Of a stretch of 64,000 nucleotides of DNA, positions 1-64,000 are shown piece after piece. The DNA lies in NCBI RefSeq assembly GCF_000517445.1, contig NZ_CP006965.1, positions 248,001 through 312,000 of the forward strand, given 5' to 3'. The first letter of the stretch is position 1, and the number at the start of each line of letters is the position of its first letter. The position numbers and the translations under genes were made by a program. The DNA comes from Thermococcus paralvinellae. Its GTDB lineage: Archaea > Methanobacteriota_B > Thermococci > Thermococcales > Thermococcaceae. The notes beneath the pieces are model-generated. The model was given only the letters and a program-made list of their open reading frames with translations. It was not told the origin of the DNA and did not search any database.

Positions 1-933
1 GAGTTTATTTTTTCTCAAATGTTCGAGGCTGCTGAATCCATGGATAACCTCCAGGATAAAGCAGTTGCCTATGCTATACTGGCGTATTCCGCGTATATCA
101 TGGGAAAGGGAAAAGTTGATGAGTCCCTCTTCCAAAAGGCGCTTGATCTTGCTAAGTCTTTGCCTTATCATTCGTGGAGAGCTGAAACTTTAGCTGATAT
201 AGCATATTATATGGCAAAAGCAGATTTATTTGAAGAAAGCCTCAGGACATTTCTCTTGGCTTACAATACAATACGAGACTCAAAGGAGCCATATTCCATT
301 GTGGTATCAGTTCTTTCAAATATTGCAAAGCGATTGGTTAGAGTAGGGGATAGTATTTCAAATAGGGTTGCTGTTCAATTCTACAATCTTGCAAAAGAGA
401 TTTACTTGTCAATTCGCTTTAGGACTCAGGCAAAGCTAGTTGATGAAAAAATAAAATTCGTTCAGAAGGTTCTTAAACAAAAAAACCTGGCTGTATTAGA
501 ATTTCTTGGACAGGGGGATATTGATAAAGCTATTGCTTCAATAAGATATCTCGAACCAAAAGAGAGAACATTGGCTCTTTTAGAAATCTCTCATTGGCTA
601 TTTTTGCATGAAAAAGAAAAATTAGCCAGGAGAATATTGTCGGACGCTTTTGAAATGATGCTAACTGGAAAGTTTAAACCCGATGATAGAGAGCTAGTGA
701 AAATTGCTCAGAAATTTATAAGAATAGGACTTTTTGATGATGCATTGATATTAGCCAAAATCATTGAAGATAAAGAGAAAGCTTCAGAAGTTTTGGGTAA
801 TATAGCCTTGGCATATGCTCGCTTTGGAAAGAAGGAGAAGGCCCTTTCAATAGCTGAGGGCATTCAAAACGAAATCGTTAAGAACAAAGTCCTAAAAGCT
901 CTGAAAGGTGAAGAAGATGTGGGACACAAGTAA
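1..933 (+). CDS. TPR-like helical repeat protein, 5' end outside window
   Basis: The frame is open to the first base of the window, so the gene probably begins upstream; an internal ATG at 19 would give 304 residues. The protein is built of helical pairs resembling tetratricopeptide repeats, with recurring patterns such as A-x-A-I-L-A-Y-x-A-Y and ALDLAKSLP. It has no signal peptide and no catalytic motif that I can see. Such proteins are usually cytoplasmic scaffolds, but no partner is evident. Its stop overlaps the start of the next gene, so the two are probably co-transcribed. Function unknown. Confidence 0.75.
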
Positions 934-1642
934 GGATTATCGTTTACTTGTTTCAGAAAAAGCTGTCGAGCTATTCTTAAAGACAATTGAGCATGCTAAA
1001 TTTAAAGGCAGATGGGATAAGAAGAAGGCAATAAGATTAGCCAAGGAAATGCTCCCTGAACTGCAGGCTATGAGATATTCATACCTTGATCCCAAGGAGC
1101 TCATTGATACTCCACAAATGAAGGCCCTTAAAGAGAAAGCTCAGGGGATAATTGAGGCACTTGGCGGTGAAGACTGGCATCACAAGTTCTTAAGCTTAGC
1201 TGACAAGAGCGAAAAAGAGAAAGTAGAGGAAGCAGTTGCTAAAGTTAGATTTTTCCTTAACACAATACTCAACTTGGACAAGAGGTTGGCTTTAGGAAAA
1301 ATCAATGACCCAGTAATTGCTGTAGATATAAAAGTCGGTGAGGTCATGAGCGTTGGAAAGCATCCAAATGCTGACAGGCTTTTGGTTTGTAATGTAAACA
1401 TTGGTGATAGAGCAATAACAGTTGTTACGAATGATTTGACAGTTAAAGAAGGGAACAGGGTGGCTGTTGCTTTGTTGCCACCAGCAAACTTCAGAGGAAT
1501 TATCAGCGAAGGAATGTTCCTTGGCGCTGGAGAAGGAGTACTGAAAGATGTAAAAGGAGAAATTGGGGGATTACCTAAGGGAATTCCGCTCGATGCCTTG
1601 AAGGAGACGAGGAACTTGGTGGAGGCATTCTTGAAAAGCTAA
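917..1642 (+). CDS. tRNA-binding (EMAP/CsaA-like OB-fold) domain protein
   Basis: A protein of about 241 residues. The C-terminal ~110 residues look like the tRNA-binding OB fold of the EMAPII/CsaA/Arc1p type, with the typical stretch V-G-E-V and [13 protein letters not shown], then a segment ending in GAGEGVLKD. The N-terminal ~130 residues are helical, with no family I can name. An ATG at 917 preceded by AAAGGTGA is the best start; a GTG at 908 is the alternative. It overlaps the upstream repeat protein by 17 bases and meets the aldo/keto reductase tail to tail with a 4-base overlap. A tRNA or structured-RNA binding role is inferred from the domain; it is not an aminoacyl-tRNA synthetase. 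Confidence 0.8.
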
Positions 1643-2484
1643 ACACACTCTCTTGCTTTCTTTAAATCTTCTCCACTTAAACGCCATCCCATAGCACCAA
1701 AGTTCTCCCTTAGATGTTCCTTATTGCTGGCCTTTGGTATTGCAATTACATTTTCGTGCCAAATTAAATAGTTCAGTGCAACTTGAGTTGCTGTTTTATT
1801 GTACTTCTCCCCTATTTTAGCTAAACATCGGTTATATGCTAACCTTCCCTTTTCTAAGGGCGTGTATGCTATCAGAGCTATTTTTTCTTTTTTCATATAC
1901 TCGAGAAGTCCCGTCTTTTCAACCCACCTGTCCATCAGTGAGTACTTCACTTCATTTGCCACTATCTCGTACTTTCTCATAACCTCTTGACTTCTCTTTA
2001 AGAGCTCTAAGTCAAAGTTGCTGACACCGATGTATCGTATGAGACCTTCATCAACCAAATCTTCCAATGCCCAAAGTGTCTCTTTAATTCTCTCAAAATC
2101 CTCAATTGGCCAGTGAAGTAAATAGAGGTCAATATATGTTCCAAGTCTCTTTATGCTGTTCTGAGCAGCTTTCTTTGCTTTTTCATAACCAAAATTGGTG
2201 GGCCAGACTTTGCTAATTATAAAAATACTCTCCCTTTCATATTTCCTAATGGTCTCTCCAACTATTTCTTCGCTATGTCCAGCACCATAGAATTCGGCAG
2301 TGTCGATTAGGTTAATGCCTAAATCCAAACCGTAGCGTAAAGCTTCGACATTTTCTTTGTCTTTTGAATAATCAGCTCTCTCCCTTCCACCTATGCCCCA
2401 TGTGCCCATTCCTATTGCTGTAACCTTGTCATCTACTATTTTCTTTAAGTCATTAAATGGAATCACTCTCTTCACAATATTCAC
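1639..2484 (-). CDS. aldo/keto reductase
   Basis: A 281-residue (beta/alpha)8 NAD(P)H-dependent oxidoreductase of the aldo/keto reductase superfamily. The catalytic tetrad is complete: D61, Y66, K92 and H124, in the contexts [14 protein letters not shown] and LLHWP. GVSNFD at about 154 and the C-terminal [10 protein letters not shown] segment belong to the substrate and cofactor sites of the family. The physiological carbonyl substrate cannot be told from sequence. The gene is monocistronic, with its own upstream region shared with the C/D box sRNA on the other strand. Its stop codon overlaps that of the converging tRNA-binding protein gene. Confidence 0.93.
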
Positions 2485-2539
2485 CTGAAATTAATTTTGT
2501 ATCAAAGCCTTATTAATCCAATGCTAAAGGTTATATTGA

Positions 2540-2589
2540 ATGATGAATACGGGGCCGTCTGAGTGGTGATGAGATTTCCCCAATGCTGA
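2540..2589 (+). ncRNA. C/D box guide sRNA
   Basis: All four boxes of an archaeal 2'-O-methylation guide RNA are present in order: C (ATGATGA, 2540-2546), a 12-nt guide, D' (CTGA, 2559-2562), a 3-nt spacer, C' (GTGATGA, 2566-2572), a 13-nt guide, D (CTGA, 2586-2589). The D' guide would pair with ACGGCCCCGUAU and the D guide with CAUUGGGGAAAUC. By the D-plus-5 rule the methylated bases would be the fifth in each (C and G). Targets were not searched. It ends about 12 nt before the RNA ligase TATA box. Mature ends are likely a few bases outside the boxes. Confidence 0.88.
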
Positions 2590-2600
2590 TATTCCAAAAT

Positions 2601-2608
2601 CTATATAT
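2601..2608 (+). promoter_or_regulatory. TATA box of the RNA ligase gene
   Basis: CTATATAT lies about 27-34 bases before the ATG at 2635. This spacing predicts a transcription start almost at the start codon, so the message would be leaderless or nearly so. Confidence 0.6.
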
Positions 2609-2634
2609 TCCTTCATCTTTAACTTTACTGTGGG

Positions 2635-3783
2635 ATGAAAATGGTAAGCTTGTACTTCAAACACATTCTCCTCAAGCTTGGACTTGATGAAGAGAGAATA
2701 GAGACTCTAGAAATGAAAGGTGGCATAGTTGAGGATGAATTTGAGGGTTTACGCTATCTTAGGTTTAAAGACTCAGCCAAAGGTCTGAGAAGAGGAACGG
2801 TTGTCTTTAACGAATCTGACATTGTTCTTGGATTTCCCCATATAAAGAGAGTTGTCCATCTAAGAAATGGTGTAAAAAGAGTTTTCAAAAGCAAGCCGTT
2901 CTATGTGGAGGAGAAAGTTGATGGTTACAACGTTAGAGTCGCTAAGATTGGAGAAAAGATTTTGGCTTTAACAAGAGGTGGTTTTGTTTGTCCGTTCACT
3001 ACTGAAAGGATTGGGGACTTCATAAACGAGCAATTCTTTAGGGATTACCCTGATTTAGTTCTATGTGGAGAGATGGCTGGTCCAGAGAGTCCATATTTAG
3101 TCGAAGGTCCGCCATATGTTGAGGAAGATATTCAGTTTTTCCTCTTTGATATCCAAGAAAAGAGAACTGGAAGGAGCTTACCAGTTGGGGAAAGGTTAAA
3201 GCTGGCTGAAGAATACGGCATTCAGAGCGTTGAAGTCTTCGGTCTCTATAGCTATGAAAAGATTGATGAACTTTACGAATTGATTGAGAGACTCAGCAGG
3301 GAGGGACGAGAAGGCATAGTCATGAAAAGTCCGGATATGAAGAAAATCGTGAAGTATGTAACGCCCTATGCAAATGTTAACGACATAAAGATTGGCTCAA
3401 GGATTTTCTTTGATTTGCCTCACGGCTACTTCATGCAGCGCATAAAGAGGTTAGCATTTTATATTGCAGAGAAGCGCATAAGGGGAGAGGACTTTGATGA
3501 TTATGCAAAAGCCCTTGGAAAAGCTTTGCTCCAGCCGTTTGTGGAGTCAATATGGGATGTTGCGGCTGGCGAGATGATTGCTGAGATTTTCACGGTTAGG
3601 GTAAAAAGAATTGAGACCGCTTATAAGATGATATCTCATTTTGAGAGAATGGGGCTTAACATTCACATTGATGACATTGAGGAACTTGGCAACGGCTACT
3701 GGAAAATTACATTCAAGAGGGTTTATGACGACGCAACTAAGGAAATCAGAGAGCTTTGGAATGGACATACTTTTGTGGATTAA
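2635..3783 (+). CDS. ATP-dependent RNA ligase, archaeal Rnl3 (Pab1020) family
   Basis: A 382-residue nucleotidyltransferase-fold ligase. Motif I is KVDGYN with the AMP-accepting lysine at K94. Motif III (FFLFDIQ, 168-174), motif IV (REGIVMK, 225-231) and motif V (KIVKY, 237-241) follow at the expected spacing, then a C-terminal helical domain typical of the homodimeric archaeal family. Known members of this family circularise RNA, including C/D box sRNAs in Pyrococcus. A C/D box sRNA lies directly upstream and the RNA ligase partner gene converges downstream with a 30-base gap. The start at 2635 sits right at the predicted transcription start; an ATG at 2641 is the alternative. Confidence 0.93.
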   Translation: MKMVSLYFKHILLKLGLDEERIETLEMKGGIVEDEFEGLRYLRFKDSAKGLRRGTVVFNESDIVLGFPHIKRVVHLRNGVKRVFKSKPFYVEEKVDGYNVRVAKIGEKILALTRGGFVCPFTTERIGDFINEQFFRDYPDLVLCGEMAGPESPYLVEGPPYVEEDIQFFLFDIQEKRTGRSLPVGERLKLAEEYGIQSVEVFGLYSYEKIDELYELIERLSREGREGIVMKSPDMKKIVKYVTPYANVNDIKIGSRIFFDLPHGYFMQRIKRLAFYIAEKRIRGEDFDDYAKALGKALLQPFVESIWDVAAGEMIAEIFTVRVKRIETAYKMISHFERMGLNIHIDDIEELGNGYWKITFKRVYDDATKEIRELWNGHTFVD

Positions 3784-3813
3784 TGATGAGAAGAGGGGAA
3801 GTTTCCATCCTTT

Positions 3814-4407
3814 TTAACTCTTCCCAACCTTCTCCACAAGCTCATCTAATACCTCCTTGAACTTGGCGGCATCTACCCATTTAATCCCCATTTTTTCAGC
3901 CCACGTTAAAATGCCAACATCAGCTGAAACTATTATCGCATCAAGCTCCTTAGCCAACAAAATTAACTCAAAATCCTCCTTACTGTCAACTATCCCCTCA
4001 CGTAGCGCCTTCCGATAATTTCTGCGAAGTTTTTGGATAATCTTATCAACATTATCTGTATCAAGGACACTTTCTCTTACGGCTTTCTCCGCAACTCTTA
4101 ATCCCTTATCAATCCTCCTCCGTATATCTTCAATCAGCTCATAGACTACAAAAGCTGGGATTTTAATATCGTGAACATTTGGAGGCTTCTTTACTATGTA
4201 AAGCTCAACATCGGGAGAAACTTCACTCTCATCAACAAAGTGCATAACCTCTCTATAAATCCCAGGAGACATATAAAATTCTACTCTACCAAACAGCTTT
4301 TCAGCATATTCTAAAAACTTCTTCATAGCTTCAGTTGGTGTTTTGCCAAATTTTGCCCTGACATCTGGGTTGACAAAGATACTTGTATCAAGGACAAATC
4401 GAATCAT
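3814..4407 (-). CDS. RNA ligase partner protein, PIN-domain family
   Basis: A 197-residue protein beginning MIRFVLDTSIFVNP, a PIN-domain N-terminus with the first metal-binding aspartate (D7 in LDTS). Later acidic residues fit a PIN nuclease site: VDSKEDFELILLAKE, then IIVSADVGILTWAE. This matches the family annotated as RNA ligase partner because it sits beside Rnl3-type ligases in archaea; here it converges on the ligase gene. A nuclease or RNA-processing role is inferred. The ATG at 4407 is chosen over a GTG at 4416. It diverges from the next gene across 53 bases. Confidence 0.85.
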   Translation of the reverse strand: MIRFVLDTSIFVNPDVRAKFGKTPTEAMKKFLEYAEKLFGRVEFYMSPGIYREVMHFVDESEVSPDVELYIVKKPPNVHDIKIPAFVVYELIEDIRRRIDKGLRVAEKAVRESVLDTDNVDKIIQKLRRNYRKALREGIVDSKEDFELILLAKELDAIIVSADVGILTWAEKMGIKWVDAAKFKEVLDELVEKVGKS

Positions 4408-4460
4408 TGCAACCACAAGTTTATTTAGTCCTTTTTGGTTTAAAATCCTTAGGTGATAAA

Positions 4461-5669
4461 ATGAAAGTTGGAGTTATCTTTGGGGTTAGCGAAATTGCAG
4501 ATCCAAAAAAGTTTGAGAAAAAAGCGTCGCAGTTTTTAACAAAGCTTTCTGAGGAGTTTGAAGTTGTTGGTGGGGCATTTATTTCAACGAAAAAAGAGTT
4601 CAAAGACCTCAAGGGGGAAATAGATTTCAATAAAGTCGATGCAATTGTGTTATATCCCTTAACTGGTGGAACTGAGAATCCACTAAAGGAGTTTGCAATT
4701 TACAGAAAGCCAGTAATACTCTTTGGAGATTCTTTCAACAACTCAATAGCAGCTGCCGTAGAGATTAGGGAGTATCTCAGGGATAGGCTTATACCTTCAA
4801 CACTAGTTACGAGCTATGAAGAGCTTAAAGCTGCTCTTCTTGGCTATGAGGACATGAAAGAGATACTAGACAAGTTCCTAAACTTGAGACTAGGTTTGAT
4901 TGGTAGAATTTCTCCATGGCTTATCAACGAGAAGTTTGAGCTGCCTTATATCCATATAAGCTTAAAGAAGTTCTATGAGTATTACGAAGCCACAACAGAA
5001 GCGGAAGGGTGGAAAGCTGTTGAGGACATTATTGCAAAAGCGAGAGAAATTAAAGAGCCTAACAGAGAAGATCTTGTGAAAGCTGGCAGAATTTATGTTG
5101 CACTGAAAAGAATTATCGAAGATTACAAGCTTGATGGATTTACTATAGGTTGCTTTGATTTAATCGGGAAGATTAAGGCAACACCCTGCCTAGCATTAGC
5201 AATGTTCAATGCCGAAGGAATACCAGCAGCTTGTGAAGGAGAGCTCAATTCTCTACTTGGCATGACAATAGTGAGAAAATTCTTCAATAAACCAGCTTTC
5301 ATGGGCAACATAGCTGATTATGGGGAGGATTATATAATCCTAGCCCACTGTACAGCCCCTCTAATTGCAGGCTATATATTAAGGTCTCACTTTGAGAGCG
5401 GTATGGGAGTTGGTGTTGAAGTTGATCTTCCCAGGAAAAAAGCATCTCTTCTCAAGATACGAGGAAGAAAAGCTGTTGTAGCTAGTGTCACAGTAGCTGA
5501 AAGGGAAAGGAGCGAGCAGAGATGTAGAACTCAGCTTAAGCTTAAGATTGAGGATGCTAAAGACTTCGTTGATGGTACATTAGGAAATCATCATCTTTTG
5601 GTTTATGTTGACAGTGAAGAACTGGCTGATTTATTAAGTGAGCTTGGCTTTGAAGTCATGCTCTACTGA
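4461..5669 (+). CDS. L-fucose/L-arabinose isomerase-fold protein
   Basis: A 402-residue protein starting MKVGVIFGVSEIADPKKF, with SD AGGTGAT just ahead. The pattern resembles the FucI/AraA isomerase superfamily: an N-terminal Rossmann-like half (VDAIVLYPLTGGTE; KPVILFGDS) and a C-terminal half with CFDLIG, AACEGELNS and HCTAPL, which in isomerases lie near the metal and substrate site. No sugar pathway gene is adjacent, so the substrate is unknown and it may act on something other than a free sugar. A longer frame upstream lacks a ribosome site. A T-run follows the stop. Confidence 0.72.
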   Translation: MKVGVIFGVSEIADPKKFEKKASQFLTKLSEEFEVVGGAFISTKKEFKDLKGEIDFNKVDAIVLYPLTGGTENPLKEFAIYRKPVILFGDSFNNSIAAAVEIREYLRDRLIPSTLVTSYEELKAALLGYEDMKEILDKFLNLRLGLIGRISPWLINEKFELPYIHISLKKFYEYYEATTEAEGWKAVEDIIAKAREIKEPNREDLVKAGRIYVALKRIIEDYKLDGFTIGCFDLIGKIKATPCLALAMFNAEGIPAACEGELNSLLGMTIVRKFFNKPAFMGNIADYGEDYIILAHCTAPLIAGYILRSHFESGMGVGVEVDLPRKKASLLKIRGRKAVVASVTVAERERSEQRCRTQLKLKIEDAKDFVDGTLGNHHLLVYVDSEELADLLSELGFEVMLY

Positions 5670-5670
5670 T

Positions 5671-5684
5671 CTTCTTTTTTTAAT
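5671..5684 (+). terminator. T-rich archaeal terminator
   Basis: A run of seven to eight T directly after the stop codon at 5669; intrinsic termination in Thermococcales uses such U-runs without a hairpin. Confidence 0.5.
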
Positions 5685-5774
5685 TGATCTTTTAGAATTC
5701 TTCTTATGTTTGGTGAACTTTATGTTCATTAAAACATGAAAAAAGAGAAAACTAAGAGACAAAATTACGAGGAA

Positions 5775-8066
5775 CTAAAACTTCCTCGCATATATTATGA
5801 CTCCAACAAGTGAAAGGACTACTAAGGCTACTGGAATTGGATGAAGGGTTGCTCCAATGAGTCCTAATGCACCAAGTATAACTCTTATCTCCTTTCTTAT
5901 TGGTTTCTTGTAGTAGCCTGTGATTGCTATTGCTAGGAGATACATAATGAGTATTGTTGCTATGAAGTAGTAGAGGACTCTAAGTGCAACTTCAGGTGTC
6001 CATTGTTGAACTGTAATAAGGAACATCTCTGGGTGGCTGAAGTATATATATGGTCCAACATAACCTGCTAAAGCATATTTAACTGAATTAGTTGCTGTCT
6101 TCCAGAAGTCTCCTCCAGCTAGTGCCGAACCTGCATAAGCTGCCAGAGCAACTGGCGGCGTCAGGTCTGCAAGTATTCCAAAGTAAAACACGAAGAAGTG
6201 TGCTGCTAAGAGAGCGATTGGTGTTCCATAGCCCGGGACTGATGCAGAGTAAATTGGATTGTTCGCTACAGCGTTAAAGACTGCTGGAGCTGCAACTAAT
6301 GATGTAATGACGTAATTTGCCGTTGTTGGCACACCCATACCAAGGATGAGGCTGAATATCATTGCCATCATTAAGAGCAACAGCAGATTTCCTCCTGCCA
6401 AATCAACAAGCTTGTATCCGAGAGATGTAACCAATCCAGTCATTGTGAGAACTCCTTGAATCAAACCAGCACTTGCTGCTGCGAGCATGACTGTTGTACT
6501 TGTTTTACCAGCGCTTATCATTGATTCATAAGTTGCTGAATACATTGCTTTACCGCCTTCTGTCTTGGATTTGTATCCGACTATAAGGGAGAATATTATT
6601 CCAAAGACACCACTCATTAGGAGAATTTCTTCCTTTCTCATGTAGAGAATCTTTCCAAGAGCAATGAGAAAGATAAACAGCATGCTGATATAGAACTTTT
6701 CATTGAAGTGCACCATGTCAGTTGCAACTGCCATAATTATGAGAACTAGACCGAGTAGTAGCAATACTATACCGACAGGCTTTGCTATTTCCTTCCCAGT
6801 AAACATTAGGAGAGTTGTGATAAGAACTGTTGCTACATAAAGGGACTCATGTCCAGGAATTTCGTCTTTTGAAATCCATGCGACCCAGATTGCAATACCC
6901 AATGAAGAAACTGCTGCAATGTGTGGAGCAATTCCCCATACTAACGCAACGGTAATCACAACGATTGGTAACAGTATATATAGTTTCCTTAGGAAGTATT
7001 TAATAGGTTTAAACTGGTCTCTTGGCATTCCTTTCAAACCTAAGCGTTTGGTTTCAAGGTCAATAAACAGATAGACACCAGAGTAGTAAATCAACGCTGG
7101 TAGTACTGCTGCAATAATCAGCTTGTTATATGGAACTCCCAAGAACTGGGCCATAATGAACGCAGCAGCACCCATGACTGGAGGCATCAGCTGACCTCCT
7201 GTTGAAGCCACAGGCTCAACAGCACCAGCTATCTCGGGTGGATAACCAGCCTTTTTCATCAGCGGGATTGTGAATGTTCCTGTTGTTAAAACGTTAGCAA
7301 CTGAACTTCCACTTACTGTTCCCATCATACCACTTGAAATAACTGCTGCTTTTGCTGGACCACCTGGTCGAGGTCCAAAGATTGATATCATGAACTCCGT
7401 AATGTAATCACTCACTCCAATTTTCAGTAAGAATGCGCCAAAGAACACGAATGCAAAGACATAAATTGTCATAACGTAGAAGGGGATTCCGAAAATACCT
7501 TGGTCAAGATAAAGATACTGAGCTATACGAGTCCAATTAAATCCAGCATCTTTAATTCCATAAAGCAGGAATACTGTGACTATTGTTGGCAAAATCCATC
7601 CAATAGCTCTTCTTGTAGCTTCTAAGACTAGGATTATAGCCAAGAAACCAAATATAACGTCAGTCTGATTGACATCATAGTAGACCATGTAGGTAGGCCA
7701 TCGCCAGAACTTATAAAAGGCCGCTGCTAGTCCAAGAATTATCAGTATATAATCTATGAGCTGCACTTTTTTGAGATATTTGTCCTTCTTGATGATTGGG
7801 TATCTTAGGAAGGCTATGACAAATATCATACCTAAGACAAATGCCATTATCTGCTGATCTTGGAAGTCCAACTTAAGAGCCTCTATTTTGATGCCCAATT
7901 TATCAAACAAGGAGTACACTGAAAATGTAAAGTTAAATATAAACAGAATCTCAAAGAGACCAATTAGTATTGCTGCAGCTTTTACAATATTTTCTAACTT
8001 TGGGGGTAGTGTTCTTGTTTTTTCTAGCACAATTTTTTTCCCGTTCTTCTCAATTTCTTCTCCCAT
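5775..8066 (-). CDS. TRAP transporter fused permease (DctQ-DctM type, TAXI class)
   Basis: A 763-residue polytopic inner-membrane protein combining the small (4-TM) and large (12-TM) permease parts of a tripartite ATP-independent periplasmic transporter. Typical large-subunit motifs are visible: GPRPGGPAKAAVISSGMMG, SGSSVANV and GVPTTANY. It should drive cation-coupled uptake of the ligand delivered by the TAXI binding protein encoded two genes upstream. The ATG at 8066 is chosen because a strong AGGAGGTG lies just before it; a GTG at 8075 would overlap the preceding gene. It is the last gene of a three-gene operon with a 2-base gap from its neighbour. Confidence 0.93.
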   Translation of the reverse strand: MGEEIEKNGKKIVLEKTRTLPPKLENIVKAAAILIGLFEILFIFNFTFSVYSLFDKLGIKIEALKLDFQDQQIMAFVLGMIFVIAFLRYPIIKKDKYLKKVQLIDYILIILGLAAAFYKFWRWPTYMVYYDVNQTDVIFGFLAIILVLEATRRAIGWILPTIVTVFLLYGIKDAGFNWTRIAQYLYLDQGIFGIPFYVMTIYVFAFVFFGAFLLKIGVSDYITEFMISIFGPRPGGPAKAAVISSGMMGTVSGSSVANVLTTGTFTIPLMKKAGYPPEIAGAVEPVASTGGQLMPPVMGAAAFIMAQFLGVPYNKLIIAAVLPALIYYSGVYLFIDLETKRLGLKGMPRDQFKPIKYFLRKLYILLPIVVITVALVWGIAPHIAAVSSLGIAIWVAWISKDEIPGHESLYVATVLITTLLMFTGKEIAKPVGIVLLLLGLVLIIMAVATDMVHFNEKFYISMLFIFLIALGKILYMRKEEILLMSGVFGIIFSLIVGYKSKTEGGKAMYSATYESMISAGKTSTTVMLAAASAGLIQGVLTMTGLVTSLGYKLVDLAGGNLLLLLMMAMIFSLILGMGVPTTANYVITSLVAAPAVFNAVANNPIYSASVPGYGTPIALLAAHFFVFYFGILADLTPPVALAAYAGSALAGGDFWKTATNSVKYALAGYVGPYIYFSHPEMFLITVQQWTPEVALRVLYYFIATILIMYLLAIAITGYYKKPIRKEIRVILGALGLIGATLHPIPVALVVLSLVGVIIYARKF

Positions 8067-8068
8067 AA

Positions 8069-8524
8069 TTAACACCTCCTACTTATTATCAAAAAAATTG
8101 GAACCTTCTTAACTTCAATCTTCATGATGCCCTCCTCTTTAGGCTGTACGAACACAATTTTCTCATCAATTTTTACGGTAACATTATTAACTGGAATAAA
8201 CCAGTATTCCCATGATTTGCCAAGAAATGTATTCAAGTTCTTCACATAGAAACTACCAGCTCGATAATCGAAATCTATAGGTTGTCCTGCAAGGAATTCC
8301 TGCCATCTTTCTTGGAGAGCGTATATACCATCCTTTGAAATTCGATATGTATCTATAACCCTAGTTAATGAAACACTATGAGTGTAACTAATTTCCAGTG
8401 TGGAATTTGAGCTGAGAGGGTAATAACATACGTTCCCATTAAATTCTATCCCAATTACGGAGACAGGAAAAAGCAGTATGAAGAGAAGCAAGAAAAAAAG
8501 AAAAGATTTCTTCAAGAATTTCAC
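8069..8524 (-). CDS. DUF1850 family protein
   Basis: A protein of about 151 residues starting VKFLKKSFLFFLLLF, with an N-terminal hydrophobic signal or anchor segment and an exported beta-rich domain (SYTHSVSLTRVIDTYRI, then WQEFLAG). This matches DUF1850, a small exported family repeatedly found between the binding protein and fused permease of TAXI-TRAP operons. Its precise role is unknown; an accessory function in transport is inferred from context. The GTG at 8524 with TGATGAGG immediately upstream is preferred over a longer frame that runs into the binding protein gene. It overlaps the preceding stop within a few bases, so translation is likely coupled. Confidence 0.8.
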   Translation of the reverse strand: MKFLKKSFLFFLLLFILLFPVSVIGIEFNGNVCYYPLSSNSTLEISYTHSVSLTRVIDTYRISKDGIYALQERWQEFLAGQPIDFDYRAGSFYVKNLNTFLGKSWEYWFIPVNNVTVKIDEKIVFVQPKEEGIMKIEVKKVPIFLIISRRC

Positions 8525-8528
8525 CTCA

Positions 8529-9563
8529 TCATCCTTTAAGTTCGTCAGGTACTTTGATTCCATGCTCTTCGTAGTATTTAACTGCTCCTGGGTGGAGTGG
8601 AACCATGAGACCCTCAAATGCATGCTTCATGTCAATCTGCTTTGCAACTTGATGAGCCTTGGCTAGCTCGTCAATGTTTTCGTAGAGAATCTTGGTAATC
8701 TCGTAAACGACTTCATCTGGTAAGTCCTTGTGAACAACAAGGGTTGATTTAACTGCTATTGTTTGTGTGTCTTCAGTCATTCCCTTGTATGTGCCAGCTG
8801 GGATTATTACCTTGACATAGAATGGATATCCCTGATCATGGAGCTTCTTGATGACGTCATCTGGAATTGGGATTAATCTGACTGGAACTTTAACTGCAAT
8901 CTGATCAATAGCTGGAGCCGGATAAGCGATAACGGTAAACTCAGCGTCAACTTGGCCGAGAACTAAGCTCTGTGCTGCCTCTTCGAAGGTTTGGTAAACT
9001 GGCTCAATCTTGTCCCAGACTCCAGCAGCTTTGAGCACTCTCTCGGCTGTGGCAGCAACACCACTACCAGCGGCACCTACGACAACCTTCTTACCAGCTA
9101 GGTCTTGAAGGGTCTTTATATCGCTGTCTGCTCTAACGACTATTTGAACTGGCTCGGGGTATAGTGTTCCGATACCTCTGAGAACCTTAATTGGGTTGCC
9201 CTCAAACTGGTATTTTCCTTCCCAGGCATACCAAGTAACGTCGTTCTGAGCTATAGCTACTTGAGCTTCCCCTTTCCCTATAGCCTTACAGTTGGCAACG
9301 CTTGCACCACTTGTGACAGCTTTGGCAGCAATTAAGTTGCTCTTTTTGTTTATGACTTTTGCAAGCATTGAACCAATGGCAAAATAGACGCTACCAGGAC
9401 CAGAGCCAGTATAGATAGTGATTTCATACTTTCCTTCGTCGTTCTTTGTTACAATTGGAGCCTGTGTTTGTGTGCCTGTTGTAGTTTCTTTTTGGGTACA
9501 TCCAGCGGCAACTAAAGCCAACACCAAAACAAAAACTACACCCAAAGCTTTCCACTTTCTCAT
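8529..9563 (-). CDS. TAXI family TRAP transporter solute-binding lipoprotein
   Basis: A 344-residue extracytoplasmic binding protein. The N-terminus MRKWKALGVV leads into a hydrophobic stretch ending AAGCTQ, a lipobox with the lipidated cysteine, followed by a Thr-rich linker. The mature domain begins ITIYTGSGPGSVYFAIGSMLA, the TAXI hallmark, and includes GAAGSGVAATAERVL. TAXI proteins characterised so far bind glutamate or related acids; the ligand here is not proven. The ATG at 9563 is chosen because the in-frame ATG at 9578 lies inside the ribosome site ATGAGGTGG. First gene of the TRAP operon, transcribed from a TATA element near 9635. Confidence 0.93.
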   Translation of the reverse strand: MRKWKALGVVFVLVLALVAAGCTQKETTTGTQTQAPIVTKNDEGKYEITIYTGSGPGSVYFAIGSMLAKVINKKSNLIAAKAVTSGASVANCKAIGKGEAQVAIAQNDVTWYAWEGKYQFEGNPIKVLRGIGTLYPEPVQIVVRADSDIKTLQDLAGKKVVVGAAGSGVAATAERVLKAAGVWDKIEPVYQTFEEAAQSLVLGQVDAEFTVIAYPAPAIDQIAVKVPVRLIPIPDDVIKKLHDQGYPFYVKVIIPAGTYKGMTEDTQTIAVKSTLVVHKDLPDEVVYEITKILYENIDELAKAHQVAKQIDMKHAFEGLMVPLHPGAVKYYEEHGIKVPDELKG

Positions 9564-9584
9564 TTTTAACCACCTCATAGGGAA

Positions 9585-9602
9585 TGGGGGACTAAGCCCC
9601 CA
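9585..9602 (-). promoter_or_regulatory. leader hairpin of the TRAP operon
   Basis: Perfect 6-bp inverted repeat TGGGGG/CCCCCA with a 6-base loop in the untranslated leader, about 20 bases before the SD and close to the predicted 5' end of the mRNA. It may be an operator or a stabilising 5' stem. Confidence 0.5.
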
Positions 9603-9630
9603 ACATCCTAAGTATTTACAAAGTTAAACA

Positions 9631-9638
9631 TTATATAT
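9631..9638 (-). promoter_or_regulatory. TATA box of the TRAP operon
   Basis: AAATATATAA on the minus strand, about 70 bases before the start codon; predicted transcription start near 9608, so the mRNA would begin just before the leader hairpin. Confidence 0.5.
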
Positions 9639-9703
9639 TTTTTGTTTTTTTGGAGGATTTACATGTAAGTAAACAAATGAAAGAGTGAAAGAGCGAAAAT
9701 TTT

Positions 9704-11617
9704 TCAGTAGTAATACCAGATTGTCCAGTAGTCATTGGGATCTTCGCCAATGCTCTCAAGGTATTCGAGGTATTCCTTGATTGGTACATCTGGATATGTA
9801 TAAAGCTTAGTTTCGCTGATACCCTTCTCCCATGGGTGCATCAAGTATATTCTGCTTCCATCTGGTCTAATTCCAACTAATTCCCTATCCTGCCATGCTC
9901 TCAAGTGGTTCTTACCCATTCTCGGGACGTTAAAGACAGGTTCGTCTGGTCTGAATTGTCCAGGCAATAATCTTGCTTCTTCTTTTCTTTCTTGGACAAC
10001 TCTGGCTATTGGGACGAGATAATCTTTCTGCTCAATCTTACCCTTTGGATAGAAGGTGTAGTATGGATCAATTCCTACTTTTCTTAGTGCAATTCTCAAT
10101 GCTACATTTTCGAATCTTCTGCTAACATTTCTCTGGTAAACCAGCTGATTGTAGATGTAAATTCCTTGCCTTCTAATCTTATATGCTGCTTCTGCTACTT
10201 CTGGTGTTACTTCATAAGCAGTCTCGAAGTGGGTTGAAATTGAGACATTCCTCTTTCCTGGCTCAATATAGCTTCCGAGAATTTCTGCCAAACTGTCGGT
10301 GATTCTCATTGGAACTGTTACAAAGATTCTGCTTCCCCATCTGATGTTAACAACATGATCAAACTCTGAAAGTCTGCTCATAATTTTATCAATTATCTTG
10401 TCACTTAGAGCTAAGGGATCTCCACCGGTAATGAGGACATCAAGCATTGATTCGTGTTCTCCAAACCACTCTATTGCTGCTTCAATTTTGTCCCATCCTG
10501 GGAATGAGCCGGCCATAAATGGCTCAAGGACTTCCCAGTTTCTCTGACAGTAAACACATATCTGTGGGCATGTGTCATAGGCTTTGAGAATTGCTATCGT
10601 AACATATCTCCTTGTAACAAGGTCAATTGGTGAAGTGTCGTGCTCACCCATGAAGTCGAAGTAATATTCTCTATCTTCCCTGTGCTGGAGCATGTTTGAG
10701 ACGTACCATGTGGGTGGCATGACTTGTCTTCTTACGTGCCTGTCTTCCTTGTATGGATTTTCAAAGTCCCAGAGGTGCAAGTAGTGTGGGGTTATACCCC
10801 ACGGGATACCATATTTTACGGCTAGTTCTACTTGCTTTAAATCCTCCTCAGGGACTTTAACGATTCCAAGTTCGTTAAGCTCTCTGAGAGTCTCAAGACC
10901 TTTCTCTCTCTTTAGTACATGAGAGAACTGCCATCTATAGTCGAACCATTCATCTTCTGTTATGCCCCAGTATTCCATCAGCTTCTCTCTCTGTTTCTTC
11001 CTCTTTTCGATGATATGCTTATCAAGACCGCTTGGGTACTTCTTGAGGTATCCTTTTATGTATTCCCACACCTTGTCAAGGTATTCTGATCTCATTAGTG
11101 CAGCTTTTCTACCCTTAATCTTGCTGAAATCAACGAACTTAACTCCAGCAGCTTCAAGCTTTGGTCCAAGCCAGCCCTTTGAGTATCCAGCTACTCCAGC
11201 CATAGCTTTGAAGAGATGCTTAAACTCTTCAACAAAGCCCTCTGTTATAATGCTTAGAACTCTTTTATCGCCTTTTGCTGCTTTCCAGAGATATTCAAGG
11301 GTTGAGAATCCAGCAGCTTTTTCACCATATTCAGAGATTATGTTTAAGAATACATTGATAGCTTCAATTGCAAGCCATCTGTCCATGGCATCAACTTTAA
11401 TTTCTCCGTTCTTGTACTTCCACAGCAAATCTTCAGCAAACTTTCTGAGCTTGTCTCTTGCCTCTTCAAGTGTTTCGCTGGTGAGCAGGATCTCTTTAAT
11501 TTCGGGAAGAGGTTCAAAAATTTTCAAAAAATCTTCATGATTGACTCCTTGTTTTAGACCCCATGGAGATTCTTCAACATTAAATGTCGAAATAGCACTC
11601 TCCATTTGTTTTTCCAT
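9704..11617 (-). CDS. KamA-family radical SAM protein (aminomutase-like) with long N-terminal extension
   Basis: A 637-residue protein. The radical SAM cluster motif is C350-x3-C354-x2-C357, followed by a GGDP motif (398-401) for SAM binding. The core resembles lysine/glutamate 2,3-aminomutases (WFDYRWQFSH near 225, VNIRWGSRI). The glycine-rich PLP-lysine motif of classical aminomutases (PGGGGK) is not seen; the nearest lysine is in VPRMGKN at about 569. The first ~200 residues are a helical extension absent from standard KamA. The reaction is therefore uncertain: an amino-acid 2,3-aminomutase (possibly making a beta-amino-acid solute) or a derived activity. The start has SD GAGGTGATCC; the frame can extend to 11647 through a palindrome. 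Confidence 0.8.
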   Translation of the reverse strand: MEKQMESAISTFNVEESPWGLKQGVNHEDFLKIFEPLPEIKEILLTSETLEEARDKLRKFAEDLLWKYKNGEIKVDAMDRWLAIEAINVFLNIISEYGEKAAGFSTLEYLWKAAKGDKRVLSIITEGFVEEFKHLFKAMAGVAGYSKGWLGPKLEAAGVKFVDFSKIKGRKAALMRSEYLDKVWEYIKGYLKKYPSGLDKHIIEKRKKQREKLMEYWGITEDEWFDYRWQFSHVLKREKGLETLRELNELGIVKVPEEDLKQVELAVKYGIPWGITPHYLHLWDFENPYKEDRHVRRQVMPPTWYVSNMLQHREDREYYFDFMGEHDTSPIDLVTRRYVTIAILKAYDTCPQICVYCQRNWEVLEPFMAGSFPGWDKIEAAIEWFGEHESMLDVLITGGDPLALSDKIIDKIMSRLSEFDHVVNIRWGSRIFVTVPMRITDSLAEILGSYIEPGKRNVSISTHFETAYEVTPEVAEAAYKIRRQGIYIYNQLVYQRNVSRRFENVALRIALRKVGIDPYYTFYPKGKIEQKDYLVPIARVVQERKEEARLLPGQFRPDEPVFNVPRMGKNHLRAWQDRELVGIRPDGSRIYLMHPWEKGISETKLYTYPDVPIKEYLEYLESIGEDPNDYWTIWYYY

Positions 11618-11629
11618 ATGGATCACCTC

Positions 11630-11654
11630 ATGCCCACGTATGGGCATTAATGCC
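11630..11654 (-). promoter_or_regulatory. nested palindromes at the kamA-like 5' end
   Basis: ATGCCCA-CGTA-TGGGCAT (11630-11647, perfect 7-bp arms) overlaps the perfect palindrome GGCATTAATGCC (11643-11654). The central GGGCAT can pair with either flank. The block sits immediately upstream of the SD, where a repressor or an RNA switch could act. Confidence 0.55.
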
Positions 11655-11737
11655 TCTCAGGTAATCATTGTACATATTCCATCATTGAGGCAGTTTTACA
11701 GATGTTAGTGGATATGTGTGGTATTATATATTTTGCG

Positions 11738-11753
11738 TTTACAAGCTTGTAAA
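11738..11753. promoter_or_regulatory. 16-bp perfect palindrome in a divergent promoter region
   Basis: TTTACAAGCTTGTAAA lies between the kamA-like gene and dtdA. Its dyad symmetry fits a dimeric regulator site. No matching regulator gene is nearby. The rest of the 11648-11977 interval is AT-rich with no ORF of note. Confidence 0.45.
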
Positions 11754-11870
11754 ACATTACAAATTTCAAGTTTGAGATTTAATATAACGAAAAAATTTTA
11801 CATATTTGCTTATTTTTCCTTAAAAATTTGCTGAACTTTTCTAGATACATAGGCTATGAGCTAGTTAAAC

Positions 11871-11878
11871 TTTATAAA
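11871..11878 (+). promoter_or_regulatory. probable TATA box upstream of dtdA
   Basis: TTTATAAA about 100 bases before the dtdA start. A second AT-rich element near 11918 is closer, so the true promoter is uncertain. Confidence 0.35.
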
Positions 11879-11977
11879 TGTAAACCTCATCAAGCTTAGA
11901 GGATTTTATTGAGTGTGGTATATTTTCACAAAATCCTTTTAATGTCTGAACATTTGCAGTTTTTTGGAGGTGTTAAA

Positions 11978-12796
11978 ATGGAAATCATAATGACAACTAA
12001 GATTGACTTAGCATCAATGAATATAAAACAAAAACTAATTGAGAACTTTGGGTTTGGGGAGAGTGAAGATAAGTTTGACGGAAACATTGTATATAGGAAG
12101 AACAACATTCTAATTCTCACAACAAATCAGGAAATGATATATTATGATCATTTAGATAAAGAAATTGAAAAACAACTAAATATAAAACCAGAGCTCATTA
12201 TTTTTGCTTCAAGGCATTCCAGCAAACAGAAATTACCTGCTTTAACTACTCATGTTACTGGGAACTGGGGAGAAGCTATGTATGGAGGGAAAGACAACAG
12301 CTTGGCTATAGCCCAACCGAGTGCAATGAAATTGGCTTTGATGAAGATGAGTGAGCTGAATGACTTGGGATGGACGGTATGTTATGAAGCAACACATCAC
12401 GGACCAAGTGAAGTTGATGTTCCTTCACTCTTCATTGAAATTGGTTCAAGTGAAGAAGAGTGGGTTAATGATAGAGCCGGAGAAATTCTGGCAGAAACAA
12501 TAATGCATGTTATCAAAAATTACCAAAAGACGAACTTTAAAGTTGCTATTGGGATTGGTGGAGGACACTATGCTCCAAAACAAACAAAAGTTGCTCTGAA
12601 CTCAGACATAGCGTTCTCTCACATAGTACCAAAGTATGCTCATCCCGTATCTAAAGACATGCTGCTAAAAGCTATTGAAAGAACGGCTGAAAAAGTTGAA
12701 GCAATATATGTGGATTGGAAAGGGAGTAAAGGAGAAACGAGGCAACTAGCAAAGTCTTTGGCAGAAGAACTTGGATTGGAGTTTATCAGAGATTAG
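11978..12796 (+). CDS. dtdA: D-aminoacyl-tRNA deacylase, archaeal DTD2 type
   Basis: A 272-residue protein starting [16 protein letters not shown], the conserved start of the archaeal/plant DTD2 (GEK1-like) enzymes that hydrolyse D-amino acids from mischarged tRNA. Recognisable blocks are [25 protein letters not shown] and [10 protein letters not shown], the last rich in histidine and glycine and part of the metal-dependent site. Length fits the family. The start has SD TTGGAGGTG; an upstream in-frame start at 11909 would precede the ribosome site and is rejected. It stands alone, divergent from the kamA-like gene. Confidence 0.93.
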
Positions 12797-12862
12797 CCAG
12801 ACAAAACCTTTAAAGTCTCTCATCTTCAAACTTAAGAATTAGCTGTGCAATCTTAGCTAAAA

Positions 12863-12870
12863 TTTATATA
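12863..12870 (+). promoter_or_regulatory. TATA box of the ftsZ promoter
   Basis: TTTATATA about 60 bases before the ftsZ ATG; predicted transcription start near 12893. The leader then contains a short CCAGG/CCTGG inverted repeat (12893-12916) just before the SD. Confidence 0.6.
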
Positions 12871-12928
12871 TTGCTTTAAACTACAGAATTTACCAGGTGC
12901 TAAATTGTTTCCCTGGGAGGGTGAAAAG

Positions 12929-14050
12929 ATGCTAAAGTTAATTGAAAATGCAATAGAAAGAACTTCCCAAGAAGTGGGCAAGGTAAATGAAGTACAAGTT
13001 CCTCAAAGCGATGTTGATGAGGAGCTTAGAAAGATTTTGGAACAGATACAGGCAAAAATATATGTGGTCGGTGTCGGTGGCGCTGGTTGTAACACAGTTA
13101 ATAGAATGATGGAAGTTGGTGTGCAAGGAGCCAAGATTATAGCAATAAACACTGATGCTCAAGATTTGCTTAAAGTTAAAGCTCACAAGAAAATACTCAT
13201 TGGTAAGGATTTAACAAGGGGACTAGGTGCTGGAAACAATCCTAAGATTGGTGAAGAAGCAGCAAAAGAAAGTGAGAAAGACATCAGAGATGCTCTTGAA
13301 GGAGCGGATATGGTTTTCATTACTTGTGGTCTTGGTGGTGGTACTGGAACTGGCGCAGCTCCAATAGTCGCTGAGCTGGCAAAGAAGATGGGGGCCCTAA
13401 CAGTTTCCGTCGTTACATTACCGTTCACAGTTGAGGGTATTAGAAGAATCAAGAATGCTGAATACGGTCTTGAGAGGCTCAGAAAGAACAGCGATACTGT
13501 GATTGTTATCCCAAATGACAAGCTCATGGAAGTTGCGCCAAACTTGCCAATTCACTTAGCCTTTAAAGTTGCTGATGAAATTCTTGTCCAAGCCGTTAAG
13601 GGTATCACAGAGCTCATTACAAAGCCTGGCTTAGTTAACCTTGACTTTGCTGACGTCAGAGCTGTTATGAAAGATGGCGGTGTTGCAATGATTGGTATCG
13701 GTGAAAGCGACAGCGAGAAGAGAGCACTTGAAGCTGCAACACAGGCTTTGAACAGCCCATTGCTAGATGTTGACATCAGTGGAGCCAAAGGTGCTTTGAT
13801 AAGTATTGCTGGAAGTGATGTCAAGCTTGAGGAAGCACAGCAGATAATTGAACTAGTCACAAGCAAGCTTGATCCAGAGGCACAAGTAATCTGGGGAATC
13901 CAACTTGATGAGGAGCTCGGCAAGACCATAAGGGTTATGGTTGTTGTTACGGGTGTAAGCTCTCCATATGCTGTTGTAGAAGAGGAAACATCATATTCTT
14001 TTGAGGAGGATGAGAAGAGGGTTATTCACCTTGATTTAGAGGAGCTCTAG
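12929..14050 (+). CDS. ftsZ: cell division GTPase FtsZ
   Basis: A 373-residue tubulin-family GTPase forming the cytokinetic ring. The N-terminal loop GVGGAGCNT lies at about 48-56, the tubulin signature GGGTGTG at 136-142, and the T7 loop NLDFADV later supplies the catalytic aspartate for GTP hydrolysis in the neighbouring subunit. An N-terminal helix of ~40 residues precedes the domain, as in archaeal FtsZ1. The ATG at 12929 follows GGGAGGGTG; the frame extends to 12905 without a better ribosome site. It heads the conserved ftsZ-secE-spt5-L11 arrangement and is followed by a T-run. Confidence 0.97.
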
Positions 14051-14062
14051 TCTCTCTTTTTA
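14051..14062 (+). terminator. T-rich terminator after ftsZ
   Basis: TCTCTCTTTTTA follows the stop codon directly; the TTTAAAA elements near 14070-14115 may re-initiate transcription for secE. Confidence 0.4.
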
Positions 14063-14133
14063 CCCCAAACTTTTAAAACCTTAACCCCCACCTAAGATTA
14101 AACAAGATTTAAAAACCCAATGAGGTGTTAGAT

Positions 14134-14325
14134 GTGCCAGTAGAAGAATACATGGAAAAGCTTAAAAACTTCTTATCAGAGTCCAAAAGGGTCTTATTAG
14201 TCACAAAAAAACCGAGCAGCAGAGAGTATAAAATGGCCGCAAAAATTACTGGTCTTGGAATAATCCTAATTGGCTTAATAGGCATGATTATTCGTATTAT
14301 AGGCATCTTGATAACAGGCCAATGA
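14134..14325 (+). CDS. secE: preprotein translocase SecE/Sec61-gamma subunit
   Basis: A 63-residue single-span membrane protein: an amphipathic N-terminal helix ([17 protein letters not shown]), the conserved KKPSSREY turn, and one C-terminal transmembrane helix ([18 protein letters not shown]). It clamps the SecY channel. A GTG at 14134 is preferred because TGAGGTG ends six bases before it; the longer GTG at 14125 lies inside that ribosome site. Position between ftsZ and spt5 is the standard archaeal one, and the next start lies 16 bases after its stop. Confidence 0.92.
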
Positions 14326-14341
14326 CTTTTTGGTGATAAAG

Positions 14342-14800
14342 ATGAGCGACAGCAAAATATTCGCAGTAAGGGTTACAGTAGGGCAGGAAGAAACAACAGC
14401 TAGGTTAGTTTACAGTAAAGCAAGAACATATAATTTACCAATTTATGCAATATTAACCCCTTCAAAGGTTAAGGGATACATTTTTATTGAAGCGCCAAGC
14501 AAGAGTGCAGTTGATGAGGCAATAAGAGGAATAAGACATGCAAGAGGAACTCTCCCTGGAGAAGTTGCGTTTAGTGAGATTGAACACTTCCTTGAGGAGA
14601 AGCCAGCTGTCAGTGGCTTCGAGCCAGGAGACATAGTTGAGCTCATTGCTGGTCCATTTAAAGGAGAAAAGGCCAAGGTCGTTAGGGTTGATGAGGCAAA
14701 GGATGAAATTGTAGTTGAGCTCATCGGTGCAATAGTTCCAATCCCTGTTACAGTTAGGGGTGAATACGTTAGACTTATAAGCAAACGGTCAAAGGAGTAG
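14342..14800 (+). CDS. spt5: transcription elongation factor Spt5 (NusG)
   Basis: A 152-residue protein with an N-terminal NGN domain ([19 protein letters not shown]; later [15 protein letters not shown]) that binds the RNA polymerase clamp, and a C-terminal KOW domain ([19 protein letters not shown]). With Spt4 it increases processivity. The ATG at 14342 is preceded by GGTGATAAAG, and in-frame TTG and GTG codons just upstream overlap that site. It is co-transcribed with secE and the L11 gene (13-base gap to rpl11). Confidence 0.96.
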
Positions 14801-14813
14801 AGGGGTGAAGAGA

Positions 14814-15308
14814 ATGCCAAAGCAAGTTGTTGAGGTTTTAGTTGAGGGTGGTAAAGCTACTCCTGGTCCTCCACTTGGTCCGGCTATCGGCCCACTTGGG
14901 TTAAATGTTAAGCTCGTCGTTGACAAAATTAACGAGGCAACAAAGGACTTTGCAGGGATGCAAGTGCCAGTGAAGATTATCGTTGACCCAGCAACAAAGC
15001 AGTTTGAAATTGAAGTCGGTACACCACCAGTTAGCCAGCTTATTAAAAAAGAGCTTGGACTCGAAAAAGGTTCAAGTGAGCCAGTAAGAAACATTGTTGG
15101 TAACCTAACAATGGAGCAAGTGATAAAGATAGCAAAGGCTAAGAAACACCAAATGCTTGCTGCCGACCTTAAAGCAGCGGCAAAAGAGGTTATTGGGACA
15201 GCTTTAAGCATGGGAGTTACAGTTGAGGGCAAAGACCCAAGAGTTGTGCAGAAGGAGATTGATGAAGGGCTTTACGACGAGATATTTGCAAAGGCTGAGG
15301 AGAGCTGA
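14814..15308 (+). CDS. rpl11: 50S ribosomal protein L11
   Basis: A 164-residue protein, with the proline-rich N-terminal motif [12 protein letters not shown] that contacts the GTPase-associated centre of 23S rRNA. It forms the base of the stalk. The ATG at 14814 follows AGGGGTGAAG; a GTG at 14805 is inside that site. It is placed directly after spt5. Confidence 0.97.
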
Positions 15309-15320
15309 TTTAGGGAAAAG

Positions 15321-15328
15321 TTTAAAAG
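15321..15328 (+). promoter_or_regulatory. possible internal promoter before the L1 gene
   Basis: TTTAAAAG 70 bases before the L1 start, followed by a CTCCTCTTTTTA tract that may end the L11 message. This suggests L1-L10-L12 can be transcribed on their own. Confidence 0.4.
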
Positions 15329-15395
15329 CTCCTCTTTTTACGAAATTTTGATTTTTCAATTCAGCTTAAATAAAAAAAGATTGGAGGTCAGAAAA

Positions 15396-16046
15396 ATGGC
15401 CTTTGACAGGCAAAAAATCGTGGAAGCGGTGAAGGAGGCTAAAGCCCGGGCTAAGCCGCGTAACTTCACACAGACTGTCGAAGTGGCAGTAAACCTCAAG
15501 GATATTGATCTTAGGAAGCCTGAGAATAGGTTTAAGCTTGAGGTTGTTCTGCCACACGGTAGAGGGAAGGACGTGAAGATTGCGGTCATCGCTGATGGTG
15601 CCGTTGCCGAGGCGGCTAAAAAGCTCGGGCTTGATGTTATTAGTGGTGAGCAGCTCGAGGAAATAGCTAAGAGTCCAAGGGAAGCAAGAAAGTTGGCTAG
15701 AAAGTACGACTTCTTCATTGCTGCAGCACCATTAATGCCAAAGATTGGTAGGTATTTGGGTAGATACTTAGGTCCAAGAAACAAGATGCCCGTGGTTGTT
15801 CCTCCAACAATGACAAACTTAGAGCCAATTGTCAACAAGCTCAAGAAAACTGTAAGAATACAGCTCAAGAACAATCCAGTCGTTCACGCACCTGTTGGAA
15901 CTGAAAAGATGAGCGACGAGGAATTGGCAGAGAACATTGAAACAGTCCTCAATGCAATCATTGGTAAGCTTGAGAGGGGAGAGAACCAAGTCAAGTCAGT
16001 GTACGTTAAGACAACAATGGGCCCAGCTGTAAAGGTGGAGGGGTGA
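15396..16046 (+). CDS. rpl1: 50S ribosomal protein L1
   Basis: A 216-residue two-domain L1 protein. Conserved features are [16 protein letters not shown] in the rRNA-binding N-terminal strand, the central insert domain ([15 protein letters not shown]), and the family signature near [11 protein letters not shown]. It binds helix 77 of 23S rRNA and, in archaea studied, represses its own mRNA. The ATG at 15396 has SD TTGGAGGTCA. A candidate L1-binding hairpin lies inside the coding sequence just after the start. The L10 gene begins 5 bases after the stop. Confidence 0.97.
15429..15469 (+). promoter_or_regulatory. candidate L1 autoregulatory mRNA hairpin
   Basis: Within rpl1, 33 bases after the A of its ATG: outer stem GTGAAG (15429-15434) / CTTCAC (15464-15469), inner stem GGCT (15437-15440) / AGCC (15454-15457), with asymmetric internal loops GA and GCGTAA. 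This layout closely resembles the L1-binding mRNA site known from Methanococcus vannielii, which also lies about 30 nt into the L1 gene. Recognised from memory; no structure was computed. Confidence 0.72.
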
Positions 16047-16051
16047 GGTAA

Positions 16052-17071
16052 ATGGCTCACGTCGCTGAATGGAAGAAAAAGGAAGTAGAAAGACTTGCTG
16101 AGATCATCAAGAGCCATCCAGTAGTAGCATTAGTTGACGTCGCTGGAGTACCAGCTTATCCTCTCTCAAAGATGAGAGAAAAGCTTAGAGGAAAAGCGTT
16201 GCTTAGGGTCTCAAGAAACACACTCATTGAGCTTGCAATCAAGAAGGCAGCAAAAGAACTTGGAAAGCCAGAGCTGGAAAAGCTTGCTGATTACATCGAA
16301 GGAGGAGCTGCAATCCTTGCAACTGATATGAACCCATTCAAGCTCTACAAGCTCCTTGAGGAGAGCAAGACCCCAGCTCCTGCCAAGCCTGGCGTCCCAG
16401 TTCCGAGAGATGTTGTTGTCCCAGCTGGTCCAACCCCACTATCACCAGGTCCAGTTGTCGGTGAGATGCAGGCTTTGGGAATTCCAGCCAGGATTGAGAG
16501 AGGTAAGGTTACAATCCAAAAGGACACAGTTGTTTTAAAGGCCGGGGAGATTATCACTCCACAACTTGCAAACATCCTTAACAAGCTTGGCATTGAGCCC
16601 CTTGAAGTTGGTCTTAACTTGCTTGCAGCTTATGAGGATGGAATCATTTACACACCAGAAGTCCTTGCAATTGATGAAGAAGAATACATAAACATGCTCC
16701 AACAAGCTTACATGCATGCATTTAACCTGTCAGTCAACATAGCATATCCAACAGCCCAGACAATCGAGGCAATCATTCAGAAAGCATTCCTCAACGCAAA
16801 GAGCGTTGCTGTGGAGGCTGGATACATCACAAAAGAAACCGCTGGAGACATATTTGGCAAGGCATTCAGAGTTGCTCTGCTCATAGCACAGCAGTTGCCA
16901 GAGGAGTTACTTGATGAGAAGACCAAAGAGCTTTTAAACCAACAAGCTCAATTAGCAGTTGCCGCTCAACCTCAACCACAAGAGGAGAAAGTTGAAGAGG
17001 TTGAGGAGGAAGAAGAGGAAGAACCATCTGAGGAAGAGGCCCTCGCTGGATTGGGGGCATTATTTGGTTGA
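16052..17071 (+). CDS. rpl10: acidic ribosomal protein P0 (L10)
   Basis: A 339-residue L10/P0. An N-terminal rRNA-binding domain ([19 protein letters not shown]) is followed by the archaeal insertion region, a C-terminal helical spine that carries L12 dimers, and an acidic tail ending [12 protein letters not shown]. That same tail occurs in the L12 protein encoded next, as expected for factor-recruiting stalk tails. The start follows GGGGTGAGG. Co-transcribed with L1 and L12. Confidence 0.96.
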
Positions 17072-17119
17072 CGCGCATCTAATAATTGAAAACTAAAGCT
17101 AATTTGGAGGTGTAAGGAG

Positions 17120-17434
17120 ATGGAGTATGTATACGCTGCTTTATTGTTACACGCCGCTGGAAAGGAAATAACTGAGGAGAACCTTAAGGCTGTGTTGGAA
17201 GCTGCAGGAGTTACTCCAGACGAGGCAAGAATCAAGGCATTAGTTGCTGCACTTGAGGGAGTTAACATCGATGAGGTCATCGAGAAGGCTGCAATGCCGG
17301 TTGCAGTTGCTGCTGCCCCAGCTGCCGCCCCTGCCGCCGCTGAGGAAGCACCAGCTCAGGAAGAGGAGGAAGAGGAAGAAGAGGAAGTAAGCGAGGAAGA
17401 GGCTCTCGCAGGACTTGGAGCTCTCTTCGGCTGA
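17120..17434 (+). CDS. rpl12: ribosomal stalk protein L12 (P1)
   Basis: A 104-residue stalk protein: N-terminal helical dimerisation domain ([20 protein letters not shown]), an Ala/Pro-rich hinge (about residues 58-80), an acidic run and the tail [12 protein letters not shown] identical to that of P0. It recruits translation factors. SD TTGGAGGTG lies upstream. Last gene of the ribosomal stalk operon. Confidence 0.96.
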
Positions 17435-17452
17435 AGTCTCTCTTTTTCCTTC
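17435..17452 (+). terminator. T-rich terminator after the stalk operon
   Basis: Pyrimidine tract CTCTCTTTTTCCTTC directly after the rpl12 stop. Confidence 0.5.
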
Positions 17453-17533
17453 ATTCTATTCCTTCATTTCAAATTTTCTCTTCAGCATAAAACTGATTTT
17501 CTTGAAATGGGTCTTTTTTATGGTGGAGTAGTT

Positions 17534-18286
17534 ATGGATGAAATTCTGCCCCCAGATATTCGAAAGGAAGAAGAGAAAGGTATTGATGAGTATCTTTCAG
17601 AAGGGTTTAATTTAATCCTCTCGAATCCTAAACTCTTAATTCCATTCATTGTCCCCTTGCTGGTTAACATTATCTATGGAATTTATCTTCTTGAGCATTT
17701 CTTTGTAGGATGGCCCCTTGTTTCAATAAAGCTCTCAGAGACTTCTATCTTGAATTGGAAACAATTTTTGATAGTGTCAATATTCGTGGTCATCATAATC
17801 ATGGTGTTTATGCTATGGGGAGTTGAGGTAATTGCTTATTTTGTAGTAAAAGAGCGAAACATTTCTAAAGCGTTGTTTTTTGGAGCAAAAAAGTTGCCAG
17901 TAACTTTTGTGAATTACATAATTCTCTTGGTAATTGTCTTTGTTTTCTTTACTCCTATTGTCGTTGTTCACTCTCTATGGTTTATTCTTGTCTATAGCTT
18001 TTTAATCGCTGTCCTTGTATCTCCTTTAGTCTTTCTCTTACCGCCAATAATAGTGGAGAAGAACTTTGCAGTGATCGAAACCTTTGTACTCTATAAGAAA
18101 ATCTTCAAAAAGAGCTTAATTCTGGGACTTCTTTACTCTCTTGTCTCATCCGCAGTTAGTTCTTTAATTCCAATAATTGGGGGAATATTAAACACCGCCA
18201 TTGTTATTCCAGGATTCGTTGCTGTATATTCACTCCTCTATAGGGATTATAAGGAAAAAGAATCAGGGTTTCTTCCTTCTCTTTGA
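17534..18286 (+). CDS. polytopic membrane protein, unknown function
   Basis: A 250-residue protein starting MDEILPPDIRKEEEKG, with a soluble amphipathic N-terminus (EYLSEGFNLILSNPKLLIPF) and about six transmembrane helices. The pattern of a short basic loop, hydrophobic pairs and a GGILNTAIVIPGF turn near the end resembles archaeal DUF4013/DUF7847-like membrane proteins, but I do not recognise a defined function. The start is the ATG after a TGGTGGAG site; an upstream frame begins at 17507. Its 3' end overlaps the convergent dcd gene by 24 bases. Confidence 0.75.
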   Translation: MDEILPPDIRKEEEKGIDEYLSEGFNLILSNPKLLIPFIVPLLVNIIYGIYLLEHFFVGWPLVSIKLSETSILNWKQFLIVSIFVVIIIMVFMLWGVEVIAYFVVKERNISKALFFGAKKLPVTFVNYIILLVIVFVFFTPIVVVHSLWFILVYSFLIAVLVSPLVFLLPPIIVEKNFAVIETFVLYKKIFKKSLILGLLYSLVSSAVSSLIPIIGGILNTAIVIPGFVAVYSLLYRDYKEKESGFLPSL

Positions 18287-18736
18287 TAAGGCTAAATGTT
18301 GGCTTCCTTGATAGTTCCCTCTGTAAGGACTTGATGTCGGTGCCTCCAATCGGTGAAACACTATTTGGACGAATCTCTCGCCATATTCAAGTTCAATTTC
18401 TTCATTTGAACCATTAAAAATCCCTAAAGTCAAATTCCCATCCCAGCCGGGATCTACCCATGCAAAGCTTCCAATCAGCCCTTCTCGTGCTAATGAGCTT
18501 CTTAGCCTCATCTCACCCATAATATCATCTGGTAGTCTAACTCTCTCAAGAGTCAGAATTAGAGCATATTCTTTAGGTGGAATAATGACTTTTCCTTCTT
18601 TTTTGACGTCAATGAACTTTCCATTTACTATGGCTTCATTACCTACTCTTAGGTCATATCCCGCGGGCTGAAGGGATTTTTCACTAAATGGTTCAATTAA
18701 AATTTCTTTTCTGATTTTCCAATCTGGCAGTATCAT
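18263..18736 (-). CDS. dcd: dCTP deaminase
   Basis: A 157-residue trimeric nucleotide enzyme converting dCTP to dUTP. Family blocks are QPAGYDLRVG, LPDDIMGEMRLRSSLAREG, the active-site stretch FAWVDPGWDGNLTLGIFN, and ERFVQIVFHRLE. The length matches the monofunctional Pyrococcus-type enzyme; whether it also hydrolyses dUTP cannot be decided from sequence. The start MILPDWKI at 18736 is chosen because further upstream the frame runs through the tRNA-Arg gene. No SD is evident, suggesting a leaderless message. It diverges from tRNA-Arg across only 47 bases. Confidence 0.92.
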   Translation of the reverse strand: MILPDWKIRKEILIEPFSEKSLQPAGYDLRVGNEAIVNGKFIDVKKEGKVIIPPKEYALILTLERVRLPDDIMGEMRLRSSLAREGLIGSFAWVDPGWDGNLTLGIFNGSNEEIELEYGERFVQIVFHRLEAPTSSPYRGNYQGSQHLALSKRRKKP

Positions 18737-18783
18737 TTGATCACCGTAAGCTTTATGTAAAGCGCAAATTAAAATCTTTTTGT

Positions 18784-18859
<76 letters not shown>

Positions 18860-19400
18860 TTCTAGCAATAAACGAATAGAAATCGTCCTTCGAACGGAAA
18901 GGTGAAAACTATTTTAAAAGAGTTTAAACATCTAGCTAAATTTTCAAAAGCTTGGAAAACTACATTTTTCCATGCCTTTTCTTACTCTTCCTAGTTACTG
19001 GAGTTCTATGCTCTCTGCATCCCTTTTAGCTTATCTACCATCACAACCACTGTTATGGCTCTATTTCCGAAATCTGCCACTGTTATATGAGTAATTTCCA
19101 TTAAACAGTATTCTTATACTTTTGTTGCTTAATACTGTCGCTAAGTATCCAAAAGTAGTTTCCTATCTTATGGTGATGCCGGTAGTCATGACTCTTTTTG
19201 AAGAATGAGAGTTGAGACTTATGTGCTCATATATACCTCTGTACCAGAATAGGAGCCTCTACCCAGGTGGTGCCTCTTATTTCGCTGATTGTCTATATGG
19301 GCAAATATATTAAACTCAACATACCTAAAAATTTTCAATTGGGCATTTACATGAGATTTATTAGCGTACAGCTGATTAAAAGCCATGAGAGTGCTTTATT
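18860..19400. other. gene-free stretch of about 540 bases
   Basis: No ORF above 60 codons and no RNA gene was recognised between tRNA-Arg and the histone promoter. The only items seen are a 31-codon minus-strand ORF (19006-19101, MEITHITVADFGNRAITVVV...) without a ribosome site, and a weak stem AATAGGAG/CTCTTATT around 19246-19281. It may hold decayed sequence or an unrecognised RNA. Confidence 0.5.
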
Positions 19401-19410
19401 TACCGAAAGG

Positions 19411-19419
19411 TTTATATAT
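19411..19419 (+). promoter_or_regulatory. strong TATA/BRE promoter of the histone gene
   Basis: CCGAAAGG followed by TTTATATAT is a near-ideal archaeal BRE/TATA. Predicted transcription start near 19443, giving a short leader with SD AAGGAGGTG. Confidence 0.75.
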
Positions 19420-19468
19420 CTTTAAACGCAAAAAGAATATTGAAAAACCCTTTAAGGAGGTGTTATGA

Positions 19469-19672
19469 ATGGCTGAGTTGCCAATTGCCCCAATTGACAG
19501 ATTGATTAGAAAGGCTGGTGCTGAGAGAGTTAGCGAGGAGGCAGCCAAGGTTCTCGCTGAGTACCTTGAGGAGTATGCAATTGAGCTTTCAAAGAAGGCT
19601 GTTGAGTTTGCCAGACACGCTGGCAGAAAGACAGTCAAGGCCGAGGACATCAAGCTCGCTATCAAGGCTTGA
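19469..19672 (+). CDS. archaeal histone
   Basis: A 67-residue minimal histone fold (three helices, two loops): [35 protein letters not shown], ending [16 protein letters not shown]. It dimerises and wraps chromosomal DNA. The strong promoter and full SD fit its abundance. An ATG at 19465 is out of frame; the ATG at 19469 is the start. Monocistronic, followed by T-rich sequence. Confidence 0.97.
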
Positions 19673-19751
19673 GGGTATTATCCTCTGCTTCTTAGCTTTT
19701 TTATTTTGATTTTTGGGCAATTTTTAAAAATACATTCTGAAAGTTTTTACC

Positions 19752-21026
19752 ATGCATGAGATAGCAATCCGCATGACAAAAAGGAACCACAATGCTTTTG
19801 TCCACCTTCTCGGAGCATTAGAGAGTCAAGGATTTGACATTGGTGAGCTTTTGATAACTAAGGACTTCAACGAAATCCTCAAAGCAAAGCCTAAGGTTGT
19901 TCTGTATTCATTCTTCACTGAGGAAATTTGGGAAGTTGGGGATGAGGGTAAAATTCTGAGAGAGAAATTTAATCCTCTCTTAGTTGCTGGTGGTTATCAC
20001 CCAACTGCAATGCCAAAGCACACTTTAAATGTTTTAGGCTTTGATATTGCTGTAATTGGAGAAGGGGAAGAAGTTATCTATCAGCTTTTGACAACTCTAA
20101 AACGAACCAAATTTAAAATTACAAAGGAGCTATTGTCTATTCGCGGTCTGGCATTCTATTTGAATGGAGAATTTGTGTTTACGGGCTTTGCTAAAGTTGA
20201 TGACTTTACTAAATTTCCTCCTTTTGCGGAGAGTTCTCTTTTAATTGCACCCATTGAGATAAGCAGGGGCTGTCCTTTTGGTTGCTACTACTGCCAGACA
20301 CCTTACGTCAAAGGTTTTCGCATGAGGCACAGACCGATAGATCAGATTGTGAGGTATTCAAGAAGAATGAAGGATATGCGTTACATCACTCCAAACGCCT
20401 TTGCCTACGGAAGTCCGGGAGCAATTTTAAAACTTGATAAACTTGAAGCCCTTCTAAAAGCTCTGCAACCGTTAAGAAAAGAAGGACGGCGTTTATTTTA
20501 CGGAACGTTCCCGAGTGAAGTGAGGCCAGAATTTGTAAAGCCCGAAACCCTTGAGCTTCTCATAAAGTATGCAGACAACAGAAGACTAGCCATTGGAGCG
20601 CAGAGCGGGGATGATGCCATGCTTAAGGCTATGCACCGCTTACATACAGTTCGCCATGTGATGGAAGCTGTTGAATATATGGTTGAATACGGCATTGAGC
20701 CGATTGTTGATTTCATTGTCGGCTTGCCAAATGAAAGCGAAGAGAGTCAAAGAAAAAGCATTGAGCTAATGAAGTGGATTATGCGTAAGGGTGGAAAAGT
20801 CAGGGCTCACTACTTCATGCCCCTACCGGGAACCCCTTGGGCTAGATGTAAACCTTCACCATTAAGCGAGGAGATGAAAAAGTTTTTGGGCAGAATGGCC
20901 GCTAAAGGCTACATTGAAGGTTCATGGGGCATTCAGATTCAGCTTTCTAAAAAACTGCAAAGATTGATTGAGGAATTTTGTGAAGAGCCTATGAGCTACA
21001 TTGGGAAAGTTAAGGAGGTTTGCTGA
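19752..21026 (+). CDS. B12-binding/radical SAM domain protein
   Basis: A 424-residue protein with an N-terminal cobalamin-binding-like Rossmann domain (about 1-130; VAGGYHPTAMP, IGEGEEVI) and a radical SAM core with C174-x3-C178-x2-C181 in SRGCPFGCYYCQTP. The combination matches the archaeal B12-binding/radical SAM family (TIGR04013-like). The substrate is unknown; relatives with this architecture include methyltransferases and methylthiotransferase-like enzymes. A canonical DxHxxG cobalamin motif is not seen, so corrinoid binding is doubtful. It appears monocistronic, with TTTTTAAAAATAC about 25 bases before the start. Confidence 0.83.
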   Translation: MHEIAIRMTKRNHNAFVHLLGALESQGFDIGELLITKDFNEILKAKPKVVLYSFFTEEIWEVGDEGKILREKFNPLLVAGGYHPTAMPKHTLNVLGFDIAVIGEGEEVIYQLLTTLKRTKFKITKELLSIRGLAFYLNGEFVFTGFAKVDDFTKFPPFAESSLLIAPIEISRGCPFGCYYCQTPYVKGFRMRHRPIDQIVRYSRRMKDMRYITPNAFAYGSPGAILKLDKLEALLKALQPLRKEGRRLFYGTFPSEVRPEFVKPETLELLIKYADNRRLAIGAQSGDDAMLKAMHRLHTVRHVMEAVEYMVEYGIEPIVDFIVGLPNESEESQRKSIELMKWIMRKGGKVRAHYFMPLPGTPWARCKPSPLSEEMKKFLGRMAAKGYIEGSWGIQIQLSKKLQRLIEEFCEEPMSYIGKVKEVC

Positions 21027-21105
21027 GTAAAATTGTCATATTTATGTCAAATTATCCTCCCAAAAATTTATAACCTCATAAACTTCTCATCAACACGACG
21101 GCAAA

Positions 21106-21483
21106 ATGTATGCCGAAAACTATAAAAGATTCGAACTGCTGATAGATAAATTGCGAGAGTTTGATGGTGTTATCATCGTGGAAGGTTTGCGAGACGAGGT
21201 GGCTTTAAGAAAGTTGGGGGTCAGAGCGGAGATAATAAGGCTCTCACGCTTACCGCTCTCAGAAGTGGCTTTAATTGCTTCACAGTATCATGAGGTCATG
21301 ATATTAACTGATTTGGACAGAAAAGGTGAAGAGTTGGCGAAAAAGCTGACTCAATATTTGGAAGGCTATAAATGCAGAGTGGATACAGAGACTAGAAAAG
21401 AGCTCAAAATGATTGCAAAAAAGGACATTAAGGGCATTGAAGATCTGTACGGGCTTTACCTAAAAGTCCATCTCCGTTTCTGA
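21106..21483 (+). CDS. small Toprim domain protein (UPF0292-like)
   Basis: A 125-residue protein that is essentially one Toprim domain: glutamate motif IIVEGLRDE (E26) and the D69-x-D71 motif in ILTDLDRKGEE. These residues bind Mg2+ in primases, topoisomerases and RNase M5-like nucleases. Archaeal members are annotated UPF0292 and have no settled function. It lies directly upstream of dnaG on the same strand, and with it gives two Toprim proteins in one probable transcript. A TATA-like AAAATTTATAACC precedes the start. Confidence 0.83.
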   Translation: MYAENYKRFELLIDKLREFDGVIIVEGLRDEVALRKLGVRAEIIRLSRLPLSEVALIASQYHEVMILTDLDRKGEELAKKLTQYLEGYKCRVDTETRKELKMIAKKDIKGIEDLYGLYLKVHLRF

Positions 21484-21583
21484 CCCCCTTGAGGAGGGGA
21501 TTTCCTTGAAAAGAAAGAGGACAGTGCTCCAACACATTTTATCGGAAAAGCAAAAGTTTGAAAAAAGAAAAGAAGGTGGGAAC

Positions 21584-22888
21584 ATGTCAGCAAAGGATGA
21601 TTTTGGAACAACTAAATATGTAATCTACGCTGAATTTGAGGCAAACGGCGTTGTTGAAAGACCGGATGTTGTTGGTGCTATTTTTGGTCAAACCGAAGGC
21701 TTACTCGGAGACGATTTAGATTTAAGAGAGCTCCAAAAGACTGGTAGAATTGGAAGAATAAAAGTTGAGGTTCACACAAAGGCTGGAAAAACGTATGGAA
21801 CAATTACAGTGCCATCAAGCCTTGATAGAGTAGAGACAGCAATTCTAGCAGCTGCTCTGGAAACAATAGACAGAGTTGGACCATGTGAGGCGAGGATTAA
21901 AGTAATCAAAATTGAAGACGTCAGGGCAACAAAGAGGAAATACATCATTGAGAGAGCTAAGGAGATACTTGAGACACTTATGGAGGAGGAAATTCCAGAA
22001 AGTCAAGAGCTCACTGAAGAAGTTAAAAAGGCAGTCAGAGCAAAAGAGCTTATTGAATATGGTCCAGAAAAATTGCCTGCTGGACCTCATGTGCCGTTCT
22101 CAGATTCAATTATCGTGGTTGAAGGAAGAGCCGATGTGCTTAACCTTCTCAAGCACGGAATAAAGAACGCCATAGCCGTTGAGGGAACTTCAGTCCCAGA
22201 GACCATTATCAGATTAAGCAAGGAAAGAATTGTAACAGCATTCACAGATGGGGACAGAGGTGGAGAGCTTATCCTTAAGGAGTTGCTACAAGTTGCTGAC
22301 ATTGATTATGTAGCAAGAGCGCCAGAAGGAAAGGAAGTTGAAGAACTTACAAAGAAGGAAATAATAAAGGCTTTAAGAAGCAAGGTACCAGCAGAGCAGG
22401 TTATAAATGAGCTGTTCTACAAAGGTAAAAGCTTCTATGATTTAATCAAGGAAAAAGAGAGAGAAAAAGAAAGGATTGAGGAAGCAAAGAAAGAGGAGCC
22501 AAAAGTTGAAAGGCCAGTAGTTGCTAAGGAAGAGCCAAGGGAAGTGAAAGTTGAACCAAAGAAGGAGGAGAAATATATAAAACCAATTCAAGTGCCAAAA
22601 TCAGCTGAGTTAGAGAAGTTTAAAGATTTCATTGAAAAAGTTAAAAACAACTCAACAGCAATCCTTTTAGATGAGAACAAGAACGTCATTGCAGAAATCC
22701 CGGTTAGAGACTTGCTTAGCTCACTGAATGACAAGGAAGGTGTGTATGCTGTAATCTTCAACGGGATAATAACACAGAGGTTAATTGACATTGTCAGTGA
22801 AAAAGGGGTTAAATACCTTATTGGAGCAAGAAAGGCAAATGTAGTTAGAAGACCTATTGATTTGAAGATTCTTACATTTGCTGAGTGA
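21584..22888 (+). CDS. dnaG: archaeal DnaG-type primase / exosome-associated protein
   Basis: A 434-residue archaeal DnaG. The N-terminal region is KYVIYAEFEANGVVERPDVV. The Toprim core has E180 (IIVVEGRAD) and D222-x-D224 (FTDGDRGGE). A Lys/Glu-rich linker follows (about 305-355) and then a C-terminal domain. Archaeal DnaG has primase activity in some species and is a stable subunit of the RNA exosome, mediating poly(A) preference. The zinc domain of bacterial DnaG is absent, as usual in archaea. The start at MSAKDD follows GAAGGTGGG; the frame extends upstream to about 21506 without a better site. Confidence 0.93.
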   Translation: MSAKDDFGTTKYVIYAEFEANGVVERPDVVGAIFGQTEGLLGDDLDLRELQKTGRIGRIKVEVHTKAGKTYGTITVPSSLDRVETAILAAALETIDRVGPCEARIKVIKIEDVRATKRKYIIERAKEILETLMEEEIPESQELTEEVKKAVRAKELIEYGPEKLPAGPHVPFSDSIIVVEGRADVLNLLKHGIKNAIAVEGTSVPETIIRLSKERIVTAFTDGDRGGELILKELLQVADIDYVARAPEGKEVEELTKKEIIKALRSKVPAEQVINELFYKGKSFYDLIKEKEREKERIEEAKKEEPKVERPVVAKEEPREVKVEPKKEEKYIKPIQVPKSAELEKFKDFIEKVKNNSTAILLDENKNVIAEIPVRDLLSSLNDKEGVYAVIFNGIITQRLIDIVSEKGVKYLIGARKANVVRRPIDLKILTFAE

Positions 22889-22905
22889 TTTTTTCCTTCT
22901 TTTTA
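22889..22905 (+). terminator. T-rich terminator after dnaG
   Basis: TTTTTTCCTTCTTTTT directly after the stop; it also lies just beyond the 3' end of the minus-strand C/D box sRNA. Confidence 0.5.
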
Positions 22906-22917
22906 ACTTAAACGGCC

Positions 22918-22966
22918 TCAGCTAACCCTCTTTTCTTCACCGCTCAGAGTGGCTAACGCTCATCAT
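22918..22966 (-). ncRNA. C/D box guide sRNA (minus strand)
   Basis: Minus-strand order: C ATGATGA (22960-22966), 12-nt guide, D' CTGA (22944-22947), 3-nt spacer, C' GTGAAGA (22934-22940, one base off consensus), 12-nt guide, D CTGA (22918-22921). The guides would pair with AGUGGCUAACGC and CUAACCCUCUUU; the fifth base of each (G and C) would be methylated by the D-plus-5 rule. Targets were not searched. Confidence 0.82.
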
Positions 22967-23008
22967 TGGCTAAGAGTTTTTAAAGAAAAGAGGATTAAAA
23001 GCTTTGGG
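22967..23008. promoter_or_regulatory. 42-bp bidirectional sRNA promoter
   Basis: Between the two divergent sRNAs. TTTTTAAAG near 22977-22985 is at the right distance for the plus-strand RNA, and TTTTAATCC on the minus strand near 22993-23001 for the other, so the two TATA elements are interleaved. Confidence 0.55.
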
Positions 23009-23057
23009 ATGATGTGCGTTTACCGGTCTGATAGATGATGACATCGGCACTATCTGA
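23009..23057 (+). ncRNA. C/D box guide sRNA (plus strand)
   Basis: C ATGATGT (23009-23015, last base off consensus), 12-nt guide, D' CTGA (23028-23031), 3-nt spacer, C' ATGATGA (23035-23041), 12-nt guide, D CTGA (23054-23057). The guides would pair with ACCGGUAAACGC and AUAGUGCCGAUG, methylating the fifth base (G and U). The 3' box ends one base before the stop codon of the convergent tmk gene, so the mature RNA probably overlaps the tmk 3' end. Confidence 0.84.
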
Positions 23058-23058
23058 C

Positions 23059-23688
23059 CTATTCCTTTTTGCTTAAAATTTCGTGTTCCACTAATGCAAC
23101 TATGTCGTTGTGTACATCTTCAATTGAAGCAAGAGCATTTACGATTTTCATTTCTGGGAACATCTCAACAAGTTTCAGATAATTTTCTCTAACCTTTTTT
23201 TGGAGCTCCGCTATTTTGTCAAACTCGGACTTAAGCTTTCTACCATTTATCCTTTTCATGCTTTCCTTAACAGGTAAGTCAAGCAGAATCACTAACTCAG
23301 GTCTAATTGCAAACTTGTTCAGATTTATGAGCCACTCCAAATCTAAACCGCGGGCCCATTGGTAGGCGAGAGATGAATAGAAATACCTATCAGAGATAAC
23401 AACTTTTCCGGCCTTGAGAGAAGGTTCTATCAATTTTTTCACGTGCTCAGCCCTATCTGCAGCGAAGAGAAGAGCTTCGGCTTCATGGCTTATTTTTGCT
23501 CCATCAATAATCCCTTCTCTGCCCCCTGTTAAAACTAGCCTTCGTATGAGCTTACCAAAAGCTGTATCTGTTGGTTCTTTTGTTAACACAACTTCATATC
23601 CTCTTTTTTCAAACCATTTTGCTAGCAGTTTTGCCTGTGTAGATTTACCAGCACCATCGATGCCTTCCAAGACAATAAAAATACCCAC
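23059..23688 (-). CDS. tmk: thymidylate kinase
   Basis: A 209-residue dTMP kinase making dTDP for DNA synthesis. The P-loop GIDGAGKST is at 9-17, the DRY motif in [18 protein letters not shown], and basic LID-region residues follow. The GTG at 23688 ([11 protein letters not shown]) is preferred because GGAGGTG ends six bases before it; a GTG at 23697 is inside that ribosome site. Convergent with a C/D box sRNA at the 3' end. Confidence 0.95.
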
Positions 23689-23792
23689 AGTTGACACCTC
23701 CGAAATTGAGAACTATGTAGTAAGGTGGCAGAGCAGCTTTTAATTCTTTTTGCTTAAAATTTTCAGAAAATTTTAAAAAGGCATGAAAAGAT

Positions 23793-24497
23793 TTACAGTC
23801 TCTTTAGGTAGTCTAAAAGCTTCCACATGCTTCCAAAGGATTTTTCTTCTCCCTCTTTGTAAATCTCTACAATCCCCTCTGGTCTGAAGCGCAATCCAAA
23901 ATCATATTCTCCTTTCTTGAGCTTTTGCAAGAAAACTTCTTTTGGCTTTGGTGGCAAATAGCTTGTCATCATGTCGTTTATGAAGTCAGCATCAAAGCCA
24001 AAGTGCTCATTGAAACGTGGGAACAAAAGCACTGCTGGGGTATTCATACAGTCTACCAGCGCTTTTCCTTTGATCTTAAAATTGTAGTGCTTAAATACTT
24101 CGTGGAGAAAGTCGTCCAGGGCGTTTGGATAGTAAACAGTTGCCCCTATGTCATTTGGTGGCGCTTCAATGAAGTTTCTACTTTCTACTATGGCTTCAAT
24201 CTCATCGCTGTCAAGTCCACTAATTTCAACCCTTACTCCTCCGTGATAATAAACATAAGCTAAGGGTAGTCCTTTCCTATGGGCAAAGTCCTTCAATGCA
24301 ATTAGAGGAATAAGCCTGACATCCATGATTGTTGAGCCTGTGCTTACTATACCAACAACAAGAGCTCTCTTTCCATATCTTGATATTGCTCTTCCATCTC
24401 TTCCTACTATTATGGTCCCCTGAGAGACAGTTCCAATTGCTCTACCAAGTAAGGCCAATTCCTCAGGATTGAACTTTTCCGAACGATAAATCTCCAT
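23793..24497 (-). CDS. truncated phosphohexomutase-like protein
   Basis: A 234-residue protein with a phosphoglucomutase/phosphomannomutase-like first domain (GTIIVGRDGRAISRYGKRAL; VGIVSTGSTIMDVRLIP) and a short C-terminus, about half the usual ~450 residues. At the place where active enzymes carry the phosphoserine loop TASHNP, this protein reads YYHGGVRVEISG, with no serine before the histidine. It is therefore probably not a mutase; a regulatory or structural role is inferred. It lies 11 bases downstream of a sugar nucleotidyltransferase gene in the same operon, which suggests a partnership. Confidence 0.75.
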   Translation of the reverse strand: MEIYRSEKFNPEELALLGRAIGTVSQGTIIVGRDGRAISRYGKRALVVGIVSTGSTIMDVRLIPLIALKDFAHRKGLPLAYVYYHGGVRVEISGLDSDEIEAIVESRNFIEAPPNDIGATVYYPNALDDFLHEVFKHYNFKIKGKALVDCMNTPAVLLFPRFNEHFGFDADFINDMMTSYLPPKPKEVFLQKLKKGEYDFGLRFRPEGIVEIYKEGEEKSFGSMWKLLDYLKRL

Positions 24498-24508
24498 TTT
24501 GTATCACC

Positions 24509-25594
24509 TCAGTCAGGTAAAATTATACTTTCTTTTCCAATTCTGGACTCAACCCAAATCTTAACGTTAGCACCAATCTTGCTGAATTCTTCGATTACGG
24601 TATTATCACCAATAACGCTTCCGGCCTCTATCTCAACGCCTTTGCCTATGTATACATTTTCTCCAATTATTGCCTCTCGTATTTCAGCCCCTTCCTCAAT
24701 TGTAACATTGGAAAATATTACCGAACGTTCTATTTTAACATTTCTGCCAATCTCTACATTGTCTCCCAATACCGCAAATCCTCTAATCTCAAATTTTCTA
24801 AGCTTGCATCTCTCCCCAGTAACTATTGCTCCTCCGTATTCCAAGTTACCCTTTAGGGTGTCAACTCTGATTTCTGGTAGTTTTAGTTTTCCAAGAAAGA
24901 CATCTTCTGTTGCTTGCAGATAACTTGAGGGCCTTCCAACATCATTCCAGTACTCTTTGAAGGGGAATCCATAGAGAGGTAAATTCTCTTCAAGCATTTT
25001 TGGAAATAAATGGAGGGAATAGTCAAATTTTTGACCTTTGGGGACTAGATCAAAAACCTCTGGTTCAAATACGTAAATTCCAGCATTTACAAGGTTGCTG
25101 AATGCCTCTTCTGGTCTTGGTTTTTCTTTAAAGCGAATTATTCTATTTTCGCTGTCAATAATTGCAATTCCATATTGTGTTGGATCTTCAACCTCGCTTA
25201 GTGCTATAGTTGCGAGTGCTTTCTTCTTTTTATGATACTCGTAAAGTGCTCGGATATCTAAATTAGTGAGGACATCACTTGATGCGACTATGAACGTATC
25301 TTCAATTTTATTAGCTACTTTTTTTGTGGCTCCAGCAGTTCCAAGTTTTACATTCTCTCCATTTGAATAATGAATTTCAATCCCAAAATCGCTCCCATCA
25401 CCAAAATATTCCATAATTCTCTCCTTGAGATAACCTACAAGAACAAATACTTCATCAACACCAGCATCTATTAGGCTCTTGAGAATATACTCCATTAGCG
25501 GCTTATTAAAGAATGGTATCATTGGCTTTGGTCTGTAGACAGTTAGCGGTAAGAGACGAGTTCCCTTGCCCCCTGCCATTATTACTGCTTGCAT
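24509..25594 (-). CDS. sugar-1-phosphate nucleotidyltransferase with left-handed beta-helix
   Basis: A 361-residue two-domain protein. The N-terminal domain has the NTP-transferase signature MAGGKGTRLLPLT (6-18), RPKPMIPF and a later EKPRPEEAF. From about residue 245 hexapeptide repeats form a left-handed beta-helix (GDNVEIGRNVKIERSV, GENVYIGKGVEIEAGS). This is the layout of mannose-1-phosphate guanylyltransferase and glucose-1-phosphate thymidylyltransferase relatives; the exact NTP and sugar cannot be told. The ATG at 25594 is preferred over a start at 25606. Operon with the mutase-like gene, divergent from PEP carboxykinase. Confidence 0.88.
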   Translation of the reverse strand: MQAVIMAGGKGTRLLPLTVYRPKPMIPFFNKPLMEYILKSLIDAGVDEVFVLVGYLKERIMEYFGDGSDFGIEIHYSNGENVKLGTAGATKKVANKIEDTFIVASSDVLTNLDIRALYEYHKKKKALATIALSEVEDPTQYGIAIIDSENRIIRFKEKPRPEEAFSNLVNAGIYVFEPEVFDLVPKGQKFDYSLHLFPKMLEENLPLYGFPFKEYWNDVGRPSSYLQATEDVFLGKLKLPEIRVDTLKGNLEYGGAIVTGERCKLRKFEIRGFAVLGDNVEIGRNVKIERSVIFSNVTIEEGAEIREAIIGENVYIGKGVEIEAGSVIGDNTVIEEFSKIGANVKIWVESRIGKESIILPD

Positions 25595-25751
25595 CTTTAA
25601 CACCAAGAATTAGTTAAGGGAAAGATATTTAATATACTTTTTGCTGGTTTTTCCATAAGCCTGAAACTTTTATGGTAAATCTTGGTTTTTGAAGAAAAAG
25701 CTTTTGTGAAACTTTTTAAGATGCTCATCTAAACTTATGATGGTGGTATTA

Positions 25752-27638
25752 ATGAACATTACAGCCCTCGAATATTTGAAAGAAAGACTTGAACCCGAGC
25801 AATTTGAGAAAATTGCTGCAATAGACAATCCTGAACTTCATGAGTTTCTTGCAAAGTACATAAAGCTCCTCAATCCATCAAAAATCTTCGTTGCTACGGA
25901 TTCTCCTGAAGATGAAGAATATATACGGAAGAAAGCAATTGAATATGGGGAAGAGAGGCCGTTAGCAACTCCGGGACATACGGTTCATTTTGATAATTAT
26001 TACGACCAAGCAAGAGATAAGGCAAACACAAAAATTCTCGTACCAAAAGGTGCCGATTTGGGACCCTTCATCAATACTAAAGACAGAGAGGAAGGTCTCA
26101 GGGAAATTCACGAACTTATGAAGGATATAATGATTGGAAAAGAGCTCTTCATATGCTTCTTTGTTCTCGGTCCAAAGAACTCGGTTTTCACGATTCCGGC
26201 TGTTCAGCTTACAGACTCAGCTTATGTAGCTCACAGCGAGTTTCTCCTTTATAGAAAAGGATATGAAGAGTTTAGGCGCTTGGGAAGAGAAGCTAAGTTC
26301 CTCAAGTTTGTTCACTCAGCTGGTGAGCTTGATGAGAGAAAAACAAGCAAGAATCTTGACAAGAGGAGAATTTACATTGATTTAGAAAGTGAGACGGTTT
26401 ATTCCGTAAATACACAATATGGTGGAAACACAATCGGTTTGAAGAAGTTGGCCTTCCGTTTAACCATTAGGAGAGCAGTCAAAGAGGGTTGGCTTTCAGA
26501 GCACATGTTCCTTATGAGAGTGAACGGTCCAGAGGGAAGAAAAACCTACTTCACCGGTGCATTCCCATCAATGTGTGGCAAAACATCAACGAGTATGATT
26601 CCATGGGAGAACATTGTTGGTGATGATTTGGTCTTTATAGTTGACATGAAAGGTGAAGCAAGGGGGACAAACGTTGAGGCTGGGGTTTTTGGAATAATTC
26701 ACGGAATAAACAAGGAAGATGACCCAATAATATGGGAAGTCCTCCATTCGCCTAACGAGATAATATTTTCAAATGTTCTAATCAAGGATGGAAAGCCATA
26801 CTGGACAGGAATGGGCGAGGAAATTCCAAATGATGGGGAAAATCATAGTGGAAAATGGTGGAAAGGGAAGAGAGATGCTGAAGGGAATGAGATTCCACCA
26901 AGTCACAAGAATGCACGTTTTACAGTTAGACTTGATGCTTTTCCAAATCTTGATAGAGAAGCTTTAGATGCTCCATGTGGTGTTAAAATAGGTGGAATGA
27001 TTTACGGGGGAAGGGATAAAGACACGTGGCCTCCAGTGAGAGAGGCATTTGACTGGACGCATGGGGTAATAACTATGGGGGCCGCACTTGAAAGTGAAAC
27101 AACTGCCGCAACCCTTGGCAAAGAGGGCGTCAGACAGTTTAATCCAATGTCGATTCTTGACTTCCTTTCAGTTCCAATTGGCGAATACATACAAAATTAC
27201 ATCCGCTTTGGAGAGAGACTTAGAGAGAAGCCAAAGATATTTGCAGTAAACTACTTCCTTAGAGATGAGAACGGAAACTGGTTGAACGACAAGCTTGACA
27301 AAGCTGTCTGGCTTAAGTGGATGGAGCTTAGGGTTCATGGAGATGTAGATGCTATTGAAACACCAATCGGGTATATTCCAAAGTACGAAGACCTCAAGCG
27401 ATTATTTAAACAGGTTCTCAACAGAGAATATAAGAAGGAGGACTATGAGAAGCAGTTCATGATAAGAGTTCCAGAGCTTCTTGCAAAGATTGACAGGATA
27501 GAGAAAATCTACCGCGAAAAAGTTAAAGATACTCCAGAAATCCTTTTCAAAGTGCTTGAAGAAGAAAAGCAAAGACTTCTTGAGGCAAGGGAAAAATACG
27601 GGGATTACATATCTCCATTCCAGTTTGAGAGGGCTTAG
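25752..27638 (+). CDS. pckG: phosphoenolpyruvate carboxykinase (GTP)
   Basis: A 628-residue GTP-dependent PEPCK that interconverts oxaloacetate and PEP. The P-loop is FPSMCGKTSTSM (271-282), with the reactive cysteine of the GTP class. Other conserved blocks are NTQYGGNTIGLKKLAFR, VGDDLVFI and RFTVRLDAFPNLD. The start MNITALEYL follows GATGGTGGT. It runs divergently from the nucleotidyltransferase operon. In heterotrophic Thermococcales it can serve gluconeogenesis or anaplerosis. Confidence 0.95.
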   Translation: MNITALEYLKERLEPEQFEKIAAIDNPELHEFLAKYIKLLNPSKIFVATDSPEDEEYIRKKAIEYGEERPLATPGHTVHFDNYYDQARDKANTKILVPKGADLGPFINTKDREEGLREIHELMKDIMIGKELFICFFVLGPKNSVFTIPAVQLTDSAYVAHSEFLLYRKGYEEFRRLGREAKFLKFVHSAGELDERKTSKNLDKRRIYIDLESETVYSVNTQYGGNTIGLKKLAFRLTIRRAVKEGWLSEHMFLMRVNGPEGRKTYFTGAFPSMCGKTSTSMIPWENIVGDDLVFIVDMKGEARGTNVEAGVFGIIHGINKEDDPIIWEVLHSPNEIIFSNVLIKDGKPYWTGMGEEIPNDGENHSGKWWKGKRDAEGNEIPPSHKNARFTVRLDAFPNLDREALDAPCGVKIGGMIYGGRDKDTWPPVREAFDWTHGVITMGAALESETTAATLGKEGVRQFNPMSILDFLSVPIGEYIQNYIRFGERLREKPKIFAVNYFLRDENGNWLNDKLDKAVWLKWMELRVHGDVDAIETPIGYIPKYEDLKRLFKQVLNREYKKEDYEKQFMIRVPELLAKIDRIEKIYREKVKDTPEILFKVLEEEKQRLLEAREKYGDYISPFQFERA

Positions 27639-27719
27639 CGTCTTTAACATTTTTTCAACCTTTTTTATGGAAAAACCTAAAAACGAAATATACATACTGA
27701 CCCTTGGTGAGGAGAGGGG

Positions 27720-28337
27720 ATGGAAGATATAGAGGAATTTGAATATCAGCCAAGAAGCGTTAAAGATCTCTTTATTGAGATGAAAAACATTGCTGAGCTT
27801 ATGGTTGATCTGGCATATACTTCTATTCTGTTCGGTGATAAGGAAATTGCTGAGGAAGTCCTAGATCTAGAAGAGCGAATGGACTTGCTCAACTATCAGA
27901 TGACTCTCCATGCAGTTTTAGCAGCAAGGAACGTTAAAGAGGCCGAAAAGGTCACTTCGATTCTCCAAATGGCAAATGCTATAGAAGATATCTCCAATGC
28001 CGCTGGAGACTTAGCAAAGATGGTGCTTGAAGGACTTGAACCGCACCCGGTTATAAAGGAGGCAATTCTTGAAAGTGAAGAGGTCATAGCAAAAATTGTC
28101 GTCAGTCCGGATTCAATTCTTGTTGGGAAGACTCTTGGAGAACTCGATTTAGCAACAAACACTGGAGTATGGATAATAGCGGTGAGAAGAGGTAAGAGGT
28201 GGATTTTTGGCCCAGATAAGGATTTCAAGATAAAACCTCACGATGTACTTATAGGTAGAGGGACACATACTTCAGTCGAGCATTTGAAAGAGATAGCGAG
28301 AGGAGTTATTAGGGTGGTTGGCAATGAAAGAGCTTGA
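27720..28337 (+). CDS. PhoU-like/TrkA-C (RCK_C) domain protein
   Basis: A 205-residue protein: an N-terminal helical PhoU-like part (about 1-110; EMKNIAELMVDLAYTSILFG) and a C-terminal RCK_C (TrkA-C) ligand-binding domain (SPDSILVGKTLGELDL, DKDFKIKPHDVLIGRGT). Such proteins gate or regulate cation transporters, but no transporter gene is adjacent. SD GGAGAGGGG ends just before the ATG. It overlaps its paralogue downstream by 14 bases, suggesting coupled translation and perhaps a heteromer. Confidence 0.85.
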   Translation: MEDIEEFEYQPRSVKDLFIEMKNIAELMVDLAYTSILFGDKEIAEEVLDLEERMDLLNYQMTLHAVLAARNVKEAEKVTSILQMANAIEDISNAAGDLAKMVLEGLEPHPVIKEAILESEEVIAKIVVSPDSILVGKTLGELDLATNTGVWIIAVRRGKRWIFGPDKDFKIKPHDVLIGRGTHTSVEHLKEIARGVIRVVGNERA

Positions 28338-28917
28338 GGAGATTAAAGATTGTTTAGTTGAAATGAAGAACCTATCATCCCTGATGGTTGATTTAGCGTT
28401 TTCATCTGTCATGTATAACAGTGAGGATATAGCCGATGAAGTTTACATTCTTGAGGAAAAAATGGATGAGCTGACTTTAAAAGTTAAAAAACTTGCTTTA
28501 AAAGCTGCAAAACATGAAGATAATCCAGAGAAACTTTTGAGTATCATAGAGATGGCAACAATAAATGAGCAGATATCAGATTCCGCTTATGAGATAGCTG
28601 ATTTGGTTTTAAGGGATGTTGAGCCCCATCCTATAATCAGAAAGATTATGCATGATGTAGAAGAGGAAATTGGAAGAGTTAAGGTGAATAAAGGTTCTAT
28701 CCTTATTGGAAAGAGCCTTAAGCAGCTCAAATTGCCAACAAAAATTGGTGTTCGCTTAATAGCAATAAAGCGTGGAAGCAAATACATATACAATCCCACT
28801 AAGGATGAAGAAATAAAAGAAGGGGACATCCTTATAGCGGTTGGTTCGGGAATTGATCGCTTGAGAGAACTTTCTAATGAAAAAGGTGAAGAGGGAGAGA
28901 GGATAGAGGAGGAGTAA
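28324..28917 (+). CDS. PhoU-like/TrkA-C (RCK_C) domain protein, paralogue
   Basis: A 197-residue paralogue of the preceding protein, with the same helical half (LVEMKNLSSLMVDLAFSSVMYN) and RCK_C half (NKGSILIGKSLKQLKLPTKI, EEIKEGDILIAVGSG). The duplicated architecture suggests a heterodimeric regulator, with the transporter encoded elsewhere. The ATG at 28324 is chosen; a TTG at 28318 is possible. Ends with an acidic tail and a T-rich tract. Confidence 0.85.
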   Translation: MKELEEIKDCLVEMKNLSSLMVDLAFSSVMYNSEDIADEVYILEEKMDELTLKVKKLALKAAKHEDNPEKLLSIIEMATINEQISDSAYEIADLVLRDVEPHPIIRKIMHDVEEEIGRVKVNKGSILIGKSLKQLKLPTKIGVRLIAIKRGSKYIYNPTKDEEIKEGDILIAVGSGIDRLRELSNEKGEEGERIEEE

Positions 28918-28934
28918 ATTTTCTTTTACTTTTT
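28918..28934 (+). terminator. T-rich terminator
   Basis: ATTTTCTTTTACTTTTTA follows the stop codon at 28917. Confidence 0.4.
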
Positions 28935-28971
28935 ATGCTGTTCTATTTTATTAAACCTTTTGCCAAAACCC

Positions 28972-28995
28972 TTTTATGTATCACTGCCAATGAGT
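28972..28995 (+). promoter_or_regulatory. TATA box with possible degenerate TrmBL1 site
   Basis: CTTTTATGTA is a TATA-like element, overlapped downstream by TATCAC (28979-28984), the left half of the Thermococcales glycolytic motif TATCAC-N5-GTGATA. The right half (ATGAGT) matches only 3 of 6 bases, so this is weak. Confidence 0.3.
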
Positions 28996-29031
28996 ATAGT
29001 AAGTTGACCAACGATCATTGGGGTGTTGTAC

Positions 29032-31533
29032 ATGGATGTGGAATTAATTATCAAGAAAAAGTTGCCTGAAAATATTAGAGGCTTAGTGAAGCTTGCCTAT
29101 AATTATTGGTGGAGTTGGAGTCACAAAGCCACTAAAATGTGGATGTATATTGATGAAGAGCATTGGAGGGAATACAAAAATCCTGTGAAGCTTCTCCTTG
29201 ATGTGAGCGATGAAAGATTAAAAGAGCTTGCAAGGAATGATGATTTCCTTGATTTATATGAGCTCGTCATGAATAATTTTGAAAAATACATGAGTGAGGA
29301 AAACACCTGGTTTTCAGTTAACTATCCCAAATGGGATAAACCAATAGTTTACCTATGTATGGAGTATGGTATCAGTAAGAGCCTTCCAATTTATTCGGGT
29401 GGTCTTGGAATTCTTGCTGGTGATCACATAAAAACGGCAAGCGACTTAGGTTTGCCTTTCATCGCAATTGGTCTCCTCTACAAGCATGGCTACTTTAAGC
29501 AGGAGATAGATGAAAACGGTAGACAGATTGAGATATTCCCCAGCTACAATCCCAAAGAAATGCCAATGAAGCAGATTTTTAAAGAAAACGGTGAGCCCCT
29601 TTTAATTGAAGTTCCAATTGAAGACAGAATAGTTTATGCGAGAGTTTTTGAAGTAAATGTTGGAAGAGTTAAGCTATACCTCCTTGATACGGACGTTGAG
29701 GAGAACAGCGAAGAAGACAGAAAAATATGTGATTACCTTTACAACGCTGAGCTTGACAAGAGAATTAAGCAAGAGATTCTGCTTGGAATTGGTGGAATGC
29801 GTCTTTTGAAAGCACTCAAGATTGAGCCTGGTGTAATTCATCTCAATGAAGGCCATCCAGCATTTGCGAACTTTGAGAGAATTGTATGGTATATGCAAGA
29901 AGGTCTCAGTTTTGAAGAAGCTTTAGAGGTAGTTAGAGGAACAAGTGTTTTCACAACTCATACACCAGTTCCAGCAGGTCATGATGTTTTCCCAGTATGG
30001 TTTGTTGAAGAAAAGCTCACAAAGTTCTTTGAAGGTTTACCCAAAGAGAAGTTCTTGGCATTGGGCAAGGTTGAGGAGGAAGACCCGAACTTTAACATGA
30101 GCCTTTTAGCTATAAAAACTTCAAACTTCGTAAATGGGGTCAGCAAACTTCACGCTGAAGTTACAAAGAAAATGTGGTTGAATCTCTGGAAAGGAGTTCC
30201 GCTCGATGAAATTCCAGTTGAGGGCATAACAAATGGAATCCACACATCCACGTGGGTTCACGAAAAGTTGGCTCGCCTATATGACAGATATATGGGAAAG
30301 GTCTGGAGAGAACATGTAAACTTGGAAGGCATTTGGTATGCAATTGAAAGAATTCCAGATGAGGAGCTTTGGGAAGCACATCTAAAAGCCAAGAGGGATT
30401 TAATTGAACTTATCAAGAGGAAGATTAGGGAAAGGAATGCTCGCTTAGGCATTGATGAACCAGCTCCAGAAATTGATGAGAATGCTTTAATAATAGGATT
30501 TGCAAGGAGATTTGCAACGTATAAAAGAGCAACCTTAATTTTGACTGACCTTGAGCGCTTAAAGAGGATAGTGAACAATCCAGAGAGACCCGTTTATATA
30601 ATCTTTGCAGGAAAAGCTCATCCAAGAGATGAAGCTGGAAAGGAGTTCTTGAGGAGAGTTTACGAAGTTTCCCAGATGCCTGAATTTAGAGGCAAGATAA
30701 TTGTTATAGAAAACTATGACATGGGTTCTGCTCGTTTGATGGTTGCCGGCGTTGATGTATGGCTCAACAATCCAAGGAGACCTCTTGAAGCTAGTGGAAC
30801 AAGCGGTATGAAAGCTGGACTTAACGGCGTCTTAAACTTGAGCATCTATGATGGCTGGTGGGTTGAGGGCTACAACGGAAGAAACGGCTGGGTTATAGGA
30901 GAAGAAACAACAGAACCAGAGACTGAAGAAGACGATATAAAGGATGCTCAAAGCTTGTATGATATCCTTGAGAATGAGGTAATTCCACTCTATTATGAAA
31001 ATAAGGAAGCATGGATCGGCATGATGAAAGAGAGCATAAAAAGCATAGCACCGAGATTCAGCACCCACAGAATGGTTAAGGAATACATGACAAAGTTCTA
31101 TACAAAGGCTATGGAGCACGGTATCTGGCTTATTAGAGACAACTTCCGTTGGGCAAGGGAGATAGCAGCCTGGAAGAAGAAAGTGCTCGAAAATTGGGAC
31201 AAGGTGAGCATTGAAAAAATACTTACAGAAGATGCCAAAGCAGTGGAAGCTATTGTAAACCTTGGAAATCTAAGTCCTGAGGATGTGAAAGTTGAACTTT
31301 ATTATGGAGTGAAAGCCAAGGACTACATCATTGAGAAGCCATATATAGTTGAACTCAAAAGACCAGAGCATCTGGGCAATGGAAGATACAAATACAAATA
31401 CGAGGGCAATGCTTTGCGGAATATAGTTAACCCATGCTGGCATTATGCAGTGAGAGTTTACCCCTACCACCCAAAGCTGCCATACAAATTCCTTCTTGGC
31501 GGCTTGATCAGGTGGCGTGGACTGCTTGAATGA
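29032..31533 (+). CDS. malP: alpha-glucan (maltodextrin) phosphorylase
   Basis: An 833-residue GT35 phosphorylase of the archaeal length class, releasing glucose-1-phosphate from maltodextrin or glycogen. Visible blocks: YSGGLGILAGDHIKTASDLG, LNEGHPAFANFE, FTTHTPVPAGHDVF, and the PLP-lysine region EASGTSGMKAGLNG at about 580-593, where the archaeal GTSGMK replaces the GTGNMK of mammalian and E. coli enzymes. The start MDVELII at 29032 is preferred; a TTG at 29023 is possible. Convergent with the methyltransferase gene, with only 4 bases between stops. Confidence 0.95.
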   Translation: MDVELIIKKKLPENIRGLVKLAYNYWWSWSHKATKMWMYIDEEHWREYKNPVKLLLDVSDERLKELARNDDFLDLYELVMNNFEKYMSEENTWFSVNYPKWDKPIVYLCMEYGISKSLPIYSGGLGILAGDHIKTASDLGLPFIAIGLLYKHGYFKQEIDENGRQIEIFPSYNPKEMPMKQIFKENGEPLLIEVPIEDRIVYARVFEVNVGRVKLYLLDTDVEENSEEDRKICDYLYNAELDKRIKQEILLGIGGMRLLKALKIEPGVIHLNEGHPAFANFERIVWYMQEGLSFEEALEVVRGTSVFTTHTPVPAGHDVFPVWFVEEKLTKFFEGLPKEKFLALGKVEEEDPNFNMSLLAIKTSNFVNGVSKLHAEVTKKMWLNLWKGVPLDEIPVEGITNGIHTSTWVHEKLARLYDRYMGKVWREHVNLEGIWYAIERIPDEELWEAHLKAKRDLIELIKRKIRERNARLGIDEPAPEIDENALIIGFARRFATYKRATLILTDLERLKRIVNNPERPVYIIFAGKAHPRDEAGKEFLRRVYEVSQMPEFRGKIIVIENYDMGSARLMVAGVDVWLNNPRRPLEASGTSGMKAGLNGVLNLSIYDGWWVEGYNGRNGWVIGEETTEPETEEDDIKDAQSLYDILENEVIPLYYENKEAWIGMMKESIKSIAPRFSTHRMVKEYMTKFYTKAMEHGIWLIRDNFRWAREIAAWKKKVLENWDKVSIEKILTEDAKAVEAIVNLGNLSPEDVKVELYYGVKAKDYIIEKPYIVELKRPEHLGNGRYKYKYEGNALRNIVNPCWHYAVRVYPYHPKLPYKFLLGGLIRWRGLLE

Positions 31534-31537
31534 TTCT

Positions 31538-32341
31538 TTATCTTTTTGCTTTTATCCAACCTACTGGTGGGTGTTCCTCTCCGTATTTTTGGAGTTTCTC
31601 ATAAGCGTTCTCCCACTTTTTGAGCAATTTTTTCCGTTTTTCAGTGTCTCTGATTTTCTCAACGTATTCTCTCGGAATGTAGGCTAAGAAGTGTGGTAAA
31701 TTAGGTTCAAAAGTTCCATATCCTTTAATTTCTCCACCTGCTTTTTCTATAAACTCCATTAGCTTTTCAAGTGGGAAATAATGCAGATCATCTTTTCTGC
31801 CATAGAGAGCTTCGAATATCTCCTCTCTGAGGTTGTACATCTCAAGATGGACTTCTTGCCTCTTTGTTTTAGCTATTGGCAAACTTTCAGCAATAAAAAT
31901 TTCATCAGCAACGCGGAGCATCTCGCTAATTATTTTAACAATTGTCTCCTCATTCCTTAAGCTTCTAATTCCATGAATTAAAACTGCTAAATCAAAGCTC
32001 TTGAAGGGAAATGGTAAATTTTGGGCATCAATTTTCATAGGAATGACTCTCCTCCAAAGCCCAGCGTTCTTAACAATCTCCTTAAAATACGTCCATCTTG
32101 CTAAATCCACAGCAACAACTCTTCCAGTTTCCCCAACCATGTAAGCTAACGGCACTGTTGATATGGCATGAGCTCCGCAGCCTATCTCAAGAATATTCAT
32201 TCCTTCTTTAATCCCGGCAAATTGCAAAACTTTAAAACGTTCGAGCATCTCAATGTGGAGCCAGTTATTGGGAAGAGAAGGTTCATCCCTTGGTGGTATC
32301 TTTGAAAGAATATCTTTTACAAATTCTTTTTCAGAGTTCAC
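31538..32341 (-). CDS. class I SAM-dependent methyltransferase
   Basis: A 267-residue protein with motif I LEIGCGAHA (51-59), an acidic residue after strand 2 (VVAVDLARW), and a motif near SFDLAVLIHGIRSL. It fits the ubiE/UbiG-like small-molecule methyltransferase superfamily; the substrate is not known. The C-terminal ~60 residues are charged and helical. Stands alone; promoter region shared with no other gene I can identify. Confidence 0.83.
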   Translation of the reverse strand: MNSEKEFVKDILSKIPPRDEPSLPNNWLHIEMLERFKVLQFAGIKEGMNILEIGCGAHAISTVPLAYMVGETGRVVAVDLARWTYFKEIVKNAGLWRRVIPMKIDAQNLPFPFKSFDLAVLIHGIRSLRNEETIVKIISEMLRVADEIFIAESLPIAKTKRQEVHLEMYNLREEIFEALYGRKDDLHYFPLEKLMEFIEKAGGEIKGYGTFEPNLPHFLAYIPREYVEKIRDTEKRKKLLKKWENAYEKLQKYGEEHPPVGWIKAKR

Positions 32342-32460
32342 GGCTGAACACCGATTACATTGTAAAAACAGCTCTCTTTAAAGCTCTTTTGCAGAAAAAG
32401 ATTTAAAAGTTGAGGTTGATATTTATGCAGACAAAAATTTTGAAAGAACAAATAAGGCCA

Positions 32461-34176
32461 TCACTTGTGGGCAAATATTGCCCTAACGACTCCATTTTCA
32501 ATGGCATCAATTCTGACAAAGCCGAACCTTTCGAACTGCACTATGTCGTCAACTTTAACATCTGCATCTTTCTCAAGCAGACCTCTCTTGACTATGAGCT
32601 CATCTCCCTCTGGAATTATAACTTCGCATTCTTTTCCTTCTGGAACCCAGTGAATCATATGCCATCTGTGTTCTCTCGCCTTTTCATATTCAATGCTGTC
32701 AAACTCTGCAACTATCTTCTCTTCACTGACCTCAAGGAGCTTAACATTGAAGAGGTCTTTGAGCCTTATGTATCCACTCTTTTTAAGCAGCTCCAAATCA
32801 TCTTTTGAAACATAAATTGGTTTTTCTGGCATGAATTTGAGCTCTCTGTATCCTCTCTCGGGATGATCTGGATGGAGCGGAACTTTTGCAGTGAATTCTT
32901 TGTCAAAGCCTTTGATATACATTGGAATTGGGTCAGCAACAAAGAAATAGCGGTTTGCTATCGGGTCAATCAGCTTTCTGTTTATCGCAGCCAAGTTGTC
33001 CCAGCTTATGGTTGTGTCACTCCTTTTAAGCCCGACGCTTACTATGAGTTCTTTAATAGCCTCCGGAAGGATTCCTCTTCTCTTTAATGCCCTAATTGTT
33101 CCTAATCTCGGGTCGTCCCAGCCTAGGTATCTGCCCTCCTGAATTCCTTTTCTCGTTTTTGATTTGCTCAGAATTACTCCTTCAATTGACAATCTACCAT
33201 GATGAACAGTTACTGGATACTCCCAGCCGAAATACTCGTAGATATATCTTTGCCTCGTCTCATTCTCGGCATGCTCTTGTCCTCTGAAGATGTGAGTTAC
33301 GCCGAGATCATGGTCATCGATAGCTGATGCGAAGTTATAGAGTGGCCAAACTCTGTATTTATCCCCAGTTCTGGGATGATCTGGATTGTCAATTATTCTT
33401 AAAGCGGGCCAGTCTCTTACAGCAGGATTTGGATGATTTAAATCAGTTTTTATCCTAACAACAGCTTCTCCTTCTTTATAAGTTCCGTCAAGCATTTTTC
33501 TCCATTCTTCAAGCTGAACTTCTGGAGGTAAATCTCTATGTGGACAGGCTTTTCCCCCATCTCTAAGCTTTCTAAATTCCTCGGGCTTACAAGTGCAAAC
33601 GTAAGCTTTACCCATCTTTATTAGCTCTTCAGCATACTTGTAATAAATCTCAAGCCTGTCGCTGGCATAATGGATTTCATCAATCTTGAAGCCGAGCCAC
33701 TTTAAATCCTCAATTATCCACTCATAAAAGATGGGCTCGGGTCTCTTCACCTTAGGATCGGTGTCATCAAATCTCAAAATGAACTTGCCATCATACATCC
33801 TCGCATATTCGTGGCTTAAAATAGCTGCACGGGCATTTCCCAAGTGAAAAGCACCATCGGGATTTGGTGCAAATCTTGTAACTACTTTACCCTTCTCAGC
33901 TTTGGGAAGCGGGGGCAAACCTTTCTTTTCTTCGTGCTTCTTCTCTACCTTCTTAAAGAACTCCGGATAAATCTCTCTGAGCTTTGCCTCTTGCTTTTCT
34001 ATGCTCATACTGTTGACTTCTTCAACTATCTTACTCACAATAGGAATTATTTCCCTAGCTTTTGGTCTCAGCTCTGGATGGCTGCCGAGAACTTTGCCTA
34101 TGACTGCCTTAGGGTTAGCTTTTCCACCGTGCTGAATTGCGTTGATGAGCGCGTACTTTAAAATTAACTCTTCCAT
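32461..34176 (-). CDS. gltX: glutamyl-tRNA synthetase
   Basis: A 571-residue class I synthetase of the archaeal (GlnRS-like) subgroup. The HIGH variant is HLGN at 111-114 in RFAPNPDGAFHLGN, and the KMSKS variant is LSKSK. The anticodon-binding C-terminal part is beta-barrel type, as in archaeal and eukaryotic enzymes. An N-terminal helical extension (~95 residues) includes a charged linker. The start MEELILKY at 34176 follows AGAGGTGATAG; a longer frame to 34311 lacks a ribosome site. Confidence 0.95.
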   Translation of the reverse strand: MEELILKYALINAIQHGGKANPKAVIGKVLGSHPELRPKAREIIPIVSKIVEEVNSMSIEKQEAKLREIYPEFFKKVEKKHEEKKGLPPLPKAEKGKVVTRFAPNPDGAFHLGNARAAILSHEYARMYDGKFILRFDDTDPKVKRPEPIFYEWIIEDLKWLGFKIDEIHYASDRLEIYYKYAEELIKMGKAYVCTCKPEEFRKLRDGGKACPHRDLPPEVQLEEWRKMLDGTYKEGEAVVRIKTDLNHPNPAVRDWPALRIIDNPDHPRTGDKYRVWPLYNFASAIDDHDLGVTHIFRGQEHAENETRQRYIYEYFGWEYPVTVHHGRLSIEGVILSKSKTRKGIQEGRYLGWDDPRLGTIRALKRRGILPEAIKELIVSVGLKRSDTTISWDNLAAINRKLIDPIANRYFFVADPIPMYIKGFDKEFTAKVPLHPDHPERGYRELKFMPEKPIYVSKDDLELLKKSGYIRLKDLFNVKLLEVSEEKIVAEFDSIEYEKAREHRWHMIHWVPEGKECEVIIPEGDELIVKRGLLEKDADVKVDDIVQFERFGFVRIDAIENGVVRAIFAHK

Positions 34177-34334
34177 ACTATCACCTCTAAAAGAGTGAGC
34201 GTTGGGAGAGTTATAAATCTTCTGAAATTTCTGGAATGTCTCTGGGCAGTTGATGTTTTTGAAAGTAAGAATATCTAGCGAAGAGGCAAAAGCTTTAGAA
34301 TCTAAGGGCAACCAGAAAAAGCTAAGAGATGGGT

Positions 34335-35207
34335 CTAAATATTATTGTTCATCTTATACCTATCAAAAAGCCTTAAAAACGTCCAAGGAACCAAAAACAC
34401 CATTGCGAATGTCGATAATGCAAATGTTGGCAATCCGGGAGCTCCAGATTTCCAAGCGACGTAGCCAGCCCCACTGACAAATAGACCAATAGTCGTCATT
34501 ATTGCCCTCTTTTTAAGAGGTATCTCTGATGTATCTGGCAGATTGAATTGTTTAAATGCTGAATATCCCACCACAGCACCAATTAGAGAACCCTCAACTA
34601 TTGAAAATGTTTCGTTGGCATACCCAACACTCCTTGATATTACAGGGAGCAGAAGGCTTAGAATAATCCCTAACAGAGCAACTTTTGGCGTGTATTTGAT
34701 TTTTTCCTTTAGATACACCCCAATGAAAATAACTGCTGTTCCCAGCAGAATTCCGCCAAATATATCTCTCCAATAGTGGACTCCTAAAACTATTCTAGAA
34801 AGCGAAATTAGGACTATCATGGCCAAGCAGAAAAAGTGAACTCCAATGCTCTTTTTTGTATAGGCAAAGTATCCGAATACCATACTTGAGCCTTGAGCAT
34901 GCCCGCTTGGAAAGCCATATCCTCTGGCTTCAACTATTCTGTAACTCTCGGGAGGTCTCGGCAGCTTGAAGAAATTTTTAAGGAACAGATTAATCCACAT
35001 GCCGAAAATGAAAGGAATAAAGAGTGCTATTCCATATGATGAGCTGTAGCCGAGGTATATCACTGGGATTAAAACCATGTAAAATTTCTCATCTCCGAAG
35101 AATGTTATAGCCTTCCAAAATGCATAAACTTGAAAGTGGGTTGCTAAAACGGAAGAAAGCATGAGAAAAATTGAAACAGCAAGTAATGCCTTGTCAAGTC
35201 TCCTCAT
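34335..35207 (-). CDS. PAP2-family membrane phosphatase
   Basis: A 290-residue polytopic protein with the three phosphatase motifs intact: K77-x6-R84-P85, PSGH (100-103) and S137-R138-x5-H144-x3-D148. Family members dephosphorylate lipid phosphates or isoprenyl pyrophosphates at the membrane. The C-terminal half adds further helices (LSLLLPVISRSVGYANETF). It is the last gene of a likely operon with the hydrolase and MFS genes (9-base gap), so a lipid or polyol-phosphate substrate is possible. Confidence 0.88.
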   Translation of the reverse strand: MRRLDKALLAVSIFLMLSSVLATHFQVYAFWKAITFFGDEKFYMVLIPVIYLGYSSSYGIALFIPFIFGMWINLFLKNFFKLPRPPESYRIVEARGYGFPSGHAQGSSMVFGYFAYTKKSIGVHFFCLAMIVLISLSRIVLGVHYWRDIFGGILLGTAVIFIGVYLKEKIKYTPKVALLGIILSLLLPVISRSVGYANETFSIVEGSLIGAVVGYSAFKQFNLPDTSEIPLKKRAIMTTIGLFVSGAGYVAWKSGAPGLPTFALSTFAMVFLVPWTFLRLFDRYKMNNNI

Positions 35208-35216
35208 AGTTGCACC

Positions 35217-36080
35217 TCAAAGGTATTTCTCGAAAAACTCCAGAATTCTCTTCTTATATTCATCTTTTGCTAGGAGTATTGTCCTGACATGAGGAGCTTC
35301 TGTAACCCAAAGCTCAACGTTTTGATTGATTTTCTTATTCCTTTCATGGAACTCCTGGATTTCTTCAACTTTAACGAGCGGGTCTTTCTTTCCAGCTATT
35401 AGTAAGAGGGGCTTCTTCACTTTGTCTGCATATTCTAATGGATGAACAGGTTTTCCGCCGCTTATCCACATTGTGAAGGGCTTAACAAAGATATATAGCC
35501 ATTTGGGGAGCTTTGCAAAATATTTGAGCCCTCTTGCTCCTGTTTTGTCGAGGTGCATTGGTGGAGAATCGGCAACTCCACAGCAGACTCTTTCGTCTTC
35601 AGCCAGAGCCCTTATAGTGACCATTCCACCCATTGAAAAACCTATAAGTCCAATCTTCTTAGCTTTCTCTGGGTGATTCTTCCTAAGCCAGTCAATTGCT
35701 GAGACTAGATCAATCAACTCTTTGTCCCCAACTGTTGTGTATTTTCCCTCACTCTTTCCATGTGCTCTGAAGTCAAAGGCAAGAACATTGTAGCCAGCTT
35801 TTAGTAGAATCTCCATCGTCGGTTTTATGTAGATGTCGTTCCATTTGCTTGAGGTGTATCCGTGGAGTGGGATTACTGTTTTTTCATTTTCTTGGTCAAT
35901 CCACCATGCTTGAAGTTTTAGACCGTCTCTGGTTTGTATCATCACTTCCTCGTAGTTATAGCCTAAATCTTTTGGTGTCCACTCTTTAATCTCTCTCGGT
36001 GGCTTGACCATTTTGTACGCTACAAAGACCACAAAGAGGAAAAAGAAGACTAAGAGGATAACCAAAATTTTCAGAATCAT
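35217..36080 (-). CDS. membrane-anchored alpha/beta hydrolase
   Basis: A 287-residue protein with one N-terminal transmembrane helix (about 3-22) and an alpha/beta-hydrolase domain. The nucleophile elbow is GFSMGG with S149; the acid is D233 (KKDPLV) and the base H264 (APHVRT). HGYTSSK forms the oxyanion loop. The domain probably faces outward or sits at the membrane face. The start codon overlaps the stop of the upstream MFS gene (4-base overlap), so translation is coupled. Substrate unknown. Confidence 0.87.
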   Translation of the reverse strand: MILKILVILLVFFFLFVVFVAYKMVKPPREIKEWTPKDLGYNYEEVMIQTRDGLKLQAWWIDQENEKTVIPLHGYTSSKWNDIYIKPTMEILLKAGYNVLAFDFRAHGKSEGKYTTVGDKELIDLVSAIDWLRKNHPEKAKKIGLIGFSMGGMVTIRALAEDERVCCGVADSPPMHLDKTGARGLKYFAKLPKWLYIFVKPFTMWISGGKPVHPLEYADKVKKPLLLIAGKKDPLVKVEEIQEFHERNKKINQNVELWVTEAPHVRTILLAKDEYKKRILEFFEKYL

Positions 36081-37381
36081 GACTGCTCACCCGGCTCAAG
36101 GTTCTTCATACGCCATATCATTGGCATGGCCAACAACACAAGCAGTGCACCGATTGGGAATAAAATGCGGTAATTTTCACCGGCTAAGTCAACTATTGCA
36201 CCACCAATTGTTCCTGCTAAAAGCACTGGTAGTGAACGAGTAGCTTCAAAGAATCCATAGTATCTGCCCGTAAATGCCTCTTTCTCATAGTGCGTCAATA
36301 AATCGCCGATAACTGGATAAGATGCTGCCATTAGTATTCCCCAACCTATTCCAGCTAATCCCAATGCTATCACTATTTCTGTTTGCGTTCTTATGAACCA
36401 TCCCCAAAGTTGCGGCAAGGCAAAAATGATGCCTCCGAGAATTATGCTGAGCCTCCTTCCAAGCTTGTCATAGATTATTCCTCCAGGTAGAGCTCCAAGA
36501 AGGACTGTTATGTTGAATAGAGCCATTAAGTACAAGCCGAGAGATGTCACGGCTTTAACGTTCTCTTCAGTAGCTGAACCGTGGAGGATAAATGCAAGAA
36601 TTCCATAGAGGAAGATTGCTATGAACTCAAAGCTCATCCACCAGAGTGTTTGTGCAGCATAGAACTTGAGGAAGTCCTTGTTTTCAACTATGCTCTTTAA
36701 ATATCCGATGAGACTTTCGTCCTCTTCAATTTCTGGTGCTTTTGGTTCTTTAACTATGAAATACACAAACAATGCTGCACCGATGAGAAAGGCAGCGGTT
36801 ACTATGAAAGGTATCTTTAGATATGGTGTTTGAGCTAGGGCTTTTATACCTTCGGCTTCTCCTGTTTCGGCAACAGCTTTGGCTATCAAAAATCCTGCTA
36901 ACCCAAAGAGGAAAAGATTGCCTGCCCATTCCAAAAGCGTAATTACACCGCTCGCTTTTCCTCTTTCACCACTCTCTATTGTGTCTGGCATTAAGGCTCT
37001 AAACTGTGCGGTGTATAGGTGCATTGAGAAGTAGAAGAATGCTAGCGTTAGTGCGAAACCTGCCAGAGGTACTCCAAGTGCATAGGCAGTGTAAATCATT
37101 AACGCTGCAACTCCAGCCAATATTCCCCCGATCATTATGAAAGGTCGTCTCCTTCCATGTTTTGATTTCAATGTATCGCTGTAATATCCCAAGAGTGGTG
37201 GGATTAGCAGTCCAATGATACCTTCAAGGGCTAGGATTGTTCCTTTGATAAATGCAGACTGAGTATAGCTGGAAAGCAATGGAAAGGAAAGTCCTTTATT
37301 TAATGCCCATCCTACACTTCTACTAAAACCAAGAAGCGCTAATCCCAAGACTACTCCCCAGCTGAACCTTTTACGCTCCAT
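36077..37381 (-). CDS. MFS transporter
   Basis: A 434-residue, 12-helix major facilitator protein. The loop 2-3 signature appears as GYYSDTLKSKHGRRRPFI and the second-half counterpart as GIIYDKLGRRLSII, the pattern of sugar/cation symporters (GPH or SLC45-like). It starts a three-gene operon with the hydrolase and PAP2 genes. The substrate is unknown. Confidence 0.87.
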   Translation of the reverse strand: MERKRFSWGVVLGLALLGFSRSVGWALNKGLSFPLLSSYTQSAFIKGTILALEGIIGLLIPPLLGYYSDTLKSKHGRRRPFIMIGGILAGVAALMIYTAYALGVPLAGFALTLAFFYFSMHLYTAQFRALMPDTIESGERGKASGVITLLEWAGNLFLFGLAGFLIAKAVAETGEAEGIKALAQTPYLKIPFIVTAAFLIGAALFVYFIVKEPKAPEIEEDESLIGYLKSIVENKDFLKFYAAQTLWWMSFEFIAIFLYGILAFILHGSATEENVKAVTSLGLYLMALFNITVLLGALPGGIIYDKLGRRLSIILGGIIFALPQLWGWFIRTQTEIVIALGLAGIGWGILMAASYPVIGDLLTHYEKEAFTGRYYGFFEATRSLPVLLAGTIGGAIVDLAGENYRILFPIGALLVLLAMPMIWRMKNLEPGEQS

Positions 37382-37474
37382 TACACCCCCTCCGTTTTTG
37401 CTAAATAAAAATTAAGTTTCTGAAAGTTTTATGCTTTATGGTGGTTGGAAAACAAGAAAAAAGCAAAAAGAAAG

Positions 37475-38803
37475 TCAATCCATATCTGGAATTAGCTCGT
37501 ATATGTCTTGTGGCGTTTGCCCTACAATGTCTCCTCTTCTGACAAACTGGACTGCAATCAGTGCCAAGACAAAGAATATTGTAGCAAAGATGAGCAACGA
37601 CTGATATCCAAAGTGGTCTATTGCTATTCCAGAGAGAGGTGGCGCAAAGATGTTCGCTGCCATTGAGAAGAAGTAGTAGAGACCCGTATAGCCACCAACT
37701 TTTTCTTCTGTTGTCATGTCAACGACCATTGGGAGTGAGTTTACGTTCACCATCCCCCATCCAAAGCCTCCAAGGAGGAAGAGTCCGGCAAACGCTTTTA
37801 CAACGAGGTTTACTGCTATTTTCCCGCTTGCAGCTTGGGTTCCGAGATATAAGGCAATAAGCATTACAACTATTATCACGAATAGTCCTAGTGTTATTGT
37901 TCTTTTTCTTCCAATTTTTCCTCCTATGAATCCTGCAGGGATTGAGAACACCATAAATCCTAAGGCGAAAAGTCCAAGCAAGAATGCTCCGGTGCTTTCT
38001 TTTATTCCTAGTTCAAACTTTGCGTAGCTTGTGAAAAATGTTTCTAGGGAATTAAATGCTATGAACCACAAGAATATTGCCAGCAAGATGAATAGAAGGC
38101 TCTTTTCTTGGCTTGCAAAAACGTCTTTGAGATTCTCCTTCAGCTCCCCAAAGCTTTCGTGACTCGTTTTCTTGAGCAGTTCCCATAAGCTGACCTTTTC
38201 CTTTGATGGCTTTCTGTATTCTTCCGGTTCTTTTATAAAGATGACAACCAGCAAATTGGCAATCAACATCATTGCGGCTCCAACATAGAAAGGTAGGGCA
38301 TAGTTGATATCATAGAGAGCTTTTCCTCCAAAATACGCGAAGAGTGCACCTAATCCACCCATAAAGTTTATTATTCCATTTGCTTGGCTTCTGAATCTAG
38401 ATGGGGTTATATCTGGCATTAGAGCAATTACTGGAGATCTAAAGACTGCCATGAAGAAGTTCATCAAGATGATAGTTCCCATCATTAGGGCTAAGTTTTT
38501 GTGTGCCCTTGCAACTGGTATCAAAGCAAAGAATATTGCTGCAGATGGTGCCCCTATTAGAATATAAGGCATTCTCCTTCCCCATCTTGTTCTTGTTTTA
38601 TCACTTAGTGCTCCAAGGTAGGGAAGCATAACAATTGCAAAGACATTGTCTATAACCATTACAATACCAATTATAAATGAGCTCAGTGCAAAGTCTTTCA
38701 GAAATATTGGCACATAAGCGTTGTACAATGCCCAGATAATGCTTATTCCGAAGAATCCAAATCCCAAAAGGAATATCCTTTTATAGCTGAACTTTTCGTT
38801 CAT
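37475..38803 (-). CDS. MFS transporter, GPH/SLC45-like
   Basis: A 442-residue, 12-helix facilitator related to the one downstream, with GALSDKTRTRWGRRMPYI in loop 2-3 and GGKIGRKRTITLG in the second half. Transcribed toward the other MFS operon and separated by about 90 bases. It diverges from the glycerophosphodiesterase pair, which makes a glycerophosphodiester, glycerol phosphate or sugar substrate plausible but unproven. Confidence 0.87.
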   Translation of the reverse strand: MNEKFSYKRIFLLGFGFFGISIIWALYNAYVPIFLKDFALSSFIIGIVMVIDNVFAIVMLPYLGALSDKTRTRWGRRMPYILIGAPSAAIFFALIPVARAHKNLALMMGTIILMNFFMAVFRSPVIALMPDITPSRFRSQANGIINFMGGLGALFAYFGGKALYDINYALPFYVGAAMMLIANLLVVIFIKEPEEYRKPSKEKVSLWELLKKTSHESFGELKENLKDVFASQEKSLLFILLAIFLWFIAFNSLETFFTSYAKFELGIKESTGAFLLGLFALGFMVFSIPAGFIGGKIGRKRTITLGLFVIIVVMLIALYLGTQAASGKIAVNLVVKAFAGLFLLGGFGWGMVNVNSLPMVVDMTTEEKVGGYTGLYYFFSMAANIFAPPLSGIAIDHFGYQSLLIFATIFFVLALIAVQFVRRGDIVGQTPQDIYELIPDMD

Positions 38804-38895
38804 TATTGTACACCTCCTGCATTTGATGCATATTTTTGTCTAAGTGACAAGACATTTTTAAATTTTGAGCATATGTATTTGGAGTTGTGATGAAA

Positions 38896-39615
38896 ATGTC
38901 CAGAGCTCTAGTCCTTGGTCACAGTGGCTTTAGGGAGTTATATCCAGAAAACACTATAATAGCGTTTGAAAAAGCAATTAAAGCTGGAGCCGATGGAATT
39001 GAGTTTGATGTTTGGCTCACAAAAGATGGAAAGCTTGTTACACTTCATGACGGCAAATTTAGGACAAATGATGAAGTTTACTGCATTAAGGAGTTGAGCT
39101 TAGAGAGCCTTAGAAATCTCCACCCTTATGGCAAATTTATCCCAACTGTTGATGAACTTTTTGAAAGGTTTCCCAACTCAATTTTTAATATTGACGTGAA
39201 GGATAAAGAAGCTGTAAAGCCTCTTTTAAAACTTGTTGAGAAGTTTGACAGCTTTGATAGGGCGATATTTTCATCTCCAAGCCCCGAGACACTTAAATTT
39301 ATTAGAGAACATTCTAAAGAAGCTATGCTTGGATTTTCTATAGTCACGGAAGCTGGAATAGCCAAAGCAGCGTTGCTTAAAAGAAACTTGAACTTGTATT
39401 CCCTCCACGTGCCGTTAGATGGTATTAGCTATGTGGGATTCCCTATGTTTGTTGCTCTGTTAAAGTGGGCAAGAGGGTTGGGAGTTAAGGTCTTTATGTG
39501 GAACTATGAAATGGATGAGCTTTTCTGGTTGCCTAGATTGAAGGGATTATATGACGGAATTATTGCAGATAACGTTGTAAAAGTACTAAATCTCTTAGAA
39601 TTAGGCGTTCTTTAG
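38896..39615 (+). CDS. glycerophosphodiester phosphodiesterase-like protein, altered active site
   Basis: A 239-residue TIM-barrel protein of the GDPD family. Metal/acid residues in [11 protein letters not shown] and TLHD are kept, but the N-terminal HRG motif reads HSG (H9-S10) and the usual N-I-E-I-K is NIDVK. The downstream paralogue has HRG and NIEIK. The arginine contacts substrate phosphate in studied enzymes, so activity may be changed or lost. The start MSRALVLGH follows TTGTGATGAAA; GTG 38887 and ATG 38890 are alternatives. Confidence 0.8.
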   Translation: MSRALVLGHSGFRELYPENTIIAFEKAIKAGADGIEFDVWLTKDGKLVTLHDGKFRTNDEVYCIKELSLESLRNLHPYGKFIPTVDELFERFPNSIFNIDVKDKEAVKPLLKLVEKFDSFDRAIFSSPSPETLKFIREHSKEAMLGFSIVTEAGIAKAALLKRNLNLYSLHVPLDGISYVGFPMFVALLKWARGLGVKVFMWNYEMDELFWLPRLKGLYDGIIADNVVKVLNLLELGVL

Positions 39616-39657
39616 GCAAAATGTTTTTAAACTGTAGAAGGTGTTTCTTTTGAGGCG

Positions 39658-40419
39658 ATGGACATGCCAAGCTGGGAAGAGAACAGAGTTTTAGTCCTTG
39701 GACATAGAGGATTCATGTCAAAATATCCTGAGAACAGTATTTTGGCATTTGTTGAAGCTATAAGTGCTGGTGCAGATGGTATTGAGCTCGACGTCTGGCT
39801 GACCAAAGATGGGAAAGCGATAATAATGCACGATGAAACTTTAGAAAGAACTGCAAAGATAAAGAAAAAGACCAAGGATGTTACTCTTGAGGAGATAAAG
39901 GCTGCTGACTTGGGGATGGGTCAGAGGATTCCAACTCTTGAGGAAGTTTTCCAAGCTATCCCAAAAGATGCTCTCATTAATATCGAGATTAAAGATGTAG
40001 ATGCTGCAGAGGAGAGTATTAAAATAGTTAGAAAATTTGATGCCTGCGATAGAGTTATGATTTCTTCATTCAACATCGATGCCCTCAGAAAGGTTAGGGA
40101 ATACAGCGAAAATGTTAGACTTGGCCTTTTAATTGATAATGAGCAGGTAGTCCCACAAATTCCTAAGCTGAAGAAAGAGCTCAAGCTCTGGTCTGTGAAT
40201 GCTCCTATGGAAGGAATACCAATTATTGGATTTGAGAAGTTCAGGCAGGCTTTGGCTTGGGCTAAGAGCTTGGGATTAAAGGTTGTGCTTTGGACTGAAA
40301 ATGACGAGCTATACTATCAAAATGACAACTTAAAGCGCTTAGTGGGTCTTTTTGATGTCATAATTACGGATGATGTTGCAAGGATGATTGAATATCTGAA
40401 GAGTTTAGGTTTGAGGTGA
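39658..40419 (+). CDS. glycerophosphodiester phosphodiesterase
   Basis: A 253-residue GDPD with canonical residues: H16-R17-G18, [19 protein letters not shown] and NIEIKD. It hydrolyses glycerophosphodiesters to glycerol-3-phosphate and an alcohol. It lies 42 bases after its degenerate paralogue, with a TTTTTAAAC TATA-like element between them. With glpK and the G3P dehydrogenase operon downstream, it fits a glycerolipid or polar-headgroup salvage pathway. Start ATG at 39658 after TGAGGCG; ATG at 39664 is possible. Confidence 0.9.
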
Positions 40420-40494
40420 TTCCTTTTATTTCTTCATGCTTGAGTGAGCGAAGGAATTATATATTGCCGGAGTGTATTCCTAGATGGTGGGAAG

Positions 40495-40740
40495 ATGGAA
40501 ATTGTGATTCCTGATGATGTTCTTATATCGCTCAAGCTTCCCAGAAAGGAGCTTGAAAAGGAGCTTAAGCTCGAGTTAGCGGTTATTCTTTATCAACGGG
40601 GAGCATTGTCACTTGGGAAAGCCGCTAAACTTGCGGGCATTACAAAAAGGAAGTTCCTGGAGGAACTTGCAAAAAGAGGGATTCCAAGACACTACACAGA
40701 AAAGGAACTTGAGGAGGATTTGGAGTTTGCCCGTAGTTAG
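40495..40740 (+). CDS. UPF0175 family antitoxin-like protein
   Basis: An 81-residue small protein: an N-terminal strand (MEIVIPDDVLISLKLP) and a helical segment with a helix-turn-helix look (LSLGKAAKLAGITKRKFLEEL). This is the UPF0175 family, found next to DUF3368/PIN toxins in archaea and cyanobacteria. It likely binds and represses its own promoter, which holds a TATA element (GAATTATATATTG) near 40455. SD GGTGGGAAG. Overlaps the PIN gene by 14 bases. Confidence 0.83.
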   Translation: MEIVIPDDVLISLKLPRKELEKELKLELAVILYQRGALSLGKAAKLAGITKRKFLEELAKRGIPRHYTEKELEEDLEFARS

Positions 40741-41212
40741 CAACTCCACACCGTTAATTCACTTGGCTAAGATTGATAGACTCGATCTTCTAAAAGAGTT
40801 CTTTGGAGAAATCTTTATTCCTGAAGCCGTTTATAGAGAGTGCATCCTTGAGGGTAAAGGTTCAGAAGATTCTGAGCTCATTGAAAAGGCTGAGTGGATT
40901 AAAGTTGTGAGAATAAAAGACGAGACCCTCAAAAAGTCTTTAATGCTCGAGCTTGATGAGGGAGAAAGTGAGGCAATAGTTTTAGCCCTTGAGATGAATT
41001 CCGAATTGCTCCTCATTGATGACTATGATGGTAGGGAAATTGCAAGGGCATTAGGTTTGAAAGTTACAGGAACAATTGGTGTCTTGTTAAAGGCAAAGTT
41101 TCAAGGAAAAATCACCAGCTTAAAAGAGGAGCTCGAAAAGCTCAAGAAAACCGGCTTTTGGCTAAGCGATGAGCTTTATAAAAAGATATTGGAAGAAGTT
41201 GGAGAGAGTTAA
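40727..41212 (+). CDS. DUF3368/PIN-domain toxin-like nuclease
   Basis: A 161-residue PIN protein starting with a TTG at 40727: PVVSNSTPLIHLAKIDRLDL, the typical DUF3368 N-terminus in which SNSTPL replaces the LDTS of classic VapC. The acidic residues follow in LDEGESEAIVLALE and LLIDDYDGREIA. It is predicted to cleave RNA and to be held inactive by the UPF0175 protein. The TTG start overlaps the antitoxin reading frame and has GAGGAGG ten bases upstream, so coupling is expected. Its stop overlaps that of the minus-strand small membrane ORF. Confidence 0.82.
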   Translation: MPVVSNSTPLIHLAKIDRLDLLKEFFGEIFIPEAVYRECILEGKGSEDSELIEKAEWIKVVRIKDETLKKSLMLELDEGESEAIVLALEMNSELLLIDDYDGREIARALGLKVTGTIGVLLKAKFQGKITSLKEELEKLKKTGFWLSDELYKKILEEVGES

Positions 41213-41391
41213 GTTTCCTTTGCCTTCTTCATGCCGATTTCAACGCCCTTGGCTATGGCTTCTTGGAGAAGTTGCTGAGTCTTAAAGAATCTATACCTGC
41301 GATAAGCAAAAATCCCAATAATTAAAGCGGCAAATGTTGATAAACCATCAATCATGGCCAAATACAAATTTCCAGAGGAGTAATACGCCAT
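41209..41391 (-). CDS. small membrane protein, hypothetical
   Basis: A 60-residue protein with one transmembrane helix (about 13-29; MIDGLSTFAALIIGIFAY) followed by a basic helix. No family recognised. No clear SD precedes the ATG, and an inverted repeat AGGGTT/AACCCT (41392-41410) lies right upstream; an internal ATG at 41355 is an alternative start. Converges with the PIN gene with a 4-base overlap. Moderate confidence only. Confidence 0.5.
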   Translation of the reverse strand: MAYYSSGNLYLAMIDGLSTFAALIIGIFAYRRYRFFKTQQLLQEAIAKGVEIGMKKAKET

Positions 41392-41467
41392 AGGGTTAAA
41401 TAAAAACCCTAACGCCCAAATGAATATGAAGCTTTTGTAAATTTTTCTGAATCTTCAAGGGACTCTC

Positions 41468-41578
41468 CTAGGATGCTACCTTTTTCCTCTGGACATCCCA
41501 GATACTTAAAAATACGATAAATACATAAACAATGCCTAGGAAGTACCTAACTCCTACAGAGATATAATCAGTGTCCAT
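41468..41578 (-). CDS. 36-residue membrane peptide ORF
   Basis: Reads MDTDYISVGVRYFLGIVYVF, then a short hydrophobic stretch and a basic tail (QRKKVAS). One transmembrane helix is predicted by eye. Upstream on the minus strand is GGAGGGAGAAGGG, a good ribosome site, and a TATA element at 41625-41637. It lies upstream of the 60-residue membrane ORF on the same strand (76-base gap). No homologue is known to me. Confidence 0.45.
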   Translation of the reverse strand: MDTDYISVGVRYFLGIVYVFIVFLSIWDVQRKKVAS

Positions 41579-41624
41579 TTCCCTTCTCCCTCCGGGATAT
41601 TAGTAAATTTCTATTCTCTTTTGA

Positions 41625-41637
41625 AATATTTATAGAT
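41625..41637. promoter_or_regulatory. TATA element readable on both strands
   Basis: AATATTTATAG / CTATAAATATT. On the plus strand it predicts a start near 41660 for the GC-rich RNA; on the minus strand a start near 41605 for the 36-residue ORF. Confidence 0.45.
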
Positions 41638-41657
41638 TTTCCCTTCTCCTGAAGGGT

Positions 41658-41792
41658 GAATATATCGGGGCGAGGGACGTCAGCCCCCGATAGATGAGAA
41701 AAAGCGAGGTGTGGAGCGGAGCTCCACTACAGGGGATTGAAGGTAGAGGAAGATAAGGGGGCGGAGCCCCCTTGTCGTCCCTCACCGAAGGG
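41658..41792 (+). ncRNA. GC-rich structured RNA candidate upstream of glpK
   Basis: An island of high GC in AT-rich surroundings. Stems: TATCGGGG (41663-41670) with CCCCGATA (41685-41692); GTGGAGC (41711-41717) with GCTCCAC (41721-41727); AAGGGGGC (41755-41762) with GCCCCCTT (41766-41773). The loop of the first holds GAGGGACG (41672-41679), which pairs with CGTCCCTC (41776-41783), giving a pseudoknot. Both hairpins share the apex GCGGAGC. It may be an independent RNA, a glpK leader element or a repeat; strand is inferred from the TATA position. Confidence 0.6.
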
Positions 41793-41801
41793 TTAATATA
41801 T
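41793..41801 (+). promoter_or_regulatory. probable TATA box of glpK
   Basis: TTAATATAT lies 35-43 bases before the glpK ATG, predicting a short leader. It is part of the second copy of the direct repeat. Confidence 0.5.
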
Positions 41802-41835
41802 CTAACTTGGTGATTTTTCATTTTGGTGAACATCA

Positions 41836-43317
41836 ATGGACAAATTTATACTTTCTCTTGATGAAGGGACAACTTCTGCTCGGGCAATAATCTTCGACAA
41901 GGAGAGTAACATCTTGGGGGTTGGGCAGTATGAGTTTCCCCAGTATTACCCAAAGCCAGGATGGGTTGAACATAATCCTGAAGAAATCTGGGATGCTCAG
42001 CTTAGGGCTATAAAAACAGCTCTAGAAAATGCTAAAATCACTCCAGAGCAGATAGCAGCAATTGGAATAACAAATCAGAGGGAAACAACGATAATCTGGA
42101 ACAAAGATGGAAAGCCGGTTTACAATGCTATTGTCTGGCAGTGCAGAAGAACTGCGGAGATAATTGAGGACATTAAGCGAAATTATGGAGAGATAATAAA
42201 GGAAAAGACGGGACTTGTTCCAGATGCCTATTTTTCAGCTTCAAAGATCAAGTGGCTCCTTGACAACGTCCCAGGTTTGAAAGAAAAAGCTCAGAAAGGG
42301 GAAGTGATGTTTGGAACAATTGACACCTTCTTGATTTACGAGCTCACAGGTGAACATGTTACTGATTACTCCAATGCCTCAAGAACGATGCTCTTCAATA
42401 TCAAGAAGCTAGAGTGGGATGAGGAGCTTTTGGAAATCTTCGGAATTCCAGATGCAATTTTGCCTGAGGTTAAGGAGTCAAGTGAGATTTATGGCTACAC
42501 TAAAAAAGAGCTGTTTGGTGTTGAGATTCCAGTGAGCGGAGACGCTGGGGATCAGCAGGCAGCTCTGTTTGGGCAGGCATGCTTTGATGAAGGCATGGTA
42601 AAAGCAACTTACGGCACTGGAAACTTCATCCTCGTCAATACAGGCAATAAAATAAAGTATTCCCAAAACCTTCTCACGACCATAGCTTGGGGATTGAATG
42701 GAAAAATCAGCTATGCCCTTGAGGGAAGCGTTTTTATAACCGGCGCAGCTGTTCAGTGGCTTAGGGATGGGTTAAAAATTATAAACAGTGCAGCTGAAAC
42801 CGAGGAACTTGCCTCAAAGTTAGCATCAAATGAGGGAGTTTACTTTGTACCAGCCTTTGTTGGTCTCGGTGCTCCTTACTGGGATCAGTTTGCAAGGGGT
42901 TTGATAATTGGTATAACAAGAGGCACTACAAGGGAGCACCTTGCGAGAGCTACGCTTGAGGCGATAGCGTATCTCACGAAAGATGTGATAGATGATATGG
43001 AGAAGGAAGTTTCAATCAAGGAGCTTAGGGTTGATGGGGGAGCAACCAAGAACAACTTCCTCATGCAGTTCCAAGCTGACATCTTAGGAAAAATGGTCAT
43101 AAGACCTGTTGTTCAAGAGACAACCGCTTTGGGAGCTGCATATCTGGCTGGTTTAGCAGTGAACTACTGGGAAAGCTTAGAGGAAATCAGAGATCTTTGG
43201 AAAGTTGAAAGAGTGTTTGAACCAAAGATGGATGAGAAAGAGAGGGAAAAGCTCTACAAGGGTTGGAAAGAGGCCGTAAAAAGAGCTCTAGGATGGGCAA
43301 GGATCATTGGAATTTAA
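41836..43317 (+). CDS. glpK: glycerol kinase
   Basis: A 493-residue FGGY kinase making sn-glycerol-3-phosphate from glycerol and ATP. The N-terminal phosphate loop [11 protein letters not shown], the signature region around [28 protein letters not shown] and the adenine-site motif [13 protein letters not shown] are present. The start [10 protein letters not shown] has GGTGAAC upstream. It lies downstream of the GC-rich RNA element and 133 bases before the G3P dehydrogenase operon. Confidence 0.97.
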
Positions 43318-43384
43318 GTTCTCAAATTTTGGTTTTAGGGCATTATTGAAAGTATTTTCACATTTAAAGCCTGTTGGAAGCAGA

Positions 43385-43395
43385 AAATATTTAAA
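43385..43395 (+). promoter_or_regulatory. promoter of the G3P dehydrogenase operon
   Basis: AAATATTTAAA with BRE-like purines upstream; predicted start near 43415. A second AT-rich box (43412-43423) is too near the SD to be the main one. Confidence 0.45.
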
Positions 43396-43450
43396 CTTTA
43401 CTTCATCTAACTTTTAAATATTTGAAGTGGAAACCAGTGGAGGTGTATTC

Positions 43451-44941
43451 ATGAAAACTAAAGTCGCTATTATCGGTGCTGGAATTGTTGGTGCAAGCAT
43501 TGCCAGAGTTCTCAGCAGGTACGAGAATCTTGAAATTCATCTGATAGAAAAGGAAGCAGATGTTGGATGGGGAGTCAGCAAGGCAAATACAGCTTTAATC
43601 CATGGAGGTTACGATGATGATCCAGACAAATACCCAATGAGAGCAAAGCTGTGCATAAAAGGAAATCGCTTATGGCACCAATGGGTTAAGGAGCTTGAGA
43701 TTCCCCACATATGGAATGGAGCATTGATTGTTGCCCTTAAAGATGAGGACTTTGATGAGCTTGAGCGGTTATTAGAGAGAGGAAAGAGAAATGGCGTTCC
43801 AGAGATGAGAATAATCGATAGGGAGGAACTGTTTCATCTCGAACCCAATGTGAATCCAAACGCCTTGGGTGCTCTTTATGTTCCAATAGTTGGTCAGATA
43901 GGGCCAATACCAGCTGTAATTGCAATTGTTGAGAATGCTGTTGCTAACGGGGTAAAGGTTCACTTAGAGACAGAAGTTAGAGGGATAAAAGTAGAGAACG
44001 GGGAAGTTAAAGGTGTTGAGACAAACAATGGCTTCATTGAGGCTGATATTGTAATAAATGCTGCTGGTCTCTATGCTGATGAAATATCAAAGATGGCTGG
44101 AATTGATTACTTCGAAATTCATCCGAGAAAAGGTGAATACTGGATTTTTGATGAAGGAATTCCGGGTCCAAATCATGTTCTCTTTCCAACACCGACTCCA
44201 ATAAGCAAAGGTGTTGTTGTCACAACTGAAATTTCTGGTCATCTAATGATTGGGCCAAACGCTCAAGATTTGCCTAAGGACTACAAGGATGACACAAGCA
44301 CAACGAGGGGAGGTCTTGAAGAGGTCTGGCAAAAAGCTCAGGAAATCTGGCCGAATTTACCTCCGAGATGGAAGGTCATCAGGACTTTTGCTGGACTAAG
44401 ACCAGAACCCACTGGAGGGGACTTTATAATTAAGGCTGAGGAAGAAGTTCAAGGCTTCATAAATGTTGCCGGAATCCGCTCGCCTGGCTTAACTTCAGCC
44501 CCAGCAATCGGATACGAAGTTAGGGACATAATTGAGAGAGATTTGGGAATCAAGCTTAAGGAAAAGGAGAAGTGGAACCCATATCGCAAGGAAATCACTC
44601 ATTTCTTCATGCTTCAGCCCAATCAAATCAATGAACTCGTAAAGAAGAACCCAGCTTATGGCAGAATTGTCTGCCGCTGTAACAAAGTTAGCGAAGGAGA
44701 CGTTTTGGAGGCAATTGAGAGAATGAAGTTCATTGGAGTTAAAACGCCAAGCGTTGATTCAGTTAAGTTCAGAACAAAAGCCACAACAGGAACTTGTCAA
44801 GGCTCATTCTGTAAGGTAGTGATAATCAATCTGCTGGCTAGAGAATATGGTATCCTTCCATGGAAAGTTACCCTCAAAGGTAAAGGCAGCGAGATTGGTA
44901 TTGGGGATGTTAAAGTCCTCCTTAGGGGTGAGGCTCAATGA
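43451..44941 (+). CDS. glpA: glycerol-3-phosphate dehydrogenase, FAD subunit with BFD-like domain
   Basis: A 496-residue flavoprotein. FAD-binding GIVGASIARVLSRY is near the N-terminus, the DAO-fold body includes ALIHGGYDDD, and the C-terminus carries a BFD-like [2Fe-2S] domain with C-x-C (CRCNKVSEGD) and C-x4-C (TGTCQGSFC). It oxidises G3P to dihydroxyacetone phosphate. SD GGAGGTG. It heads a three-gene operon in which each start overlaps the previous stop by 4 bases. Confidence 0.93.
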   Translation: MKTKVAIIGAGIVGASIARVLSRYENLEIHLIEKEADVGWGVSKANTALIHGGYDDDPDKYPMRAKLCIKGNRLWHQWVKELEIPHIWNGALIVALKDEDFDELERLLERGKRNGVPEMRIIDREELFHLEPNVNPNALGALYVPIVGQIGPIPAVIAIVENAVANGVKVHLETEVRGIKVENGEVKGVETNNGFIEADIVINAAGLYADEISKMAGIDYFEIHPRKGEYWIFDEGIPGPNHVLFPTPTPISKGVVVTTEISGHLMIGPNAQDLPKDYKDDTSTTRGGLEEVWQKAQEIWPNLPPRWKVIRTFAGLRPEPTGGDFIIKAEEEVQGFINVAGIRSPGLTSAPAIGYEVRDIIERDLGIKLKEKEKWNPYRKEITHFFMLQPNQINELVKKNPAYGRIVCRCNKVSEGDVLEAIERMKFIGVKTPSVDSVKFRTKATTGTCQGSFCKVVIINLLAREYGILPWKVTLKGKGSEIGIGDVKVLLRGEAQ

Positions 44942-46191
44942 ATTCAACTATACTCCAGTACGATGTTGTCGTTATTGGCGGTGGTCCAGCGGGTTTGGCT
45001 GCTGCTGTTAAAGCTAAAGAGTATGGATTAAATGTCCTTCTCCTCGATGAGAACGATTATCTGGGCGGAATTTTGCCGCAGTGCATTCATCCGGGCTTTG
45101 GAATTCACTATTTCAGGGAAGAGCTTACTGGACCAGAGTTCTCCCACAGATTCATGCAGAGGGTTAAGGATCTTAAGATTGACTACTTTGTGAAGGCAAG
45201 AGTTCTTGAGATTAAGAACTATTCAGACTTGGAAAAGATTGTGGTGTTCACTTCACCTGAAGGTGCTTTTGAGGTGTGGACTAAGGCAATTATCTACGCC
45301 ACTGGAGCAAGGGAACGGCATGCATTTGAGATCGGCATTGTTGGAGATAGAGTGGCTGGGATTTATACGGCAGGAGAAGCTCAAACGCTCATGGACATTT
45401 ACGGTGTAATGCCGGGAAAAGAGGTTGTGATAGTTGGCTCTGGAGATGTTGGCTTGATAATGGCTCGCCGCTTTGCACTTGAAGGAGCGAAAGTCAAAGC
45501 AGTGATTGAGCTGATGCCCTATCCTGGGGGTTTGGCGAGAAATGTAATGATTCTGAGGGACTTCAGCATTCCACTATACTTGAGTCATAAAGTTGTTGAG
45601 GTCAGAGGAAAGAAGAGAGTGGAGAAAGTTAAGGTCATGAAGGTTGATGAAAATCTAAGAGAAATTCCAGGAACTGAGTTCTGGATCAAATGCGACACCA
45701 TGATAATTTCAGCCGGTTTAATTCCACAAGTGAAGCTCTTAACAGGCATAGGTGTTGAAATAGACCCGGCCACTGGAGGGCCTGTGGTTAATGACCTACT
45801 AGAAACCACAGTTCCAGGGATATTCGTTGCTGGGAATTCTTTGCTGATAAATGACTTGGTGGATTATGTTGCTGAGCAAGGTGAATTGGCTGCTTATGGA
45901 GCAAAGCTGTTCATTGAAAACGGGGGAATTCCAGCTGAAAAGTGGATAAAGCTTGAAAAAGGCAACAACATTCGCTTAGCTGTTCCTCACTACTTAAGCG
46001 GCAAGAGAGATGTTTACATTTATGCAAGAGTCAAAAAACCCATGGAAAATGTTGTACTTAACTTTCCAGAGATTGACAAGAAGATAAGGCTGCCTGTTGT
46101 AAGGCCCGCAGAGATGCTCAGAATTAGGCTTAGGAAAGAGGAGATAGCGAAAGCTAAGGACAAGATTACAATGGAGGTGATTCAGCAATGA
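44938..46191 (+). CDS. FAD/NAD(P)-binding oxidoreductase, G3P dehydrogenase partner
   Basis: A 417-residue two-dinucleotide-domain oxidoreductase: N-terminal FAD loop VVIGGGPAGLAAAVKA, a central NAD(P) loop VVIVGSGDVGLIMARR and ATGARERHAFE. A cysteine in LPQCIHPGFG is the only obvious redox residue. It probably accepts electrons from the GlpA-like subunit and passes them to a nicotinamide or membrane acceptor. Coupled to its neighbours by 4-base overlaps on both sides. Confidence 0.9.
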   Translation: MNSTILQYDVVVIGGGPAGLAAAVKAKEYGLNVLLLDENDYLGGILPQCIHPGFGIHYFREELTGPEFSHRFMQRVKDLKIDYFVKARVLEIKNYSDLEKIVVFTSPEGAFEVWTKAIIYATGARERHAFEIGIVGDRVAGIYTAGEAQTLMDIYGVMPGKEVVIVGSGDVGLIMARRFALEGAKVKAVIELMPYPGGLARNVMILRDFSIPLYLSHKVVEVRGKKRVEKVKVMKVDENLREIPGTEFWIKCDTMIISAGLIPQVKLLTGIGVEIDPATGGPVVNDLLETTVPGIFVAGNSLLINDLVDYVAEQGELAAYGAKLFIENGGIPAEKWIKLEKGNNIRLAVPHYLSGKRDVYIYARVKKPMENVVLNFPEIDKKIRLPVVRPAEMLRIRLRKEEIAKAKDKITMEVIQQ

Positions 46192-46559
46192 CAGTGGAGG
46201 TTTACAAGTTTACGTGCATCATTTGTCCCCTTAGCTGTGATATTGAAGTGGAAGTAGAGAACGGAGAGATTAAGGAAATCAAAGGCTACACATGTCCAAG
46301 AGGAAAAGAATGGGCTATCGAGGAGATTACAAATCCTAAACGTGTTGTCATGAGCGTAATTAAAGTCAAGAACGGCAACATGCCAACAGTTTCCGTAAAG
46401 ACAACCAAGCCAATTCCGAAAACAAAGATTCCAGAACTCATGAAGCTTTTGGCGGAGATTGAAGTTGAAGCACCGATAAAAGTTGGACAGATAATTCTTG
46501 AAAATCCTCTCGGCTTGGATACAAAAATAGTTGCAACGAGGGAGGTTGAGAAAGTTTAG
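46188..46559 (+). CDS. DUF1667 iron-sulfur protein of the G3P dehydrogenase operon
   Basis: A 123-residue protein with C10-x2-C13-x3-C17 and C36 (FTCIICPLSC, YTCPRG), a likely [4Fe-4S] site resembling the N-terminal cluster of molybdopterin oxidoreductases. DUF1667 proteins occur with GlpA-like and flavin oxidoreductase genes, as here, and probably form the third subunit for electron transfer. Its stop overlaps that of the convergent lipoprotein gene. Confidence 0.88.
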   Translation: MTVEVYKFTCIICPLSCDIEVEVENGEIKEIKGYTCPRGKEWAIEEITNPKRVVMSVIKVKNGNMPTVSVKTTKPIPKTKIPELMKLLAEIEVEAPIKVGQIILENPLGLDTKIVATREVEKV

Positions 46560-47287
46560 TTTTCTTTTTCCTTTGAAAATATTTCTTTGAATTTCCTATA
46601 GATTTCCTCAGAGAGCACTGAGGGTTCCTCTTCTGGAGCAAAACATCTGTAAAAGACTTTTATCTTCTCTTTGTTCCATGAATCTGCATCACATATGTGT
46701 GGACTTGTTCCCCATGTCCTTTTCTCATAGAGAATTTCTGCTGGTAGTTTATCTCTAACTCTAATTATTAGCGTTCTTTTTGTATGAGTGTACTTACCTT
46801 CTGAATCTTTCTCTGCAGTTATAATGCAGTATCCATCTTTCCATTCCGCTTTTGTAATGTTCCAAGAAGACAGCGCTTGTTTAACAAATTGGAGGGGATG
46901 AGTTAGGTATTCTCGGTATTCGCTGACATTAAAGACTTCTTTTGAAGAACTATCCTTGTATGGGTCATGAGAGTATTTGTAAACATAAATCTTGTCACCA
47001 TCCTTTATCACCTCAATCACTGTCCATGAATGTTGTCTCCATGAGATACTCTGTTTGTAGTAGTCATAAGGACCACAGTTCAAATAACCATAAATAAAGT
47101 ACGGCATAGTTCCCATTGGCCCCCACCATGTTTCCCCATGTATGATGTATTCGTATTTTGTCACGTTTTCAATAGAGGCTAGAACTGTTTCAGCGTTACA
47201 TTCTGCTTTTGGCGCTTTCCTAGCTTTGTAAACAAAAGAGAAAGACAAAAGTGTTAGCAAGAAAATAAGTATGAGAAGTCTTTTCAC
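46556..47287 (-). CDS. exported protein, last of a lipoprotein-like trio
   Basis: A 243-residue protein with an N-terminal signal or anchor (MKRLLILIFLLTLLSFSFVY) and no lipobox cysteine at the usual place. The mature part begins ETVLASIENVTKYEYIIHGE, the same opening pattern as its two upstream neighbours (ILxAIxNVxTYTYE), then diverges, with several tryptophans and cysteines. Start overlaps the preceding stop by 4 bases. Function unknown. Confidence 0.72.
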   Translation of the reverse strand: MKRLLILIFLLTLLSFSFVYKARKAPKAECNAETVLASIENVTKYEYIIHGETWWGPMGTMPYFIYGYLNCGPYDYYKQSISWRQHSWTVIEVIKDGDKIYVYKYSHDPYKDSSSKEVFNVSEYREYLTHPLQFVKQALSSWNITKAEWKDGYCIITAEKDSEGKYTHTKRTLIIRVRDKLPAEILYEKRTWGTSPHICDADSWNKEKIKVFYRCFAPEEEPSVLSEEIYRKFKEIFSKEKEN

Positions 47288-48111
47288 CCTTTCGCACCTT
47301 TAAGCTCTTTAGCCCATTCTGGAAGCTTGTATTCATATGTGAACCTTATGGTGTATTCTCCAGTGGCACTAATTGTTTCGTTTGAGTACAGATAGGTAAT
47401 CTTTGCATTGCTTTTCATAGTGAGCAAAAGAGGCCTTCCATTTTTGTCTACTAAGAGTACGCCAGCAATATTTTCCTTGACGAGCTTTCTCATCACATTG
47501 ATATAATCTTGGACTGCAGTTGAATTTGGATATGATGCCATTATACTTGGTGTTGAGATGTATTGTTTAGAAAGAACAAAATGGATCTCATAGCTACTTC
47601 CTTGTTTCTTTATTCCAGTGATGTTAGCATCTGAGAGTATGTCTTTTACGTTTAATAACTCATCTCTGCTCTCAATGAACTTATTCAATATTTCCTCTTT
47701 CGTTAAACCTGGATAGTACTGTTCATATGTTTTGTATAAATCGCTGAGAGTGAATACCCATGTGCCGTTTTGCAGCTTCCCATTTTGGTTGGTTTCCATT
47801 CTCACATAATTCTTTGAGCCGTCAAAATACTGGAGCATTCTTGTTTTGTAAAGTCCGCCATCTGTGTAAGTAGCTTTGATCTCTAAAAGCTCAAAGAACT
47901 GCTTTTCTTTTCTCTTGATGCCAGAATATATATAGACTTCCCTTGTTAATGAAGGGTACTTCATTACCATCTTTTTCTCATATGTGTAAGTATCGACATT
48001 GTCAATTGCCTGCAAAATTGTTTCTTTGGTCAGCGGTTTTGAGCTCTGGAGGCATCCTGAAAAGCTTATGGCCAGAATAATTATAACAAGCAGTCCAAGG
48101 AGTTTCTTCAT
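47284..48111 (-). CDS. lipoprotein of unknown function, paralogue
   Basis: A 275-residue protein with a lipobox (FSGCLQ, cysteine about 20) and the domain opening ETILQAIDNVDTYTYEKK. The fold is unrecognised but the periodic beta-strand pattern (EVYIYSGIKRKEKQF; YVRMETNQNG) recalls LolA/LppX-like lipid-binding beta sheets. Coupled to both neighbours by 4-base overlaps. Probably anchored on the outer face of the membrane. Confidence 0.75.
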   Translation of the reverse strand: MKKLLGLLVIIILAISFSGCLQSSKPLTKETILQAIDNVDTYTYEKKMVMKYPSLTREVYIYSGIKRKEKQFFELLEIKATYTDGGLYKTRMLQYFDGSKNYVRMETNQNGKLQNGTWVFTLSDLYKTYEQYYPGLTKEEILNKFIESRDELLNVKDILSDANITGIKKQGSSYEIHFVLSKQYISTPSIMASYPNSTAVQDYINVMRKLVKENIAGVLLVDKNGRPLLLTMKSNAKITYLYSNETISATGEYTIRFTYEYKLPEWAKELKGAKG

Positions 48112-48917
48112 TTTTTCTCAACCTCACTAATCCACTCTGGGAGTTGGTATTTATAGATGACGGTTACGTTATATTCAACATACCGTTCCACTGTAACATT
48201 TGCTGCTAGGTATGTCTCGATAATTGATTTTTTCATTTCAAACTTCACAGGTAGAGAATCGTTATTAACCCACACAATGCTTACAATGTTCTCTGTAACA
48301 TTCCTTCTTAGCATATTTATGTAATCCTGTATTACTTCAGAGTCCTCTGATTTTGTATCTAGAAATGTTGGAGCTTTCTCATAATATCTGACAAGCTCAA
48401 ATGTAATTTTGTAAAACGTTCCATCATTTTCAATTGATGTTATAGTTGCGTTTTCCAGCATTTTCTTCAAATTAGCCAGTGTATCTCTGGTTTTTATCAT
48501 TATCTCAATGAACTCTTCTTTGCTCATGTTTTTGGAGTATCTGCTCATATTTTTGTAAATTTCATCAATTGGAACTTTTCCCGTTCGGGTGGTATTTCTT
48601 TTCGAATCTTCAACTTTGAAATAAACATACGAGCCATCAAAATACTGCCACAGCTTAAAGGTGTAATTTTCATTTGTCATTTGGGTGAACTCAAAAAAGT
48701 GAAGAGTTTTTCTATCTATTCCAACAACGCCGTAGATATTGTAAGTTCTGTTCTGAGTGCTTCTTATTTCGCTAAACTCGTAGGTGTAAGCATTGACATT
48801 ATTAAGTGCACTTAGAATTGAACTCTTTGTTGGCTGTTGGGCCTGTTGGATGCAACCAGAAGCAATGGCAAGTGCCAATAGACTCACCAACATAAGAACA
48901 GCAAGTTTCTTTTTCAT
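48108..48917 (-). CDS. lipoprotein of unknown function, first of trio
   Basis: A 269-residue lipoprotein (lipobox ASGCIQ) opening with SSILSALNNVNAYTYEFSE, paralogous to the two genes that follow. It ends with a conserved pattern (VIYKYQLPEWISEVEKK) shared with its neighbour (FTYEYKLPEWAKEL). A TATA-like sequence AATATATTAA lies just upstream on the minus strand. LolA-like beta structure is a guess. Confidence 0.75.
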   Translation of the reverse strand: MKKKLAVLMLVSLLALAIASGCIQQAQQPTKSSILSALNNVNAYTYEFSEIRSTQNRTYNIYGVVGIDRKTLHFFEFTQMTNENYTFKLWQYFDGSYVYFKVEDSKRNTTRTGKVPIDEIYKNMSRYSKNMSKEEFIEIMIKTRDTLANLKKMLENATITSIENDGTFYKITFELVRYYEKAPTFLDTKSEDSEVIQDYINMLRRNVTENIVSIVWVNNDSLPVKFEMKKSIIETYLAANVTVERYVEYNVTVIYKYQLPEWISEVEKK

Positions 48918-48982
48918 GGCCTCACCAAAATATATTAAACTGCTGAGTTTGATAAGACTTTCGCTAGATAAAAGTAAACATG

Positions 48983-49198
48983 TTAAAGAGCCTCAAACTT
49001 CTGAAGGAATATTCTGAGGTCAGTCTTAAAAGGCTCTTGAGCTTTGGCTATTTTTTCTTCTAAGAGTTTTTTAAATTCTTTTTCATCGGCAGTCTTTTCT
49101 TTTAGCCCATTAATGGTCTCTTTCAGTTTATCAAAGTATTCCACGTAGGGTCTTGCTTCAAACAGGGCATCTTTAATTTTCTTTTCAAGCTCAGCCAT
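48983..49198 (-). CDS. small coiled-coil-like protein
   Basis: A 71-residue charged helical protein (MAELEKKIKDALFEARPYVE...). No family recognised. Its start overlaps the end of the PrsW-like gene by 8 bases and is preceded by GGAGGGAGGTATGG, so it is very probably translated. Could be an accessory to the protease. Confidence 0.7.
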   Translation of the reverse strand: MAELEKKIKDALFEARPYVEYFDKLKETINGLKEKTADEKEFKKLLEEKIAKAQEPFKTDLRIFLQKFEAL

Positions 49199-49907
49199 AC
49201 CTCCTCCCTCCTACAAACCAGTACCACCACTGCTTCTCTAGGTCTTCCTTCTGCCCGAGCATTACAAAGTATCTGATTAACGCCAAGTTCAGGAAGAGTA
49301 GCATTATGACGAGTATATAATACGCTGGAACAGCTATTGCAAGGAATGCATAGTAGTCCCATATGAAATGCAAGAAGATTGCAAGCGCAAAATAATTAGT
49401 TACGCTGTGGATTTTGCCTTCCGCCTTAAGTCCATATCCTACACCAACTATAGCACTCCACGTTGCGTGGGCTATTGGTGTTAAGAATGCCCTTGTTATA
49501 GTTGTTCCGACTCCATATCCAAGGCCGTATAGCAAATTCTCGGTGGCTGCAAAGCCTAATCCAGCAGCAACGCCATAAACAACGCCGTCCATTATTCCAT
49601 CCATCTGGCCTGCTTTGTAGGGCCATCTAATTGCTAGAGCTTTTGCTGGCTCCTCTACAATGCCAGCAGTTAAAGCTAGATAGAATGCTGTCGCTGGGAA
49701 GATAGTGTAACCAAAGTTTACTCTCCCTGGAGTTAAAATGCTCTCAATTATGAAAGCGACTATAACCGAGAGAGTACCTCCGAGTATAAATGTTCCTATT
49801 ACATATCTCTTTGGTTCTGGTTCGAATTTATCCTCATGATAAAAGTACCATAATAATGCCAATGCAGGAGCATAGGCGAAAAAGATTATTGTACTCAGCA
49901 CATCCAT
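49191..49907 (-). CDS. PrsW-family intramembrane metalloprotease
   Basis: A 238-residue polytopic protein with the PrsW motifs: YHEDKFEPEPK, GIVEEPAKALAI (paired glutamates), GLGFAATENLLYG, HATWSAIVG and HFIWDYYA, giving the glutamates and histidines of a membrane-embedded zinc site. PrsW cleaves membrane anti-sigma factors in Bacillus; the archaeal target is unknown. Co-transcribed with the small coiled-coil gene that follows. Confidence 0.87.
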   Translation of the reverse strand: MDVLSTIIFFAYAPALALLWYFYHEDKFEPEPKRYVIGTFILGGTLSVIVAFIIESILTPGRVNFGYTIFPATAFYLALTAGIVEEPAKALAIRWPYKAGQMDGIMDGVVYGVAAGLGFAATENLLYGLGYGVGTTITRAFLTPIAHATWSAIVGVGYGLKAEGKIHSVTNYFALAIFLHFIWDYYAFLAIAVPAYYILVIMLLFLNLALIRYFVMLGQKEDLEKQWWYWFVGGRRYG

Positions 49908-49940
49908 GTTATCACCAAATTGAATTCTGCTTTTGGGCTC

Positions 49941-50621
49941 TTAAATTTTCCTAAGAACGTTTTTTAACTGGTTCACAGTACTGAAGTTTAGGAGTTCATC
50001 TTCTAAAGGTACTATGACTTTTGCATTTTCAATGTTAAATTTCAGAAGGAATGGGGAAACAATTTCCCTTAGAATGTCATTCCCATAAGCCCATGGAGTA
50101 AAGGCCGGTAGAACAATAAGCTCATCACTTAGCAGAAAGATTGGAACTTTAATCAATGCTCCAACTTCATCTCTAAGCCTAATTGCGGGATGTTCATGCC
50201 CTATTATGAACCTGTTCCCCTCAACAAGCTTATGTCCATGAACTATTTTCCAGCCGCTGATTTCAATCTCATCAACAACCTCAACTCCAAGCTCTTTAAT
50301 CCATAATATCCCAATGTCATGATTACCTCTAATGACAACAATTTCCTTTACTAATGGAGAAATTTCCTCAAAAAATGCTCTTAACTCAAGATGCTCTCTC
50401 TTAAACGGAATAAATGAGTGCTTTAAATCGCCATTAATGATGAGTCTCTTTGGCTTTTCCTTCTGGAGCATGGCTCTTAATGAGCTTATCATTTCATGAA
50501 ATGCTTTTGGCAGGTATGCTCCCTCTCTAGCCAAGCTTTCCTCATACCCCAAGTGCAAATCTGAGATAATAAGATTATTTCCTATTTTCAACGCCTTATT
50601 TGGGAGAGGCTGGGGTCTCAT
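49941..50621 (-). CDS. metallophosphoesterase
   Basis: A 226-residue calcineurin-like phosphoesterase with all metal motifs: SDLHLGYE, NGDLKH, RGNHD, HGHKLV and GHEHP. It resembles the archaeal family encoded near DEAD/DEAH helicases (MJ0037-like), but no helicase gene lies here. Start ATG at 50621 (MRPQPLPNKALK); TATA GTTTAAAAATTG at about 50643-50654 predicts a leaderless message. Substrate unknown. Confidence 0.87.
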   Translation of the reverse strand: MRPQPLPNKALKIGNNLIISDLHLGYEESLAREGAYLPKAFHEMISSLRAMLQKEKPKRLIINGDLKHSFIPFKREHLELRAFFEEISPLVKEIVVIRGNHDIGILWIKELGVEVVDEIEISGWKIVHGHKLVEGNRFIIGHEHPAIRLRDEVGALIKVPIFLLSDELIVLPAFTPWAYGNDILREIVSPFLLKFNIENAKVIVPLEDELLNFSTVNQLKNVLRKI

Positions 50622-50721
50622 GATAAACAATAGATTGCTTCAATTTTTAAACCTATTGAATTTTGTTAGGTAAGCAAAACATTTTTAAGTTTGAACTCTG
50701 AATTGATATCAGGTGGGAAGT

Positions 50722-51000
50722 TTGGCATATATCGGATTTGCAAGGACACATTTTGGTCCCTACGAAACATATGAGAAGATTCTTGAAGAACTTAGAAAAA
50801 GAGGATTCAACATTTCTTTTTCCAAGCATCATTGGATGGGAGATGCTCCATTTGGTTTGATAATTGCAGATAGTGATAAAGGGAAAATAGCAGTTAGATG
50901 GGCGCTGGGGGATAGGTTTGAGCTTAAGCTGGAAGAAGTAAGCGATGAAGATTGGGATGAATTCATTGAGGACACTCTTGAGTATTTAAGCGGAGATTGA
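50722..51000 (+). CDS. small hypothetical protein
   Basis: A 92-residue acidic protein (AYIGFARTHFGPYETYEKIL..., HHWMGDAPFGLIIADSD) ending in an acidic helix. No family recognised. A TTG at 50722 with GGTGGGAA upstream is preferred over GTG at 50713, which lies inside that site. A TAAGTTTGAACTC TATA region lies upstream. Confidence 0.65.
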   Translation: MAYIGFARTHFGPYETYEKILEELRKRGFNISFSKHHWMGDAPFGLIIADSDKGKIAVRWALGDRFELKLEEVSDEDWDEFIEDTLEYLSGD

Positions 51001-51078
51001 ATTAAACTTATTGTTAAAGACGTTTGGTTTAGAAAATTCCTAAATCATTACTTTTTCTTTGCCAATTTGGTGGTTCTA

Positions 51079-51615
51079 ATGAAGCCGATATACCCTGAAG
51101 AACTCAAATACGGGCAAAAACCAAAGATGGTTGTAGTTTCATGTAGCGACTCAAGGATTCCTGGTGGAATAGTCTTTTCAGATTGGAAATTTGTTCCCGG
51201 CCAATACTTTGAAATAAGAAACGCTAGAAACTGCTATCTCCTCTCAAAAGAGTCATTCTTCTATGCAGTGGCTCACTTAAAAGTTGAGGAAGTTGCAATC
51301 GTTGGACACAACAACTGTGGAATGATGAAAGCTTTGATAAAAGGTAAAGACGATGTTCCAGAGATTCAAAATGTGATAGACCTCATAATAGGGAAAGTTT
51401 TTGGAGGAGATCTTCCAACAGATGAAGTTGATGAGTTGGCGAAAGAAAACGTGCACAGGCAAATAGAGCTCTTGCTCGAGGAGCCTTTGGTCAAGGAAAG
51501 ATATGAAAGCGGAGACTTAAAGCTCAAAGGCTACTACTATGATTTCAGCAAAGGTGTTCCAGAGCTTTATTTGATAAATGAAAACGGCAAGAAACTTAAC
51601 GAGAAAGTTTTCTAA
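51079..51615 (+). CDS. beta-carbonic anhydrase
   Basis: A 178-residue beta-class enzyme converting CO2 and bicarbonate. Zinc ligands C22, H77 and C80 (SCSDSR, GHNNCG) and the D24-R26 dyad are intact. The N-terminus is short: the CxDxR motif lies at residue 22, whereas longer family members carry an extra N-terminal helical region. SD TTTGGTGG. Converges with the HAD gene, sharing a 4-base stop overlap. Confidence 0.92.
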   Translation: MKPIYPEELKYGQKPKMVVVSCSDSRIPGGIVFSDWKFVPGQYFEIRNARNCYLLSKESFFYAVAHLKVEEVAIVGHNNCGMMKALIKGKDDVPEIQNVIDLIIGKVFGGDLPTDEVDELAKENVHRQIELLLEEPLVKERYESGDLKLKGYYYDFSKGVPELYLINENGKKLNEKVF

Positions 51616-52283
51616 ATTTTCCTTTCCTGCTTAATCCTTTCAATTACATCAAGTAAGCTCCACAAATCTCTGATCACATGAAGGTGGGGAGTCTGAGCTA
51701 AAATTTCCTCTTTCACGTATTTTGCAGTCATTGGGAAGTAATACCAAACATACTCTGTGTTCTCATCACCCCTTCCTATAAAGCGCCAAGGCTTATCATC
51801 AACCCAAATAAAAATTTCATCGCCATATTTTTCCCTTACAAGCCAAAAAGCTTCACAAAGACTTAACTCTTTTCCAAAGACTATTACATCATCAAACAAC
51901 TCATAGAAACCGCTCACTCTAAGGCGATATTCCTTCATACCGTCTATAAAGTCCTCAGCGGAGAATGAGATAACGATATGTCCATCTTCCTTCAGCTTCT
52001 TTAGGAGCTCCTTTGCACTGTCAAGTTCTTTTGTAAGCTTTGCTCTTTCCTCAAACCACGTTCTAAAGAATTTTGCTTTGAAGATAAATGGCTGCTTTAC
52101 TTTTCCACTGTGCTTTCCAAAGCTAGGCCTTTCAAGGTATTCCTCAATTTTTGTTAGGATCTTAGCCCAGAATCCTTTAAATGGGAGCCAGCGAAAGTGC
52201 TTTTCTAAAGCTTTTCTAAAGGCCTTTTCAATTACTGAATAGCTGTCAACTAATGTACCGTCGAAGTCAAATGCGACTATCAT
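51612..52283 (-). CDS. HAD-superfamily hydrolase
   Basis: A 223-residue HAD phosphatase: motif I DFDGTL with D6 and D8, motif II around HIVISFS, a lysine in the K(E) region, and motif III WVDDKPWRF. The cap is helical (C1-like). A phosphoglycolate phosphatase-like enzyme is possible; the substrate is not identifiable. ATG at 52283 after GCGGTGAGAA. Confidence 0.85.
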   Translation of the reverse strand: MIVAFDFDGTLVDSYSVIEKAFRKALEKHFRWLPFKGFWAKILTKIEEYLERPSFGKHSGKVKQPFIFKAKFFRTWFEERAKLTKELDSAKELLKKLKEDGHIVISFSAEDFIDGMKEYRLRVSGFYELFDDVIVFGKELSLCEAFWLVREKYGDEIFIWVDDKPWRFIGRGDENTEYVWYYFPMTAKYVKEEILAQTPHLHVIRDLWSLLDVIERIKQERKI

Positions 52284-52381
52284 ATTTCTCACCGCCTAAC
52301 GTATCATCTCATTAGCCATTAAAAGCTTATCTGCAAACATAACACTCCAAGGTATCACAAAGCATATATTCTATTGACGAC

Positions 52382-52390
52382 AAATATTTA
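52382..52390 (+). promoter_or_regulatory. TATA box of gcvPA
   Basis: AAATATTTA about 26-34 bases before the gcvPA start, predicting a very short leader. Confidence 0.5.
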
Positions 52391-52415
52391 GACGACCATC
52401 TAAAAGGTGATGCTT

Positions 52416-53771
52416 ATGGGGAGGCAATATTTACCTAATCTGGCACATAAAGATGAAATGCTCAAGGAGATTGGATTTGGTAGTATTGATGAACTCTTTT
52501 CTGATGTTCCAAAGGAAGTAATGCACGAGTTCAATCTTCCAGAGGGAAAAAGCGAATACGAAGTTTTCTTTGAGATGAACCAAATTCTTGACAAAAACAA
52601 AACCGTCTTAGAGATGCCATCATTTTTAGGGGCTGGGACATACTTCCACTACGTTCCAGCGCATGTCAAGTACCTCATTGAGCGGAGCGAATTTTTAACA
52701 GCTTATACACCGTATCAGGCAGAGATCAGCCAAGGAATGCTCCAAGTACTCTTCGAGTACCAAAGCTTGATAGCGGAGCTTGTAGGTTTGGAGATTGTAA
52801 ATGCCTCGATGTATGACTGGGGAACTGCTTTAGGTGAAGCAGCTTTAATGGCGGCAAGAGTTACCAAAAAGAATAAGTTCGTAGTTCCAAAGCACATAAG
52901 CCCAGAAAAGAAGAGGGTTCTTGAAACGTATGTCGCTGGAGCTGGAATGGAGATAGTTTATGTCGACTGGAACGAGAAAGGACAGATTGACTTAGAGAAG
53001 CTCAAAGAAAGCGTTGAAAATGCGGCAGGAGTTTACGTTGAGATGCCCAACTTCTTTGGGCTAATTGAAGAGAATATCGTTGAGATTGGTGAAATTGCTC
53101 ACGATAACAAAGCTCTATTTGTTGTTGGGGTGGACCCAACAATTCTTGGGGTAGTTGAAGCTCCTGGCGAATTGGGTGCGGATGTTGTAATTGGTGAGGC
53201 AGCTTTCTTTGGAAACCCAATGAACTTCGGCGGCCCAAGGGCTGGAATTTTTGCAACAAGGAATGATAAGAAGCTTATTAGACAAATGCCAGGAAGAATA
53301 ATTGGAATGACAAAAGACGCTGATGGAAAGAGAGCCTTCGTAATGACACTCCAAACAAGAGAGCAGCACATTAGAAGAGCAAAGGCAACATCAAACATCT
53401 GTTCAAACGAAGCTCTTGTAGCAGTTGCAGCAGCAATACACTTGGCATCACTTGGCCCTCAAGGTCTGAGGAGGCTTGGAGAAATAATCCTCAAGAACAC
53501 TGCATACTTCAAGAAGAGAATAAGCGAAGTTGCTGAGCTGCCTTTTGACGGAATCAACTTCAAAGATGTTCTTGTGCAGTTTGAGGTGCCTTATGATGTA
53601 ATTCATGAGCGCTTATTAGGAAAGAATATTCATGGCGGTTATTACATCAAGCCACACTTCCCAGAGCTTGGCGAGAGTGCGTTATTTGCAGTAACTGAAA
53701 CAACAAGAAAAGAATGGATTGAGAGCCTTATAGTTGCGTTGAAAGAAATAATAGCCGAGGCCGGGCTGTGA
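52416..53771 (+). CDS. gcvPA: glycine dehydrogenase (decarboxylating) subunit 1
   Basis: A 451-residue alpha subunit of the two-part P-protein, a PLP-dependent decarboxylase of the glycine cleavage system. Family blocks: [50 protein letters not shown]. The PLP lysine is on the partner subunit. The start MGRQYLPN follows AAGGTGAT; earlier in-frame starts at 52407 and 52410 overlap that site. Pairs with gcvPB, which follows directly. Confidence 0.95.
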
Positions 53772-53781
53772 GGTGATGAAA

Positions 53782-55287
53782 ATGTACAGACAAGCTAAAT
53801 GGGATGAACCCTTGATATTTGAGCTCTCAAAGCCTGGAAGAGTTGGATTCTCACTTCCAGATCCGATTGAAGATGTTGAAGTTAATATCCCCGAAAAGCT
53901 CAAGAGAAAGAAGCTTGAGCTCCCAGAGCTGAGCGAACCTGAGGTTGTCAGACACTATACAAGATTGAGCGAGATGAATTATGGCGTTGACAGTGGGATG
54001 TATCCTCTTGGCTCTTGTACAATGAAATACAACCCAAAGATAAATGAGGAAATTGCTGGGCACCCAAAGGTTGCATTCATACACCCATATCAAGATGAAA
54101 GAACAGTCCAAGGAGCTTTGCAAATAATGTGGGAGCTTGAACAGTGGCTTAAGGAAATCACGGGCATGGACAGGTTTACTTTACAGCCAGCTGCTGGAGC
54201 TAACGGCGAGTTTACGGGTGTGATGATTATTAGGGCTTATCACCTCGACCGCGGCGAAACTCGGAGGAATGAGATGATTGTTCCGGACTCAGCTCACGGA
54301 ACAAATCCAGCATCAGCGGCAATGGCTGGCTTCAAGGTCATTGAAATTCCATCAAATGAGCAAGGAATGGTTGATTTAGAAGCTTTGGAGAATGCTGTAA
54401 GCGAAAAGACGGCTGGATTGATGCTCACAAACCCAAACACTCTCGGTATTTTTGAGGAAGACATCTTGGAGATCGCAAAGATTGTCCATAAAGCTGGAGG
54501 ATTGCTTTACTATGACGGAGCAAACTTAAACGGTATTCTCGGAAAAGTCAGACCTGGAGACATGGGTTTTGATGTTATTCACGTCAATTTGCACAAGACC
54601 TTCTCAACTCCTCATGGCGGCGGAGGGCCAGGAGCTGGGCCTGTTGGTGTCAAAGACTTCCTGAAGGACTACCTCCCGGTGCCGGTTGTTGAATACGACG
54701 AAGAGAACAACCGTTATTATCTAAACTATGATCTACCGAAGAGTATTGGAAAAGTGGAGGAATTTTACGGGAACTTTGCCGTTTTGGTTAGGGCATTGAC
54801 GTATCTAAAGATAATGGGCAAAAGTGGACTTAAAGCTGTAAGCGAGATTGCTGTTCTCAATGCCAACTATCTAACGCAGAAACTCAAAGGGACGAGAGGT
54901 TATGAGTTGCCTCACAAGGAGCTTAGAAAGCACGAAGTTGTGTTTAGTGCTGAACCTATGAAGAAGGAGACTGGAGTTAAAGCCCTTGATGTGGCCAAGA
55001 GATTGCTTGACCATGGCTTACATGCGCCAACAATTTACTTCCCACTCATCGTGCATGAGGCTTTGATGATTGAGCCAACCGAAACGGTGACCAAGGAAGA
55101 TATTGACTACTACGTTGAAGTTCTCAAGAAGATTAGCGAGGAGGCTTATAATAATCCTGAATTAGTTAAGAGCGCTCCGCACAATACAGCGGTTAGAAGA
55201 GTTGACGATGTTTTGGCAGCAAAAAGGCCGATAATTACGTGGAGAATGTACAAGCAGCTTAAAGAGAAGGGAGAGATTGATATTTAA
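53782..55287 (+). CDS. gcvPB: glycine dehydrogenase (decarboxylating) subunit 2
   Basis: A 501-residue beta subunit carrying the PLP-binding lysine in [16 protein letters not shown], with the glycine-rich strand [11 protein letters not shown] following. Also [11 protein letters not shown] and [13 protein letters not shown]. With gcvPA it forms the heterotetramer that decarboxylates glycine and loads the lipoyl H protein. The start MYRQAKW follows GAGGTGATGAAA. The T, H and L protein genes are not in the window. Confidence 0.96.
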
Positions 55288-55306
55288 TGTTTTTATTTTC
55301 TTTTAG
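55288..55306 (+). terminator. T-rich terminator after gcvPB
   Basis: TGTTTTTATTTTCTTTTAG follows the stop codon. Confidence 0.5.
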
Positions 55307-55459
55307 AATTTTCCTATTTTGGTATCTTGTGCTTCCTTTGATATTAATGAGCAGTTATTCAAGCCCTCTGATGGTCTGAGAAATGGCGTATTTTACAAGT
55401 AGCTAATATTTGAGTAGTCATGTGTTTGAGAAAAGTACAGGAAATTACAGGAAATTTAC

Positions 55460-55537
55460 TGGTGGGCCCGCGGGGCTTTGAACCCCGGACCACGCGGTTA
55501 TGAGCCGCGCGCTCTGACCAGGCTGAGCTACGGGCCC
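55460..55537 (-). tRNA. tRNA with anticodon CAT (Met or Ile2)
   Basis: Complete cloverleaf: acceptor GGGCCCG/CGGGCCC, anticodon stem CGCGG/CCGCG with loop CTCATAA, T-loop TTCAAAG, discriminator A, encoded CCA. It lacks the initiator features. Whether it is elongator Met or the isoleucine tRNA whose wobble C is modified to agmatidine cannot be settled by eye. Confidence 0.93.
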
Positions 55538-55547
55538 ACAAAAGTGT

Positions 55548-55623
55548 TGGCGCCGCCGCCCCGACTCGAACGGGGGACCACGCGGTTAACAGCCGCGCGC
55601 TCTACCGACTAAGCTACGGCGGC
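55548..55623 (-). tRNA. tRNA-Asn (anticodon GTT)
   Basis: Acceptor GCCGCCG/CGGCGGC, anticodon stem GCGGC-CTGTTAA loop, T-loop TTCGAGT, discriminator G, encoded CCA. Followed on the same strand by the CAT tRNA after 10 bases; a TATA-like element (TTTATAAAT on the minus strand) lies at about 55651-55659. Confidence 0.96.
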
Positions 55624-55985
55624 ACAGCCCAATGATAGAGATACGAGGAGGATTTATAAAGATTACGGTATCCCACATGACGTTCCTCCTGTGAGATTTT
55701 TTAGCAGGGTTGGACTATGTGGGAGTTGAAATTCATCATCTGAGAGCTTTTATGAGATGGCTTTCCACTCTGCCTAACAAACAGCTCATAGAGACGGTGG
55801 AAGTAAGCAAGCCAGAATAAAAGTTGGTTATGTGTCCGAGGAAACCGGGAAGGGAAAGTACTAACTAGTCTAGTCATATTTATGGTGACTGGTGTAGAAT
55901 AAAGCTAATTCATGGAGTTGTTAATACATTGATGTTAATTATCTAGCAAAATTCTTATAAAGCTTTACAATGATGTAAAACTTAG
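55624..55985. other. gene-free stretch between tRNA-Asn and a small membrane protein
   Basis: About 360 bases with no recognised gene. One 36-codon plus-strand frame (55710-55820; DYVGVEIHHLRAFMRWLSTL...) looks protein-like but has a TTG start, no clear SD and stop codons on both sides; it may be a relic. A minus-strand ATGATGA is present (about 55733) but no CTGA box follows, so no sRNA was called. Confidence 0.45.
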
Positions 55986-55994
55986 GTGATGCCC

Positions 55995-56237
55995 ATGGAC
56001 TTTGGGCTCTTTATGGAAAAGTATGGATACAAAATTCTGCTAGTACTTTTAGCCTTGTGTATATTTGCTCCAGTAGTTGCTATTTTTGGAGGGCTCTTGG
56101 CCAGAATAGGAGGGAAATTTGGAGTTTTGTGTGGGGCTATACTATTAATTGGGGCAATAGTAGCTTCCATGACTTCTCGGAGGAAAGTTGATGCTCAAGG
56201 CGAAACATGCAGAAAGAATTTGACAAAAGAGTATTAG
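55995..56237 (+). CDS. small membrane protein, hypothetical
   Basis: An 80-residue protein starting MDFGLFMEKYGYKILL, with two hydrophobic helices (ILLVLLALCIFAPVVAIFGG and FGVLCGAILLIGAIVASM) and a basic, Cys-containing tail. SD AGGTGATGCCC; TATA ATTCTTATAAAG about 30 bases upstream of the predicted start. No family recognised. Short but with credible signals. Confidence 0.6.
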   Translation: MDFGLFMEKYGYKILLVLLALCIFAPVVAIFGGLLARIGGKFGVLCGAILLIGAIVASMTSRRKVDAQGETCRKNLTKEY

Positions 56238-56341
56238 TTCCGAAGTCATTTTGTTTTCATTCTTTAGATTCATCCTTAGAGGGCTCCTTATAATTATTAG
56301 CGAAAACTTTATATATCTACCAAAACTTTTCTTCATTCGGT

Positions 56342-56418
56342 GCCCCGGTGGCTCAGCCTGGGAGAGCGGCGGACTTGTAATCCGCAGGTCCCGGGTTCAA
56401 ATCCCGGCCGGGGCTCCA
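56342..56418 (+). tRNA. tRNA-Thr (anticodon TGT)
   Basis: Acceptor GCCCCGG/CCGGGGC, anticodon stem CGGA-CTTGTAA loop, discriminator T, encoded CCA. First of three tRNAs on this strand; TATA AACTTTATATATC about 30 bases upstream. Confidence 0.96.
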
Positions 56419-56429
56419 ACCTTCGGCAT

Positions 56430-56507
56430 GGGGCCGTGGGGTAGCTTGGTCTATCCTGCCGGCTTTGGGAGCCGGCGACCCGAGTTCAAATCTCGGCGGC
56501 CCCACCA
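56430..56507 (+). tRNA. tRNA-Pro (anticodon TGG)
   Basis: Acceptor GGGGCCG/CGGCCCC, anticodon stem CCGGC/GCCGG with loop TTTGGGA (anticodon TGG), T-loop TTCAAAT, discriminator A, encoded CCA. Confidence 0.95.
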
Positions 56508-56526
56508 TAGCTTTTTGGGATTTAAT

Positions 56527-56603
56527 GCCCCGGTGGCTCAGCCTGGTGGAGCGGCCGCTTGGTAAGCGGCAGGTCGCGGGTTCAAACCCCGCCCGGGGCT
56601 CCA
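56527..56603 (+). tRNA. tRNA-Thr (anticodon GGT)
   Basis: Acceptor GCCCCGG/CCGGGGC, anticodon stem GCCGC/GCGGC with loop TTGGTAA, T-loop TTCAAAC, discriminator T, encoded CCA. Its 5' half matches the first Thr tRNA of the cluster, as expected for isoacceptors. Confidence 0.96.
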
Positions 56604-56755
56604 TTCTATCAATTTCTACAAGATAAAAAATTCGACAGTGTCCAAAGTTCAAATGTTCATTTTTGTACATCAATGTGGGTTTTCGGCTATAAAAACCCTT
56701 CTTAAACTTTACGTAAGGAATATAAACCCTATCCCCGATTTATCTCACGAAAAGC

Positions 56756-56762
56756 TTATATA
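56756..56762 (+). promoter_or_regulatory. promoter of the RNA polymerase operon
   Basis: CGAAAAGC followed by TTATATA is a strong BRE/TATA, predicting transcription from about 56787 and a leader of about 40 bases. Confidence 0.65.
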
Positions 56763-56828
56763 CCCAAAGCGAAAGCTGGAGGTAGTGAGAGATTATACTT
56801 TCTAAAAATTCTAAGGGGGCAATTCTCG

Positions 56829-57077
56829 GTGGCGGCGAAAAAGGAGTTTAATATATTTGATCATGAATTAGTTCCTGAGCACAGAGTATTAAGCGAGGAG
56901 GAGAAAGAGGAACTGCTTAAAAAGTACAGGATAAAGATTTCTCAGCTACCTCAGATAAAAGCTAAAGACCCAGTTGTTGTTGCCCTTGGGGCTAAGCCGG
57001 GGGATATTATTGAAATCAAAAGAAAAAGCCCGACTGCGGGTGTTTACTATTACTATAGAATTGTTGTTGAGGATTGA
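56829..57077 (+). CDS. rpoH: DNA-directed RNA polymerase subunit H
   Basis: An 82-residue subunit, the archaeal equivalent of the Rpb5 C-terminal domain. It reads [20 protein letters not shown] from a GTG start and ends with [14 protein letters not shown], the conserved closing strand. First gene of rpoH-rpoB-rpoA1-rpoA2. Confidence 0.96.
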
Positions 57078-57094
57078 ATTCTTGAGGTGAGAAC

Positions 57095-60000
57095 ATGAGA
57101 GGTCCAACTGTTGTTGAGGTTACTCCGGATGACCTTTGGAGTGTTATGGAAAGCTATTGGAATGAAAAGGGGCTTGTTAGACAGCATCTTGATTCTTATA
57201 ACGCCTTCATAGAGCATGGAATGCAAGAAGTCATCAATGAATTTGGCGGCATAAAACCAGATATTCCAAACTTTGAGGTGAAATTTGGAAAGATTAGGCT
57301 TGGAGAGCCAGAATTCCAGGAGGCACAAGGCCAAAGAAAGCCACTTTATCCAATGGACGCTCGTATAAGAAACCTCACTTATGCTGCTCCAATATACCTT
57401 GAAATGATTCCAGTTGTTAACGGCATTGAGCAGGAACCTGTTGAGGTCAGGATTGGTGAACTTCCGATAATGCTCAAGTCAAAGGCATGCAGACTCTACG
57501 GGAAGAGCCAGGAGGAGTTAATAAAGCTTGGAGAGGATCCAAAAGATCCAGGTGGTTACTTTATTATCAATGGTTCGGAGAGAGTTATTGTTTCTATTGA
57601 GGATTTGGCACCAAATAGAACTCTAGTTGAGAAGGATGAAAGACAAGAAAAGGTTATTGCAAAGTGTTTTTCATATAGACACGGTTATAGGGCTCTAATT
57701 GCTGTGGAGAGAAGAAAAGACGGCTTGCTTTACGTTTCTATACCCAACGTTCCTGGTGTCGTTAAGTTCGTTTATGTGATGAGAGCTCTTGGTCTTGAGA
57801 GTGATAAGGAAATCGTTGATGCAATAAGCGATGATCCAAGAATCCAGCAGGTTCTCTTCGACAACCTTGAAGATGCAAGTGACATCCAGACTCAAGAAGA
57901 AGCTTTAGACCACATTGGCAAGAAAGCCCTTCCAGGCCAGCCAAGAGAGTACCGCTTAAGGAGAGCGGAGTCAATAATTGACAATAATCTGTTGCCCCAC
58001 ATGGGAGTTAGACCAGAGGATAGGATTAAGAAAGCATATTATCTTGGTATGATGGCTTTGAAGGTTCTGGAGCTTTCACTTGGTCTGAGAGGAGAAGATG
58101 ACAAAGACCACTATGCAAACAAGAGGTTGAGGCTTGCTGGAGATCTGCTTAGAGATCTCTTCAGAGTTGCATTTAGTCAGCTCGTTAAGGATATGCAGTA
58201 TCAGTTAACTAAGACGTATCAAAGAAAAGGTGAGAAGTACGTTTTTGAGAACGTTCAAAGATTTGTGAGGAATTCTGTGAGACCAGACGTTCTTACAGAG
58301 AGAATTGAGCATGCATTAGCCACTGGTGCTTGGCCAGGAGGAAGAACTGGTGTTAGCCAGCTCTTGGATAGAACAAACTACATGTCAACACTCTCACACT
58401 TGAGAAGAGTTACCTCACCTCTGAGCAGAGACCAGCCGCACTTCGAAGCAAGAGACTTGCACGGAACCCACTGGGGAAGAATTTGTCCAACTGAAACGCC
58501 GGAAGGTCCAAACTGTGGTCTTGTCAAGAACTTAGCATTGATGGCCCAGATTACAACTGCTATCCCAGAGGAAGAGGTTCTTAAGTACCTGAGGAAGCTC
58601 GGTATTGTTTCAATTGAAGAGAGGAGGCCAAACCCACAGGTCTGGAGAGTCTATTTGAACGGTGTCCTTATTGGAACAGTTGAGGATGGCATAGCTTTGG
58701 TAAACAGGATTAAAGCTGACAGAAGGGCTGGTAAGATTAGTGATGTCATAAACGTTGCATATTATGATGATGTTAAGGAAGTTTACATAAACAGCGATGA
58801 TGGTAGAGTGAGAAGACCCCTTATTGTCGTTGAAAATGGTATTCCAAAGCTTACAAAGGAGCACGTTGAAGGAATAAAGAATGGAACACTAACATGGAGC
58901 GATCTCATTAAAATGGGTGTCATTGAGTACCTCGATGCAGAGGAAGAGGAGAACGCCTACGTTGCAACTTGGCCATGGGAAGTCACAAAGGAGCACACCC
59001 ACCTTGAGCTCATGCCTGCTGCAATCCTTGGTATTCCGGCATCACTCGTTCCCTATCCAGAGCACAATGCAGCTCCAAGAAACACTTACGGAGCAGGTAT
59101 GGCTAAGCAGAGCTTAGGCTTAGGATGGGCTAACTTCAGAATCAGAGTTGACACCAGAGGGCACCTCTTGCACTATCCGCAGATTCCGCTTGTTAACTCA
59201 AGAATAATGAAGGCTGTCGGTTTTGAAGAGAGACCTGCTGGTCAGAACTTTGTTGTTGCTGTCCTCAGCTATCAGGGTTACAACATGGAAGACGCTATTG
59301 TAATCAATAAGGCATCAATTGAGAGAGGATTAGCGAGATCAACATTCTTCAGAACATACGAGGCTGAGGAAAAGAAGTATCTCGGTGGTCAGACAGATAA
59401 GTTTGAAATTCCAGATCCAACTGTTAGGGGATACAGAGGAGAAAAGTACTACAGGCATCTTGATGAGGATGGTATAATCTTCCCAGAATCAAAGGTCAAC
59501 GGTAAAGATGTCCTTGTCGGTAGAACTTCACCACCAAGATTCCTTGAAGAGCAGAGCGGATTAGGTGGAATAATTCTCCAAGAGAGGAGAGAGACTAGTG
59601 TTGCCGTAAGGCCGAGTGAGAAGGGTGTTGTTGACAAGGTCATAATTACTGAGACTGGCGATGGAACTAAGCTCGTTAAAGTTACCGTTAGAGACCTCAG
59701 AATTCCGGAGCTTGGAGATAAGTTCGCAAGCAGACATGGACAGAAGGGTGTTATAGGCTTAATCGTTCCACAAGAGGACATGCCATGGACAGAGAGCGGA
59801 ATAGTTCCAGATTTAATAGTTAACCCACACGGTATTCCATCTCGTATGACTGTCGGACAGCTCATTGAAGCAATTGGTGGAAAAGTTGCATCACTTAAGG
59901 GAAGAAGAATTGATGGAACAGCATTCATTGGAGAGCCAGAAGAAAAACTTAGAAAAGAACTCGAAGAGCTTGGCTTCAAACACAGCGGGAGAGAAATCAT

Positions 60001-60451
60001 GTATGATGGAATTACTGGAAGAAGATTGGAGGCAGACATCTTTATCGGTGTCATCTATTACCAGAGGCTTCACCACATGGTTGCCGATAAAATGCACGCT
60101 CGTTCAAGAGGTCCAGTGCAAGTCCTTACAAAGCAACCAACTGAAGGCAGAGCAAGGGAAGGTGGTCTTAGATTCGGTGAAATGGAAAGAGACGTTCTCA
60201 TTGGACACGGTGCTGCAATGCTCCTTGTAGAGCGTCTTCTTGAGGAGAGTGATAAGACAGAGGTCTGGGTCTGTGAAAACTGTGGACATCTAGCGTTAGA
60301 AGACAAGAGAAGAGGGCAGATATACTGTCCAGTATGTGGAGAAACTGAAAAGATAAGCAAAGTTGAGATGAGCTATGCATTTAAGCTGTTGTTGGACGAG
60401 CTTAAGGCTATGGTAATAAGACCTGCTTTGAGATTAAAGGAGAGGGTGTGA
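57095..60451 (+). CDS. rpoB: DNA-directed RNA polymerase subunit B
   Basis: A 1118-residue undivided subunit B (Rpb2-like). Landmarks: [62 protein letters not shown], and a C-terminal zinc site C-x2-C...C-x2-C ([15 protein letters not shown]). No intein and no B'/B'' split. Starts ATG 18 bases after the rpoH stop, with TTGAGGTGAG. Confidence 0.98.
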
Positions 60452-60456
60452 GAGCG

Positions 60457-63192
60457 ATGCAGTCAATTAAAAAGGTTATCGGTTCAATTGAGTTTGGTGT
60501 TCTTTCCCCTCAAGAAATTAGAAAGATGAGTGCTGCAGAGATAACTGTCCCAGACACTTACGATGACGACGGTTATCCAATAGAAGGAGGACTAATGGAC
60601 AAGCGTTTGGGCGTTATTGACCCAGGTTTGAGATGTGAAACATGTGGTGCTAGATACGGCGAGTGTCCCGGTCACTTTGGACACATTGAGCTCGCTCGTC
60701 CAGTAATTCACGTTGGATTCGCTAAGACAATCTACCGCATCTTGGAAAGTACTTGTAGAGAATGTGGAAGAATAAAGCTTACTGATGAAGAAATTGAGGA
60801 ATACATGAAGAAGTTTGAACTGGTTGGTGACAGAAAGAAGACAAAAGACAAGCTCATCAAGGAGATTCACAAGAAAGCTAAGGAGAGAATGGTCTGTCCG
60901 CACTGTGGTGCTCCTCAGTTCCCATTGAAGTTTGAGAGACCAACAATCTACTGGGAAATCAGAAAGGATGAGCAAGGAAACGAATATAGGCACAGAATGA
61001 TGCCCACTGAAGTGAGAGATAGACTTGAGAAGATACCTGACAAGGATTTGCCTCTTCTCGGTCTTCATCCCGAAAAATCTCGTCCGGAATGGATGGTTCT
61101 CACGGTTCTGCCTGTTCCTCCTGTCACTGTCAGGCCTTCTATCACATTAGAGAGCGGTATAAGAGCTGAGGACGATTTGACTCACAAGCTCGTTGATATC
61201 ATCAGAATCAACAACAGACTTAAGACAAACATTGAAGCTGGTGCACCACAGCTGATTATTGAAGACCTTTGGGATCTCTTGCAGTATCACGTTACCACTT
61301 ATATCAACAACGAAACCTCAGGTGTTCCAGCGGCAAAGCACAAGAGCGGACGTCCATTGAAAACACTAGCACAGAGATTGAAAGGTAAGGAAGGAAGATT
61401 CAGAGGAAATCTCAGCGGTAAGCGTGTTAACTTCTCGGCACGTACAGTTATTTCTCCAGACCCAATGCTCAGCATTAACGAGGTCGGTGTTCCAATAGAG
61501 ATTGCGATGGAATTGACAGTTCCAGAGAAAGTTACGGACTTCAATCTTGAGAAGCTCAGAAAGATGGTTCTCAATGGTCCAGAAAAGTATCCTGGAGCGA
61601 ACTATGTAATTGACCCGCAGGGGAGAAGAATTAGACTCATGGAAAGCAATAGAGAGACAATTGCAGATATGCTTGACATAGGATGGACAGTAGAGAGACA
61701 TTTAATGGATGGAGATATAGTTCTCTTCAACAGACAGCCATCTCTGCACAGAATGTCTATTATGGCTCACCGTGTTAGAGTAATGCCTTACAAAACTTTC
61801 CGCCTCAACTTGGCAGTCTGTCCACCGTATAACGCTGATTTCGATGGAGATGAAATGAATCTCCACGTTCCACAAACAGAAGAGGCACAAGCTGAGGCAA
61901 GGATTTTGATGGAAGTTCAGAACCACATCATCTCACCAAGGTATGGTGGTCCAATTATCGGTGGGATTCAAGATCACATCTCTGGTGGATACCTGCTTAC
62001 AAGGGAGGGTGCATACTTCACAAGAATTGAAGTCGAGCAGATGCTCATGTTTGCTGGCATTGATGTTAGCAAGCTTCCAGAGCCAGATAAAGTTGAGAAT
62101 GGCATTGAATACTGGAGCGGAAAGACTATATTCTCTCTCCTCCTTCCAGAGAATCTGATACTGTGGTATGAGAACAAGCTTGGAGCAAATGAGAGCAAAA
62201 AGAGGAAGATCTTGGAAGCACTGGATAAGTTGTTCCTTGAAAAGAAGGAAGAAGTCATAGAAGAAATTAAAAGAAACTCTGACGACGGTTTTGTTGTCAT
62301 AATCGATGGCAAGCTTTTAAGCGGTGCAATTGACAAGAAGGCTTACGGTAGAGAGGACGGTAAAATTCTCGATATTATTGTGCGTGAATACGGGGTTGAG
62401 AGAGCGAGGCAGTTCCTTGATCAAGTTACAAAGCTTGCAATTTGGGTGATAACACACAAAGGTTTCACAACAGCAATTGATGATGAGGACCTGCCAGAGG
62501 AAGCAATGGACAGGATTAAAGAAATCATTAGAGAGGCAGAAGAAAGAGTAAAGAGGCTCATTGAGGCTTACAAGGCTGGAGAACTTGAACCATTGCCCGG
62601 TAAAACCCTTGAAGAAACATTGGAGAGCAAAATCATGGCAGTTCTTGCTGAGGCAAGAGACAATGCGGGTAAAGTTGCTGAGCAGTACCTCGGTATGAAT
62701 AACTTCGCAGTTATCATGGCAAAAACCGGTGCAAGAGGTAAGATACTCAACATCACCCAGATGGCAGCTTTGCTTGGTCAGCAGTCAATTAGAGGTAAGC
62801 GTTTATACAGAGGTTACAGAGGAAGAGTTCTAAGCCACTTTAAGCCTGGAGACTTAGGTGCAAGAGCTAGAGGATTCGTTATCAATTCATATAAGAGCGG
62901 ATTAACACCACAGGAATACTTCTTCCACGCAATGGGTGGTAGAGAAGGGCTGGTTGATACAGCAGTTAGAACAGCCCAGAGCGGTTACATGCAGCGTAGA
63001 CTAATCAACGCACTCCAAGACCTTAAAGTTGACTATGATGGAACAGTCAGAGATCCAACTGGAATAATCGTCCAGTTCCGCTATGGTGAGGATGGTGTTG
63101 ACCCAATGAAGAGCTGGCAAGGAAAGACGGTTGACATTGATAGAGTTATTGTGAGGTCTCTAATTAAATTGAGAGCAAACAGTAAGAGGTGA
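60457..63192 (+). CDS. rpoA1: DNA-directed RNA polymerase subunit A'
   Basis: A 911-residue A' (N-terminal part of Rpb1). N-terminal zinc motifs [17 protein letters not shown] and CRECGR, the catalytic [10 protein letters not shown] with the three metal-binding aspartates, and the end of the bridge helix region ([14 protein letters not shown]). ATG at 60457 is chosen, with GGAGAGGGTGTGAG upstream; a GTG at 60448 overlaps the rpoB stop and is possible. Confidence 0.97.
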
Positions 63193-63197
63193 TTTGG

Positions 63198-64000
63198 ATG
63201 GTAGCCCCTTCTACTATTAAATCCTTAATTGAGAAAAATGCTGCTCATCTTCCTGAGAAGACCAAGGAGGAACTTTACGAGAAGCTTGTGAAGTACAATG
63301 AAAAGTACAAGCTCAAGAAAAAGGAAGTTGAGGCGATTATAGAGGAAGTTGTTAAGGAATATGAAAATGCTGTAGTCGAGCCTGGTGAAGCAATTGGAAC
63401 TGTTGCTGCTCAGTCCATCGGTGAGCCTTCAACACAGATGACTCTCAACACTTTCCACTATGCTGGTGTCGCTGAGATTAACGTTACCCTTGGTCTGCCG
63501 AGAATTATTGAGATTGTTGATGCTAGAAAAAATCCCTCAACACCAATCATGACAGTTTATTTAGATGAAGAGCATCGCTATGATAGGGAAAAAGCATTAG
63601 AAGTTGCAAGGAGAATTGAAGGTACAACTTTGGTGAATTTAGCCCAGTCAATGACAATTGATATTCTTAACATGGAGTTTATTGTGGAAATCAATCCAGA
63701 GCGTTTAGAGAGAAGCGGTTTAACAATGGAAAAGATCAAAAAGAAGCTTGAGAGTTCATTCAAGACCGCAGAATTTGAAGTTGATGGATACACACTTATA
63801 GTGAGGCCCAAGAAAGCAGAGAAGCTTTCCGACCTAAGAAGGATCGCCGAAAAGGTTAAAAGCCATCGCTTAAAAGGTCTCTCAGGCGTTGGAAAAACCA
63901 TAATCCGCAAAGAGGGCGATGAGTACGTGATCTACACAGAGGGCTCAAACTTTAAGCAAGTGCTGAAAGTTCCGGGCGTTGATCCAACAAGAACAAGAAC
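63198..64000 (+). CDS. rpoA2: DNA-directed RNA polymerase subunit A'', 3' end outside window
   Basis: Starts [20 protein letters not shown] with AGAGGTGATTTGG upstream, 5 bases after the A' stop. Conserved blocks: [20 protein letters not shown] and [13 protein letters not shown] (trigger-loop region), then [19 protein letters not shown]. About 267 codons are in the window and the frame is open at its end. The A'/A'' split is the normal archaeal state. Confidence 0.96.

Follow-up and report, generated by a model that had tools for sequence, protein, structure and literature searches.

What is the GC-rich island just upstream of glpK in Thermococcus paralvinellae? The locus lies in a 64,000-nucleotide stretch of contig NZ_CP006965.1 (positions 248,001 to 312,000, forward strand; here called the window). 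A first-pass annotation, made from the letters alone, had described the island as a pseudoknotted RNA candidate and had offered three identities for it, a glycerol-pathway regulatory RNA, an independent RNA gene of ~130 nt, or a mobile repeat. Its description of the primary sequence held well. The island stands out in AT-rich DNA (GC content, 0.589; window, 0.410), with equal richness in 0.7% of 124-nt windows; it is one of six GC-rich spots in the 64 kb, and those at ~18.8 kb and 55 to 57 kb are tRNA loci. The three stems of 8, 7, and 8 bp are present at the positions given for them, two copies of the apex GCGGAGC are found, and the fold was better than all 200 shuffles (z, −3.65). The features are as follows.

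41651..41665, + strand: promoter-like motif GAAGGGTGAATATAT, the first of the copies beside the island; other genes of congeners have it upstream too
41661..41785, + strand: three-hairpin element, window copy (covariance-model match 41664-41785, 105.4 bits)
41663..41692, + strand: hairpin 1 (stem 41663-41670/41685-41692, 8 bp)
41672..41679, + strand: GAGGGACG, 5' partner in the claimed pseudoknot, without conservation
41711..41727, + strand: hairpin 2, GTGGAGC GGA GCTCCAC (stem 41711-41717/41721-41727, 7 bp)
41746..41783, + strand: hairpin 3 with extended lower stem, GAGGaaGATAAGGGGGC GGA GCCCCCTTGTCgtCCTC (stem 41755-41762/41766-41773, 8 bp)
41776..41783, + strand: CGTCCCTC, 3' partner in the claimed pseudoknot; in the conserved structure it pairs with the 5' side of hairpin 3
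41787..41801, + strand: upstream motif/TATA region of glpK itself, GAAGGGTTAATATAT; at most one change in 5/5 congeners read, island or no island
41836..43317, + strand: glpK (FGGY kinase), downstream neighbor of the island

Both flanks of the island carry the motif GAAGGGTKAATATAT (41651-41665 and 41787-41801), and a longer form, CCCTTCTCCCGAAGGGTTAATATAT, precedes other genes in congeners (L086, L087, and L089); it is apparently a promoter/operator motif shared among genes.

The covariance search of Thermococcales genomes that the annotation had proposed was run and found compensatory changes in relatives, and covariation across 81 copies supports a conserved single-strand structure. In the 81-copy alignment, which was fitted to the covariance model and so somewhat favors the structure, 97.9% of structure cells were paired (shuffled, 87.9%; slid-partner controls, 50 to 64%). 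Both sides had changed in 22 of 28 pairs (shuffled mean, 10.7), double-change cells numbered 172 (shuffled, 28.1), and the observed pairing and double-change values were reached in 0 of 500 shuffles. Among 65 intact copies, G·U combinations exceeded A·C (132 versus 15), so the folding strand is the + strand of the window; the asymmetry is compatible with RNA or single-stranded DNA alike. Hairpin 2 (GTGGAGC GGA GCTCCAC) covaries with GTGGGGC GAA GCCCCAC of relatives, and hairpin 3 carries a conserved U·G pair. The tail is the 3' side of the extended stem 3, with compensatory changes in tRNA-type copies (GAGAGAUAAG.../CUUGUCUUUC) and in hsp20-type copies (GAGGAAGAUAAG.../CUUGUCUUCC(C)UC). In the window, the ancestral G-run of hairpin 1 has eroded and the stem has re-paired with an upstream GGGG, whereas copy L121 (genome G089) retains the ancestral GAGGGGGCGTTAGCCCCCC.

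The loop-to-tail pairing fared less well. The 8-nt complement GAGGGACG/CGTCCCTC exists (41672-41679/41776-41783), but the pseudoknot that it was said to form is not conserved. A comparable long-range 8-bp complement appeared in 140 of 2,000 dinucleotide shuffles (7%), and the pseudoknot is disrupted in L121, the sole other full glpK copy, because that copy has GAGGGGGCGTTAGCCCCCC. The complement likely arises by chance.

The position before glpK had suggested a regulatory RNA of the glycerol pathway; a glpK leader or riboswitch is a reading of the same kind. In two genomes (that of the window and G089), the island does precede glpK by ~50 nt, but its homologues adjoin tRNA, sR36, hsp20, and other unrelated genes, and G089 is the only congener with an intact island. 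At the glpK locus, G087 has a 3' scrap, G091 and G092 have the 5' part, and G090 has none, yet glpK and its upstream motif CCGAAGGGTTAATATAT are kept (at most one change) in congeners, these four included. A cis-regulatory leader calls for conservation of the island with glpK, which failed in these relatives; they keep the glpK promoter but lost, cut, or never had the island. A glpK-specific role thus appears unlikely from the sequences compared, and a glycerol-pathway regulatory RNA is extremely improbable. The copy looks like a vertically inherited relic in decay. The space upstream of glpK is itself variable: in the window, a UPF0175 gene is followed by a DUF3368 (PIN-like) gene (40444-41212), likely a toxin-antitoxin-type pair, and relatives have different sequence there.

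Judged by sequence, the island is not unique to this locus and is a homologue of many dispersed copies. With the island as query, blastn returned a single full copy in the island's own genome. Congener G089 has an orthologue (94%) ahead of glpK, and other Thermococcaceae genomes gave as many as nine partial matches each. A covariance model built from 21 copies matched 66 of 94 Thermococcaceae genomes at E ≤ 0.01; at E ≤ 0.001, it matched 64 of 115 genomes of the class, every one Thermococcaceae. Genomes carried 0 to 12 copies (one in that of the window), and genus g5 had a match in just one incomplete genome of 13. A degenerate core pattern run over 84,980 GTDB species gave eight records, from Thermococcus/Thermococcaceae only, in a scan that may omit records near the window. 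The core pattern had no match in IMG/VR, and phage and plasmid matches were limited to the tRNA portion of the query. As the annotation had held, it belongs to no known RNA family: Rfam scans of the window and copies at the curated threshold and a permissive E-value (Hgc, H/ACA, C/D, SRP, and RNase P included) matched the element to no family at or near gathering score. Elsewhere in the window, Rfam placed the C/D RNAs sR35 (2536-2591), sR34 (22916-22970), and sR12 (23007-23058). The three-hairpin repeat is apparently undescribed so far in Thermococcus genomes, a provisional term that reflects the open-licence literature searched. A Thermococcus kodakarensis dRNA-seq paper (PMC4247193) mentions several transcripts with stable 3'-terminal structures, and these might include the three-hairpin element.

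Positions were read for 80 copies, nearly all with 2-kb flanks. The element ended at the 3' end of a convergent gene in 53 of them. This gene was a tRNA gene in 31 of the 80 copies, always convergent, and no copy (0/80) had a same-strand tRNA gene in the 60 nt downstream of it or any tRNA gene close upstream. The tRNAs were called by ARAGORN, apart from those at L153 and L160 (two of the 31), which ARAGORN did not list and which were assigned from sequence; the called tRNAs covered 13 isoacceptors. In 28 of the 31 tRNA-linked copies, exactly 3 nt separated CTTTCG from the complement of CCA. Eight of the 80 copies ended at the convergent C/D RNA sR36 (Rfam confirmed in four, by shared sequence in the others) and 14 at a convergent protein stop codon, ten of these at hsp20, three at a pseudouridine-synthase-like gene, and one at another gene. 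A further 10 lay just upstream of a co-directional gene (six SPOUT-like, three sepF-like, and one glpK, in G089; the SPOUT-like and sepF-like names are readings of the translations). Hairpin 3 was missing from 17 of the 80 copies; in these, GAGAGTACAG ran straight into a different hairpin module, of which there were several. The junction GAGAGTACAG| was identical before the differing hairpins in 17/17.

A variant with a AGGGAAACGTAGTTTCCCC hairpin lies just upstream of the sepF-like gene (MGLFDKIIK...) in three congeners (L168 to L170; G089, G092, and G090). A second class of intergenic repeat (~200 to 400 bp) has hairpin ends (e.g., TAGCAAACTTTGC...GCAAAGTTTGATCAAAG) and central palindromes (e.g., GGCGTCCTTCGGACGCC), closely abuts tRNA CCA ends and stop codons (L176 to L180, L215 to L220, L226, and L234), and also occurs in genus g1. 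At L153 (G037), part of a tRNA-Arg(CCG) gene is followed immediately by an open reading frame with resemblance to a tyrosine integrase, suggesting, from the sequence, a candidate integrated element.

Could the copies be independent noncoding RNA genes that act in trans? Strong covariation on one strand only would fit such a family, but many genomes are without any copy, and the exchange of hairpin 3 modules is hard to square with it. TATA-like motifs lay upstream of 6 of 79 copies against 6.9 expected from shuffled sequence, a lack of enrichment that argues against the dedicated ~130-nt RNA gene that the annotation had allowed for; the tRNA-linked subset was slightly higher (5/30 versus 1.9 expected). 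We consider this explanation unlikely.

The main rival to a mobile element is a role as boundary or terminator. Here, the copies would serve the host as a transcription stop or insulator, or as a 3'-end stabilizer, and would have been spread by recombination, a reading to which we give some credence while thinking it rather improbable. Such copies could conceivably, with similarly limited likelihood, block + strand transcription running antisense into tRNA, sRNA, or hsp20 genes or into the next promoter. The side and orientation are identical at all gene borders, the GC hairpin is followed by a U-rich tail (CUUGUCUUUCGUU), and the element shows locus-specific conservation at hsp20, as this role would have it; however, copies are dispensable between related species, the conserved linkers exceed the needs of a terminator, and the gene upstream of the hsp20 copies runs away from the element, leaving no obvious + strand transcript to stop. 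The hsp20 copies lie in the spacer to a CDC48-type ATPase gene; ten genomes keep the element at this position, and its compensatory changes are specific to the locus (L103, L106, L112 to L115, L119, L122, L123, and L125). These copies suggest a host function in at least one lineage, and a heat-shock role of the hsp20-CDC48 element is worth testing.

Mobility, the last of the three identities first offered, agrees with dispersed copies at unrelated loci and with presence/absence between related species. At the tRNA-Gln locus, L214 (G038) and L226 (G040) share a neighboring repeat, and the element lies between repeat and tRNA in L214 only; it is also missing in L215 to L217 and L220 and is present in L225 with a different flank. 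Genome G072 holds two copies (L149/L151), at a tRNA-Arg gene and a SPOUT-like gene, that are 95% identical over 388 bp and end at CTTTCGTT. At the sR36 locus, hairpin 3 is present in G045; in G034, whose locus is 97% identical, a ~270-bp repeat takes its place, and the far end of that repeat again abuts sR36. In a tree from hairpin 2 onward, the hsp20, glpK, and sepF-like copies stood apart from tRNA-type copies, which mixed between loci with low support; we read these results as a mobile family in which some copies have become fixed and pass down vertically, and on such sequence grounds the hsp20, sepF-like, and glpK copies appear to be those inherited vertically. The direction of change at each locus, gain or loss, is inferred.

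We consider it somewhat more likely than not that the island is a degenerate copy, passed down vertically, of a mobile intergenic element that is specific to Thermococcaceae, non-autonomous, and built of hairpin modules. The best reading of the element is REP/MITE-like without inverted repeats, settling at gene borders in one orientation. It draws on the + strand structure, the dispersed copies, their border position, the nucleotide-exact exchange of the last hairpin, and the presence/absence among loci. An enzyme acting in trans would recognize the + strand in its folded form, be it RNA or single-stranded DNA, and would insert or exchange modules at the foot of the terminal hairpin, beside the 3' ends of genes. 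Fixation would have followed for some copies (those of the hsp20-CDC48 spacer, the sepF-like gene, and glpK), which may persist as boundary elements or 3'-end elements; a mobile element and a host function are compatible, and both may hold. The element lacks terminal inverted repeats; its ends read CTGGGGG... and ...CTTTCGTT. No target-site duplication was seen at L226 versus L214, the only near-clean pair. A search for a partner enzyme found none, and the Y1 transposase (PF01797), present in just 2 of 12 carrier genomes, was rejected as the mover.

A relic of an IS200/IS605 element or a guide (omega) RNA is very unlikely. The folded top strand and weak covariance-model matches (10 to 13 bits) at three tnpB-bearing loci point that way, but such scores are at noise level with alignments that break pairs, Rfam gave no match, the tnpB flanks are without blastn similarity, and 10 of the 12 carriers lack the Y1 transposase. 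For an omega RNA, the location at the tnpB 3' end of an autonomous copy was not found by blastn or covariance search, both at noise level.

More adventurously, and we hold this as a doubtful proposal, the element may belong to a single-strand-recognizing mobile system of Thermococcales. Its insertions would lie one nucleotide beyond tRNA CCA ends and flush with stop codons and the ends of sRNAs, and it would swap whole terminal hairpins at the base, replacing the intergenic DNA as far as the functional border. The route, enzymatic or RNA mediated, would be one so far undescribed. Thermococcus is a main genetic model of hyperthermophilic archaea, and its intergenic regions appear to be partly built of exchangeable hairpin modules packed precisely against gene borders. 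The copies provide a defined set of sites for work on tRNA and sRNA 3' ends, antisense transcription, termination, and an enzyme that moves DNA to gene ends, and a tempting but wrong annotation, the glycerol riboswitch, is removed.

Among known systems, the element shares with the Hgc, C/D, and H/ACA RNAs of hyperthermophiles a GC-rich structured island in an AT-rich genome but, unlike them, has no Rfam match at or near gathering score. Omega RNAs have been reported in archaea (PMC12558985). Top-strand hairpins at element ends recall IS200/IS605 ends, PATEs, and omega RNAs; in contrast to IS200/IS605, no ends are shared with resident tnpB elements, and most carriers are without Y1 transposase. 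A review of archaeal MITEs (PMC10969869) names Sulfolobus, Halobacterium, Haloquadratum, and Desulfurococcus and no Thermococcales. Like MITEs, the element is short, noncoding, and dispersed, with recent intragenomic duplicates (L149/L151, 388 bp, 95%); unlike them, its 125-nt unit lacks terminal inverted repeats, its structure is strand specific, and its placement is specific to gene borders. Nor was a target-site duplication seen for that unit. REP/BIME elements of enterobacteria, served by RAYT transposases, are extragenic, palindromic, often located just after genes, present in many copies, and noncoding. Our element is likewise extragenic, palindromic, multicopy, and without coding capacity, and it lies at gene 3' ends (53/80 copies); it differs in its three different hairpins, fixed linkers, fixed gap to the tRNA CCA, and single orientation, and most copy-rich genomes are without a Y1/RAYT-type gene (PF01797 in 2/12 carriers). 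By this comparison, it fails the defining features of REP and MITE repeats where these were tested, yet it is probably these repeats that it is most like.
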